From assembly GCA_001779095.1 (NCBI GenBank), contig MFJD01000001.1:266402-309668 (forward strand): a stretch of DNA of 43,267 nt, read 5' to 3'. The notes beneath the pieces were generated by a model. The model was given only the letters and a program-made list of their open reading frames with translations. It had not been told where the DNA came from and made no database searches. The first letter of the stretch is position 1. Each line of letters starts with the position of its first letter. The stretch is from Candidatus Gottesmanbacteria bacterium RBG_16_52_11 (lineage in GTDB: Bacteria; Patescibacteriota; Microgenomatia; UBA10105; UBA927). Position numbers and translations under genes: made by a program. Below, one piece after another: positions 1-43,267 of the stretch.

Positions 1-1
1 A

Positions 2-1261
2 GGGATACTGATTGCATCCGGACAGCTGGAGACGACTAACGGAAATGGTGTGTTTACCGGGGAACTATCGCTTGACGGGACGCTCCGCCATGTCAACGGG
101 GTCCTGTCGACAGCCCTGATGGTCAGAAAACTGCATCTGGATCTGTATGTTCCTCTGTCGGACGCTCAAGAAGCTGCTGTTGTAAATGACATTAGGGTAT
201 ATCCGGTAACATCACTTCTGGCGTTATTCCGTCATCTGAGCGGCAGCAGCCGCCTGGAACCGGCTGTACAACAGTCAGCCGTTGAAATAGATCCGGTGCA
301 GTCAGATTTTGATATCAGCGATGTGCGCGGTCAGGAGCATGTCAAGCGGGCTCTGGAAATCGCTGCAGCGGGCGGACACAACGTATATATGCAGGGACCG
401 CCGGGTGCCGGAAAAACCATGATGGCCCGTGCCCTGCCGTCGATACTGCCGCAACTGTCACGCGAGGAGATGTTCGAAGTGACGAAAATGTATTCAGCCA
501 CCGGAAATCTGCCATCCGGCATGCCTCTGGTCAGAACAAGACCTTTCAGGGCACCGCATCATACGACTTCACGGATCGGTCTGATCGGCGGCGGTACCCA
601 TCCCGCGCCCGGCGAAATTTCATTGGCTCACCGTGGCGTTTTATTCCTTGACGAATTTCCTGAGTTCCCCCGGCATGTGCTGGAAGCGATGAGACAGCCG
701 ATGGAAGACGGTTTCGTCACGATATCGCGGGCTGCGGGTACAGTCAGATACCCGTCAAAATTTACCCTGGTAGCCGCGGCTAATCCCTGTCCCTGCGGTC
801 AGCTGGGCTCACCGGAAGCTAGTTGTACGTGTCTGCCGGGTTCAGTCTCGCGATACCGGAAACGGGTTTCCGGACCGATACTGGACAGAATCGACCTGCA
901 TGTCTCAGTGCCCCAGGTAGCAGTCGAGAAACTGATCGGTAGCTATACCGACAGGTCTGAAACCTCAGCTGTCATCAGAGGGAGGGTGGAGGAAGCCAGG
1001 AACAGACAATCCCGGAGGAACCGTGGTACGGGCTTCTTGACGAATGCAGAGCTCAATGTCAGACTGGTCAGGAAACTCAGCCCGTTGAACGGTGAAACGG
1101 AGTCCCTGCTGGTAATGGCAGTCAAGAAAGCCGGTTTATCGGCTAGGGCTTATTACCGGACGATAAAGATTGCCCGGACAATAGCGGATCTGGAACAATC
1201 GGACAGCATATCTGCCCGGCATATGGCGGAAGCGCTGCAATACAGGCCGTACGTCCAATAA
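2..1261 (+). CDS. comM: ComM/YifB-family Mg-chelatase-like AAA+ ATPase, 5' truncated by window edge
   Basis: The reading frame is open from base 2, so the gene begins outside the window and the in-frame GTG at 50 is not its start. The first visible residues (ILIASGQLE, then FTGELSLDG) match the end of the Lon-protease-like N-terminal domain of ComM. Next come Walker A (GPPGAGKT, encoded near 394-417), Walker B (VLFLDEFPEF) and a cysteine cluster (NPCPCGQ...CTC). The C-terminal Mg-chelatase-type helical domain ends LQYRPY. ComM is a hexameric helicase that promotes branch migration during natural transformation and recombination. A terminator follows the stop directly. Family assignment is secure; a role in competence here is inferred from the family. 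Confidence 0.95.
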   Translation, partial: GILIASGQLETTNGNGVFTGELSLDGTLRHVNGVLSTALMVRKLHLDLYVPLSDAQEAAVVNDIRVYPVTSLLALFRHLSGSSRLEPAVQQSAVEIDPVQSDFDISDVRGQEHVKRALEIAAAGGHNVYMQGPPGAGKTMMARALPSILPQLSREEMFEVTKMYSATGNLPSGMPLVRTRPFRAPHHTTSRIGLIGGGTHPAPGEISLAHRGVLFLDEFPEFPRHVLEAMRQPMEDGFVTISRAAGTVRYPSKFTLVAAANPCPCGQLGSPEASCTCLPGSVSRYRKRVSGPILDRIDLHVSVPQVAVEKLIGSYTDRSETSAVIRGRVEEARNRQSRRNRGTGFLTNAELNVRLVRKLSPLNGETESLLVMAVKKAGLSARAYYRTIKIARTIADLEQSDSISARHMAEALQYRPYVQ

Positions 1262-1293
1262 AAAACCCTGTCGTCTATCCGTCAGGGTTTTTT
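1261..1293. terminator. Bidirectional Rho-independent terminator
   Basis: A 10-bp perfect stem (AAAAACCCTG with CAGGGTTTTT, 1261-1270 and 1283-1292) encloses a 12-nt loop. T runs occur in both directions. It lies between convergent comM and the DUF5679 gene and probably ends both transcripts. Confidence 0.85.
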
Positions 1294-1316
1294 ACTCTTG
1301 TACGGACTGATGCGGT

Positions 1317-1457
1317 TCAGCCGCCGATCTTGAACATTTTAGTTCCGCAAACCGGACACTTGCCTTCAGTCGCTGGTTTTCCGTTTTTCATCGTAATTTT
1401 CTTTGCATTAGGATCTTCCCGTTTTGCACGGCACTTAACGCAGTACATGCTTGCCAT
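1317..1457 (-). CDS. DUF5679 zinc-ribbon protein, 46 aa
   Basis: This very small protein has two CxxC pairs (YCVKC near residues 5-9 and CPVCG near 34-38) around the DUF5679 core 'ITMKNGKPA', and ends KMFKIGG. That is the usual full length of the family, which is common in CPR bacteria and some archaea. Four cysteines should bind one zinc ion; the molecular role is unknown. The start is well supported: a full-strength Shine-Dalgarno sequence (AAGGAGGTGAT on the minus strand, about 1461-1471) sits just before the ATG. It is the last gene before the bidirectional terminator and lies downstream of the 92-aa membrane protein gene, possibly in one transcript. Confidence 0.85.
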   Translation of the reverse strand: MASMYCVKCRAKREDPNAKKITMKNGKPATEGKCPVCGTKMFKIGG

Positions 1458-1509
1458 ACTATCACCTCCTTCTCAAAGAATACGCATTTTTTTCGATGAA
1501 TGAGCCTGA

Positions 1510-1788
1510 TTATTGACGGCTGCCGAGCCAGAAAAATATCACCAATTCAGCCGCGATTCCAGCTGCTCCTAAAAAAACGGTTCTCATGATGTCCTTTCTG
1601 ATTAGGCTGTAGTCATATGCCGGCGCCTGGGCTACGGTAATTTTTTGCCCCCTGAAGGAATATTCCTGCTTCCGGGGAAGTGGATTCTCGTATACCGCCT
1701 GCGGCGTTGGCAATGCGGTTTCGGTGTTCTGGCGGATTATCCTGCGGGCATCAGCAATAATCTTTTCCCGTCTGGTTCGTTTTGGCAT
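1510..1788 (-). CDS. Small basic protein with one C-terminal membrane segment, unknown function
   Basis: I do not recognise a named family. The 92-residue product has a strongly basic start (MPKRTRREK), a polar middle, and one hydrophobic segment near residues 69-88 (RTVFLGAAGIAAELVIFFWLG). This suggests a tail-anchored protein with its N-terminus in the cytoplasm. The gene is divergent from the DUF4446 gene. It has its own promoter with TTGACA (1837-1832) and TACGCT (1813-1808) 18 bases apart, giving a leader of roughly 12 nt. DUF5679 follows 50 bp downstream on the same strand. The well-formed promoter and membrane segment argue for a real gene. Confidence 0.6.
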   Translation of the reverse strand: MPKRTRREKIIADARRIIRQNTETALPTPQAVYENPLPRKQEYSFRGQKITVAQAPAYDYSLIRKDIMRTVFLGAAGIAAELVIFFWLGSRQ

Positions 1789-1807
1789 ACGTGCCTCGTT
1801 GAGGCTG

Positions 1808-1870
1808 AGCGTAGCACAGGAACTTTCTTTTTGTCAACAGATTGACAATCCGGCCGGTGGTTTGTTATAT
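1808..1870. promoter_or_regulatory. Divergent promoters with back-to-back -35 hexamers
   Basis: TTGTCAA (1831-1837) and TTGACAA (1842-1848) form an inverted repeat separated by four bases, so each strand has a consensus -35. On the plus strand TTGACA (1842-1847) is followed after 17 bases by TTATAT (1865-1870), driving the DUF4446 gene. On the minus strand TTGACA is followed after 18 bases by TACGCT (1808-1813). Two polymerases could hardly occupy both sites at once. Confidence 0.7.
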
Positions 1871-1884
1871 CTTGCATACCAACG

Positions 1885-2367
1885 GTGTTCAATATTTCAC
1901 TCATCGGCTTGTTTGTAGTATCCGGGCTGGTTATCTGGCTTATTGTCATATCCGTCAAGCTCTTCCACCTCGCAGCGCATTACCACCGCTTGGCTACCGG
2001 TACCGGTAAAACCTCAATTCAGGACGTGCTGAATGTCCTTCTGGACCGGCAGAAGCAAGCGGGTAATTCACTGTCAGAGCTTGAAAAGCGGCTGGAAAAA
2101 ATCAGGTCGGACAGCACTTTGCATATCCAGAAAGCCGGAGTGGTCCGTTTTAATCCGTTTTCCGATACCGGTGGCAGCCAGAGTTTCACTCTGGCACTTC
2201 TGGACGCGCTGGATAACGGTATTGTGATGACCTCCCTCTATGCGCGAACCGGAAACAGATGGTATATTAAACATGTACACGGCGGTAAGGGGGTGGAATT
2301 GGAACTCTCGAAAGAAGAGAAAGTTGCAATTCAGAAAGCCCGTTACGTATCTGAACTCTCACCGTAA
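1885..2367 (+). CDS. DUF4446 family membrane-anchored protein
   Basis: This 160-residue protein has an N-terminal membrane segment (about residues 4-25), a short coiled coil (about 50-72), and the globular DUF4446 core. Core signatures are 'GVVRFNPFSDTGGSQSFTLALLD', 'GIVMTSLYARTGNRWYIK' and the acidic 'LSKEEKVAIQKA' near the end. The family is widespread in Firmicutes and CPR bacteria; its function is unknown. The GTG start at 1885 is the first in-frame start after a good promoter and lies only about 8 nt past the predicted transcription start, without a Shine-Dalgarno sequence. The DUF3048 gene begins one base after its stop, so the two form an operon. Confidence 0.85.
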   Translation: MFNISLIGLFVVSGLVIWLIVISVKLFHLAAHYHRLATGTGKTSIQDVLNVLLDRQKQAGNSLSELEKRLEKIRSDSTLHIQKAGVVRFNPFSDTGGSQSFTLALLDALDNGIVMTSLYARTGNRWYIKHVHGGKGVELELSKEEKVAIQKARYVSELSP

Positions 2368-2368
2368 T

Positions 2369-3529
2369 ATGAACAAGCAACAATATTTCGTATACGGTTT
2401 TATCGGAATTGCCCTTTATCTGATATCGACCGGGCTTTCCTATGCTGCTTTCAGTGCCTACCGTACGGCAAATACACCGGCAAAGCCTGACTTACCTAAA
2501 ACGGACGGTTTTACGGTTGACCCGGGTTTACCCAAGACTGAGGAGTGTCCGATAAACGGAAAATTATTTACAAAACCGGAGAGGGATATTTGGGAAAAAC
2601 GCCGCCCGCTGGCGGTTATGATCGAAAACCATGAGGATTCCCGTCCGCAATCAGGCCTTTCGAAAGCAGACGTTATCTATGAGGCTGTCGCGGAAGGCGG
2701 TATCACCCGGTTCATGGGAATTTTTTACTGCGGCGTAGCTGAAAATACGCTGCTGGCTCCCGTCAGGAGTGCCAGAACGTTCTTCCTGCCTTGGGTATTG
2801 GAGTATGACGCCCTTTATAACCATGTCGGCGGAGCCGGCAGGTGCAATGACCCTACCGTTGACGAACGGGCAAAAGCGCTCTGCCAGATCGGCACCTGGA
2901 AGATCAAGGATATGGATCAATTCGGAATATCGTTCCCGACCTGCTATAGGAATTATGACCGGCTGGATCATCCGGTGGCGACCGAGCATACAATGGTCTG
3001 TTCTACGGATAAGCTTTATGCCTTGGCCGCGGCCCGGGGATGGACGGATGTAGACGAGAAAAACATACCGTGGGACCAGAAGTACCAGCCGTGGAAATTC
3101 AAGGATGATGCATCCCAGACAGACCGGGGTGCCGGCGGAGCAGTCAGTTTCGTAGCCTGGAAAGGCTATGAAACAGGGTATGGTGCCCGTTTTGATTACG
3201 ACCCGGCTACCAACTCCTATCTCCGCTTTACCGGAGGAGCACCCCACACCGATTTAGAGACCAAGCAGCAACTGACTGTCAGGTCGTTGGTGATTATATT
3301 TGCCAAGGAGACCGGACCGGTTGACGACCATGCGCATCTTCTGTATAACAACACCGGATCAGGTGAAGGCCTGCTTTTCCAGGACGGAAAATCCGTTAAA
3401 ATAAACTGGAAGAAACCTGACCGCAATGCCCGGACGAAGTTTTTCGATTCCGGCGGTAAGGAAATACTTTTAAACCGTGGACTTGTCTGGATTACAATGT
3501 TGCCCATCGGAACACCGGTGTCGTATTAA
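2369..3529 (+). CDS. DUF3048 (YerB-type) domain protein, membrane anchored
   Basis: The product is 386 residues from the ATG at 2369, which overlaps nothing and starts one base after the DUF4446 stop (TAA-T-ATG). A longer frame reaching back to 2240 would overlap that gene and adds no family sequence. A signal-anchor helix lies at about residues 8-28. The DUF3048 N-terminal domain follows ('RRPLAVMIENHEDSRPQSGLSKADVIYEA', 'GITRFMGIFYC', 'LAPVRSARTFF', 'YNHVGGAG'). The C-terminal domain ends 'LNRGLVWITMLPIGTPVSY'. Bacillus YerB is an extracytoplasmic lipoprotein of this family; the role is not settled. Envelope localisation is inferred from the anchor. Confidence 0.88.
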   Translation: MNKQQYFVYGFIGIALYLISTGLSYAAFSAYRTANTPAKPDLPKTDGFTVDPGLPKTEECPINGKLFTKPERDIWEKRRPLAVMIENHEDSRPQSGLSKADVIYEAVAEGGITRFMGIFYCGVAENTLLAPVRSARTFFLPWVLEYDALYNHVGGAGRCNDPTVDERAKALCQIGTWKIKDMDQFGISFPTCYRNYDRLDHPVATEHTMVCSTDKLYALAAARGWTDVDEKNIPWDQKYQPWKFKDDASQTDRGAGGAVSFVAWKGYETGYGARFDYDPATNSYLRFTGGAPHTDLETKQQLTVRSLVIIFAKETGPVDDHAHLLYNNTGSGEGLLFQDGKSVKINWKKPDRNARTKFFDSGGKEILLNRGLVWITMLPIGTPVSY

Positions 3530-3556
3530 TACGTACCTGCCCCCCGAAAGGAAAGT

Positions 3557-4141
3557 ATGATTCTTGAGGATATAATTATTTCCCGGGTCCGCGTGAAAGT
3601 ACTGTCCCTGTTTCTAGCCAATCCCGGGATGATGTATCACGTCCGGGATATCGTCAGGAAAGTCGGTGAGGAAATCAACGCTGTCCGCAGGGAACTGGCA
3701 CATTTGGAAAAAGCCGGAATGGTGACCAAGGAGCAGCGGGCCAACCGGCTGTTTTACATTTTCCGGAAAGACTATCCGCTCTATTTTGACCTGCTTGAAC
3801 TTATCGGTAAAACTACCGGACTGGGCTGGGATATTGTGAAAAACCGGGCTAAACTCGGGAAAATCAAGTACGCCATGCTTTCAGGCAGGTATGTCAGGGG
3901 ATTGCCGAAACAGGCACCGACTGATGTTGATCTGTTGGTCGTGGGTACGGTAGTCCTGCCGGAACTGGCTCAGCTGGTTAAGCAGGAAGAAACCAAACGC
4001 GAACGTGAGCTCAACTATACCGTCATGACTGAAGAAGAATTCACTTTCCGGAAACGCCGCCGCGACCCGTTTGCGCTGGCAGTACTTGGGGGATCCCGGG
4101 TTATGCTGATAGGCGATGAAGAAGAAATGGTCAGCGGCTGA
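3557..4141 (+). CDS. Winged-helix protein with nucleotidyltransferase-like C-terminal domain
   Basis: Residues 1-75 form an ArsR/MarR-like winged helix ('LANPGMMYHVRDIVRKVGEEINAVRREL' then 'LEKAGMVTKEQRANRLFYIF'). The C-terminal half has a nucleotidyltransferase-fold signature ('LSGRYVRGLPKQAPTDVDLLVVG'), with the DVD pair where the fold normally binds metal. Such fusions are common in CPR bacteria and usually annotated only as transcriptional regulators; targets are unknown. A Shine-Dalgarno sequence (GAAAGGAAAG) sits just upstream of the ATG. It lies 27 bp after the DUF3048 gene and may be co-transcribed with it. Whether the C-terminal domain is catalytic is open, because the usual GS pair is degenerate here. 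Confidence 0.7.
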   Translation: MILEDIIISRVRVKVLSLFLANPGMMYHVRDIVRKVGEEINAVRRELAHLEKAGMVTKEQRANRLFYIFRKDYPLYFDLLELIGKTTGLGWDIVKNRAKLGKIKYAMLSGRYVRGLPKQAPTDVDLLVVGTVVLPELAQLVKQEETKRERELNYTVMTEEEFTFRKRRRDPFALAVLGGSRVMLIGDEEEMVSG

Positions 4142-4225
4142 CCGGCCTGTTCAATGCAGGACCGATGATGCTTCCGGCTTCACTGAATCTACTGAATATA
4201 CTGTTGTGACAACCAGTTTCCTGAC

Positions 4226-4253
4226 TTGAACTGCCCTGTGTTCATGCTACAAT
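4226..4253 (+). promoter_or_regulatory. secD promoter
   Basis: TTGAAC (4226-4231) and TACAAT (4248-4253) are separated by 16 bases. The predicted transcription start near 4260 leaves about a 24-nt leader before the secD ATG, with no clear Shine-Dalgarno sequence. Confidence 0.6.
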
Positions 4254-4283
4254 ACCCGGGTCAATAATACGGACTTATCCTTT

Positions 4284-5660
4284 ATGGTCAGTGCGTGGAA
4301 GGCATTCATAATCATAGTTCTTCTTGCAGTTTGTGCGCTCCTGATCGATATTCCTGAAGGACTGCGTGTTAACTTTGCGGTCGGACCGTTTAAAGTTGAC
4401 CGGGTCGTCAATCCGGTCAGTATAAATACGACGGTTTTCGGACTGAATATCCGGAAAGAATTCCGGACCCGTCTGGGGCTTGATCTGGCCGGGGGTTCGC
4501 ATATCGTACTGAACGCCGACATGAAGGACATACCGGATGCAGACAGGCTGTCCGCTCTGGAATCGGCTAAGGAAGTGATTGAGCGGCGGGTGAATTTTTT
4601 CGGCGTAGCCGAACCGGTTGTCCAGTCTGCACATACAAAAGATACATACCGGATAATAGTTGAATTACCGGGCGTCGCGAACGTTGAGGATGCAGTGGCT
4701 ACGATCGGGCAGACTGCCAGGCTGGAATTCCGGGAATTTACCAATCCGAGTTTGGCAACGGAGGGTGCAATGGTTATCCCGTCGGTCCAGAACACCAAAC
4801 CGGCCGGTTTGTCCGGAAAGGAGCTCAAGCGGAGCGAACTGACTTTCAGCTCCGAGAACGGGGAACCGCAGGTTGCAGTTGAATTTACGGAAGAAGGCAA
4901 GAAACTTTTCGGAGAAATCACGGGCCGGCTGGTCGGCCGGAAACTGCCGATATTTCTGGATCAGTACCCGGTAACCTGGCCGCGGGTTAATACGGCCATT
5001 ACCGACGGTAAGGCGGTCATAACCGGCGGATTTAACCGCGAACAGGCAAAAATGCTGGCACTGCAGCTTAATGCCGGAGCCTTACCCGTGCCCGTCAGTG
5101 TGATCGAGAAGCGGACCGTGGATGCTTCACTGGGATCGCAGTCGGTCAGTCTGAGTCTCCGTGCCGGTGTCATCGGACTTCTGGTAGTCGGGATTTTCAT
5201 GATCAGCCGGTACGGCAAACTCGGCATACTGGCTGATGCGGCACTGATCATATACGGACTTATCACGTACGCCATATTCCGCTGGATTCCGGTGACCCTG
5301 ACTTTGCCCGGTGTGGCAGGATTCTTTCTGTCCGTAGGCATGGCAGTTGATGCAAATATTCTTATTTTCGAACGCTTCCGGGAGGAACTCCTGCGCGGCA
5401 AACCGTTTAACCTGGCTATGGAACTGGGATTCGGCAAAGCCTGGGATTCCATTCGGGATGCCAATATAACCACTATAGTAACCGCGATCATTCTTTATAA
5501 TCCCGGCAACTGGCAGTTCCTTCCCAGTTCCGGTCTGGTCCGGGGTTTTGCAGCGACACTGCTAATCGGTGTTCTGGTGAGCCTGTTCACCGGTATTGTA
5601 GTCACCAGAACGCTAATCAGAGTTTTTTATAAGCCCGGAAAAAAAGGAAAAAGCAATTAA
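4284..5660 (+). CDS. secD: Protein translocase subunit SecD
   Basis: SecD works with SecF at the SecYEG channel, using the proton gradient to pull exported proteins through. Visible features are TM1 (about residues 6-22), the conserved 'LGLDLAGGSHIVL' motif, the periplasmic P1 region ('ALESAKEVIERRVNFFGVAEPVVQ', 'VELPGVANVEDA'), and five C-terminal TM segments containing 'VGMAVDANILIFERFREEL'. At 458 residues it is much shorter than the 615-residue E. coli protein, as usual for CPR and many Gram-positive proteins. Its own promoter lies upstream. secF follows on the same strand after a 141-bp spacer instead of the usual near-contact. Confidence 0.95.
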   Translation: MVSAWKAFIIIVLLAVCALLIDIPEGLRVNFAVGPFKVDRVVNPVSINTTVFGLNIRKEFRTRLGLDLAGGSHIVLNADMKDIPDADRLSALESAKEVIERRVNFFGVAEPVVQSAHTKDTYRIIVELPGVANVEDAVATIGQTARLEFREFTNPSLATEGAMVIPSVQNTKPAGLSGKELKRSELTFSSENGEPQVAVEFTEEGKKLFGEITGRLVGRKLPIFLDQYPVTWPRVNTAITDGKAVITGGFNREQAKMLALQLNAGALPVPVSVIEKRTVDASLGSQSVSLSLRAGVIGLLVVGIFMISRYGKLGILADAALIIYGLITYAIFRWIPVTLTLPGVAGFFLSVGMAVDANILIFERFREELLRGKPFNLAMELGFGKAWDSIRDANITTIVTAIILYNPGNWQFLPSSGLVRGFAATLLIGVLVSLFTGIVVTRTLIRVFYKPGKKGKSN

Positions 5661-5801
5661 TGTCAGGTAAAGTTATTTGTTGAAAAGAATTCCGAAGCGG
5701 GGGAATTTACTTCCCGAGCTGAGGCACTTTGAAAGGGGGAGGCAGCGAAGCATCGGCAGGGGGAAACCCCTTCCGGGTTTTTCCCTCCGATTTATTTAAA
5801 T
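5661..5801 (+). promoter_or_regulatory. Structured secD-secF spacer, possible leader or attenuator
   Basis: The spacer can fold. GCTG (5718-5721) pairs with CAGC (5743-5746) inside an outer CCGA/TCGG pair. An A/G-rich 12-bp stem with two G-U pairs spans 5758-5769 and 5775-5786, and its 3' arm contains TTTTT. The secF ATG follows 15 bases later without a clear Shine-Dalgarno sequence. I cannot match it to a known riboswitch class. A weak terminator, an mRNA stabiliser or a translational control element are all possible. Confidence 0.35.
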
Positions 5802-6674
5802 ATGATCAGGTTTTCCAAATATATCCGGCTGTACATAATAATTTCGGCGGTTTTCATACTTCCGGGATTATTCGTGCTGACCAGGTGGGGCCTGAAGCCG
5901 TCCATCGATTTTTCCGGCGGGACCCTGGCGGAGATATCAGCCGCCTCCGGCATATCGCAGGAAACCGTCAGAAGCATGGCTGAAAAAGCGGAAATTCCGC
6001 TTTCCAGCATCGTTAAATCCGGCGGAAATTCATTTATTCTGAGAAGCGGCGCAGTTGAAGGCGGTAAATTTTCCCGCGCTGTCGTGCTGTTGAACTCCGA
6101 AGCATCTGCGGGCGCGACGCTCGTCCGGGAGGAGTCTGTCGGCCCGGTGCTCGGATCGGAACTTTTAGTCAAAGCAGTGATCGCGGCGGTTATCGCCGTA
6201 ATCGCAATCCTAATGTATATTGCCTACGCATTCCGGAACGTTTCGTTCGGGGTGGCTGCCGTCATTGCTTTGATTCATGATCTGTTGGTTGTACTCGGCA
6301 GTTTTGCGTTATTCGGCAGGTTTTTCGGTGTTGAAGTGGACACTCTTTTCGTTACGGCGTTTCTGACTACTATGAGTTTTTCAGTGCATGACACGATTGT
6401 CGTTTTTGACAGAATCAGGGAGTACCGGAAGAAGTTTCCGGGAATGCAGTTTGAAGAGATCTGTGATAAAGCGCTCACGGAAACGATCGGACGGTCGCTG
6501 TCCAATTCATTCACAATCATATTCATGCTGGTTGCACTTGTTCTTTACGGCGGAACCTCGACTTTCTGGTTCAGCGTCGCCCTTTTAATCGGAACCGTAT
6601 CGGGTACGTATTCGTCGGATTTCGTGGCAACTCCGGCGTTGATAATGTGGAACCGGCGGAAAGCAAAAAGTTAA
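5802..6674 (+). CDS. secF: Protein translocase subunit SecF
   Basis: The 290-residue partner of SecD. It shows TM1 (about residues 10-30), the family motif 'IDFSGGTLAEI', a short periplasmic domain, 'VGPVLGSELLVKAV' before the second TM, and four further TM helices. The family signature 'TMSFSVHDTIVVFDRIREYRKKF' is present, followed by 'ETIGRSLSNSFT'. Length is normal. The stop overlaps the stop of convergent cca by four bases. The spacer upstream is unusually long and structured, so SecF level may be set separately from SecD. Confidence 0.95.
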   Translation: MIRFSKYIRLYIIISAVFILPGLFVLTRWGLKPSIDFSGGTLAEISAASGISQETVRSMAEKAEIPLSSIVKSGGNSFILRSGAVEGGKFSRAVVLLNSEASAGATLVREESVGPVLGSELLVKAVIAAVIAVIAILMYIAYAFRNVSFGVAAVIALIHDLLVVLGSFALFGRFFGVEVDTLFVTAFLTTMSFSVHDTIVVFDRIREYRKKFPGMQFEEICDKALTETIGRSLSNSFTIIFMLVALVLYGGTSTFWFSVALLIGTVSGTYSSDFVATPALIMWNRRKAKS

Positions 6675-8041
6675 GCGGATTTTATCTTCCTCATCTCCTC
6701 AATTTTCCTGATGAGCGCATCCCTTTCGTTTGAAAGTTTCCCGTTTTCGACTTCAGCGAAAAGCTCTCCCAGCACTTTTCCGACTACCGGTCCGGGCGCA
6801 ACTTCCAGTATTTTCATGACATCGTGACCATTAACTTTCAGGTCCGAAACGGAGAAGGGCTGTTTCTGGACTTCCTCAAGCCGGTTGCGGAACAACTCAA
6901 GCCTCCAGGATGTTTCTTTTGCACCCCCTCCGAGTCGGTCTCCGGTTCTTAGCGCCAGCATGTCTTCCAGATTTTCCGTTCCGATCCGCCTTATAATTCT
7001 TCTGATTGCGCTGTCAGTCTGACGTTCATCTACACTGAACTGATGCCAGCGCACAAGCGTCACCAGTTTTTCCGTGTGTTTCTTGGTAAGTTTCAGCCGG
7101 CCGGCAATTTTAACCGCCGCCCTGGCCCCGTTCACTTCGTGGTTATAAAACGTAACAATTCCCTGCGGGTCGGTTTTTGCAGTTTCAACTTTACCGATAT
7201 CATGCAGAAGCGTCGCCAGCCTCACCACCGGATCCCCCGACGGGCAGTATTTCAGGGCCATGACAGAATGCGTACCTACGTCATATATATGGTGCCGCTG
7301 CGGGCTTTTCTGTCCGACTGCAAACGCCGCATCCAGTTCCGGCAGTATGACTTTGAGAATGCCGGTATTTCGCATCAGCAGTATACCGTCAGCCGCGTGT
7401 TCAAATGCCATAAGTTTCATCAGTTCATCCCTGATCCGTTCCGCGGAAATGTTTTTCAGAAGATCCGCATTTCCGGCGATGGCATCCCGGGTGGCAGCAC
7501 TTATGAGGAATCCGAGTTGTGTGGCAATACGTACGGCACGCATCATCCGCAGTGCGTCTTCCCGGAATCTGGCCTGCGGATCGCCGACCGCCTGAATTAG
7601 TTTTTCCTGCAGGTGCTTCTGACCGCCGTAGGGATCCACGATTTCGCGGCCGTCGGAAGCTATCGCGTTAATGGTGAAATCCCTCCGCGACAGGTCTTCT
7701 TCGATGGTTCTGCCCCAGGTCACTTTGTCAGGATGGCGGAAATCGCGGTACTCCTTTTCGCTCCGGTAGGTGGTGATTTCGTAAATGTCTGCCGGTTCGG
7801 ACTGGGGAGTCCGGGGTTCGGTATATATTTTGACGCCGACGGTCCCGAACCGGTTGTCGTAAAAGCTGTCCGGGAAAAGGGAAAGAGTTTGTTCCGGTGT
7901 TGCGCTGGTCGCGAAATCCCAGCCACGGGTCGGTATACCCATAATCGTATCGCGGACTGATCCTCCGACTGCATATACCGTGAACGCTGAATTTTTCAGG
8001 GTCTCAATAATTGTCAAGGCAGTTGTCGGGAGAGTCAGCAT
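6671..8041 (-). CDS. cca: CCA-adding tRNA nucleotidyltransferase with HD domain
   Basis: This class II polymerase-beta-type enzyme adds or repairs the CCA end of tRNAs. Visible motifs are 'VYAVGGSVRDTIMG' (about residues 22-35), 'DFATSATPEQ' (metal-binding DxA region), 'RRDFTINAIA', and the RNA-binding 'FREDALRMMRAVRIATQLGF'. An HD phosphohydrolase domain with 'LATLLHDIGKVET' follows. At 456 residues it is of normal HD-containing length. The one tRNA seen here does not encode CCA, so such an enzyme is needed. The ATG lies exactly six bases after a perfect TATAAT on the minus strand, predicting a leaderless transcript. recJ diverges from the same promoter core. Confidence 0.95.
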   Translation of the reverse strand: MLTLPTTALTIIETLKNSAFTVYAVGGSVRDTIMGIPTRGWDFATSATPEQTLSLFPDSFYDNRFGTVGVKIYTEPRTPQSEPADIYEITTYRSEKEYRDFRHPDKVTWGRTIEEDLSRRDFTINAIASDGREIVDPYGGQKHLQEKLIQAVGDPQARFREDALRMMRAVRIATQLGFLISAATRDAIAGNADLLKNISAERIRDELMKLMAFEHAADGILLMRNTGILKVILPELDAAFAVGQKSPQRHHIYDVGTHSVMALKYCPSGDPVVRLATLLHDIGKVETAKTDPQGIVTFYNHEVNGARAAVKIAGRLKLTKKHTEKLVTLVRWHQFSVDERQTDSAIRRIIRRIGTENLEDMLALRTGDRLGGGAKETSWRLELFRNRLEEVQKQPFSVSDLKVNGHDVMKILEVAPGPVVGKVLGELFAEVENGKLSNERDALIRKIEEMRKIKSA

Positions 8042-8071
8042 ATTGGTATTATAACCGGTATCCGGTCATGT
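8042..8071. promoter_or_regulatory. Shared bidirectional promoter core of cca and recJ
   Basis: GGTATTATAACC (8045-8056) reads as TATAAT (8053-8048) on the minus strand, six bases before the cca ATG. On the plus strand it reads as TATTAT (8047-8052), 19 bases before the recJ ATG. The plus-strand -35 is TTGTCG (8023-8028), 18 bases upstream. The minus-strand -35 is TTCATA (8076-8071), 17 bases away. One AT core therefore serves both genes. Confidence 0.65.
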
Positions 8072-9766
8072 ATGAAAAAGTGGGAAATTCTTAAACAGTT
8101 AAAAAGCAGTAAGTCAAAAGGCAGAACTACCGGTAATAATTCAGACGAATCTGAAATAATAAGTATTCTGCTACAAAACAGAGGCATCAGAACCGCCCGT
8201 GAAATAAAGGAATACCTCAATCCGACCCGTCCCGAAAAGTTTGCCGCCGGTGAAGTGGGTATCAAATCAGGGGACCTGAATGCCGCCATAGCAAGGCTGG
8301 TCCAGGCAGCAAAAAACAAAGAATCAGTCGTGGTGTACGCGGACTATGACGCAGACGGCATAACAGCCGGAGCGGTCATGTGGGAGGCACTATATGCGGC
8401 CGGTATCAATGCCATGCCTTATATACCGCACCGGGTTGATGAAGGATACGGACTGTCAAAGAAAGGAATCGCGCAGATAAGCTCTGAGTACAAACCGACG
8501 CTGATTGTCACCGTCGACCACGGAATTACCGGTCACGTTCAGGTGGCTTATGCCAGGGGGTTGGGTATCGACGTAATCGTCACTGACCATCACGTCAAAC
8601 CGGAGCACCTGCCGGACTCCATTATCGTGCATACGACGTTACTTTCCGGTGCCGGCGTCGCCTGGTATACGGTGAAGGAGCTTTACCGTCATCTGAAACT
8701 CGGTTCGGATCAGGTCACCGGAGATTTCCTAGGTATGGCTGCCATCGGCACTATTGCCGATATGGTGCCTCTGACCGGGATTAACCGTTCGATTGTCAAA
8801 TTCGGGCTGGAATGGCTGAACCTGACCCGGCGGGTCGGTATCAGGGCTCTGATTGACGAGGCAGGGCTGGCGCAGGGTAGGTTGGGCACATATGACATAT
8901 CCCATGTGCTTACACCCCGTTTAAATGCCATGGGCAGGCTGGTACATGCCATGGATGCGCTTCGCCTGCTGTGTACGAAAAATGCCGCGAAAGCGGCTGA
9001 GCTCGCGGGAGTGCTGGGACTTACCAACCGGGAACGCCAGCAGCTGACCACGGATACGGCTTTGCATGCCGTAGAGTCGGTACGCAGTGCCGGAACATAC
9101 CTTAGTAAAAAGCTCCTTTTCGTGTCGGATGAATCGTACAATCAGGGAATTATCGGACTTGTGGCCGGCAGGCTGGTTGATGAGTACTACCTGCCTGCAG
9201 TCGTCTTATCCCGCGGTCCGGATATTTCGAAGGCATCAGCCAGATCGGTTACGGGTTTCAATATAGTTGAAGCCATCAGGACCTGCAGCGATATCCTTGT
9301 CGATGTCGGCGGTCATCCCATGGCGGCCGGATTCACTGTTGAAACAAAAAATATTGACACCCTGCGTCAGCGGCTGGAAGAACTTGCAGACCGGACACTT
9401 GACGCGGACACGCTGTCCCGGCATCTGCGGATAGATATGGGGATTCCGCTGTCGGCCGTTACTGACACATTGTGGCAAAAGCTCAGGGATTTCGAACCGT
9501 TCGGTATGGGAAATCCGGAACCGCTGTTTGCGACGGTGAATCTGAGGATTGCCGATGTGCGTAAAGTCGGTACGGACGGCAGGCACCTGAAGCTGTCAGT
9601 TGATGACGGCAGCAGGGTCATCGATGCCATAGCTTTCGGTTTCGGCGGTTTATACGGCAGTATGGAGCCCGGAAACAGTATGGATTTGGCTTATACACTG
9701 GATATGAATGAATGGAACGGTTTCCGTAAACTTCAGCTGAAAGTCAAGGATATTCGGCTTACGTAA
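8072..9766 (+). CDS. recJ: Single-stranded-DNA-specific exonuclease RecJ
   Basis: RecJ degrades single-stranded DNA 5' to 3' in recombination and repair. The DHH-family motifs are all present: 'VVYADYDADGITAG' (about residues 88-98), 'IVTVDHGITG', 'VIVTDHH', and the DHHA1 motif 'VDVGGHPMAAGFTVE' (about 409-422). A C-terminal OB-like domain is seen around 'LRIADVRKVGTDGRHLKLSVDDG'. At 564 residues it is full length for the family. It diverges from cca at a shared promoter core. The 1.4 kb region after it is unusually rich in palindromes. Confidence 0.95.
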   Translation: MKKWEILKQLKSSKSKGRTTGNNSDESEIISILLQNRGIRTAREIKEYLNPTRPEKFAAGEVGIKSGDLNAAIARLVQAAKNKESVVVYADYDADGITAGAVMWEALYAAGINAMPYIPHRVDEGYGLSKKGIAQISSEYKPTLIVTVDHGITGHVQVAYARGLGIDVIVTDHHVKPEHLPDSIIVHTTLLSGAGVAWYTVKELYRHLKLGSDQVTGDFLGMAAIGTIADMVPLTGINRSIVKFGLEWLNLTRRVGIRALIDEAGLAQGRLGTYDISHVLTPRLNAMGRLVHAMDALRLLCTKNAAKAAELAGVLGLTNRERQQLTTDTALHAVESVRSAGTYLSKKLLFVSDESYNQGIIGLVAGRLVDEYYLPAVVLSRGPDISKASARSVTGFNIVEAIRTCSDILVDVGGHPMAAGFTVETKNIDTLRQRLEELADRTLDADTLSRHLRIDMGIPLSAVTDTLWQKLRDFEPFGMGNPEPLFATVNLRIADVRKVGTDGRHLKLSVDDGSRVIDAIAFGFGGLYGSMEPGNSMDLAYTLDMNEWNGFRKLQLKVKDIRLT

Positions 9767-9788
9767 ATCGGTTTCCGATTCCGGAGAT

Positions 9789-9862
9789 ATCCGCCTATGC
9801 TTACTTTGTGCCTTTTCACCCGCCCGCTGGCGGGACGGCACAAAGAGCGCATTTAGGCGGAT
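9789..9862. repeat. Nested REP-like palindrome downstream of recJ
   Basis: Three nested stems lie in register. ATCCGCCTA (9789-9797) pairs with TAGGCGGAT (9854-9862). CTTTGTGCC (9804-9812) pairs with GGCACAAAG (9837-9845). CCCGCC (9819-9824) pairs with GGCGGG (9829-9834) around a CGCT loop. No T run follows, so it is not a simple terminator. The outer ATCCGCC arm recurs in two palindromes further on (10141 and 10801). Confidence 0.75.
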
Positions 9863-9917
9863 TGATGGTTACTAAACTCACAAATCTGAATTTGCTTGTT
9901 AAGTAACCATCAAAAAA
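9862..9917. repeat. Structured repeat, copy 1
   Basis: A 12-bp outer stem (TTGATGGTTACT, 9862-9873, with AGTAACCATCAA, 9902-9913) encloses an inner 5-bp hairpin (CAAAT/ATTTG, 9881-9885 and 9890-9894, loop CTGA) and ends in an A run. A second copy with matching layout lies at 10872-10927. Copies differ at about eight positions, including one compensated pair. Function is unknown. Confidence 0.7.
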
Positions 9918-9969
9918 CCCCCGCATCCACGCAGAGCTCCCGATCCGCGTAACACAGGGATTTTTTGAT
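9909..9969 (+). terminator. Possible recJ terminator with long loop
   Basis: ATCAAAAAACCC (9909-9920) can pair with GGGATTTTTTGAT (9957-9969) with one bulge, leaving a 36-nt GC-rich loop. The 3' arm carries T6. It competes with the outer stem of repeat copy 1, which uses 9902-9913, so the two folds are partly exclusive. Confidence 0.4.
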
Positions 9970-9984
9970 AAATCGACCAGGCAT

Positions 9985-10125
9985 ATAGTGAGCGCCTGAT
10001 TGAAAAGGCTAAGAAATTAGCCCCTTCAGAAAGGGCGCTCACTATGGGAATTAGTTCAAATCGTCAAAGACGAAGATCGGGTCAGCTTAGCTGACAGGTA
10101 TCGTCTAATGATTGTTCCATTACCC
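9985..10125 (+). ncRNA. Candidate structured RNA with GAAA-capped hairpin
   Basis: A perfect 12-bp stem (ATAGTGAGCGCC, 9985-9996, with GGCGCTCACTAT, 10034-10045) encloses an internal loop and a 6-bp stem GGCTAA/TTAGCC (10007-10012 and 10017-10022) capped by GAAA. Downstream, GTCAGC-TTA-GCTGAC (10081-10095) forms a hairpin. TCGTC/GACGA (10061-10073) can pair locally, or AGACGA (10068-10073) can pair with TCGTCT (10101-10106) instead. No coding frame fits. It matches none of the conserved motifs of RNase P RNA, tmRNA or SRP RNA that I know. Strand is inferred. Confidence 0.4.
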
Positions 10126-10140
10126 TTTTAAAAATTGTGT

Positions 10141-10169
10141 GATCCGCCTGACCTGCGGCCAGGCGGATC
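10141..10169. repeat. REP-like palindrome
   Basis: A perfect 10-bp inverted repeat, GATCCGCCTG and CAGGCGGATC, has a 9-base loop. It shares the ATCCGCC arm with the palindromes at 9789 and 10801. Confidence 0.75.
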
Positions 10170-10190
10170 GGGTAAGCGGGTACGGCTGTT

Positions 10191-10535
10191 CTACACAGAA
10201 CTGAAAACGAACTCCGGCTTACCAAAAGGGAAGCGTACCGCCTGTTCTGCACGTGATGCCGCGGCCCTTAAGCACTTATTGATGGATTTGTATCTCACTC
10301 GTTGTTCTTTGGCTGCGCGTTTTTCAAATAATTCTTGAAGCGCGTTTAGAGCGCATTCAAGCCAGCATTCGATATCAACCGGACTAATATCCGTAATATA
10401 GTAGCGGCCGTTTGGTGCACGGAAGAACATACTGCACCGGCCACTCATTCGAACAGTTTCTGAGCTGACTTCCCGAAGCCCAATGTATGACAGGGCGATA
10501 TGGGTTATATCAGCTTCCGCAGCATCTTGCTTCAT
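10191..10535 (-). CDS. Hypothetical 114-aa protein in the recJ-aspS island
   Basis: I do not recognise a family. The product is soluble and mixed in charge, with no membrane segment. It has a central stretch 'FFRAPNGRYYITDIS' and a possible helical region 'IECWLECALNALQELFEKRAAKEQR'. A good Shine-Dalgarno sequence (AAAGGAG on the minus strand, about 10544-10550) precedes the ATG at 10535, which supports a real gene. Upstream on its strand lie an AT-rich stretch and a TTAACAA hairpin (10570-10597). It is the only plausible coding region in an otherwise structured 1.4 kb interval. Its 3' end runs close to the palindrome at 10141-10169. Confidence 0.55.
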   Translation of the reverse strand: MKQDAAEADITHIALSYIGLREVSSETVRMSGRCSMFFRAPNGRYYITDISPVDIECWLECALNALQELFEKRAAKEQRVRYKSINKCLRAAASRAEQAVRFPFGKPEFVFSSV

Positions 10536-10569
10536 GGTTCAGGACTCCTTTTCGAAATGATATGTTTTT

Positions 10570-10597
10570 TTAACAATACCCCCCGTGGGTTTGTTAA
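10570..10597. promoter_or_regulatory. Hairpin upstream of the 10535 gene
   Basis: TTAACAA (10570-10576) pairs with TTGTTAA (10591-10597) and ACCC (10578-10581) with GGGT (10587-10590), with one bulged base. It lies 35 bases upstream of the minus-strand start and could be an operator or leader hairpin. A plus-strand terminator is unlikely because the T run is on the wrong side. Confidence 0.4.
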
Positions 10598-10742
10598 GTT
10601 AAATCGATACACACCTCCATTAATTAAAATTCTCTGGTCGATGGTGAGGGAGTAAGCGACACCGGATTTTACCAAGTGTACCGTGTGCTTAAAGACTTAC
10701 GCCCTCGCCGTCGACCAGACAGCCTGGTCATGTTAAAGTGCC

Positions 10743-10762
10743 GGGAATGAATATTCATTCCC
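10743..10762. repeat. Perfect 20-bp palindrome
   Basis: GGGAATGAAT followed directly by ATTCATTCCC is a gapless inverted repeat. Such a site could bind a dimeric regulator or fold as part of the candidate RNA that spans it. Confidence 0.7.
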
Positions 10763-10768
10763 AACGGA

Positions 10769-10796
10769 TCCTGACTACAGGACTTTTATTTTTTCG
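10769..10796 (+). terminator. Rho-independent terminator in the recJ-aspS island
   Basis: TCCTG (10769-10773), loop ACTA, CAGGA (10778-10782), then a T-rich tail with four and seven Ts. No coding gene on the plus strand ends here, which suggests that a non-coding transcript does. Confidence 0.55.
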
Positions 10797-10800
10797 ATTC

Positions 10801-10863
10801 ATCCGCCTTCGCTAAGGCTACGTCGGATTGCCTCGCCCGCCGAAGTCCCGGTTGAACCGGGAC
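10801..10863. repeat. REP-like palindrome pair
   Basis: ATCCG (10801-10805) pairs with CGGAT (10824-10828), with an alternative inner GCCTT/AAGGC stem. It is followed by GTCCCGGTT and AACCGGGAC (10845-10853 and 10855-10863), a 9-bp hairpin with a one-base centre. This is the third ATCCGCC-type palindrome of the island. Confidence 0.65.
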
Positions 10864-10871
10864 GAAGGAGG

Positions 10872-10927
10872 GATGGTTACTAAACTCGCGAATCGGAATT
10901 CGCTCTTTAAGTAACCAATCAAAAAAA
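10872..10927. repeat. Structured repeat, copy 2
   Basis: Same layout as copy 1 at 9862-9917. The outer stem is GGTTACT/AGTAACC (10875-10881 and 10910-10916). The inner 6-bp hairpin is GCGAAT/ATTCGC (10888-10893 and 10898-10903) with loop CGGA, followed by an A run. The A-T pair 9882/9893 of copy 1 is a G-C pair here (10890/10901). The change preserves pairing, which supports selection on the fold. Confidence 0.7.
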
Positions 10928-10947
10928 GCCTCCCGGTTTTCGGGAGG
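10921..10947 (-). terminator. Minus-strand terminator next to repeat copy 2
   Basis: Read on the minus strand, CCTCCCG (10947-10941), AAAAC loop, CGGGAGG (10935-10929) and then T7 (10927-10921) form a canonical terminator. No minus-strand coding gene lies immediately to its right. Confidence 0.6.
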
Positions 10948-11073
10948 TTCGTGTAAATTTATTTGCGTTTACGCGCGTGAACCTCCCCTCAGGTCATGAG
11001 GCGGATAAGATTCTTCTGCGTAACACACTCAGAATGCATAGGAGTATGTCGTTTATACCCAAGTCAGCGCGTA

Positions 11074-11145
11074 TTGTCAAGATGATACGCTTTGGATACA
11101 ATCAGACAAGAAATACGGAGGCTTCGCCGGATGACGGCGGAGCCT
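11074..11145 (+). promoter_or_regulatory. aspS promoter and leader hairpin
   Basis: TTGTCA (11074-11079) and TACAAT (11097-11102) are 17 bases apart, with a predicted start near 11109. The roughly 54-nt leader contains an 11-bp hairpin with one G-U pair (11119-11129 with 11135-11145), ending 17 bases before the aspS ATG. No T-box motif (AGGGTGGNACCGCG-like) is present. Confidence 0.65.
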
Positions 11146-11162
11146 TGAATTGGTACACCGTC

Positions 11163-13034
11163 ATGAAAAGGACTCTGGTAACCGAAGCGCCGCAACAGAC
11201 AGGCAAGGAAATCACGCTCGCCGGTTGGGTAAATGCCCGCCGCGATCACGGCAAAGTCATGTTTCTGGATCTCCGGGACCGGACCGGTATAATCCAGCTG
11301 GTTTTATCCAAGTCGCTTGGTGACGCCCGGCCGGAGGACGTCATTGAGGTCACTGGTACCGTCAGGGAACGGCCTCCCGAAATGGTCAATCCGAAAATCC
11401 CGACCGGAAAAGTCGAAGTTGCGGCCACCCGGCTGGAGATTCTCACCAAGGCCAGGGAACTTCCGTTCCCGATCGATTCGGATGGCTACGATATCAAGGA
11501 AGAAATCCGCCTGAAATACCGTTACCTGGATATCCGCAGGCCCAGGATGACCCGGAACCTGAGACTCCGGTCCCGGATGACTACATTCATCCGTAATTTC
11601 CTCACCGCGCGGGATTTCGTCGAAGTGGAAACCCCGATCCTCACGAAAACCACCCCTGAAGGAGCCAGGGACTTCATTGTCCCGTCACGCCTGCAAAAAG
11701 GGGGTTTTTACGCCCTGCCGCAATCCCCCCAGCAGTATAAGCAGCTGCTGATGGTTGCGGGACTTGAGCGCTATTTTCAGATCGCCCGGTGCTTCCGTGA
11801 CGAGGACCCGCGCAAGGACCGGGCATACGGTGAATTCACCCAGCTTGACCTGGAGATGTCTTTCGTCACGCAGGAGGATATCCTTAAGCTGACAGAGGAA
11901 CTTTTTACCCGGCTGGTGGCTGAGATTTTTCCGGAAAAGCGGATTGCGAAGTCGCCATGGCCGCGGATTTCCCACCGGGATGCCGTGAATAAGTACGGAA
12001 GCGATAAGCCGGACCTCAGGAAGGACAAAAACAATCCCGATGAGCTGGCATTTGCCTGGATAATAGATTTTCCGTTATTTACAAAACAGAGCGACGAGGA
12101 CTTTTACCACGGATCAGGCGGCGCGAAATTCGCCCCTTCACACCACATGTTCACCGCACCCCATCCGGACGACATACCGCTACTGGAGCGCGATCCGATG
12201 AAAGTCAGGGGGTTGCAGCATGACCTGGTCCTAAACGGGTATGAAGTCGGAGGCGGAAGCGTCAGGATTCACCGGCGGGATATTCAGGAAAAAGTATTCG
12301 ATCTCATCGGTTTTACCGGGGAGCAGAAGTCCCAGTTCGAGCACATGCTGACGGCATTCACTTACGGTGTTCCGCCGCACGGCGGCATTGCTCCCGGAAT
12401 CGACCGTTTCCTGTTTGCCGCACTGGGTGAGTTGAGCCTCCGTGAGGTCATGGCATTCCCGACTTCCGCATCAGGACAAACCAGCGTAATGGATGCCCCC
12501 AGCAGGGCGACAGATGAACAGCTGAAGGAACTCGGAATCACCCTACGTATCAGGTCACAGCAGGATGTATACGAAACCATTGTTTCCGAAATCCGTAAAC
12601 ATAATATTGCTTTCAAAGCCCTGTCGCATAAACCGGTGACAACTTCAGAGGAAGCTGCAGATGTCCGCGGCACGCCGCTTTCATGGGGTGCAAAGGCAAT
12701 ACTGATGTACGCTGACGGCAAGCCGGTCATGTTGGTCGTCGCGGGAGATACGAAAATAGACACCCGGGCATTCAAAACAGTAGCCTCGGTCAGGGATCTG
12801 CGGATGGCCACTCCTGATGAAGTGCTGGCTGTTACCGGAGTTCCCATCGGCGCAGTACCTCCGTTCGGACACATTTTCGGCATCCCGCTGTATGTGGATG
12901 AGAAGATCAACCTGAATGAGCGGGTGGTATTCAATGCCGGTTACCACGAAAAGTCGATTGAGCTTGACCGGTCGGGATACCTGGCTGTAGCCAAACCTCA
13001 GACAGGTAAATTTTCCAAACCCCCGAAGGAGTAA
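11163..13034 (+). CDS. aspS: Aspartyl-tRNA synthetase fused to a YbaK-like editing domain, lacking the GAD insert
   Basis: This enzyme charges tRNA-Asp with aspartate. The start at 11163 follows the promoter and gives the family N-terminus ('MKRTLVTEA'); the frame extends upstream to 10977 without family sequence. Order: OB anticodon domain (to about residue 110, 'GWVNARRDHGKVMFLDLRDR'), then class II core with motif 2 'YFQIARCFRDEDPRKDR' and motif 3 'GIAPGIDRFL'. At about residues 279-305 'GSDKPDLR' runs almost directly into 'AFAWIIDFPLF', so the GAD domain of about 110-140 residues normally inserted there is missing. From residue 470 to the end is a YbaK/ProX-type domain with the expected lysine (GAKAIL, K511) and 'GAVPPFG' loop. 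His29 is typical of nondiscriminating AspRS. Confidence 0.93.
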   Translation: MKRTLVTEAPQQTGKEITLAGWVNARRDHGKVMFLDLRDRTGIIQLVLSKSLGDARPEDVIEVTGTVRERPPEMVNPKIPTGKVEVAATRLEILTKARELPFPIDSDGYDIKEEIRLKYRYLDIRRPRMTRNLRLRSRMTTFIRNFLTARDFVEVETPILTKTTPEGARDFIVPSRLQKGGFYALPQSPQQYKQLLMVAGLERYFQIARCFRDEDPRKDRAYGEFTQLDLEMSFVTQEDILKLTEELFTRLVAEIFPEKRIAKSPWPRISHRDAVNKYGSDKPDLRKDKNNPDELAFAWIIDFPLFTKQSDEDFYHGSGGAKFAPSHHMFTAPHPDDIPLLERDPMKVRGLQHDLVLNGYEVGGGSVRIHRRDIQEKVFDLIGFTGEQKSQFEHMLTAFTYGVPPHGGIAPGIDRFLFAALGELSLREVMAFPTSASGQTSVMDAPSRATDEQLKELGITLRIRSQQDVYETIVSEIRKHNIAFKALSHKPVTTSEEAADVRGTPLSWGAKAILMYADGKPVMLVVAGDTKIDTRAFKTVASVRDLRMATPDEVLAVTGVPIGAVPPFGHIFGIPLYVDEKINLNERVVFNAGYHEKSIELDRSGYLAVAKPQTGKFSKPPKE

Positions 13035-13193
13035 TAATGCCGGTACATCAGAATACTTTACATAAATTGCCGTTTGCTTTTCCGGCTGAACCGGAGCGGA
13101 TTAAAACCGGAAAGGTGAGGTACCCGGAACCCGGAAGGTAAAAAGTTTCGGAGGAAGATACCCGTTTGGATTTTCACTCCGATTATAAATATC

Positions 13194-14165
13194 ATGCCCA
13201 AACACAGGACATCCAAACGCCGAAGTGTCAGATGGTATTCTTCACGGATAGACCGCTTGGTGTTTCTGGTATTTGCAGCTGCATTTATCCTGTTGACACC
13301 CGGTAGGCTGCTGCCGGTGACACCGGTACCGCTTGAACTTCCGGTACTAACCCGGCCCTCTCCGTTGCCGCTTCCCAAACCGGCCCCATATCCGGTCAAC
13401 CGGAGCGGAATTGTACCGGGCAGCGAAATTACGGCCGAAGCGATTATCATCAGAGATCTGACTTCAGGTGTATATATGTACAAAATGAATTCCGATATCC
13501 AGCTTTCGCCGGCATCAACGACGAAAATACTGACAGCCCTGGTTACGCTTGACATAATGAATCCTGACGACGTGGTAACCGTCAATACGGTAATGAACGA
13601 TGGTATGGCAATGGGGCTGTTTACCGGTGAGCGGATGACGGTTGAGAATCTGTTATACGGGATGCTTATCCATTCGGGCAACGACGCAGCATATGCACTG
13701 GCGGAAAATTATCCGGGCGGGGTAGCCGCATTCGTTGACGCAATGAATGCAAAGGCCCGGACGTTACACCTGACCGGCAGCAGTTTCACCAATCCGGTCG
13801 GATATGATGATCCGGGTCATAAAATGACGGCGTTGGATCTGTCCCAGCTGGCATCCGTGGCATTGTCGAACAGGACAATTTCGAAAATGGTGGCGATTCC
13901 TTCGATCACGGTATCCGATGTGACACATACTTATTTCCATCAGCTGAAAAATGTCAATCAGCTGCTGGGTAAAATCCCCGGGGTGGCGGGCATCAAGACC
14001 GGATGGACCCAGGAAGCCGGTGAGAACCTGGTAACGCTGGTGGAACGCAATAACCGGAAAGTAATCATGGTGGTTCTTCACAGTCAGGACAGGTTCGGTG
14101 ACACCACGGAGCTTATCGACTGGGTGTTTTCTTCTTTTGAGTGGGTGGATTTCGCGCCGGAGTAA
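13194..14165 (+). CDS. D-alanyl-D-alanine carboxypeptidase (DacA/PBP5-like, peptidase S11)
   Basis: It trims the terminal D-Ala from peptidoglycan stem peptides outside the membrane. The three catalytic motifs are present: SxxK as STTK (Ser108, Lys111), SxN as SGN (161-163), and KTG (268-270). A basic start (MPKHRTSKRRS) precedes a signal-anchor helix (about residues 22-40) and a proline-rich linker. The 323 residues hold the catalytic domain without the extra C-terminal beta domain of PBP5. No other start fits. TATAAA ends only four bases before the ATG, so the exact transcription start is unclear. It converges with the next gene five bases away. Confidence 0.92.
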   Translation: MPKHRTSKRRSVRWYSSRIDRLVFLVFAAAFILLTPGRLLPVTPVPLELPVLTRPSPLPLPKPAPYPVNRSGIVPGSEITAEAIIIRDLTSGVYMYKMNSDIQLSPASTTKILTALVTLDIMNPDDVVTVNTVMNDGMAMGLFTGERMTVENLLYGMLIHSGNDAAYALAENYPGGVAAFVDAMNAKARTLHLTGSSFTNPVGYDDPGHKMTALDLSQLASVALSNRTISKMVAIPSITVSDVTHTYFHQLKNVNQLLGKIPGVAGIKTGWTQEAGENLVTLVERNNRKVIMVVLHSQDRFGDTTELIDWVFSSFEWVDFAPE

Positions 14166-14170
14166 CCTTA

Positions 14171-15226
14171 TCAGTCTGTTTTCACCCAGGGGGCGGCTAC
14201 CGCCTGAACGTATCCGACAAATCCTTCGTCACCTTCAAAAACGAAAATCGGCTGGAGATATGACTGTTCCTCAATAGAATCGTAATATCCGATTTTTACC
14301 TGCCGTACGACGATTGTCGTGTTCTGCGGATATTTCGGAATATAACCGTTGCCGCTTTTGAGGTCCTGCCAGGCCTGATCGCTTGTTTTCAGCCTATATG
14401 TCCCGACGGCCTTGGTATCTATCGGCCAGTAGGTGTAGCTGAACTGGAGTATCCGCTTACGGGGATTTGAGGATCCGGAATATAAGGCAGAAACCGGTCC
14501 GACCTCAGGTTGCGGCGTATAAACCGGGAATCCGCCAACGGGATTGCGGAAGATATCGACTCTGACGGCGTTTGCCTGTGACTGACTCGGTGCCGGTAGA
14601 AGAGTATTACCGACCAGCTTATGGAAAGAAATCTTAATCGGACTTTTTTTGTATTCGTCAACAAACAGACCTTCCTGTTGCAGCAAGTTCAATGTCTGTG
14701 CTTCTGCGCTTTCTCCCGAAGACAGGTTATTTTCGGAAAACAGGCCGGTATCCTGCTCATATGCGTATCGCAGGATGAAATTGTGGGCTACAATATCATA
14801 CCGGAGTTGCCGGAAGGGGAATTCGGGATCCCGGAAACGGAATACCGTTTTAGTTTCCTGAGTCGGTTCCGGGGAGAACTGGAATTCTTCTGCAAACTTC
14901 TGCGCCCGCGGCAGCCCGTTAAAGTTTGCAAGTGCCTTAGGCATGAAATACACTACCGCAGAACCGGATGCCGGGGGGACAGAACCTTCGATCGTTTCCA
15001 GCCTGAAGGTCAGTTGTCCCGAAGGGCTGGCAACTTCCGGAAATTTCAGCCGCGGCAGTACCCCGAACCGGTGATTGGGAGGCGGGGGTTTGGGGGGGAA
15101 GAGAAACATGAAAATGCTAACGGTGACACCCCAGAATATCCGGAGAATAATATATACGATTAGTACGATAATGGCGACGTTTATGCCCCGTCTGGTGAAA
15201 TAGGCAGCCTCGGTCAGGGTTGACAT
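14171..15226 (-). CDS. Membrane-anchored protein of unknown function, 351 aa
   Basis: I do not recognise a named family with confidence. A membrane helix lies at about residues 17-42, followed by a proline run (PPKPPPPNH) and a long extracytoplasmic part. The C-terminus ('WQDLKSGNGY', 'VKIGYYDSIEEQSYLQPIFVFEGDEGFVGYVQAV') resembles the pattern of YycH/YycI-like repeats, where a strand-rich unit ends in a 'YLQPxWxFxG' motif; this is a weak analogy. It diverges from gltX. Its minus-strand -10, TATACT (15243-15238), ends 11 bases before the ATG, predicting an almost leaderless mRNA. Its 3' end faces the carboxypeptidase gene. Confidence 0.65.
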   Translation of the reverse strand: MSTLTEAAYFTRRGINVAIIVLIVYIILRIFWGVTVSIFMFLFPPKPPPPNHRFGVLPRLKFPEVASPSGQLTFRLETIEGSVPPASGSAVVYFMPKALANFNGLPRAQKFAEEFQFSPEPTQETKTVFRFRDPEFPFRQLRYDIVAHNFILRYAYEQDTGLFSENNLSSGESAEAQTLNLLQQEGLFVDEYKKSPIKISFHKLVGNTLLPAPSQSQANAVRVDIFRNPVGGFPVYTPQPEVGPVSALYSGSSNPRKRILQFSYTYWPIDTKAVGTYRLKTSDQAWQDLKSGNGYIPKYPQNTTIVVRQVKIGYYDSIEEQSYLQPIFVFEGDEGFVGYVQAVAAPWVKTD

Positions 15227-15234
15227 ATGCTTTT

Positions 15235-15270
15235 TTGAGTATACGTTGGCAGAGTGTTAGAATCAATCGT
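15235..15270 (+). promoter_or_regulatory. gltX promoter, leaderless layout
   Basis: TTGAGT (15235-15240), 17 bases, TAGAAT (15258-15263), seven bases, then ATG at 15271. The transcript should begin at or next to the start codon. The minus-strand -10 of the divergent gene (15243-15238) overlaps this -35. Confidence 0.7.
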
Positions 15271-16659
15271 ATGAGATCAGCCAGGACCAGGATAGCCCCT
15301 TCTCCCACCGGTGAGGACCTGCACATCGGTAACGCATATACTGCACTCATTAATTACGCTGTGGCGCGCCAATCCGGCGGCCGATTCATCGTCAGGATAG
15401 AGGATACCGACAGGACTAGGTTGGTTGAAGGCTCGGAACAGCGGATACTTGAGTCACTCAGTTGGCTGGGTATCGGTCCGGATGAAGGGCCTGAGACCGG
15501 TGGCCCGTTCGCCCCATACCGTCAGTCTGAAAGGCTGGAGAAATACCGTTCTGCCGCCGGTCAGCTTCTTGATAAGAGACATGCGTATTACTGTTTCTGC
15601 ACCCAGCAGCGGTTAGAGGAAATGCGCAAAAATCAGGAGCGGGCACACGAACCGCCGATGTATGACGGATTATGCAAAACCATACCGGATAAGGAAGCCC
15701 GGGAACGGGTAAAAAACGGTGAAAAATATGTAGTCAGGCTGAACGTACCGGATGAAGGGTCCACTGTATTCCGGGATATTGTCCGCGGGGCTATCAGTTT
15801 CGAAAACCGGCTCATAGACGATCAGGTGCTGCTAAAATCAGACGGATATCCGACTTACCATTTAGGCGTTGTTGTGGATGACCACCTGATGGAAATTACC
15901 CATATAATCCGCGGCGAAGAGTGGATTTCCTCTACCCCCAAACACATACTGCTGTATGATTTTTTCGGCTGGACTAAACCCGAATTTGCCCATATGCCGC
16001 TACTTAGAAATCCCGACAGGAGCAAATTGAGCAAACGCAGAAATCCGGTATGGGTTTCCTGGTACAAATCCGAAGGATTCCTGCCTGAAGCCGTGAAAAA
16101 TTATCTGGCGACACTGGCCTGGGCCCATCCCAACGGGAAGGACATCTTTACGACCGATGAAATGGTCGCCGCTTTTTCACTGGATAGGGTGCAGACGACC
16201 GCCCCGATTTTCGATATCGGCAAACTCCGGTGGATGAACGGGGAATACCTGAGGATTAGACCGAAGGAAACTGTCACGGATCAGATTTTTAATTTCTTCG
16301 ACAAAAAATACCCTTCAGACATGATACGAAAGGTCCTGCCGCTCGTGATCGAACGGATGAAAACCCTGAAGGAGTTTGAATCACTGGCAGGTTTCTTCTT
16401 TAATGCCCCGGATAAGTTAGAGCGGCAGCCGGGTCCGACAACGTTAGGAAAACTAAAATCAGCACTGGATAAATCCGATTGGCGGCATGATCGGATGGAA
16501 TCGTCCGTCAGGGCTGTGGCTGCTGAACTGAAGCTCACGGCTAAAGAAGTATTTATGGATCTGAGGATAGCCGTAACGGGCAAATCCGTCGGTCCGCCGC
16601 TTCTTCAATCACTGGAACTCCTGGGGAAGGAAGAAACACTGAAACGGTTATCGGCATGA
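15271..16659 (+). CDS. gltX: Glutamyl-tRNA synthetase
   Basis: A class I synthetase of 462 residues. It shows the HIGH motif ('APSPTGEDLHIGNAYTAL'), 'FIVRIEDTDRTRLVEGSEQRIL', the zinc-region remnant 'YYCFCTQQRLEEMRK', 'YHLGVVVDDHLMEITHIIRGEEW', the KMSKS-type 'SKLSKRR', and a helical anticodon-binding C-terminus. The ATG at 15271 gives the family start 'MRSARTRIAPSPTG'; upstream residues of the open frame back to 15220 do not belong to the family. No glutaminyl-tRNA synthetase is seen here, so whether this enzyme also serves tRNA-Gln cannot be decided from the window. Its stop overlaps the nudix start (ATGA), indicating translational coupling. Confidence 0.95.
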   Translation: MRSARTRIAPSPTGEDLHIGNAYTALINYAVARQSGGRFIVRIEDTDRTRLVEGSEQRILESLSWLGIGPDEGPETGGPFAPYRQSERLEKYRSAAGQLLDKRHAYYCFCTQQRLEEMRKNQERAHEPPMYDGLCKTIPDKEARERVKNGEKYVVRLNVPDEGSTVFRDIVRGAISFENRLIDDQVLLKSDGYPTYHLGVVVDDHLMEITHIIRGEEWISSTPKHILLYDFFGWTKPEFAHMPLLRNPDRSKLSKRRNPVWVSWYKSEGFLPEAVKNYLATLAWAHPNGKDIFTTDEMVAAFSLDRVQTTAPIFDIGKLRWMNGEYLRIRPKETVTDQIFNFFDKKYPSDMIRKVLPLVIERMKTLKEFESLAGFFFNAPDKLERQPGPTTLGKLKSALDKSDWRHDRMESSVRAVAAELKLTAKEVFMDLRIAVTGKSVGPPLLQSLELLGKEETLKRLSA

Positions 16660-17072
16660 AATTACGCATCAATGTGGTATGCATCATCGAAAGAAAAGGT
16701 AAAATCCTTCTCGGACGCAAAACTCCCGGTGTCGGACCTTATCCCGGTAAATGGCTGATACCCGGTGGTGGAATTAATCTGTCGAAGGAATCAACTGATG
16801 AAGCAATGAAACGTGAAACGCTCGAGGAGACGGGGTTACGGGTTACAGCTTTTACGCGGATGTTTTTCAATGAAGATGTAACGGAGCGTCATGGAGAGAC
16901 GGTACGGTTGGTTTTCCTTTACTATAAAATTACCGATGTCAGGGATTGGTCAGCATGCCGGCCGGGGGATGATTTGGCGGAAATAAAGTGGTTTTCCTTT
17001 GCGGAGCTGACCCGGATTCCGATTCCGGAAGTGTCCCGCAGGCTATATCATCAGTTAGGATATATTGCATGA
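16656..17072 (+). CDS. Nudix hydrolase
   Basis: The 138-residue protein contains a complete Nudix box: GX5EX7REUXEEXGU is matched by 'GGINLSKESTDEAMKRE' followed by 'TLEETGL' (about residues 38-61). The strand pattern 'INVVCIIERKGKILLGRKT' begins the fold. Enzymes of this family hydrolyse nucleoside diphosphates linked to another group; the substrate is not predictable. The arrangement 'PGKWLIPGGG' resembles MutT- and ADP-ribose-type members. The start codon overlaps the gltX stop by four bases, so the two genes are co-transcribed and coupled. It is convergent with era. Confidence 0.9.
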   Translation: MKLRINVVCIIERKGKILLGRKTPGVGPYPGKWLIPGGGINLSKESTDEAMKRETLEETGLRVTAFTRMFFNEDVTERHGETVRLVFLYYKITDVRDWSACRPGDDLAEIKWFSFAELTRIPIPEVSRRLYHQLGYIA

Positions 17073-17099
17073 ACCGGTGAGTTTTTACCGAGGTCGGTT

Positions 17100-17966
17100 T
17101 CAGTACATATAATCGATCCAGTGCGGATCAGTTTCGACCTTTAACTCAAGGAATACCTGTTTATCCGCTGCCGTCTCAAGCTCCTTGCGGGCTGCCATAC
17201 TGATTTCCTTAATCATTGCTCCGTTTTTCCCGATGATCATGCCTTTATATTTGTCTTCTGACGTCAGGATTCTGGCCTTGATGTACATAATACCGTTTTC
17301 GCGTTCGGTGATTTCGTCAACCACGACGGTCAGCGTATAAGGAACCTCACGCCGGAGAAACAGATATGCCTTTTCCCGGATTATTTCGGCTAAAAACGTC
17401 CGGCTGTCCAGATTTAAACCCGGCTGGACTAAACTTCCGGTTTCCACGATCGGTTTATCCCGTTCCGGCAGATAGTCAAAAATCGCATCCAGCAGCAGGT
17501 TCAGGTTTTTCCGTTTCAGTGCCGAGATTTCCACCACACGGTCGAATTCCTCTTCCATGAATTTGTACTGCACGATATAGGTCGGGGATTTGATGTCTGT
17601 TTTATTAATCACCAGGATTTTGGGTTTTTTCACTTTCCGGACGATGCCGAGCGCCTTGTTTTCCTCGAAATCACGGTGTCTGGTGTGGTCAACCAGGTAA
17701 ACTATGACATCGACGCCGCCGGACAGCGTTGTTTCGGCTGCCGGATTGATTTTACGTGCCAGCGGATCCTCTACCTTCCCGAAGATTCCCGGAGTATCCA
17801 CGAATATAATCTGTCCCCGGTTGTCCTCAAAGACAGCCTGTAACGGAAACCTGGTCGTTTGGGGTTTGGGTGAGGTGATGGACACCTTCTGCCCCAGGAC
17901 ATTGTTGAGGAGCGTTGATTTGCCGGTATTCGGACGTCCGATAAGCGCACAAAAGCCTGCTTTCAT
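17100..17966 (-). CDS. era: GTPase Era
   Basis: Era binds the 3' end of 16S rRNA during assembly of the small ribosomal subunit. The 288-residue product shows G1 'GRPNTGKST' (residues 10-18), G2 region 'TSPKPQTTR', G3 'DTPGIF', G4 'NKTD', G5 'EISALKR', and a C-terminal KH domain with 'KGMIIGKNGAMIKEI'. The ATG at 17966 is preferred over an upstream in-frame ATG at 18002. It gives the standard Era N-terminus ('MKAGFCALIGRPN'), and TACAAT (17978-17973) ends exactly six bases before it, which predicts a leaderless mRNA. Using the upstream ATG would place the start upstream of the transcription start. Confidence 0.95.
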   Translation of the reverse strand: MKAGFCALIGRPNTGKSTLLNNVLGQKVSITSPKPQTTRFPLQAVFEDNRGQIIFVDTPGIFGKVEDPLARKINPAAETTLSGGVDVIVYLVDHTRHRDFEENKALGIVRKVKKPKILVINKTDIKSPTYIVQYKFMEEEFDRVVEISALKRKNLNLLLDAIFDYLPERDKPIVETGSLVQPGLNLDSRTFLAEIIREKAYLFLRREVPYTLTVVVDEITERENGIMYIKARILTSEDKYKGMIIGKNGAMIKEISMAARKELETAADKQVFLELKVETDPHWIDYMY

Positions 17967-18073
17967 GCCGGTATTGTACAACGGAATTAAGCGGTATTGC
18001 ATCTTTTACCGGGCAATATTTGCTGTCATTGCGGCCTGAATAACACGAACTTTCCGGTATTTCCCTGAACCGG

Positions 18074-18102
18074 TTGCATCACCGATACCGCATGTGTATT
18101 CT
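18074..18102 (+). promoter_or_regulatory. Promoter of the candidate small RNA
   Basis: TTGCAT (18074-18079), 17 bases, TATTCT (18097-18102). The predicted transcription start is near 18109. No open coding frame fits before the terminator at 18169-18197. Confidence 0.5.
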
Positions 18103-18108
18103 TGTATT

Positions 18109-18197
18109 TCTTCAGGATCAGGTTTACCGATCCTGACAGTTCTGATTGGGTTTGGGTATCGCAGTAGTAAAGCCTCCGGGATCGCCGGAGGCTTTTT
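18109..18197 (+). ncRNA. Candidate small RNA of about 89 nt between era and the ComB-like gene
   Basis: The interval between promoter and terminator folds into an 8-bp hairpin (TCAGGATC with GATCCTGA, about 18112-18136, 9-nt loop), an unpaired middle part, and a strong terminator stem. It encodes no plausible protein, and no protein-coding gene on this strand ends at this terminator. It does not resemble a tRNA, tmRNA, SRP RNA or RNase P RNA. A processed leader of the next gene is the main alternative, but that gene has its own promoter after the terminator. Confidence 0.42.
18169..18197 (+). terminator. Strong Rho-independent terminator
   Basis: AAAGCCTCCGG (18169-18179), 5-nt loop, CCGGAGGCTTT (18185-18195), with T5 at 18193-18197. 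The T run also begins the -35 of the next promoter. Confidence 0.85.
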
Positions 18198-18224
18198 GAT
18201 TTGCAGTTTCCCGGCTGTTATGCT
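18196..18224 (+). promoter_or_regulatory. Promoter of the ComB-like gene
   Basis: TTGATT (18196-18201) and TATGCT (18219-18224) are 17 bases apart. The predicted start near 18231 leaves a 20-nt leader before the ATG at 18251. Confidence 0.55.
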
Positions 18225-18250
18225 CTAGATATGCATAAACCGCTGAATCT

Positions 18251-18922
18251 ATGAAGATTTTACGATACTGGCACTGGGATATGCCGCAAAAGATAAATGG
18301 CGCCGCCGTTTTTGTCGATGTCTTTGCTGCGGCAACGAATATTGCGCTGATTCTGTCCAAGTTCCCGACCGTAATTATTCTGGTAAACCGGAGCAATATT
18401 GATGCCATGCGCCGCAAATACCCCGATTCAGTGTTAATCGGAGAAAGCGCGTCAGGCCATATCCGTTTCGACTATCCCCACATGCCCGTATCTTTCATCG
18501 ATGCGGACCTGATGGGTAAAACAGTGCTGTTTATGTCAATTAACGGTACTGCGGTTGTTGAGAAAGCTCTGGCAACCGGAGCTGCACCAGTACTGATTGC
18601 AGGATATGTAAACATGTCCGCGACCCTCAGGTTTCTCAGAACTTTACAGATTCCGGAATGCATGTTTCTCATGTCCGGAGATGAAAATTCACCGACTGTC
18701 GAAGATGAGAAATTCGTGATGGATTTCAGTCAGTTAGCCAACGGCGGTATTCCGGATTGGAGCACATCTGAACGGGATAGCCGAACCTTTATGTCGGGAT
18801 TTTATGGCCGTCAAGCCGATGATCCGAATTTCAGCATCGTTTTCTCGCGGGATAAATATCCCTATCCTGCTGTCTGCCGGAAAAATCCTGACGGCAGCGT
18901 CGTATTGTATGTTCCAGTCTAA
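18251..18922 (+). CDS. 2-phosphosulfolactate phosphatase (ComB) family protein
   Basis: The 223-residue sequence follows the ComB fold: 'AAVFVDVFAAATNIALIL' (ComB 'vVIDVLRASTTIATAL'), 'VLIGESASGHIRFDYPHMP' (ComB 'GExxGxxixGFDxGNSP'), 'MGKTVLFMSINGTAVVEKA' (ComB 'GkxvvltTTNGTxAL'), and 'PVLIAGYVNMSATLRFL'. ComB acts in coenzyme M synthesis in methanogens. That pathway is not expected here, and related proteins of unknown activity are frequent in CPR genomes. Key acidic residues near the C-terminus (usually 'EDxxxAG') read 'TVEDEKFVMDF', so only part of the active site is clearly kept. Family membership is good; the substrate is unknown. Confidence 0.75.
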   Translation: MKILRYWHWDMPQKINGAAVFVDVFAAATNIALILSKFPTVIILVNRSNIDAMRRKYPDSVLIGESASGHIRFDYPHMPVSFIDADLMGKTVLFMSINGTAVVEKALATGAAPVLIAGYVNMSATLRFLRTLQIPECMFLMSGDENSPTVEDEKFVMDFSQLANGGIPDWSTSERDSRTFMSGFYGRQADDPNFSIVFSRDKYPYPAVCRKNPDGSVVLYVPV

Positions 18923-19120
18923 GATTAGAGAAGTTAATTCCTAGTAACTTAACCTGAATCAGCGGGCAGGGGAGAGTAATCCGTGACCCTCAGTAATCAA
19001 AAAAACGTCGATTTTGTACCTCAGACAGCGCGGTGACCGTATTAACTCAGTACTGAATTAATGCCGTTTCCGAAGAGCTGAAATGTAAATCTAAGATCCT
19101 GTCATATTACAATCCCCTAT
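18923..19120. other. Intergenic stretch without recognisable content
   Basis: About 200 bases between the ComB-like gene and the first palindrome. I see no convincing coding frame, terminator or repeat here. TTAC/GTAA-rich text near 18935-18955 can form only a weak hairpin. Confidence 0.5.
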
Positions 19121-19156
19121 TATCACAAATTTTTGCATATGCGAATCTTTGTGATA
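19121..19156. promoter_or_regulatory. Long palindrome over the PaaX-like promoter (operator 1)
   Basis: Outer arms TATCACAAA (19121-19129) and TTTGTGATA (19148-19156) lie symmetrically around a perfect GCATATGC (19135-19142), all centred on 19138.5. The site covers the likely -35 (TTGCAT, 19133-19138) and the first bases of the -10 (TATCAT, 19155-19160), which ends six bases before the GTG start. Binding here would block RNA polymerase. A second site of the same geometry follows the gene. Confidence 0.8.
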
Positions 19157-19166
19157 TCATATTCCT

Positions 19167-19838
19167 GTGGCAGCAGAAGAATCCCGGCGCAGCGATAATA
19201 CAATGCCGGATCAGGAAATTGTGGTTCGTTTATGCGAATCCCTGATCCGTACTTCAAAAGCCCAGTCAGCCGCACAACAGCTGATCAGGACCCAACGGAT
19301 ACTGCAGTATTTCGGAATGGGTATTACGATTGCAGCGGCATTCCTCGCACCGCGCTCAGCTACCGGAATCGGCAAGTCGATTCTGAGTGACCAGCGTGAC
19401 AGCGAAATCCGTGAATGGGAAAAATACAATACAGGATACCTTAAGCAGACACTAAGGCGTCTTGAGAAGCAAAAACTGATTGAAAGGGTGAGGCAGGACG
19501 GGCGGGAAGTGCTGAAAATATCAGCGACCGGACGCACAAAGGTACTTTATAATGCACTGGAAAGCCTGGGTTTAACCTCAAAAAAATGGGATGGTTTTTG
19601 GCGGATAGTCATGTATGACATAGAGAATTCCCGGAAAAAGGAACAGTATCTCATCAGGAGATTATTCAGGAAATTAGGCATGTATCCGCTGCAGAAAAGC
19701 GTTTATTTGTTTCCGTTTCAGTGTTTTGACGAAATCGAGTATATCCGTTCACTGTACGGTTTAACCGGAAAGGTCATATACATTGTAGCCAAAACCATAG
19801 AGAACGACGGACCTTACCGGGAATTTTTCGGAGTCTGA
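19167..19838 (+). CDS. PaaX-like transcriptional regulator with Cas2-like C-terminal domain
   Basis: The 223-residue protein has an N-terminal helical part with a hydrophobic stretch ('FGMGITIAAAFLAP'), a winged-helix DNA-binding region ('YLKQTLRRLEKQKLIERVRQDGREVLKISATGRTKVLY'), and a C-terminal ferredoxin-like domain. That domain reads like Cas2: 'WRIVMYDIENSRKKEQYLIRRLFRKLGMYPLQKSVYLFPF'. This is the layout of PaaX repressors, whose C-terminal domain is Cas2-related. No CRISPR array or other cas gene lies nearby, so a regulator is more likely than an adaptation nuclease. GTG at 19167 lies six bases after TATCAT, so the mRNA should be leaderless. Palindromes at both ends of the gene suggest autoregulation. 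Confidence 0.82.
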   Translation: MAAEESRRSDNTMPDQEIVVRLCESLIRTSKAQSAAQQLIRTQRILQYFGMGITIAAAFLAPRSATGIGKSILSDQRDSEIREWEKYNTGYLKQTLRRLEKQKLIERVRQDGREVLKISATGRTKVLYNALESLGLTSKKWDGFWRIVMYDIENSRKKEQYLIRRLFRKLGMYPLQKSVYLFPFQCFDEIEYIRSLYGLTGKVIYIVAKTIENDGPYREFFGV

Positions 19839-19839
19839 A

Positions 19840-19873
19840 ATCACAGATGTTAGCATATGCAAATATCTGTGAT
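19840..19873. promoter_or_regulatory. Second long palindrome with identical geometry (operator 2)
   Basis: Arms ATCACAGAT (19840-19848) and ATCTGTGAT (19865-19873) lie around GCATATGC (19853-19860), centred on 19856.5. Distances from centre to ATCACA are 16.5 bases in both sites. It starts two bases after the stop codon and ends just before the -35 region of a downstream promoter. There is no T run, so terminator function is unlikely. Confidence 0.8.
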
Positions 19874-19874
19874 C

Positions 19875-19904
19875 TTTCATCAGGGAACGGTTTTACGATA
19901 TAAT
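19875..19904 (+). promoter_or_regulatory. Promoter next to operator 2
   Basis: A perfect TATAAT (19899-19904) has a poor -35 (TTTCAT, 19875-19880, 18-base spacer) directly adjoining the palindrome. A weak -35 beside an operator is compatible with regulated expression. The next features are a second TATAAC (19988-19993) and tRNA-Gln at 20007. Confidence 0.5.
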
Positions 19905-20006
19905 TACACCTGCTGAACCGGCTATATTCAGGATAATATAAAGGCCGACAATTCCGGTAGCTTTAGGTTTATTAGTGCCACCAGGACTATAACAATAACG
20001 TCAGTT

Positions 20007-20077
20007 TGCGGGATCGTTCAACGGTAGGACGGCTGGCTCTGGACCAGTTAATCTTGGTTCGAATCCAAGTCCCGCAG
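20007..20077 (+). tRNA. tRNA-Gln (anticodon CTG)
   Basis: A complete 71-nt cloverleaf can be drawn. The acceptor stem TGCGGGA/TCCCGCA begins with the T-A pair typical of tRNA-Gln. The D stem is GTTC/GGAC with loop AACGGTA. The anticodon stem GCTGG/CCAGT holds loop CTCTGGA, anticodon CTG. The variable loop is TAAT and the T arm is CTTGG-TTCGAAT-CCAAG. The discriminator base is G. CCA is not encoded and must be added by the CCA enzyme. TATAAC (19988-19993) lies where its own -10 would be. Confidence 0.93.
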
Positions 20078-20231
20078 CAGAATTACTATGAACACGGATA
20101 TTCTTTATTCCGGACACAATGAAAAACCGCTGCACAATATTATGACGTAATTTGCCTTTCCGATACATCAGATTTATGCTTGATATAATTGTATGAAGGT
20201 TAAAACCAAAAAATACGGAAATGGCGGTTTT

Positions 20232-21119
20232 ATGAAAAAATTAGCCAGAAATTCAGGAGTCCTGTTACCGGTTACTCTGATTCTCTTATTCATTATTATC
20301 ATTTCCGTTTTTTTACTTCAGAAGTCGGACGTGTTTTCATTTAGTGCATTCGTGAACGCAGAGAGTGTTGAAATTAAGGAAAACATTCCGTACGGTAATT
20401 TATCGGTCCAGAAGCTGGACATGTGTAAACCCGTCGCCGTTACAGGCAACACTCCCGGCGTCATACTCATTCACGGCGGAGGCGGGGATAAGAGCAGTTT
20501 CCGGAAGCCCTGTACTGATTTTGCCCGGTCCGGTTTTATCGCAATCAGTGTTAATTACCGTGAAAGTCCTCCGCCTTCATATCAGCTGATGATTGACGAC
20601 ATGAATGCTGCTATCAGCTGGCTGAAAGACAGACCCAACGTCCGTTCAGACAGAATCGGCGCATATGGCGGAAGCCTGGGTGGGTATCTGGCATCGGTCG
20701 CAGGCACCTTTGAGACAGACAACAAGGTTCGTTGCGTCGAGAACAATTTCGGGCCGACCGATTTCACCGATCCGAATTTCGAAGGTAACCAGCTCGCGGG
20801 TGAATTCGTGGAGAAATTTTTCGGCGGGATTACAATTGAAGAAAATCCGTCATTATACAGAGAACTGTCACCCGCTTTCAACGTGTCGGGCAATGATGCT
20901 TATTCCTGGTTTTTTTCGAGAAGCAGGAATGACGAGTTGGTGCCCCGGACTCAGATGACTAAAATGATTGAGACTCTTAAGGACGCCGGTATTAAAACCG
21001 AATTTTACGAATACGACGGCAGCGGCGGCAGCCATGCCAACAAGCTCGGACCGTTACAGGCATTGAGGTTATATACGAAACGGCTGAATTTCATGAAAGA
21101 CTGCCTGAACAGTCCCTGA
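20232..21119 (+). CDS. Membrane-anchored alpha/beta hydrolase (esterase/lipase-like)
   Basis: Oxyanion motif 'HGGGGDKS' (His81), nucleophile elbow 'GGSLGG' (Ser148), a late acid in 'SRNDELVP', and catalytic His in 'GGSHANK' give a complete hydrolase triad of the HSL/esterase type. A signal-anchor helix lies near residues 10-32 ('LPVTLILLFIIIISVFLL'). An in-frame ATG at 20193 is rejected as the start: TATAAT (20184-20189) ends three bases before it, so transcription starts downstream of it, and ATG 20232 also gives a standard membrane-anchor start. The substrate is unknown; acetyl or other esters on surface polymers would suit the neighbourhood. It lies downstream of operator 2 and tRNA-Gln. 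Confidence 0.82.
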   Translation: MKKLARNSGVLLPVTLILLFIIIISVFLLQKSDVFSFSAFVNAESVEIKENIPYGNLSVQKLDMCKPVAVTGNTPGVILIHGGGGDKSSFRKPCTDFARSGFIAISVNYRESPPPSYQLMIDDMNAAISWLKDRPNVRSDRIGAYGGSLGGYLASVAGTFETDNKVRCVENNFGPTDFTDPNFEGNQLAGEFVEKFFGGITIEENPSLYRELSPAFNVSGNDAYSWFFSRSRNDELVPRTQMTKMIETLKDAGIKTEFYEYDGSGGSHANKLGPLQALRLYTKRLNFMKDCLNSP

Positions 21120-21192
21120 TAATTTTCATATCCTTTTGAACGCCGAACGGTGAAGCAAACCATGCACAAGTTCAACTCATATTATCGCAGCC

Positions 21193-21615
21193 ATGAAATC
21201 AGAGGAAATATGGACTATTGAGAATCTATTTTCCGGACGGCCGGCATCGCGCAGACTTTTCGATCTGGTCAGGAAGCATGTAGAGTCATTCGGCCAGGTT
21301 AAGACGGAAGTTACTAAAACCCAGGTTTCATTCGGGGTAAATCGGAAATTCGCCTAGATCTGGCTGCCGCAGATCTGGATCAGGAAGAGGCCGGAAACCA
21401 GTATTACCCTGACCATTAATCTGGATCATGAAGTCAGGGATTACCGGATTATTGAGGCAGTAGAACCGAGGCCGGGAAGGTGGACTCATCATGTGCTTAT
21501 CAGCCGGGTCACGGATTTTGATGCCAAGGTCAGGAGATGGCTCCGTAGGGCTTATGGTTTGGCAAAAGCTGGCAGAAGAGCAAGAGTACGGAGTAACCGG
21601 CTTAAACCGGCCTGA
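21193..21615 (+). pseudogene. DUF5655-family protein interrupted by one amber codon
   Basis: Reading from ATG 21193 gives 'MKSEEIWTIENLFSGRPASR', 'VESFGQVKTEVTKTQVSFGV', then FA-stop-IWLP, and continues in the same frame as 'ITLTINLDHEVRDYRII' to 'WLRRAYGLAKAG' and a stop at 21613-21615. The match to DUF5655 continues across the stop. TAG at 21355-21357 stands where the family usually has Trp (TGG), so a single G-to-A change explains it. No frameshift is needed. Full length would be about 140 residues. A recent pseudogene is most likely; suppression cannot be excluded from sequence alone. Confidence 0.8.
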
Positions 21616-21705
21616 TCCCAAAAAAGTCACTTGGCCATACAAACCGCTTAAGCAGATAATCCGAATCCTGTAATGTCAGACGGATTATGGAGTCAACGAT
21701 TCCGT

Positions 21706-22095
21706 TCAGCTCCCCACAGAGGTGACGAACAGTGTCCGGTTGAGTATATGGAGTATCATTGCGGAGGGCGTTTTGTGTGATCCGAGCTCCTTGTACTTGA
21801 AGCTGTAGTTACCGTAAAACAGATCTTCCGCAGGCATCTTGAGGCTTCCGTCTTCCTTATCTACCATCCGGTTGAGGATAGTCAGGGCGTCCGAGACCAT
21901 AGGCTGTTTCTTATAGTTTAAAGCCTGACGGACAAATTCAAGTACTTTTTCTGCATTAACATCAAGGAATTCCGGACGGTTAAGTATATCCGGCAGGTAA
22001 TAAAGAAAAGGATCAGTGTAACGGGCCATTTTCGGGACTAAATCCCTGATTTGCCCTATAGTAACTAATCGTCTGTTTTTATCCGTCCCGGTCAT
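21706..22095 (-). CDS. Hypothetical soluble 129-aa protein
   Basis: I do not recognise a family. The protein looks mainly helical and soluble: 'QIRDLVPKMARYTDPFLYYLPDILNRPEF', 'KVLEFVRQALNYKKQPMVSDALTILNRMV'. There is no membrane segment or metal motif. It has a very good promoter: TTGGCA (22139-22134) and TATACT (22116-22111) 17 bases apart on the minus strand, with the ATG 15 bases after the -10, leaving an 8-nt leader. That supports a real, independently expressed gene. It converges with the DUF5655 pseudogene. Confidence 0.65.
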   Translation of the reverse strand: MTGTDKNRRLVTIGQIRDLVPKMARYTDPFLYYLPDILNRPEFLDVNAEKVLEFVRQALNYKKQPMVSDALTILNRMVDKEDGSLKMPAEDLFYGNYSFKYKELGSHKTPSAMILHILNRTLFVTSVGS

Positions 22096-22110
22096 AAGTT
22101 AAGTACTGCA

Positions 22111-22139
22111 AGTATACGTTCAGTCAGTCTTTTTGCCAA
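22111..22139 (-). promoter_or_regulatory. Promoter of the 22095 gene
   Basis: On the minus strand TTGGCA (22139-22134), 17 bases, TATACT (22116-22111). This is among the best promoter matches of the window. Confidence 0.65.
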
Positions 22140-22198
22140 TACTGGCTTACGGTACGCGTTAAGAAACCGTCAATCCGGCGTCTGGTACAATACCTGGC

Positions 22199-22555
22199 AT
22201 GAAACCGCCGCTTTCGTCACTCCGTTATTTTGTGAGACTTATGGATGACCGCTTCCGGATAGGTCCGTTTACCTTCGGTTTCGACGCGGTTCTCGGTTTC
22301 ATTCCCGGAGTTGGTGATACGGTATCCCTGATTTTATCCGTCTCGTCGCTTTGGGTTGCTATCAGGTACGGTTTGCCTGTCGGGGCGCTTCTGGTTATGT
22401 TTGGAAATCTGCTGATTGATTATGTAATCGGGCTTATACCCGTAATCGGGGATATCGCAGATATTTCATTCCGGGCAAATACCCGGAACCTGAGGATTCT
22501 GGAATTTTATATCGCTGAAAATGATCACCGTTCAGTTTATCAGAGGGAGTCATAA
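22199..22555 (+). CDS. DUF4112 family membrane protein
   Basis: The 118-residue protein shows the DUF4112 signature: 'RLMDDRFRIGPFTFGFDAVLGFIPGVGDTVS', two membrane helices (about residues 38-58 and 64-84), and 'GLIPVIGDIADISFRANTRNLRILE'. The family occurs widely in bacteria; its function is unknown. TACAAT (22186-22191) ends seven bases before the ATG, so the mRNA should be leaderless. greA begins five bases after its stop, forming a two-gene operon. Confidence 0.9.
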   Translation: MKPPLSSLRYFVRLMDDRFRIGPFTFGFDAVLGFIPGVGDTVSLILSVSSLWVAIRYGLPVGALLVMFGNLLIDYVIGLIPVIGDIADISFRANTRNLRILEFYIAENDHRSVYQRES

Positions 22556-22559
22556 TGCC

Positions 22560-23045
22560 ATGAAAAAATTCATCAGACCCCGGCCGAAAAAAATTCCGAT
22601 GACAGCGGAAGGATACCGGAAGCTGCAGGAAGAATCGGAGTCTCTCAAAGCCAGCCGACCCGAAGCGGTAGACAATCTGAGGAAAGCCAGGGAAATGGGT
22701 GACCTGTCTGAGAACGGGTATTACAAAGCAGCCAGAGCCAGGCTGTCGTTTCTCGATGCCCGGCTCAGGAGAGCCGACCGCCTGATCAGGGCAGCCCTGG
22801 TTGTTCCGCGGGCAACCGGCGACCGGGTCGGTATAGGAAGCAACGTAAATATTCACGACGGAACGGAAAGCGCAACTTATACTATCGTGGGCGGATACGA
22901 ATCGGATCCCGAGCTACACACTATATCCCACCTGTCTCCGGTGGGGAAATCTCTCATGGGCAAAGTGCCCGGGGATACTGTCGAGGTTTTGACACCGTCC
23001 GGAAAACGTACATATAAAATTCTGCACGTACATAACTCCCGTTAA
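22560..23045 (+). CDS. greA: Transcription elongation factor GreA/GreB
   Basis: It rescues backtracked RNA polymerase by stimulating transcript cleavage. Residues 1-80 form the coiled coil with the functional acidic tip 'REMGDLSENGYYKAAR'. The rest is the FKBP-like domain ('VGIGSNVNI', 'YTIVGGYESDPELHTISHLSPVGKSLMG', 'VEVLTPSGKRTYKIL'). The ATG at 22560 gives 161 residues, the usual length. It has a GGGAG sequence about nine bases upstream. An in-frame ATG at 22521 would lie inside the preceding gene. The C-terminal motif 'ISHLSPVGKSLMGK' is standard Gre. Confidence 0.93.
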   Translation: MKKFIRPRPKKIPMTAEGYRKLQEESESLKASRPEAVDNLRKAREMGDLSENGYYKAARARLSFLDARLRRADRLIRAALVVPRATGDRVGIGSNVNIHDGTESATYTIVGGYESDPELHTISHLSPVGKSLMGKVPGDTVEVLTPSGKRTYKILHVHNSR

Positions 23046-23068
23046 TCGGCCCCGGACGCTTATCATTT

Positions 23069-23314
23069 TTACCGTAATACCCGAACCAGTCCGATCACGA
23101 TAGCCGCACCGGCAATCGCGACTGCCAGACTGTACAGGTCAAATCCGGTTACGCCCGGGTATCCCATCAGGTTCATAAGCAGTCCGCCGACGAAAGCGCC
23201 AACTATCCCGAGCATGATATTCATCACCGCGCCCTGCTGTGCATCCGTTTTCATAATCAGGGATGCTGCCCAGCCGGTTAATGCACCAAATATGATCCAG
23301 AGAATTATTCCCAT
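23069..23314 (-). CDS. GlsB/YeaQ/YmgE family membrane protein
   Basis: This 81-residue transglycosylase-associated-type protein consists of three membrane helices with glycine-rich packing ('GALTGWAASLIM', 'NIMLGIVGAFVGGLLMNLMG', 'LAVAIAGAAIVIGLVRVL'). Members are stress-induced in several bacteria; the biochemical role is unknown. AGAAGGAA on the minus strand, just upstream of the ATG, is a usable Shine-Dalgarno sequence. It converges with greA. The 209 bases between it and the next gene hold no feature I can support. Confidence 0.9.
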   Translation of the reverse strand: MGIILWIIFGALTGWAASLIMKTDAQQGAVMNIMLGIVGAFVGGLLMNLMGYPGVTGFDLYSLAVAIAGAAIVIGLVRVLR

Positions 23315-23523
23315 ATTTCCTTCTTTTACGATATGTTAATAGTTTTTATAAACCTCCTTATACATAAACATCATATGCACACTTCCTCAGAGTTCAATAT
23401 GTGTCCGGTAAGACGACTGTAAGAATCGGGGGTTTCCGGGGTACGGATTGTCCTGTAGGGAAAAACAGCACCATTTCCTGATACGGGAAGCATATCTCAG
23501 AAGCCGAACAAGCGCTTGCGGGA

Positions 23524-24687
23524 TTAACGGCCAGAAATAAGATTCAGGAAAATTGCGGTCAGGGAATATCCCGTAACAAGTGCCCAGGAGCAGACTACGA
23601 ATGCCGCAATGTAACGGATAACAGTTCGTCCGGCAGTCCTGAATAATCCGATACAGTAATTTAGAAAATAACCGGTTATGACGGCGGTAAACGGGTAAAT
23701 CGGAAGAATGTACCAGGCGAGCTTGGTCCTTACTATCATCGCAGTGACTATGATTATCAGGATTGACAGTGTTGCCGTAAAAAGAAGTGCGTCTTTCCGG
23801 ATCCGCCCGGTAAAGACAGACCAACCAAGAGCCAGGGCACCGAACGCGAAAAACGGATTTACTGCCGGATGGGTCAGAATCTGAAGCGGGAAATACAACG
23901 GAGCATAATGGCCTTCCAACGGTTGAATTATCCGATACAGCATATGGTAACCGAAATATTCAGTCAGAAAATCCCGGCCGTAAACCATAATCATGGCCGA
24001 ATGCCAAGGTGCGGCGACTATCACCGCTGTTCCCAGAGTCAGAAACAATCCCGTCAGAATTTTTTCGTGATATTTACTGATAATCCGGAAGATAAAATAA
24101 GGTAGAATCCCGACCAGGATCAGCGGTCCCTTTGTCAGGAGGCCTAATCCGGTTAGGATTCCGGCTATGATACTTCCGTGCCGGTTTTTGCCGTAACGCA
24201 TCAGCGCATACCAGGATGCCACAGTCAGCATAGTGAATAGTCCGTCCACGTCAGCCGATCGGAAAGTGTGGGTAGAGAAGAATCCGCCGGGATTATTAAC
24301 CGATAAATGGCGGACCGCGAGTAAAGTCAGGGCGGACAATATGCCAGCAGTAGTCATTCCCGCTGCGGCAAGAATCCGGTATGTCAGCCAGACTGTAAGG
24401 ATACCGGATGCTGCACTGACAAAACGGAGCGATTCCGGACGAATTCCGGTTAAGTAAACCGGAAACTGACTCAGCCAATACCACAACGGAGGTTTTTCGA
24501 AAAATGCCGATCCGTTAAGCGTCAGCAATATCCTGTTTTTACTGAGGATTGTCTCCCTCACTACCTGAACATTAGTAATCTCATCCCACCGTTCGAAAGG
24601 TTTTAGTCCCAGGTGGGTAAAATATAATAACGCTGCGAGAATTATGATAGCGATTCCCGGCAAACCGATAATTGCCTTCCGGTGCAT
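23524..24687 (-). CDS. GT39-type (ArnT/PMT-like) membrane glycosyltransferase
   Basis: The protein has about ten membrane helices. The first extracytoplasmic loop carries the metal/lipid-binding acidic motif 'GLKPFERWDEI' and then 'FFEKPPLWYWLSQFPVYLTG', the ArnT/GT39 signature. Such enzymes transfer a sugar from an undecaprenyl- or dolichyl-type carrier onto protein or lipid outside the membrane. The ATG at 24687 follows the upstream stop (24694-24692) by four bases; a TTG at 24699 would overlap that gene. It is the third gene of an operon with the Ig/C39 protein and the acetyltransferase-deacetylase fusion. Acceptor and sugar are unknown. Confidence 0.85.
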   Translation of the reverse strand: MHRKAIIGLPGIAIIILAALLYFTHLGLKPFERWDEITNVQVVRETILSKNRILLTLNGSAFFEKPPLWYWLSQFPVYLTGIRPESLRFVSAASGILTVWLTYRILAAAGMTTAGILSALTLLAVRHLSVNNPGGFFSTHTFRSADVDGLFTMLTVASWYALMRYGKNRHGSIIAGILTGLGLLTKGPLILVGILPYFIFRIISKYHEKILTGLFLTLGTAVIVAAPWHSAMIMVYGRDFLTEYFGYHMLYRIIQPLEGHYAPLYFPLQILTHPAVNPFFAFGALALGWSVFTGRIRKDALLFTATLSILIIIVTAMIVRTKLAWYILPIYPFTAVITGYFLNYCIGLFRTAGRTVIRYIAAFVVCSWALVTGYSLTAIFLNLISGR

Positions 24688-24691
24688 GGTC

Positions 24692-26677
24692 TCAGTCAAG
24701 AATGAGGGCAGTGCGGTTCAGGTATTTCCAGCGGTCCAGAAAATCAGCCGTTGTCAGAACCGTATCGCCGCGCCACGGATCACTGGTGATTATGTGGGTT
24801 GGATTCGAAACTGTTCCGCGGTAACCCTTCACCACATAAGAGTGCATTCCGTTAATCGCATATATCGGAGTACCGTCAGTTGACGTCCAGGAAATTTCAT
24901 GGGGATCAGACCATCCGTTCTGCCCCCAGACGAGAACCGGATTGCCCCGGCGGACCTCGTCGGTCAGGCTTCCGAGCGGAAAATCACGGTACACCCGGGT
25001 TGGCCGGAACTGATTCAGTACCGACTGGATCGGTTCCCAGTATGTTCCGTAATCCGCAGTGTAGCCTTTGTGCGGGTTTCCGTTTCCCCGGCTGCCGGAC
25101 ATGCCGATTTTCCCTTTCAGATCTGTTTCGTTGATATCGATACCGCGGTACTTCAGGAGAATTCTGGCTGCCGCAATATTGCAGGTGAAAGATTCCTGCT
25201 GCTTCAGATTCAGAACAGGCAGTACGAACTCTTCAGGGCCGGTACTGAAAGTAAAAGCATATTCCCTGTCTGACGGTGTTCCGAGGGCTGCCGGGACTCC
25301 GGAGCTTATGCGGAAGGTGACGGGCGATGAGAAAGGCAGCGGTACTGAAGGTTTGAAAATCATAGTGCTGCCGGACCAGGAAATTGACCCGCGTACGGTC
25401 GGTGTTATGGAGAAACGTGACTCGGCTGCCGGGCGGTCGACTTCCTGGTCAAATGATATCCGGATTTCGGAATCAGCCGGTATGTTCTGAGACTGATGGC
25501 GCGGAACCGTATCGGCAATGCCCGCGGCACCGATCGTTTTGAACCGGTACTCCGCATCGGCACCGAGTTCACCTCCGTTTTTTGTTCTGATGCCTTTCTT
25601 TAACCTGACGGTATAGGTTGTATTCCGGTTAAGCGGTGAGGTGGTATATGAATAAACCGTACTGTCATCATTCCAGCCGGAAACGCCGGGTGACGGAGGG
25701 CTCAATGTGAAACCGGAAACGACGCTGGATTCATCCATCGGTTCCTGGAACGTCACCGTAATCCGGGAATCGGGAGCAACAGTGGTTCCCTGAGGCTGGA
25801 TGGAGAGGATATAAGGAGCCTTGAGGGTGGTAAACCCTGCAGCGGACACCAGTGTTTTATCACCGTACCCGCTGGTTTCGCCGGTCGCGAAGTCGTATAC
25901 AGCCGGCACGGTGATAAGGCTGACCTGATAAAATGTCCCGGATTGCAGCCGCTCGGGAAAACTGATTCTGACCGTGCGGCCGTCCTTAAATGTCAGGTTA
26001 TAAAGCACTGATGGTTCAATCTGCGCAGACCATTCTAATGCGGGATCCCCGGGTTTATCCAGTATGAATTCGATACCGGTGTCCAGTGCGATATCCATTG
26101 CGCCGTCAGAAGGTGATACCGATATTACGACCGGCAGTTCCGGTGTCAGAGCTTCCAGCAGGAATTCCCCCCCCGGTTTGGGGGATAGTGGTTTTGAGAT
26201 ATTTGAAAGGTAAAACATTGCCGTAGTTCCCGGCAATGACGTGCCTGTCGGTATGAAACGGATTATACGGCCGATAGGCAGGAACGGCAGATAGTTAACC
26301 TTTTCCCACGTGCCCTGCATGACGGCGGTATTGTGTACACCGATTTTACGCATATCAACCGGCACATTGAAAACGAATTCGACCGGCTTATCATAAGATC
26401 CGATTGCTGCGGCCGCCTGCGGTCGGGTAAGGATGACTTCGGGTGTCTGGCGCAGGAGGGAAACTATTCCGGTAACAGCCAGAACAGCCATGAGTGTCCG
26501 CAGTATTCCGGTTAGTATCGGCGGGGGTGCATCTGAATTTTTAGGCTGATAAAATTGTTGGTCAGCCCGCTTTTTCAGAATTTTCCATGGAGTCAGTAAC
26601 CGCGGCTTAACAGCAACCAGCAGCATCATTACAAACAGGATTATCAATAATTCGAAATGACTTCCGGTTATTTCCAT
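24692..26677 (-). CDS. Membrane-anchored protein with SbsA-type Ig repeats and C39-like peptidase domain
   Basis: Two membrane helices lie near the N-terminus (about residues 8-24 and 54-76). Then follow about four Ig-like (Big_5/SbsA) units of roughly 90-100 residues, each with the pattern 'SPSDGAMDIALDTGIEFILD', 'QPQGTTVAPDSRITVTFQEPM' or 'PRHQSQNIPADSEIRISFDQEV'. The C-terminal domain is papain-like C39_2: Cys499 in 'SFTCNIAAARILL', His612 in 'GMHSYVVKGY' and Asp633 in 'TSDPW' form a full triad. It probably acts at the cell surface. Its start overlaps the preceding gene's stop by ten bases, so the genes are coupled. Substrate is unknown. Confidence 0.85.
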   Translation of the reverse strand: MEITGSHFELLIILFVMMLLVAVKPRLLTPWKILKKRADQQFYQPKNSDAPPPILTGILRTLMAVLAVTGIVSLLRQTPEVILTRPQAAAAIGSYDKPVEFVFNVPVDMRKIGVHNTAVMQGTWEKVNYLPFLPIGRIIRFIPTGTSLPGTTAMFYLSNISKPLSPKPGGEFLLEALTPELPVVISVSPSDGAMDIALDTGIEFILDKPGDPALEWSAQIEPSVLYNLTFKDGRTVRISFPERLQSGTFYQVSLITVPAVYDFATGETSGYGDKTLVSAAGFTTLKAPYILSIQPQGTTVAPDSRITVTFQEPMDESSVVSGFTLSPPSPGVSGWNDDSTVYSYTTSPLNRNTTYTVRLKKGIRTKNGGELGADAEYRFKTIGAAGIADTVPRHQSQNIPADSEIRISFDQEVDRPAAESRFSITPTVRGSISWSGSTMIFKPSVPLPFSSPVTFRISSGVPAALGTPSDREYAFTFSTGPEEFVLPVLNLKQQESFTCNIAAARILLKYRGIDINETDLKGKIGMSGSRGNGNPHKGYTADYGTYWEPIQSVLNQFRPTRVYRDFPLGSLTDEVRRGNPVLVWGQNGWSDPHEISWTSTDGTPIYAINGMHSYVVKGYRGTVSNPTHIITSDPWRGDTVLTTADFLDRWKYLNRTALILD

Positions 26678-29484
26678 ATGTTGTATATATCGCCGGCTGT
26701 GACAAAAATTACCGGTCCGGAGTTACGGGTAAACGAATGCTGCCGTAAAACCTTCAGTACTTCACGCGCGACGGGCACTTCCTTAAGGTACCACTGTGGG
26801 TGTGTCATAAGTGTAACTGCCTGAGGTTTCATGACCGGATTCCCGTCATACACAGTTTTGAGTACCGAAAGTATTTCGGCTGCGGTGTTTTCATTAGTGT
26901 TTCCTGCGGTATTCGGAATTTCCAGCAGTAGCCGGGATTTATCAGCCGGTGCATTCTGATCAGTGCGGGAAGGGTAGTATGGTTGCGACTGGGGATTTAA
27001 GTCCCATGGACTTTCTGCCTGACCGTTCCAGAGCATTCTGTCGTGTCCGGAAGAGTCATATAGGAATCCTGATTCCGATAATACTTCCAGCATTCCGCTG
27101 TCGGCATACCATCCGCCGGCCCGGAAACCGGACGGTTTTGGAAGTCCGTTTTCAGCAATCAGTGACAATCCATAATCCAGGATTCTGGCAAATTCTGCCG
27201 GTTCGTAAACGGTAGACGGAACATCATAACCATCAGCGCTCCGGTATCCCCAATGTGGCTGGTACCTGACCCCGACCCCGGCCGCAGACACCAGGTCGTA
27301 GTGCATATGCAAATGAAGACCGATTTCCTCCCCCAGACCGGTGTAGCGCCGGAGCACCCATTCAGTCAGCCGCTGTGCCCGGCCGGGCGGCAATACTCCC
27401 GGCAAATAAATCCTCGGATTGAAATAGTGGGTGTACGGAATACCGAATTCCCATGATAAGCCGTCCAATGCATCAAGCCCGCTGTCAGGAACGTCCCATC
27501 CTTCCCAGTCTAATGTCCAAGAAACATAAACCGGGTATGAAATCCGGAACGTCAGTGTCCGGCTTTTCCGGCCGCTGCCGCCAGCAATAATGAAGGCATA
27601 GAAGCCTGCCGGCAGACCGGCAGTATCGATACTGTAAGTAGTAATTCCGGACGGATCAGCCGGAAACTCAACACCTCCGGTACCGGTTAAACTGAGGGAA
27701 TAATTTCCCTCGCCGGCTTGCCGGTCACTAACTTTCAAAGTCAGCTGCGACGGACCGTATCCTTTCATCAGCCATTTCCTGTCGGCTGTCAGCCCGAGGT
27801 CCGGTTGCCGTTCTTCTTTGAGCACAGTCCGGTAAGATTTTTCGGTCGCCGACATCTGAGCAATCCGGTCTGCGGGCCGGGTGTCTGATCCGTAATAAAG
27901 AAAATATCTGTTATCCGACAGATGGGGATATATGGCATGCTCCAGTCTGAGACTGATTTTACCCTCCGTGCTGTCCGGGGACACGAGCACTGAAGATACC
28001 GGAATATACTCCGACCCGTTCCAATAAACGGTCGTGAGGTCGAGTCCCGCCGGATCACTTTTGCCGTCGGTGACCCATGCCCCGTGGTCAAGAGTCACCG
28101 ATACGACTTCCCCTTTGGCTAGCGGTAAAACAGGCTCGGTGTTTGTTATCACGATCTGCCGGCTGTACCCGAATTCAGTATCGAACCATGGTACTGAATC
28201 CGATGCAGAGTCAGGCAGCGGCGGACTTTCCGGTCCGATAAGTGCCTTCGGACTTATAAAGCCGCCAACCGTCGGTACCCCCGCCGGATTTAACAAACTT
28301 GTCCCGGAAGCCAGTCCTGCCAAAAGTAACGCCGCTATATATCTGCGCTTTATCCGGTATCTGCCGTGATGGCCGATACTGACCCTGAATGACCTGACGG
28401 GTCCGGATCCGGCGAAATTTAACGCCGATATCAAAGCAGATCCGCAAAGTACGATAATGTATCCGGTAATAACCGGCAGGAGCGCGGATGTTACAGACCC
28501 GTTCATCCACGCGTATGCCAGAAGAATCAGCATATGAACAACGTAAATATCGAATGAATCGATTCCCAGATATGAAACAGCTTTGAGGATTATGCTGATC
28601 CGGCGGGTTTCCGGAACCGTTTCTCTGACAGCCATGATGGTGAAGATTACACCGAGGCCGACAGTCAGAAATCCCAGAGACGGCGGCCATCGGTTCAGCG
28701 GGGCGATGATCGCGGCGGGGAAAAAGGTACTGGTAATCAGTGCTGCTACGGTTAGAGACAGAAACAGAACCGCCCCTCCGGTCAGGATACGGACACGTTT
28801 GACTCCGGAACCGATATCAGTAATGTGTCTGCCCCATACCAGTCCGGCGGCAAAGACGGGAAAATACTGAAGGACCGGAAAACGCAGCAGTCCGTCGGAA
28901 CCGGCAAAAAGTGCCAGGTATTCCCTGACCGGTGAGCCTGTTTTCAGTCCGAAAAGCAGGTAGCCGGCAACGAACGCTGCGGCCGAGGATACAAGCGCTA
29001 CCGGTATGCTGTGCGCGATTTTCCTGTATAAAGGCGTCAGAAACGGCAGGGTAATATAGACTGCGATAAAGGGCAGGAGAAATTCCGAGAAGCTCGGGAC
29101 CGTAATGAATATAAGTATCCGCCCGATCAGCGAGAACATTGCCGGGACGGATTCCGGAGGATAACTTTTCATCGCGGAGATTACGGCAATTGCATAATAT
29201 CCTGTCAGAAGTGACAGGATGCGCAGCAGATACTGTCGTTTGCCGTATTGCCTCCGGTTATGTACAAGATGGCGGATGTAGGTAGCGGATCCGGACACGA
29301 AAAAAAATATACTGAAAACACTGATATTGCCTGCCAGCGCCGCTAAATTAAGTATCGGACTGCTGCCGTCGTGCAAAAAAAAGACCGTATGGGAAAAGAC
29401 CATGAGTAAAACGGCGATACCACGGGTAAAATCCAGTGCCGGATTCCGGGAATAACGGATTTCATCTGGAAGCGTATTATTCAT
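26668..29484 (-). CDS. Membrane acetyltransferase-like domain fused to polysaccharide deacetylase-like domain
   Basis: The 938-residue protein begins with a multi-helix membrane domain (about residues 1-375) whose start 'NPALDFTRGIAVLLMVFSHTVFFL' matches the DUF1624/HGSNAT or acyltransferase-3 type. These use a conserved Arg and His to move acetyl groups across the membrane. After one more helix (about 383-400) comes a beta-rich extracytoplasmic region, then a NodB-like domain in the last 280 residues: 'YVSWTLDWEGWD', 'YTHYFNPRIY', 'GEEIGLHLHMHYD', 'SGFRAGGWY'. One chain therefore seems to contain an acetyl-adding and an acetyl-removing unit. TATAAT on the minus strand lies 12 bases before the ATG. 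Confidence 0.8.
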   Translation of the reverse strand: MNNTLPDEIRYSRNPALDFTRGIAVLLMVFSHTVFFLHDGSSPILNLAALAGNISVFSIFFFVSGSATYIRHLVHNRRQYGKRQYLLRILSLLTGYYAIAVISAMKSYPPESVPAMFSLIGRILIFITVPSFSEFLLPFIAVYITLPFLTPLYRKIAHSIPVALVSSAAAFVAGYLLFGLKTGSPVREYLALFAGSDGLLRFPVLQYFPVFAAGLVWGRHITDIGSGVKRVRILTGGAVLFLSLTVAALITSTFFPAAIIAPLNRWPPSLGFLTVGLGVIFTIMAVRETVPETRRISIILKAVSYLGIDSFDIYVVHMLILLAYAWMNGSVTSALLPVITGYIIVLCGSALISALNFAGSGPVRSFRVSIGHHGRYRIKRRYIAALLLAGLASGTSLLNPAGVPTVGGFISPKALIGPESPPLPDSASDSVPWFDTEFGYSRQIVITNTEPVLPLAKGEVVSVTLDHGAWVTDGKSDPAGLDLTTVYWNGSEYIPVSSVLVSPDSTEGKISLRLEHAIYPHLSDNRYFLYYGSDTRPADRIAQMSATEKSYRTVLKEERQPDLGLTADRKWLMKGYGPSQLTLKVSDRQAGEGNYSLSLTGTGGVEFPADPSGITTYSIDTAGLPAGFYAFIIAGGSGRKSRTLTFRISYPVYVSWTLDWEGWDVPDSGLDALDGLSWEFGIPYTHYFNPRIYLPGVLPPGRAQRLTEWVLRRYTGLGEEIGLHLHMHYDLVSAAGVGVRYQPHWGYRSADGYDVPSTVYEPAEFARILDYGLSLIAENGLPKPSGFRAGGWYADSGMLEVLSESGFLYDSSGHDRMLWNGQAESPWDLNPQSQPYYPSRTDQNAPADKSRLLLEIPNTAGNTNENTAAEILSVLKTVYDGNPVMKPQAVTLMTHPQWYLKEVPVAREVLKVLRQHSFTRNSGPVIFVTAGDIYNIWK

Positions 29485-29547
29485 TGTTATTAATCCATTA
29501 TATATAAGTCCGTCTTAAGGATGACTATATCCGCTATACCGGTCCGG

Positions 29548-29582
29548 TTGAATATCTGAATGGTTTTATTTAGAATTTACCC
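29548..29582 (+). promoter_or_regulatory. Matrixin gene promoter, leaderless layout
   Basis: TTGAAT (29548-29553), 17 bases, TAGAAT (29571-29576), six bases, ATG at 29583. Transcription should start on the start codon. Confidence 0.7.
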
Positions 29583-30527
29583 ATGAACCGGATTGCTGCA
29601 TTGTTATTGTCAGGGTTTACGGTATTTACGGGAAGCCTGTGGTCTTCTTTGCACATTTTCCCGGGAAAAGCGCTGTCCGGGTCGGTGTGCGATAATGTCC
29701 GGACATACCATATCGGATCTGTCGATCCCCGTTTCGGTATTTCGGAAACGGAGTTTGCGGCTCGTGTGCATGACGGTGCCGTTCTCTGGAACCGGTCCTG
29801 GAAAAATCCGCTGTTTGCCTATGATCCGGAAGGTTTTCTTACCGTCAGCCTGCTTTATGATGAACGTCAGACACTGCGTTCCAGGATTGAAAGTCTGGAA
29901 GATGAGCTGAGCAGCAGACGTACTGATCTGGAACCTGAGATAGCGGCCTATGAACGGGATTCGGATGAGTTCGAACGCAGGTTGGCCGGATTGAATGCCG
30001 AAATCAGCCGATGGAATGCAAAGGGTGGCGCACCGCCTGAGGAATTCGAAAGGCTGAATGCCGAGCAGCAGTCCCTGAAAGACGAAGCCGAACGACTCAA
30101 CGCCAGGGCCAGGTCCCTGAACCGGACAGCCGACAAGTATAATGCCGAGGTGGGGGACCTGAGGGTATCGATCACTGATTATAACCAGACGGTACTGGCA
30201 AAACCCGAAGAAGGGGTATACCGGCCGGCGACGGGAGATATCGAAATCTATTACGATTCGGATCCCGATGAACTGCTGCATAACCTGGCACATGAGTTCG
30301 GTCACGCAATCGGTCTGGAACACGTTTCAGACCCGCAGGCTATAATGTTCATGTACTCGACAAAGATTACCGGAATGTCCGATACGGACCGCAACGGGCT
30401 TGCAGAATTTTGTTCTGACCATACCCGCTCAGCCATACTTAAAAGGAGATTCACGGCACTATTTGATGCGTTTGCCAGACTGCCGGCAATCCTGACTTCT
30501 GCAGTGAACCGGGCAGCAAAGGAGTGA
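29583..30527 (+). CDS. Secreted matrixin-type zinc metalloprotease with coiled-coil insert
   Basis: The zinc site HExGHxxGxxH is complete at residues 237-247 ('AHEFGHAIGLEH'), followed by the Met-turn-like 'AIMFMYST'. A signal peptide covers about residues 1-31. The first half of the protease fold ('VRTYHIGSVDPRFGISETEF', 'DGAVLWNRSWKNPLFAYD') comes before a heptad-rich segment (about residues 93-200: 'LRSRIESLEDELSSRRTDL', 'RLNARARSLNRTADKYNAEV'). The coiled coil is thus inserted inside the catalytic domain. Substrates are unknown. Its last 77 bases overlap the convergent UvrC-like frame. Confidence 0.87.
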   Translation: MNRIAALLLSGFTVFTGSLWSSLHIFPGKALSGSVCDNVRTYHIGSVDPRFGISETEFAARVHDGAVLWNRSWKNPLFAYDPEGFLTVSLLYDERQTLRSRIESLEDELSSRRTDLEPEIAAYERDSDEFERRLAGLNAEISRWNAKGGAPPEEFERLNAEQQSLKDEAERLNARARSLNRTADKYNAEVGDLRVSITDYNQTVLAKPEEGVYRPATGDIEIYYDSDPDELLHNLAHEFGHAIGLEHVSDPQAIMFMYSTKITGMSDTDRNGLAEFCSDHTRSAILKRRFTALFDAFARLPAILTSAVNRAAKE

Positions 30528-31134
30528 TACGGCCTGCATTTTTCGGATTACCGATAAACCTAACCAGAATTCTGTATGTATCATTATCGAATGTACCATC
30601 ATACTCACTCACGTTCAGATTGTCCCTGTCAAAATCTGCTTCAGCGACTAAGCACCAGCGGTCAATAATATAGCCGCGGTGATCATGACCTTCTGATTCC
30701 CTGATCAGGACCGGTCCCGGGAATGGCCATTTCCTGATGGATACCCTGCCCAGTGCTTCCAGTACTCTGAGGTTGTACCTTGCCGGAGTCTCCCTGCCGC
30801 AGCAAACTCCGCGGCACCATCCGAGCTGCGACCAGAAACATGGTGCCGCCCGGGCTGGTTTTTCAAGATTCAGATATCTGGGGCACAAGCCGTTTGACTT
30901 TGCCAGATCCGTCAGGTAACTGATGACTTCCTTCCGTGATTTGAAAACTCCGACAATGTTTTCCAGGTCATTCGGCCTGATCCGTTCAGTTTCCCGGAAT
31001 GTAAGTGACAGGATCCGGTTGGGTAACATTATTTTATGCAGCGTGATTACTTTATAAGCATACCGGAGTTTGCGGTTATACAGCGGCTGGTGCTTTTTTA
31101 TGAGTTGTGATTCGAGAATCAACGCTGACAGTTC
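30451..31134 (-). CDS. C-terminal part of split DnaQ/GIY-YIG/UvrC-like nuclease (frame -1)
   Basis: This frame continues the exonuclease gene upstream. From 31134 it reads 'ELSALILESQLIKKHQPLYN', the continuation of UvrC/Cho GIY-YIG domains ('ELEALLLESNLIKKHxPxYN'). It then shows the cysteine-rich region 'CPRYLNLE', 'PCFWSQLGWCRGVCCGRETPARYN' and 'WPFPGPVLIRE', found in exonuclease-GIY-YIG fusions. On its own it lacks the nuclease core, and its only internal start is a TTG at 31122, so independent translation is doubtful. Together with the N-terminal frame it would give about 485 residues. One missing G in a run of five (31134-31138) explains the split. Confidence 0.75.
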   Translation of the reverse strand, partial: ELSALILESQLIKKHQPLYNRKLRYAYKVITLHKIMLPNRILSLTFRETERIRPNDLENIVGVFKSRKEVISYLTDLAKSNGLCPRYLNLEKPARAAPCFWSQLGWCRGVCCGRETPARYNLRVLEALGRVSIRKWPFPGPVLIRESEGHDHRGYIIDRWCLVAEADFDRDNLNVSEYDGTFDNDTYRILVRFIGNPKNAGRITPLLPGSLQKSGLPAVWQTHQIVP

Positions 31135-31904
31135 CCCCGGGTTTTTTCCGTTTCAATGGACAGCGTCTGAGCAGAAAGCTTCATTTCCCTGGAATTACGG
31201 GTGCCTTCGGTAAAATGCGACGTCACCCGTTCCCTGATGTTTAGGCTCTTGCCGATATAAAGGGGCATCCCGTTTTCACCGATGAACAGATATACCCCCG
31301 GATGCTCCGGAAGATCATCTATCGCGTCCGGTGTCAGGTTGGAAGGTATGTATGCGCGTTTCATCGCTGTATTAACAGCTTTTTTCATTTCAGTCCGGGT
31401 AAACGTGCGTTCCATTAACCGGTATAAGTCCAGGATCACTCTGGCATCACCGAGCGCACGGTGGCGTTGTTTGACACGGATACCATTGCGGGAAATTATG
31501 GCATCCAGCGAGTGACTGTGGTAACCCGGATACAGATGCCGTGACAACCTGACAGTACATAATGTTTTGGCAGTAAACGGAATATCCAGCCTGGCGAATT
31601 CGTGTTTGATAAAGCCGTAATCGAAACGCGCATGATGAGCCACGAATATTTTCCCGGACAGTAATTCCTTCAGCCTGTCTGAAATATCAAAGAACCGGGG
31701 AGCCGACAGGAGTTTCCCCGGACTGATGCCGGTCAGAACCTCAATTTCGGGAGGCAGGGATATTTCCGGATTTACCAGGGAAGAATACTTCTCTGTGATT
31801 TTCCGTCCGTCCAGTATCAGGACGGCAATTTCGATAATCCGGTCATGGGAGAAATTCAATCCGGTTGTCTCAATGTCGACGAATGCCAGCGGTTTTTCTT
31901 TCAT
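31119..31904 (-). CDS. DnaQ-like 3'-5' exonuclease with GIY-YIG domain, N-terminal part of split gene
   Basis: The DEDDh exonuclease motifs are complete: ExoI 'FVDIETTGLN', ExoII 'VAHHARFDYGFI', ExoIII 'HRALGDARVILDLY' (residues 1-170). A GIY-YIG nuclease start follows: 'LPEHPGVYLFIGENGMPLYI' and 'GKSLNIRERVTSHF'. This fusion is known from other bacteria as an epsilon/UvrC-like repair protein. The frame ends with the non-homologous tail 'GNCQR' at 31119, whereas the homology carries on in the -1 frame. Either the gene is broken, the assembly lacks a base, or a programmed -1 shift is used. TATAAT on the minus strand (31924-31919) lies 14 bases before the ATG. Confidence 0.85.
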   Translation of the reverse strand: MKEKPLAFVDIETTGLNFSHDRIIEIAVLILDGRKITEKYSSLVNPEISLPPEIEVLTGISPGKLLSAPRFFDISDRLKELLSGKIFVAHHARFDYGFIKHEFARLDIPFTAKTLCTVRLSRHLYPGYHSHSLDAIISRNGIRVKQRHRALGDARVILDLYRLMERTFTRTEMKKAVNTAMKRAYIPSNLTPDAIDDLPEHPGVYLFIGENGMPLYIGKSLNIRERVTSHFTEGTRNSREMKLSAQTLSIETEKTRGNCQR

Positions 31905-31969
31905 ATTGACGGATTCATATTATACGACCTAATTGAAACCGGGGGAATTGAGGTATACTCATGGTAATT

Positions 31970-32557
31970 ATGACTTTACGGAAATACGCGGAAACCGGAA
32001 ATTCTGCCGGTCCCGGATTATTGAAACCTGAAGGATTTCGTAAGCGTGACAGACAAAAAGTCAGTATCAGACGCGTTATATTGTTACTTGCCGGAGTTGC
32101 CGTTGCCGTCTCAGCATATGCGGTAATTATGCGCGACCGGACTTCCGTTCAGATTTTGGATGAGAATGTGGCATCGGATTTATCCCGGAGCAGCACCCGG
32201 ATCGGAATTTCGGGTGTTTCCGGGCCGCTTTATCTGACCGGCAAAACGCTGCCGGAAGATTTTCCGGTCCGGATGCCCGACAGAGTGACATTCAGGATAG
32301 CATCAGTCGCCGTCGGCGGCAGCGCCGGGACCGGACGCGATTATCATGTAGTCTTCGGGACAGACCGGTCAGTCGGTGAAATAACTGAAGTGATGACGGC
32401 AATACTTAAATCACAGGGTTACGGTGTGGAAGCATCAGGTAAATCAGATATAACCCGGCTGCGGATAAAAGGCGTCAACCATACCGGGATTCTGGAGATC
32501 GGCCGGGGTCCCGGGGATCAGGAGACTATCCTGATACTGACACTTACGGCAAGCTGA
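31970..32557 (+). CDS. Single-pass membrane protein of unknown function
   Basis: I recognise no family. From ATG 31970 (MTLRKYAE...) the product is 195 residues, with a basic cytoplasmic start, one membrane helix (about residues 36-54: 'VILLLAGVAVAVSAYAVIM'), and a beta-rich exterior domain ('FPVRMPDRVTFRIASVAVGG', 'TRLRIKGVNHTGILEIGRG'). An in-frame ATG at 31961 is rejected because TATACT (31954-31959) ends one base before it; ATG 31970 is ten bases after the -10, so the mRNA is nearly leaderless. TTGAAA (31933-31938) is a short-spaced -35 (15 bases). It converges with the RDD gene, overlapping 14 bases. Confidence 0.65.
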   Translation: MTLRKYAETGNSAGPGLLKPEGFRKRDRQKVSIRRVILLLAGVAVAVSAYAVIMRDRTSVQILDENVASDLSRSSTRIGISGVSGPLYLTGKTLPEDFPVRMPDRVTFRIASVAVGGSAGTGRDYHVVFGTDRSVGEITEVMTAILKSQGYGVEASGKSDITRLRIKGVNHTGILEIGRGPGDQETILILTLTAS

Positions 32558-33179
32558 GGGTCAGCCACGGAGTGTTGCCGGTACGCACAACGGTAGTTTT
32601 GGCCAGCATGTCATGCAGCATCTGTGACTTCGGACTGCGCAGCATCATCAGAATTCCGATACCGCAGGTTGCCAGGGTAAAAAGTTTACCGGCAAATTCG
32701 CGGATAATAGCCTGATTCAGAGTGATGCTTCCGGTTTCCGACATCACCATTATACCGGTCAGCCGTTTTCCGACGGTGCGTCCGGTTTTTATTGTATCTA
32801 CTGTCTTATAAACAAAATACAGCGGTATAAATAACCAGAAAAGGAAATTTGATGAGTTGATCGATGCCTGGGTCAACAGGTCTGAAATAGCCCCTTTACC
32901 GGAAAAATTGGCGATTATTGTCAGAGCTACGGTCAATACCAGGTAGATGACGAAATTCATCAGACATACGACCAGCATGTCTATTAATTCCGACACGGTC
33001 CGTTCGATTAATGACGCGTACCTGGTGTTTTGACCGTCCGTTTCTGCGGACGTATTAACGGCCGGATGCGTTTCACCGGATTTTGGCAGCGGCGGTGATA
33101 TTGCCGGTGCAGCGGGAGCGGGTTCCGTCACAGCCTGCGATCTGTGAAATACCGGCAACTGTCCCACGCTGTCGGGCAT
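32544..33179 (-). CDS. RDD family membrane protein
   Basis: The 211-residue protein has a long proline/alanine-rich N-terminal tail (to about residue 50) and then the RDD domain: 'YASLIERTVSELIDMLVVC', a second helix 'NFLFWLFIPLYFVYKTV', 'GRTVGKRLTGIMVMSETGSI', and 'LHDMLAKTTVVR'. The usual R and D residues are present in 'ERTVSELID'. RDD proteins are small membrane proteins; some act as sodium/proton antiporters or assist envelope functions. GGAGGT on the minus strand lies 13 bases upstream of the ATG, a long spacing for a Shine-Dalgarno sequence. Confidence 0.87.
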   Translation of the reverse strand: MPDSVGQLPVFHRSQAVTEPAPAAPAISPPLPKSGETHPAVNTSAETDGQNTRYASLIERTVSELIDMLVVCLMNFVIYLVLTVALTIIANFSGKGAISDLLTQASINSSNFLFWLFIPLYFVYKTVDTIKTGRTVGKRLTGIMVMSETGSITLNQAIIREFAGKLFTLATCGIGILMMLRSPKSQMLHDMLAKTTVVRTGNTPWLTLSLP

Positions 33180-33331
33180 ATAGCATCATCATACCTCCGG
33201 TTAGGGTTAAATACAAACGTCCGGGTATCTAATATCCTGACTTATTTTAGAAGAAACTTAAACCCGGCTGACGACATCGGGAAAGCTGATGAACGTATGG
33301 ATATGTATCAAAATATAGCAATATTGATAGG

Positions 33332-33360
33332 GTGACAATTGTCCTAAGACCTAGTATTAT
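33332..33360 (+). promoter_or_regulatory. Promoter of the exopolysaccharide-like cluster
   Basis: GTGACA (33332-33337) and TATTAT (33355-33360) are 17 bases apart, with a predicted start near 33367 and a 47-nt leader before the GT39 gene. The rest of the 33180-33413 gap holds nothing else I can support. Confidence 0.5.
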
Positions 33361-33413
33361 AACGGGTACAAAAATGTAGCATCTGGCCTGATAATAACGC
33401 TCAGGCGCGTATT

Positions 33414-34898
33414 ATGAATATGATACGTTGGTCCAACGTATGGCCTCAAGTACGTTGGCCGGGTGCGGCAGCGGTAATGCTTACTACCGCAGTTCTTTGC
33501 GCATCGACTCTGGTCCGGATACGTAACCTGAACTACAACGCTCCGTTCACGGATGAGGCCATATATATAGTTCTCGGAAGAATGGGACTGTTCGACCGGG
33601 ATTTTGCCGAATATAATCCCCAGTCGTGGGTAGGTGGTAGCGTATATCTTTATCCGATAATATCGGCTGCTGCTGCAAACCTGGGGGGAGTCGCCGGATC
33701 CAGATTTATTAATGTCGTTCTGAGTATTTTTGCCCTTGAATTCACGTATCTGACGGCAATCCGGCTGGCACAAAACACCCGGACTGACAGGTTTAAAGCA
33801 GGTTTGATCAGTGCTGTCATTCTCGGCGGATCAGCAACCGGATATTACGTGAGCCGTATAGCTACCCATGACATGCTGTCATTTCTGTTTTTTTCCATGA
33901 GTCTGTACTATCTGGTGAAAGCGCTCCAGACTCCGACGCCGAACGCACGATTATATTTTGCATCAGCCATGCTGATGGCAGGGGCATTCCTTATAAAGAC
34001 GGTCATTCTGGTTTATATTCCGCCGGTCATTGCATTTACATATCTGCGGGTCAGGAAGAACCGGAAGCACAGGATATTCGGTACCGGATATTTAATCATT
34101 CCGCTGGCACTGGTTACTGTAGGAAGCCTGTTAATCAGCCGGGAAATGCTGGCCGCATTTATCCGCGGTCATGTCACGATTACCTATGATACACTGCAGA
34201 ATTTCAGAGAGGTGATATGGGGCGGGTTCCGGTATATATTGCCTTTTGCATTATTGGGATCTGCCGGTTTGATATCAGACCGTAAATATTCCGTATTCGC
34301 AGTTCTCGCGGCAGGTACCCTTTGGATAATAATCTGGCATTTAGCAGTGTCCAGGGTACCTGCACTCGATAAGCACCTTTACCTGTCGGTATACTTTATG
34401 GCTCTGATTGCCGGTACCGGTATACCCAGATTGCTTAAGAAACTCAGACCCGTAAAGCTTAAAACAAGTTTTTATTCAGCTTTGATTCTGATACTAGCCG
34501 GTTATTTCGTGGTGTCGGTCAATTCAGCAGCCCGGCTTTACGATAACTATTGGTATGACAGCCGGCCGGTCCTCTCATATATGACCGGTGTGGTAAAAAA
34601 CGGTGATAAAGTGCTGGCAGAAACCGGAGCGCCGGTCATCTACGTGACTTATGAAAAAAATCATCCGATAAATACCGTTACATTTGACTGGTTCCGGTAC
34701 GGGAATTCTGAAGGCACAGCAGCATATGCGGAAGCGGTCAGGGACGGATATTTCGACATCATTGAACTTGAAAGCAATTCACTGCCGAAACTGGCCGAAT
34801 TCAGCGAGCTGCACCGGAGGGTAGCATCAATCATACCGGAAAATTACCGGCTGATTTACGAAAACCGGAATTTTTATGTATACCGCAGACTTTTCTGA
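33414..34898 (+). CDS. GT39-like membrane glycosyltransferase
   Basis: About ten to twelve membrane helices are followed by a soluble C-terminal domain (about residues 380-494). The first loop contains 'NYNAPFTDEAIYIVLGRMG', where the D-E pair is the acidic motif of GT39/GT-C enzymes. 'SWVGGSVYLYPIISA' and 'SRIATHDMLSFLFFSMSLYY' follow the usual pattern of this family in CPR genomes. It probably moves a sugar from a lipid carrier outside the membrane. It opens a four-gene plus-strand cluster with a deacetylase (3-bp gap), GT2 synthase (8 bp) and GH18 protein. Acceptor unknown. Confidence 0.8.
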   Translation: MNMIRWSNVWPQVRWPGAAAVMLTTAVLCASTLVRIRNLNYNAPFTDEAIYIVLGRMGLFDRDFAEYNPQSWVGGSVYLYPIISAAAANLGGVAGSRFINVVLSIFALEFTYLTAIRLAQNTRTDRFKAGLISAVILGGSATGYYVSRIATHDMLSFLFFSMSLYYLVKALQTPTPNARLYFASAMLMAGAFLIKTVILVYIPPVIAFTYLRVRKNRKHRIFGTGYLIIPLALVTVGSLLISREMLAAFIRGHVTITYDTLQNFREVIWGGFRYILPFALLGSAGLISDRKYSVFAVLAAGTLWIIIWHLAVSRVPALDKHLYLSVYFMALIAGTGIPRLLKKLRPVKLKTSFYSALILILAGYFVVSVNSAARLYDNYWYDSRPVLSYMTGVVKNGDKVLAETGAPVIYVTYEKNHPINTVTFDWFRYGNSEGTAAYAEAVRDGYFDIIELESNSLPKLAEFSELHRRVASIIPENYRLIYENRNFYVYRRLF

Positions 34899-34901
34899 TC
34901 T

Positions 34902-35768
34902 ATGAAAAGCAGAGTCAGATTACACATTACCCGGCTTCCGCTATTGACCTGGCTGGGGCTGCCGCTTCTGGTTCTGTACCTTTCGGTCAATTATTTCCTG
35001 GGTGAGTCGAGGAATCCGGACTGGGTCAGGGCGGACCTGCCGGGAAACGGTACCCTGCCGGCCGAAGCTGCGATACCTACGCCGCCACCGCTTCAGACAA
35101 CACCGGTCCCCTGGGACCGGCGTGGAATTGTAACCATCTGGTTTGACGATGCCTGGCAGACGCAATACACAATATCCCTGCCGATAATGGAGTCTTTCGG
35201 TTTCCGGGGGGCGCTGGCCGTTCCGACACTGGCTATCAATAATGAAAATTATATGAGCTGGGCTCAGGTCAGGCGCATGCAGTTTAAGGGATGGGAAATT
35301 GCATCGCATACCCGCAATCACATCTGTGAGTCAGCCAAGTTTGATGAAAAGACTGTAGATTATGAGCTCAACGGCTCGTATGAGGATCTGCGCCGTCAGG
35401 GGATCAGAGCTGATTTTTTCGTATCACCCTGCGGAATCGAACTGCCCGGAATCAGGGAGATCGCCAAACAGCATTACCTGGGACTGCGGACCGTAGAGCC
35501 GGGATTCACGGATTTGCCTCCCAAAGATGTTTATTTCATTAACGGTTTTACACTGACGAACGAATCGACTGTCGGTGACATCCGGACACTTCTTTCGGAA
35601 ACCAAAGCCAGTCTTAAATGGCTGAACATAATTTTTCACAGCATTGATGAAAGCGGAAGTAAGTACTCCGTAACACCGGATACATTCAGTGCCATGCTGG
35701 AAGAAGTCCGGAATTCAGGACTTCCCGTGCTTGTGCCGAGTGAAGTGCTGTCGAGAATATTCAAGTAA
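34902..35768 (+). CDS. Membrane-anchored polysaccharide deacetylase (NodB/CE4 type)
   Basis: The catalytic Asp pair appears in 'IWFDDAWQTQY' (Asp82, Asp83) and the zinc-binding HxxxH in 'SHTRNH' (His136, His140). 'FVSPCGIELPGI' corresponds to the third CE4 motif, although the usual R/P-Y context is altered. One N-terminal membrane helix (about residues 14-30) anchors it outside the cell. Such enzymes remove N-acetyl groups from GlcNAc polymers; in Pga systems deacetylation by PgaB is needed for export. The gene sits directly before a PgaC-like synthase, which suggests the same polymer. The domain resembles PgaB's deacetylase, without the hydrolase half. Confidence 0.87.
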   Translation: MKSRVRLHITRLPLLTWLGLPLLVLYLSVNYFLGESRNPDWVRADLPGNGTLPAEAAIPTPPPLQTTPVPWDRRGIVTIWFDDAWQTQYTISLPIMESFGFRGALAVPTLAINNENYMSWAQVRRMQFKGWEIASHTRNHICESAKFDEKTVDYELNGSYEDLRRQGIRADFFVSPCGIELPGIREIAKQHYLGLRTVEPGFTDLPPKDVYFINGFTLTNESTVGDIRTLLSETKASLKWLNIIFHSIDESGSKYSVTPDTFSAMLEEVRNSGLPVLVPSEVLSRIFK

Positions 35769-35776
35769 ATATTTTT

Positions 35777-36871
35777 ATGAAAGAGCCTGCCGGCAGATAT
35801 TCCGTAGCAATCATCATACCCGCCCATAATGAAGAGTCGGTTATCGATGGCACTATCCGCTCGCTGGATAAAATCATACCTGCTGAACATATTTATGTAG
35901 TCGATGACTGTTCTACGGACCAAACCCGCAGTATTGCCCTGAATCATACTCCGCATGTGCTTTCACTACGGCGGAAACACGGAAAAGCCAGGGCCCTGAA
36001 CCGGGCAATCAGGTATTTCGGATTAGCCGGCAGATACCGGTATATTGCACCTCTGGATGCTGACACCCGGATGTCGGAATCCTTCATCCCCAATATAATC
36101 CGGCAATTTAGAAAAGACAGACAGCGGCAAATCGTCTGTGTGGTCGGCCGGATACTGGGCCGGATGACTAATCCCGTGACTGCCTACCGCATGTGGGAGT
36201 ACGAAGTCGCCCAGTCTATCCACAAGCGGGCACAGGCAGTCATCGGATCGGTTGTCGTTTGTCCAGGCTGCGCAACTGTATACAGATCCGAAATTCTGAT
36301 GAAATATCCGTTTCCTGCCGGTACCATGACCGAAGACATGGATCTGACGTTTCTGTTACACAGACGCGCTGCCGGAAAAATTGTATATACCGGCAGCGCC
36401 ACTGTCATGACACAGGACCCCAGAACTGTCAGGGATTTCTGCCGTCAGCTGCAGCGCTGGTATACGGGATTCTGGCAGAATGTCAGAAAACACAAAATTC
36501 CCTGGGGCGGTCAGCTGCTGGACGCTGAGGTGGGTATGCTGGCAATCGAGGGACTTTTTAACGGTCTATTAATGCTCGCTTTGACTTCCGTATTGCCTTA
36601 CATTCTGCTGAAGCGGCCGACCGTACTGATTGTCCCGGCGGTATTTGACATGTTCCTCTTCATGCTGCCTACGGTAATCATTACTGCGCTGCGCCGCCGG
36701 TCATACCGGATGATAATATTTTTGCCGCATTTTTACCTGCTGAGGTTCCTGTCCAGCCTAATATTCCTGAACAGTTTCATGTCGGTTGTCATCGCATCCG
36801 ATTTAAGGGCGAAATGGCGTAAACTTGACCGGTACGCATTCAGGGAAGATAAGGAATACAGCACACAATAG
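35777..36871 (+). CDS. Processive GT2 glycosyltransferase (PgaC/IcaA-like)
   Basis: This has the complete motif set of beta-glycan synthases: 'VAIIIPAHNEESVIDGTIRS', 'IYVVDDCSTDQT', 'PLDADTRM' (DxD), 'GTMTEDMDLTFLLHR' (TED), and 'QLQRW'. Membrane helices lie at the C-terminus (about residues 255-345). The N-terminal helix of IcaA/PgaC is absent, so the catalytic domain starts the protein. A beta-1,6-GlcNAc-like polymer is the best guess from motif pattern and the neighbouring deacetylase, but hyaluronan, cellulose or chitin-type products share these motifs. The gene starts eight bases after the deacetylase stop. Confidence 0.87.
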   Translation: MKEPAGRYSVAIIIPAHNEESVIDGTIRSLDKIIPAEHIYVVDDCSTDQTRSIALNHTPHVLSLRRKHGKARALNRAIRYFGLAGRYRYIAPLDADTRMSESFIPNIIRQFRKDRQRQIVCVVGRILGRMTNPVTAYRMWEYEVAQSIHKRAQAVIGSVVVCPGCATVYRSEILMKYPFPAGTMTEDMDLTFLLHRRAAGKIVYTGSATVMTQDPRTVRDFCRQLQRWYTGFWQNVRKHKIPWGGQLLDAEVGMLAIEGLFNGLLMLALTSVLPYILLKRPTVLIVPAVFDMFLFMLPTVIITALRRRSYRMIIFLPHFYLLRFLSSLIFLNSFMSVVIASDLRAKWRKLDRYAFREDKEYSTQ

Positions 36872-36916
36872 TCTGACAGACAGGAATAATGTATTATTAG
36901 CAGATACTCAGCTACT

Positions 36917-37021
36917 ATGGCAGCATCGCCGACTCCGGTTTTTACAGGAATTACTTACTTCGGTCATATCGTAGTGCTCCTGGTTCATTCCCTCGTCCGG
37001 TTTTTCAGAAGAAACGGCTGA
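36917..37021 (+). CDS. Possible 34-aa membrane micropeptide between GT2 and GH18 genes
   Basis: ATG 36917 to TGA 37019-37021 encodes a 34-residue peptide with a hydrophobic segment ('ITYFGHIVVLLVHSLVRFF') and basic end (RRNG). GATACT (36903-36908) ends eight bases before the ATG, in line with the near-leaderless layout of the window. The GH18 start codon follows four bases after its stop. In Pga and Bcs systems a small membrane partner of the synthase (PgaD and similar) occupies a comparable place; no sequence similarity is claimed. It may equally be a chance frame. Confidence 0.35.
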   Translation: MAASPTPVFTGITYFGHIVVLLVHSLVRFFRRNG

Positions 37022-37025
37022 TTAT

Positions 37026-38096
37026 ATGAAAAACCGGCTTTACTTCGGTATTGCCTGTACCGTTACAATTGTTTTGACTTTGTCGCTCGTCCGGTTATAC
37101 CCCGGAATTGTCCGTAACCGGATTATCTCGCCCTTAGGTTCGCTTACAGATCCCCTCACCCAGCAGATGAAGCTCAAGTACTATGCCTGGGCACCCTGGT
37201 GGAATCCGGAAGACGTAACCGCATCGATGGAAAAAGCCGCCGGCAGATTATCAGCAGTACATCCGGTCTGGTACAAAGTGAACGGAGACGGCAAGATTGA
37301 AGAAATTCCGGCCAGAAACGGCGGAGAGATTCGGCAGATGGCTTCCGCATCCGGTATACCGGTGATGCCGATGATAAGCAATGAGTTCGATCCGGAACGG
37401 GTTTCACGGATTCTCTCAAGCGCTGATCTTAAATCAGAATTAGCCGTCAGGATGGTTGAAATTGCACGAAATAACGGATTTGCGGGATGGGATATTGATT
37501 GGGAGCAGATTGCCGAAAAAGACCGGGACGCTTTTACGGAATTTATATCATATCTGAAACCGGTTTTTAACGGCACCGGTTTATCACTGTCGGTTTCCGT
37601 ACATGCCCGCACCGGTACTGCCGATGAATGGAAGCTGGCCAAAGGGCACGATTACCGCGGACTGTCAATATATGCGGATCAGGTACGTGTCATGGCTTAT
37701 GATTTCCACAATGCCACTTCAGTTCCCGGTCCGGTAACACCGAAAAACAGGCTGGAGCAGGCGATCCGGTACGCGAAAGCAAATATTCCCCGGGACAAAC
37801 TGGTTCTCGGTCTGCCGTTTTACGGTTATGACTGGGATTCCAGACGGGGTGAACCGTTAAGCCGCAAACAGCTTCTGGAACGGATAGAAAAGAATACCGG
37901 AACTTGGGAATATGATGCCGAAGCCCTGGCCGTCAGGGGAACCTATACAGTTAAAGGAGTGAAACACATAATCTGGTTTGAAAATACCGCATCAGTGACT
38001 GAAAAAATCAGGATTGCCGAAAAGGAAGGCATATTCATGTTTGCGTTCTGGTGCCTGGGCGGTGAAGACCCGCTTATCTGGGAATCTCTTGAATAA
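37026..38096 (+). CDS. Glycoside hydrolase family 18-like protein (YaaH type)
   Basis: The catalytic GH18 motif is intact as 'GFAGWDIDWEQI' (Asp156, Asp158, Glu160). 'QVRVMAYDFHNATSVPGPVT' and 'LVLGLPFYGYDWD' match strands beta-6 and beta-7 of the barrel in YaaH-like spore-cortex and peptidoglycan-acting members. 'FMFAFWCLGGEDPLIW' is the last strand. A signal-anchor helix covers about residues 5-22. The enzyme should cleave beta-linked GlcNAc polymers outside the membrane, either peptidoglycan or the polymer made by the preceding synthase. PgaB combines deacetylase and hydrolase in one chain; here they are separate genes. Confidence 0.87.
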   Translation: MKNRLYFGIACTVTIVLTLSLVRLYPGIVRNRIISPLGSLTDPLTQQMKLKYYAWAPWWNPEDVTASMEKAAGRLSAVHPVWYKVNGDGKIEEIPARNGGEIRQMASASGIPVMPMISNEFDPERVSRILSSADLKSELAVRMVEIARNNGFAGWDIDWEQIAEKDRDAFTEFISYLKPVFNGTGLSLSVSVHARTGTADEWKLAKGHDYRGLSIYADQVRVMAYDFHNATSVPGPVTPKNRLEQAIRYAKANIPRDKLVLGLPFYGYDWDSRRGEPLSRKQLLERIEKNTGTWEYDAEALAVRGTYTVKGVKHIIWFENTASVTEKIRIAEKEGIFMFAFWCLGGEDPLIWESLE

Positions 38097-38221
38097 CCTC
38101 CCCGGTACATCAGTCCCGGAAAAATGACCTGCGGTCCGGATGTCGCAGGACGAATGGTTACCTTGAATGATCCGACATCGTAAGATTTATAATCAGCGGT
38201 CCCTTATACTATAAATATTAT

Positions 38222-39109
38222 ATGTTGCGTTTTGCTCAGGCTGAATTACCTGTGAATGCAAAGTCGGTTTTTTTAACTGTCCTGCTTGTGGCAGCTGCAG
38301 GTTTCCCCGGGCAGGCCAGCGGATCAGAGCCGCTGTTCCTGACAGGCAGTCTTTTCCGTGTACCGGACCCGGTGAAAGCATATTCCATATTCGATAACCT
38401 TGATTCCGGGGAACGTGAATTCAGGTTTGAATCAGATAGTGATTTCACGCTCAGTGCGGCCTTACTCGTGCCCGTCGGTACTAATCCCGGCGGCAGATTT
38501 TCCGGAAAGGTTTATCAGATCGACAACGGAGTGGAGATCCCGATTGCGATTCTCGACGGAATTAATACACCATGGCTGCCATGGCGGGACGGTTTTTACG
38601 GTGATGATTATCTGATCGGTCCGCAGATACGTAAAGACGCGGCTTCGGGCATATACAAAATATCCCTGACTCCCGACTCGGGCGGTAAATATATCCTGAT
38701 GACCGGACAGGAGGAAGAGATTTCCATTCCTGCATCAGTCCGTGCCCTGTCAGCGTTGCCGCTTCTTAAGCGGGATTACCACCGGAAATCACCGCTGACC
38801 ATATTCAGCGCAGTCGGCGGGGTGTATATGGTCGGATTTCTGGGAATCATTCACGTACTGGCGTGGGGGATATATCAGGCAATCTGCCGGATTTCAGGTA
38901 GATTTTCAGTAAAGAAATACCATGGCCGGGCGGTGTCTGCCGGCGGACGTAAAGGCAGGTTCATATGGCTGACTATGTCACTGGGATTAACCGCTGCCGC
39001 GGTTCACTTCTGGAATCCGTGGCTGCTTGGCCTGTCGCTCTGGATATCCTCAGAAGCGATTTCCGGCCGGAAAATTTTTCCAGGTATCGGCAGCCGTTCC
39101 TTCCGGTGA
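38222..39109 (+). CDS. Exported membrane protein of unknown function, 295 aa
   Basis: I recognise no family. A signal peptide ends near residue 35 ('VLLVAAAGFPGQASGSEP'). The exterior domain (about 36-190) is beta-rich, with 'PWLPWRDGFYGDDYLIGPQI' and 'GIYKISLTPDSGGKYILMTG'. Three membrane helices follow (about 202-226, 250-266, 268-282). TATACT (38205-38210) ends 11 bases before the ATG, so the mRNA should be almost leaderless. It follows the GH18 gene after 125 bases and has its own promoter. A sensor or adhesin-like role is possible but unsupported. Confidence 0.65.
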   Translation: MLRFAQAELPVNAKSVFLTVLLVAAAGFPGQASGSEPLFLTGSLFRVPDPVKAYSIFDNLDSGEREFRFESDSDFTLSAALLVPVGTNPGGRFSGKVYQIDNGVEIPIAILDGINTPWLPWRDGFYGDDYLIGPQIRKDAASGIYKISLTPDSGGKYILMTGQEEEISIPASVRALSALPLLKRDYHRKSPLTIFSAVGGVYMVGFLGIIHVLAWGIYQAICRISGRFSVKKYHGRAVSAGGRKGRFIWLTMSLGLTAAAVHFWNPWLLGLSLWISSEAISGRKIFPGIGSRSFR

Positions 39110-39190
39110 GGCAGTTATGTACCGTGATCCGTAACCACTTACCTCATACTTTCCCGCCGGGGAAAAATTTGTTATTGTTGACAGACATCT

Positions 39191-40357
39191 GTGAATAAAA
39201 TCATCCTGATTATACTGCTGGCCGCCGTTGCCGGACTATATATCCTCAAAAAACCTTTGATCCCGCCGGGCACTGCCAGACCGGAAACGGCAGCAGTTCC
39301 GACAGGCGCTGCTGCAACCGGTTACCGGATAGAGGAGTACGTATCGGGACTTTATGTACCTTGGTCAATCGTTTTTACAGAGCCGGACCGGATGCTTGTC
39401 GCTGAAAGAAACGGCAGCATCAGGATTATTCAGGAAGGCAGACTGGACCCGGAACCGCTCCATAAGTTTGCCGATGTCACCGAAGACGGTGAAGCCGGCC
39501 TGATGGGACTGGCCACTGATCCTCAGTATGGTGTTAACCGGCTGATATATGCGGCTTATGCCTACCGGTCGGCTGCAGGCGTCGCCGTCAGGATTGTGCT
39601 CATGAAGGATGACGGTGATACGGTTTCCGGTATTACGGAAATCGTCCCGGGAATAGCGGCCGCCCGGATCCATGCCGGTACCGGGATTTCCTTCGGCCCT
39701 GACGGAAAACTATATATCTCCTCAGGTGACGGGTCAGTCAGGCAAAATGCACAGAATATGTCGCTACTCTCCGGAAAGATCCTCCGTCTGGAAACGGAAG
39801 GGTCAGTACCCGGTGATAATCCTTTCGCCGGATCCCCGGTATATGCTCTGGGTTTCCGGAATGTCCAGGGTTTAGCCTGGGACCGGCGGACGGGGAATTT
39901 ATGGGCAACCGACCATGGCCCGTCAGGATTTGATGGACCGGGAGGAGGGGACGAGATAAACCTGGTGAAAAGAGGTGCCAACTACGGTTGGCCGGTGGTA
40001 TCCCATGAAAAAACGATGCCGCAGTTTGAATCCCCGCAGCAGGTTTACACTCCTGCCGTAGCACCGGCCGGCCTGATAATATATGACAGCAGTATGTTGC
40101 CCCAACTGCGCGGAAAATTACTTTTTACGGGACTGCGGGGTGAGGGGATTTTTGCGGTGGAGCTCACGGAAGACAGGCTGAAGGCGGTCAGGACGGATAA
40201 GCTTCCGGAAGTAAATTACGGCAGGATCAGGGCAATTGCAGTCGGACCGGAAGGGTATATATACTTTTCCACCAGCAACCGGGACGGCCGGGGAAAGGTC
40301 AGGGCTGGCGATGACAGGATTTTCCGTATCATACCGAACACAGGCGGAGGACCATAA
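39191..40357 (+). CDS. PQQ-dependent sugar dehydrogenase-like beta-propeller protein
   Basis: The protein follows the soluble aldose sugar dehydrogenase (GSDH/Hhip-like) family: 'YVSGLYVPWSIVFTEPDRMLVAERNG', 'EAGLMGLATDPQYG', 'HAGTGISFGPDGKLYISSGD', 'SGKILRLETEGSVPGDNPF', 'VYALGFRNVQGLAWD', 'GDEINLVKRGANYGWPVVS' and 'DRIFRI' at the end. The conserved His-Ala-Gly and Arg-Asn residues of the cofactor site are present. One N-terminal helix (about residues 3-18) anchors or exports it. PQQ synthesis is not expected in CPR bacteria, so it may scavenge the cofactor or use the fold for binding. The start is GTG; TATTGT lies 12 bases upstream. Confidence 0.87.
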   Translation: MNKIILIILLAAVAGLYILKKPLIPPGTARPETAAVPTGAAATGYRIEEYVSGLYVPWSIVFTEPDRMLVAERNGSIRIIQEGRLDPEPLHKFADVTEDGEAGLMGLATDPQYGVNRLIYAAYAYRSAAGVAVRIVLMKDDGDTVSGITEIVPGIAAARIHAGTGISFGPDGKLYISSGDGSVRQNAQNMSLLSGKILRLETEGSVPGDNPFAGSPVYALGFRNVQGLAWDRRTGNLWATDHGPSGFDGPGGGDEINLVKRGANYGWPVVSHEKTMPQFESPQQVYTPAVAPAGLIIYDSSMLPQLRGKLLFTGLRGEGIFAVELTEDRLKAVRTDKLPEVNYGRIRAIAVGPEGYIYFSTSNRDGRGKVRAGDDRIFRIIPNTGGGP

Positions 40358-40512
40358 ATAACCGTCGAATCAGTTACGAGTTTCCAATCCCCCGGTCACA
40401 AATTTTCAGATTAACTGAATACTTACAGGTTTCTTACATATTTCACACGCCGCTTGCGGTAATGGAAGTTATAATTCCTTCCTGCAAATACAGTCACCGT
40501 TTTAAACACTGT

Positions 40513-40866
40513 ATGAAACGAATATTATCCGGGTTTGCCATATTCATTTTTCTGAGCTTCGTGCTGCTGCCTCTGGCCGAAGCGGCAGACAGTGGCAGTG
40601 ACCCGGCCGGTCCTCCGGCCGCCGGCACCCCGGAACCGGTATTTCCGTGGAGGATAGCAGTAAAACCTGAGCTGGGCATTATCGCATCCGCAGTGCCGCT
40701 TTTGGCGATACCCGTGTTATATGTCCTGACTAGAAAACAATCGGGAAAACACCCCGAACCGTACGAGTTTTGGGGCGTGGGTCTGGCCGGTATAAAAGGA
40801 GGCCGCAGCCGGACAGCGGATGAGCCGGGAAGTAATGCGGCCGATCCGGAGAAAACAAATGAATAA
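40513..40866 (+). CDS. Small exported membrane protein of unknown function
   Basis: The 117-residue product has a classical signal peptide ('RILSGFAIFIFLSFVLLPLAEAA', ends about residue 25), a proline/glycine-rich linker, one membrane helix (about residues 52-70: 'LGIIASAVPLLAIPVLYVL'), and a charged cytoplasmic tail. I do not recognise a family. ATG 40513 is chosen because it begins the signal peptide; the in-frame ATG at 40462 lies before TATAAT (40470-40475), upstream of the predicted transcription start. That -10 has no clear -35. It converges with the next gene. Confidence 0.6.
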   Translation: MKRILSGFAIFIFLSFVLLPLAEAADSGSDPAGPPAAGTPEPVFPWRIAVKPELGIIASAVPLLAIPVLYVLTRKQSGKHPEPYEFWGVGLAGIKGGRSRTADEPGSNAADPEKTNE

Positions 40867-40911
40867 TCAGTCACCCGGGAGACCGGCTATACCGTCATTG
40901 GTTGCAACTGC

Positions 40912-42213
40912 TTACTGCTGAAGAGCGATATTACGCAGTGTTTCAAGAACCATGTCCGGTACGTAGAGGAATTCATCAGTCTTCCAGGCGTTTCTTACCA
41001 GTGCATCCCGGACCGGCATTGACAATACAACCGGAAAATAATCATCAGCCGTTCTTCTGAGTGCCTGCTGTTCGGTCTGATCTTCCGTGATATCATAACC
41101 AACCGTCAGTATTCCGGTCCGTCCTGACCGAGGTGAATAACCTGACTTTATTAAACGCCGGTAAAACCTGGCTTTATAATGCCTGATACCGTCGGCTGTC
41201 GCCCTGAATACGATCCGCCTGCCACCGGCTTTGGACAACAGATACTTCAGAACTATATCGGTCGGATCAATTATAGTAACGTCCCTGTATTTCGCAGCGA
41301 TTGAATCTAGGGTTATAACTTCTTCACTTTTCCTGATAACTTTATGGCGGTCTTCTGACCGGACCAGACTGCGGTGTTCCCGGTCGCCGACGATAATAAT
41401 CCGTTTGTGAGTTAACTTCATGGCATTTTCTATCTGCCGGATATTCTGGCAGAGAATATCGAGTTTATACGGTGACAGGTCATACGCGTCCGGTGAAGGC
41501 AGGAATATCTGATCATCGCGGACCGGGAAAAATACGTATTCGCCGGTATTTTCGTCAGAAACCCGGCCGAGCACCCGGTACAAGTCCTTATATGTAGCTT
41601 GGGAATCAAACGAATTCCAGATATCGGTGTAACCGGGCTTGGATTCTGACAGCGTCACCGCTTCATCCGGTGCGAGATTAGTGACGTACTGCATACCGAT
41701 AAAGTCTCCTTTTCCGGTAAACAATACTGAATGTCCGTTGCGGAGTCTGAGGTTCAGAGTGCCCGAATTTATACCCGCCCGTACCTGTTGCTGAACAGCT
41801 CGTACCCGGTCTAGCCAGGTATGCCTGTCAATGGCATCAAAAAGTTTTTTTGCACCGACAAAACCGAATGAATAAAGGATGACATTCGGCAGGTGGTAAA
41901 TTATGTTACTTTTTTTAACCGGTTCACCCAGAATGTTCCAAAGATAGTCAACCCCGGTTAAAAACCGTGGGGATAGATTTGTCCATGCCGGCAGATCACC
42001 TGTCATTCTGACGAATTCATCAGGAAACACGGCAAACAGAAAACCGAAAAAAAGTGACAGCGGAACCGCCGTGATCTTGAGCAGCCTGACCGACATCAGT
42101 TCGGAGTCAGGCTTGGTGAATGTCATGATGGTACTGATGTCATTTACGGTAAGCTTGCCGCCTGAGGTGATGATGCGCACGATCCGCAGCAATTCGCTTT
42201 TCGGCTGATTCAT
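40912..42213 (-). CDS. Large protein of unknown function with membrane segment
   Basis: I do not recognise this 433-residue protein. One clear membrane helix lies at about residues 44-62 ('LLKITAVPLSLFFGFLFAVF'), and a weaker hydrophobic stretch near 105-118. The long soluble part includes 'LRNGHSVLFTGKGDFIGMQY', 'KRIIIVGDREHRSLV' and 'GRRIVFRATADGIRHYKARF'. No catalytic motif stands out. ATG 42213 is preferred over the upstream in-frame ATG at 42276: TATAAT (42229-42224, minus strand) lies ten bases before it, and transcription cannot include the longer start. It diverges from the YdcF gene. The first 14 bases of its leader and start match those of the exonuclease gene at 31904. Confidence 0.65.
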   Translation of the reverse strand: MNQPKSELLRIVRIITSGGKLTVNDISTIMTFTKPDSELMSVRLLKITAVPLSLFFGFLFAVFPDEFVRMTGDLPAWTNLSPRFLTGVDYLWNILGEPVKKSNIIYHLPNVILYSFGFVGAKKLFDAIDRHTWLDRVRAVQQQVRAGINSGTLNLRLRNGHSVLFTGKGDFIGMQYVTNLAPDEAVTLSESKPGYTDIWNSFDSQATYKDLYRVLGRVSDENTGEYVFFPVRDDQIFLPSPDAYDLSPYKLDILCQNIRQIENAMKLTHKRIIIVGDREHRSLVRSEDRHKVIRKSEEVITLDSIAAKYRDVTIIDPTDIVLKYLLSKAGGRRIVFRATADGIRHYKARFYRRLIKSGYSPRSGRTGILTVGYDITEDQTEQQALRRTADDYFPVVLSMPVRDALVRNAWKTDEFLYVPDMVLETLRNIALQQ

Positions 42214-42253
42214 ATTGACGGAGATTATACCAAACCCCGTTTCCGGTATCCCG

Positions 42254-42265
42254 TATAATGTGGGT
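42254..42265 (+). promoter_or_regulatory. Leaderless -10 element of the YdcF gene
   Basis: A perfect TATAAT (42254-42259) ends six bases before the GTG at 42266. No good -35 is visible at the normal distance (CAAACC). The divergent gene has its own TATAAT on the other strand at 42229-42224. Confidence 0.6.
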
Positions 42266-42817
42266 GTGCGTGACATTTTCGGATTTTATACCGTCAAGGA
42301 TAATCCACCGGTACAGACCGACTGTCTGATAGTGCTGTCATACGCTGTCAGAAAGTCAGAACCGACGCAGCCGACAAAAGCGGCCATCCGTCTGGCCCGT
42401 TACTGGTGGCGACGGTTTCCTTCCGCATTCGTAATTATGTCGACCGGCGACAACCAGCGGTTAGGGATACCGAACAGCGCCATCATGGCCCGGTTCGGCA
42501 GAAAAGTCGGAATTCCGGCAGTAAAAATAATTGAAGAATCAAAGTCCCGCAATACGGTCGAAAATCTCAGATTCAGCAGGGATTTGGCGAGTGCCCGGGG
42601 TCTCCGGCATGTGACACTGATTATGTATGACCTGCACACCCGCCGGGCGCTTGCGGTTGCCAGAAAATCAGGATGGTCAGGACTGACTTGGGTTTCCGCT
42701 ACAGGCAGCGGAGGACCGGCATTCGGACTCAAGTATTTTCAGACTTACTCAAGGCTGACTATTTTCATATATGAGATCACTGCGTTTATTTACAACATCT
42801 TCCGCCGGGAAGTCTAG
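42266..42817 (+). CDS. YdcF/SanA-like (DUF218) family protein
   Basis: The DUF218 fold is seen in 'TDCLIVLSYAVRKSE', 'AAIRLARYWWRRFPSAFVIMSTGDN', 'IPAVKIIEESKSRNTVENLRFSRDLA' and 'RHVTLIMYDLHTRRALAVARKSG', which correspond to the usual G(G/D), E-x-x-S-x-x-T-x-x-N and H-x-x-R motifs. Members (ElyC, SanA, YdcF) act at the envelope, partly in lipid-carrier metabolism. GTG 42266 is chosen because TATAAT ends six bases upstream; the frame is open further back to an ATG at 42215, which lies before the promoter. The protein has no N-terminal anchor; the C-terminus is hydrophobic. Confidence 0.82.
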   Translation: MRDIFGFYTVKDNPPVQTDCLIVLSYAVRKSEPTQPTKAAIRLARYWWRRFPSAFVIMSTGDNQRLGIPNSAIMARFGRKVGIPAVKIIEESKSRNTVENLRFSRDLASARGLRHVTLIMYDLHTRRALAVARKSGWSGLTWVSATGSGGPAFGLKYFQTYSRLTIFIYEITAFIYNIFRREV

Positions 42818-42862
42818 CCATAATGAAGCCGGCCGGGAACGAATTGATCATAACGGAGGTAT

Positions 42863-42892
42863 TTGCCAGGATTAAGACTGCGGGTTTACAAT
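42863..42892 (+). promoter_or_regulatory. Promoter of the 42911 gene
   Basis: TTGCCA (42863-42868) and TACAAT (42887-42892) are 18 bases apart. The predicted start is near 42899, so the CGGAGGTG Shine-Dalgarno sequence (about 42899-42906) would form the very 5' end of the mRNA. Confidence 0.55.
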
Positions 42893-42910
42893 ACGAACCG
42901 GAGGTGTTTC

Positions 42911-43267
42911 ATGCAGCTTGGTTTTTCAAAAGCCGGTTTTCTGGTTGTTTTTGCCGTTATAGTTTTTATAGCGGGCGGATTGTGGGCGGGCAGGCAGTAT
43001 AAATCCTCCCTGCCGGCCGGTTCTCGGGACAGCAGTTCCGAAGTAAAAGTGGGTGACGACAGGGATATCCACGGGTGCATCGGGTCGGCCGGATATTCCT
43101 GGTGCGAAGTGAAGCAGAAATGCCTGCGTTCCTGGGAAGAACCCTGTACGAACGCTACCCCAGCTCCGACTATTGATTCCGGAGGTACATTACGGACGGT
43201 GATCAGGGAGGCACTCGAAGCAAAACACGGCAGTCAACCCGGAAGTCTGAAGGTTTCGGTGTCCAAA
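42911..43267 (+). CDS. Secreted or membrane-anchored Cys-motif protein, 3' truncated by window edge
   Basis: The frame stays open from ATG 42911 to the end of the window (119 codons). GGAGGTG lies five to eleven bases upstream and a promoter precedes it. A signal-anchor helix covers about residues 6-27 ('KAGFLVVFAVIVFIAGGLWA'). After a polar linker comes a short cysteine motif ('HGCIGSAGY' then 'SWCEVKQKCLRSWEEPC'), which I have seen in exported proteins of archaea and CPR bacteria; its function is unknown to me. The rest, beginning 'GGTLRTVIREALEAKHG', probably starts a separate domain that continues beyond the window. Confidence 0.75.
   Translation, partial: MQLGFSKAGFLVVFAVIVFIAGGLWAGRQYKSSLPAGSRDSSSEVKVGDDRDIHGCIGSAGYSWCEVKQKCLRSWEEPCTNATPAPTIDSGGTLRTVIREALEAKHGSQPGSLKVSVSK

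Follow-up and report, generated by a model that had tools for sequence, protein, structure and literature searches.

A small gene of Candidatus Gottesmanbacteria bacterium RBG_16_52_11, which codes for a winged-helix protein with a Cas2-like domain and lies between two matching 34-bp palindromes (here called P), looks like one case of an undescribed gene-plus-palindrome module that, judging from comparative sequence analysis, would regulate itself and is probably mobile at a slow rate. We found no description of the P-gene-P pattern in the open-access literature. What the relatives of this gene conserve is the geometry of P, the GC-K-A|T-M-GC at its centre and, most notably, the placement of the gene between two palindromes that are specific to it. 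The bracketing, the privacy of P to its gene, the anatomy of the half-sites, the solo copies of P and the presence or absence of units and solo sites can all be read directly from the genomes. The window, that is, the whole stretch of 43,267 nucleotides that was analysed, carries the following features:

19122-19155, unstranded: left palindrome P, 34 bp, within a symmetric run at 19121-19156; it overlies what would be the -35 region and the spacer in the promoter of this gene
19132-19160, plus strand: promoter-like TTTGCA-17-TATCAT with TG extension, overlapping left P
19167-19838, plus strand: gene for a 223-aa protein, wHTH plus Cas2-like/PaaX_M; GTG start, alternative ATG at 19203
19398-19562, plus strand: winged-helix part, residues about 78-132 (AlphaFold2 model)
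19581-19829, plus strand: Cas2-like/PaaX_M domain, residues about 139-221 (profile, alignment and AlphaFold2 model)
19840-19873, unstranded: right palindrome P, 34 bp, one base past the stop codon

The initial annotation had described palindromes at 19121-19156 and 19840-19873, and both lie exactly there: the symmetric run on the left reads TATCACAAATTTTTGCATATGCGAATCTTTGTGATA and the right palindrome ATCACAGATGTTAGCATATGCAAATATCTGTGAT, the latter following the TGA stop codon (19836-19838) after a single base, so that its placement directly past the stop also holds. A search of the window for ATCACA-N7-GCATATGC-N7-TGTGAT gave exactly two matches, even when three mismatches were allowed, and the same search gave none in 100 dinucleotide shuffles. 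The whole 1.47-Mb genome has six copies, all exact, of which two bracket the gene and four are solo; copies with one to three mismatches were not found in it. When the six sites are aligned, 25 of the 34 columns are invariant and the remaining nine vary freely (mean pairwise identity 0.37), which bears out the earlier proposal that the symmetric positions are kept and not the bases between them. Changes in these variable spacer columns are not compensated across the dyad. We read this as the pattern expected where a protein contacts certain blocks of a two-fold site and leaves the spacers free, and the fact that the solo copies keep all contact bases while their spacers drift suggests selection for binding. 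One of the solo copies lies about 88 bp upstream of alaS. A tRNA-Gln (CTG) gene is found at 20007-20078 of the window, 133 bp past the right palindrome, and an Rfam search returned tRNA only.

The ATCACA-N7-GCATATGC site had been proposed for a search beside homologues, and as such it is not what they share: among 58 related genomes only one (G010) has a near copy, with two mismatches, which rules out that the exact motif is kept in relatives. Palindromes are nevertheless present beside the close homologues, so that the absence which would have refuted the proposal is not observed; each homologue has its own near-identical pair (CCACATTATTTCGCATATGCGAAATAATGTGG in G010, ATCACAAAATTATGCACGTGCATAATTTTGTGAT twice in G005, TTGACAAATTACTGCTTAAGC... 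in G001, and others). At 68 of 81 homologue loci, taken from across the Patescibacteria plus one viral contig, the matched pair scores above the 99th percentile of 270 shifted controls, and among 30 PaaX_M loci drawn independently 15 score at least 46, versus 1 of 80 controls. The negatives of that draw are mostly long forms of about 240-284 aa. On the same scale the window gene scores 57 and E. coli paaX, which is not bracketed, 30. Most long forms close to the family of the window gene are likewise bracketed, their reading frame entering the right P and their right palindrome overlapping the stop codon; they are for this reason unsuitable as a negative control. The palindrome sequence is private to each gene and common to its two flanks. 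Taken together, the shuffles, the shifted controls and the independent draw rule out a chance origin of the bracketing palindromes.

Family presence is patchy, with PaaX_M genes in 64 of 192 species and 1-11 genes in each of these. All genomes are MAGs, in which palindromes may be misassembled. Several PaaX_M genes have in-frame stops (G134, G099, G165, G187, G113), which suggests decay of family copies. The window genome has a second PaaX_M gene, a long form (306-aa open frame) without palindromes (G000:C15:54961-55317, L011). The single relative on a viral contig is also without palindromes, and a phage or plasmid origin was set aside after finding no match in annotated phage or plasmid records. 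A relative in a Syntrophaceae MAG (L110) has one palindrome downstream, and may reflect either horizontal transfer or a binning error.

The assignment of the protein to a PaaX/Cas2-like wHTH group of the CPR is supported. The Pfam profile PaaX_M matches it with E 2.2e-13 (50.5 bits, cut-off 24), and the AlphaFold2 model (mean pLDDT 83.5) shows a winged helix and a Cas2-like ferredoxin domain, for which Foldseek ranks E. coli PaaX at the top, followed by other PaaX-like regulators and Cas2 proteins. In aligned relatives, Pfam finds PaaX_M in 80 of 80 and Cas2 in 64 of 80. With PaaX (the phenylacetate repressor, PDB 8a39), its best structural match, the protein shares a wHTH followed by a Cas2-like dimer domain and presumably also homodimeric palindrome binding; unlike PaaX, it is a short form without the PaaX C-terminal part, falls far below the cut-off of the NCBIfam PaaX equivalog TIGR02277 (17.8 vs 264.55 bits), has no paa (phenylacetate) genes among the ORFs at 14-25 kb of the window, and is bracketed, which E. 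coli paaX is not. With Cas2 it has in common the ferredoxin-like domain, the first-strand Asp and a Q-x-S-V motif. It differs from Cas2 in its winged-helix fusion, in scores below the Cas2 cut-offs (PF09827, 19.0 vs 23.8; TIGR01573, 18.8 vs 24.5) and in its association with palindromes; reading the ORFs at 14-25 kb by eye, we recognised neither cas1, or any other cas gene, nor a CRISPR array. Residues G122, D142, W145, R146, D151, Q176 and S178 are invariant in 80 sequences, D151 being the metal-binding Asp of Cas2 strand 1. No His or Tyr is conserved in at least 80% of these 80 members, Transposase_17/HUH and a catalytic Tyr are absent by Pfam scan and conservation check, and neither an HUH motif, a conserved Tyr nor a DDE-like signature is seen in the family proteins.

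Each half-site of P has three parts: an outer block (positions -17 to -12) that differs between genes and is mostly constant within a gene, an A/T-rich free spacer (-11 to -5), and a core (-4 to -1) that reads G-C-K-A in almost every gene. This tetramer is for the most part self-complementary, and its K varies independently in the two halves of P, as in a pair of dsDNA half-sites. Divergence of the protein and of P is correlated, with a Mantel r of 0.19 for the winged helix and 0.17 for the Cas2 part (p<=0.002). We infer from this anatomy that the winged helix may set the outer block while a common surface reads the core. In the mechanism that we propose, the protein would homodimerise through its Cas2-fold domain and the dimer would bind its own P, with the winged helices reading the gene-specific outer blocks (ATCACA/TGTGAT in the window) and a part common to the family reading the near-universal GC-K-A|T-M-GC. 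That each protein binds its cognate P is very probable.

Bound at the left P, on the promoter, the dimer would repress its own gene. The promoter overlap claimed by the initial annotation stands at the level of the family, where 65 of 82 genes have a -10-like hexamer after the left palindrome, as compared with 43-44 at three control positions. For the window gene taken singly, the call of TTTGCA-17-TATCAT is only suggestive, as a scan found two promoter-like matches where shuffles gave an expectation of 2.0; if it is correct, transcription would start near the GTG at 19167 and the mRNA would be leaderless. The enrichment of the -10 and the overlap in the window together make autorepression likely. 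Of the operator originally predicted for this CPR protein, the cognate palindromes and the promoter overlap stand, and the proposal proved too small and too specific in sequence. A pair of operators is too narrow a description: the downstream P, the solo copies and the units that are gained or lost whole speak for a module similar to REP/RAYT.

Solo copies of P usually number 1-10 per genome and are mostly intergenic; 24 of 32 fall in tandem gaps, about equal to the intergenic background, and their orientation does not decide between a mobile module and a regulator. Two are found in G005. A Yonathbacteria genome (G059) has six identical 34-mers, two bracketing and four solo, and the same core occurs at many loci of several genomes of its genus, family genes being present in 10 of the 16 genomes; the core is absent from five gene-less genomes (G067, G072-G075). 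One genome (G068) has palindrome copies and no detected gene. In another, G070, five family genes occur together with several families of palindromes, family A alone in seven copies. G069 has roughly ten solo copies. Solo P of this genome adjoin separate terminators, and this, with the uncompensated spacers of the window genome, led us to reject a simple hairpin or terminator as the main role of P. In G010 a solo P in the linker of an MtaB-like gene belongs to an insertion of roughly 52 bp, as judged by comparison with G008. Within an aminopeptidase reading frame of G005 (L141:110-143, contig 35) there is a 34-bp palindrome with one mismatch, where G016 has ordinary coding sequence of equal length; as the length is unchanged, this copy points to substitution or conversion and not to insertion.

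Whole units are also gained, lost and exchanged. Two Nomurabacteria loci (L091 and L103) are homologous (78%) along the 648 bp that run from one P to the other, and nowhere beyond them. In the genus of G059, G070 lacks the units of G060, G066 and G076 at the orthologous loci, and at one locus the unit of G065 is a different one from that of G070. At one solo site G070 has a family B palindrome and G063 one of family A', and the site is empty in G072, G065 and G067; a second site is occupied by family B, by family E or by an unrelated palindrome, or is empty, depending on the genome. One insertion in G069 shows a candidate 8-bp target duplication, AAAACCTA, which we regard as tentative, the intergenic regions of the other units being too diverged for target duplications to be defined. 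Near-identical units were not seen within any one genome (paralogues share about 72-74% DNA identity or less), so no recent jump was caught. Other units stay at one position in several species, with a dN/dS of 0.07-0.11, and such strong purifying selection means that the genes at these loci are not just decaying insertions. Together with the absence of near-identical copies, this selection suggests that turnover is slow.

The closest parallel in organisation is the RAYT (TnpA-REP) system, in which a Y1 HUH transposase gene (Transposase_17) always lies as a unit between two REP palindromes, further copies are dispersed intergenically, the palindromes carry a GTAG-type tag and mostly exceed 100 copies, and protein and palindrome diverge together, with complementary changes kept in the palindrome (PMC2817692). 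The family described here likewise has a gene between matching palindromes, dispersed extragenic copies, co-divergence of protein and palindrome, and palindromes that retain complementary changes. Unlike RAYT/REP, its protein is of wHTH/Cas2 fold without a conserved His or Tyr, and its palindrome is an untagged two-fold dsDNA site in few copies, not more than 100; no GTAG (or CGTC) end tag common to the family was seen when the palindromes were read by eye. As the defining chemistry of RAYT/REP is lacking, we do not file the module there despite the like organisation. It also resembles insertion sequences, being a compact one-gene unit with matching ends, patchy and pseudogenised copies, whole units present or absent at orthologous loci and, in long forms, an ORF that enters the right end. 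It departs from them in that each end is a complete palindrome, with no transposase catalytic signature, no clear target duplication and no near-identical copies. In our model, the right P would close the unit, the P-gene-P block would be gained and lost as a whole in the manner of a REP/RAYT-type module, and the protein, or host enzymes that it recruits, may spread P. We judge this combination, a self-repressing dimer with a low-activity REP/RAYT-type module without recognisable transposase chemistry, to have slightly better than even chances of being correct; the mobile-module character taken by itself is evenly balanced.

The main rival is that the protein is a host PaaX-type homodimeric repressor, with one operator on the promoter, a second past the stop (acting by looping or as a roadblock) and a tiny regulon of solo sites. 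The wHTH and PaaX_M fold with E. coli PaaX as best solved relative, the left P on the promoter, the invariant contact positions and variable spacers of the six genomic sites, the purifying selection, the in-gene P of G005 that evolved in place and the solo P upstream of alaS would all suit such a regulator. It accounts poorly for a palindrome right past the stop kept in most of a very diverse family, for genomes with as many as 11 family genes, of which all those tested have a P of their own, for solo positions that are mostly not common to species, for an intergenic site that holds different P families in sister species, and for the 34-mers of G059, identical even at non-contact bases. We slightly favour a mobile element over a host regulator walled in on two sides, and give the latter a realistic chance that stays short of even. 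Rather doubtful, and to be taken as one joint proposition, is the bolder reading of a novel class of mobile element of Patescibacteria, whose wHTH/Cas2-fold dimer would bind P, perhaps cut it, and spread units and solo copies by a mechanism unrelated to known transposases, its specificity having been re-invented repeatedly.

Beyond the 34 bp, many copies carry extra self-complementary bases, different in each copy (single arms reach 38 bp at solo sites of G069, L152-L159, and G070). A self-complementary run of at least 5 in the outer arms is found in 26 of 164 copies, where 0.8 would be expected, and between species the arms alter on both sides. This could indicate that P acts as a transcribed RNA or single-strand hairpin which serves stability or processing and which the Cas2-like domain binds or cuts. 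We consider this improbable, because the spacers of the window genome are uncompensated, the K positions of the core vary as in dsDNA half-sites, something not required of a hairpin loop, and template-switch copying at palindromes, our preferred explanation, accounts for the arms without an RNA function. The copy-specific arms look as if palindromes repair or copy themselves, and they may still have a structural role. A fold-back assembly artefact is unlikely for the arms in general, as they stop after a few bases and recur in many assemblies, and is possible at single contig ends (G070 C3/C4). At two family A palindromes of G070 (C3:8927 and C4:372) one flank is shared in opposite orientation, either through recombination at the palindrome or through misassembly. 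Elsewhere in G070 (C6, about 43480-43600; L192, about 3480-3600) a family B palindrome is split by a segment of roughly 77 bp, CTCCAAGTGAGCGAGCG...GAGATATTGTACCCAGTTAT, which resembles a MITE whose ends are half-palindromes; next to another family B palindrome (C2, just left of 107956; L165) there is a related copy, within a 21-bp direct repeat. Directional recombination of the loxP type (34 bp, 13-8-13) was rejected, since the orientation of the centre is mixed in bracketing pairs and the protein is no recombinase. Least probable of all is a chromosome-marking or nucleoid protein with few fixed high-affinity sites, which fits the few, strict, intergenic sites per genome and conflicts with the patchy presence (64 of 192 species; within one genus, 10 of 16 genomes), the unconserved site positions and the many private P in one genome.

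In conclusion, PaaX_M genes, which automatic annotation would label only PaaX or Cas2, are present in about a third of the sampled Patescibacteria species, with up to eleven in each, and the flanks of each gene directly give its predicted binding site. This would provide hundreds of protein-site pairs for the study of how winged-helix specificity switches. If the units move, they would represent a type of mobile element that uses a Cas2-like fold and would bear on the long-standing question of the origin of Cas2; if they do not, they would be an unusual family of regulators that wall in their own gene.
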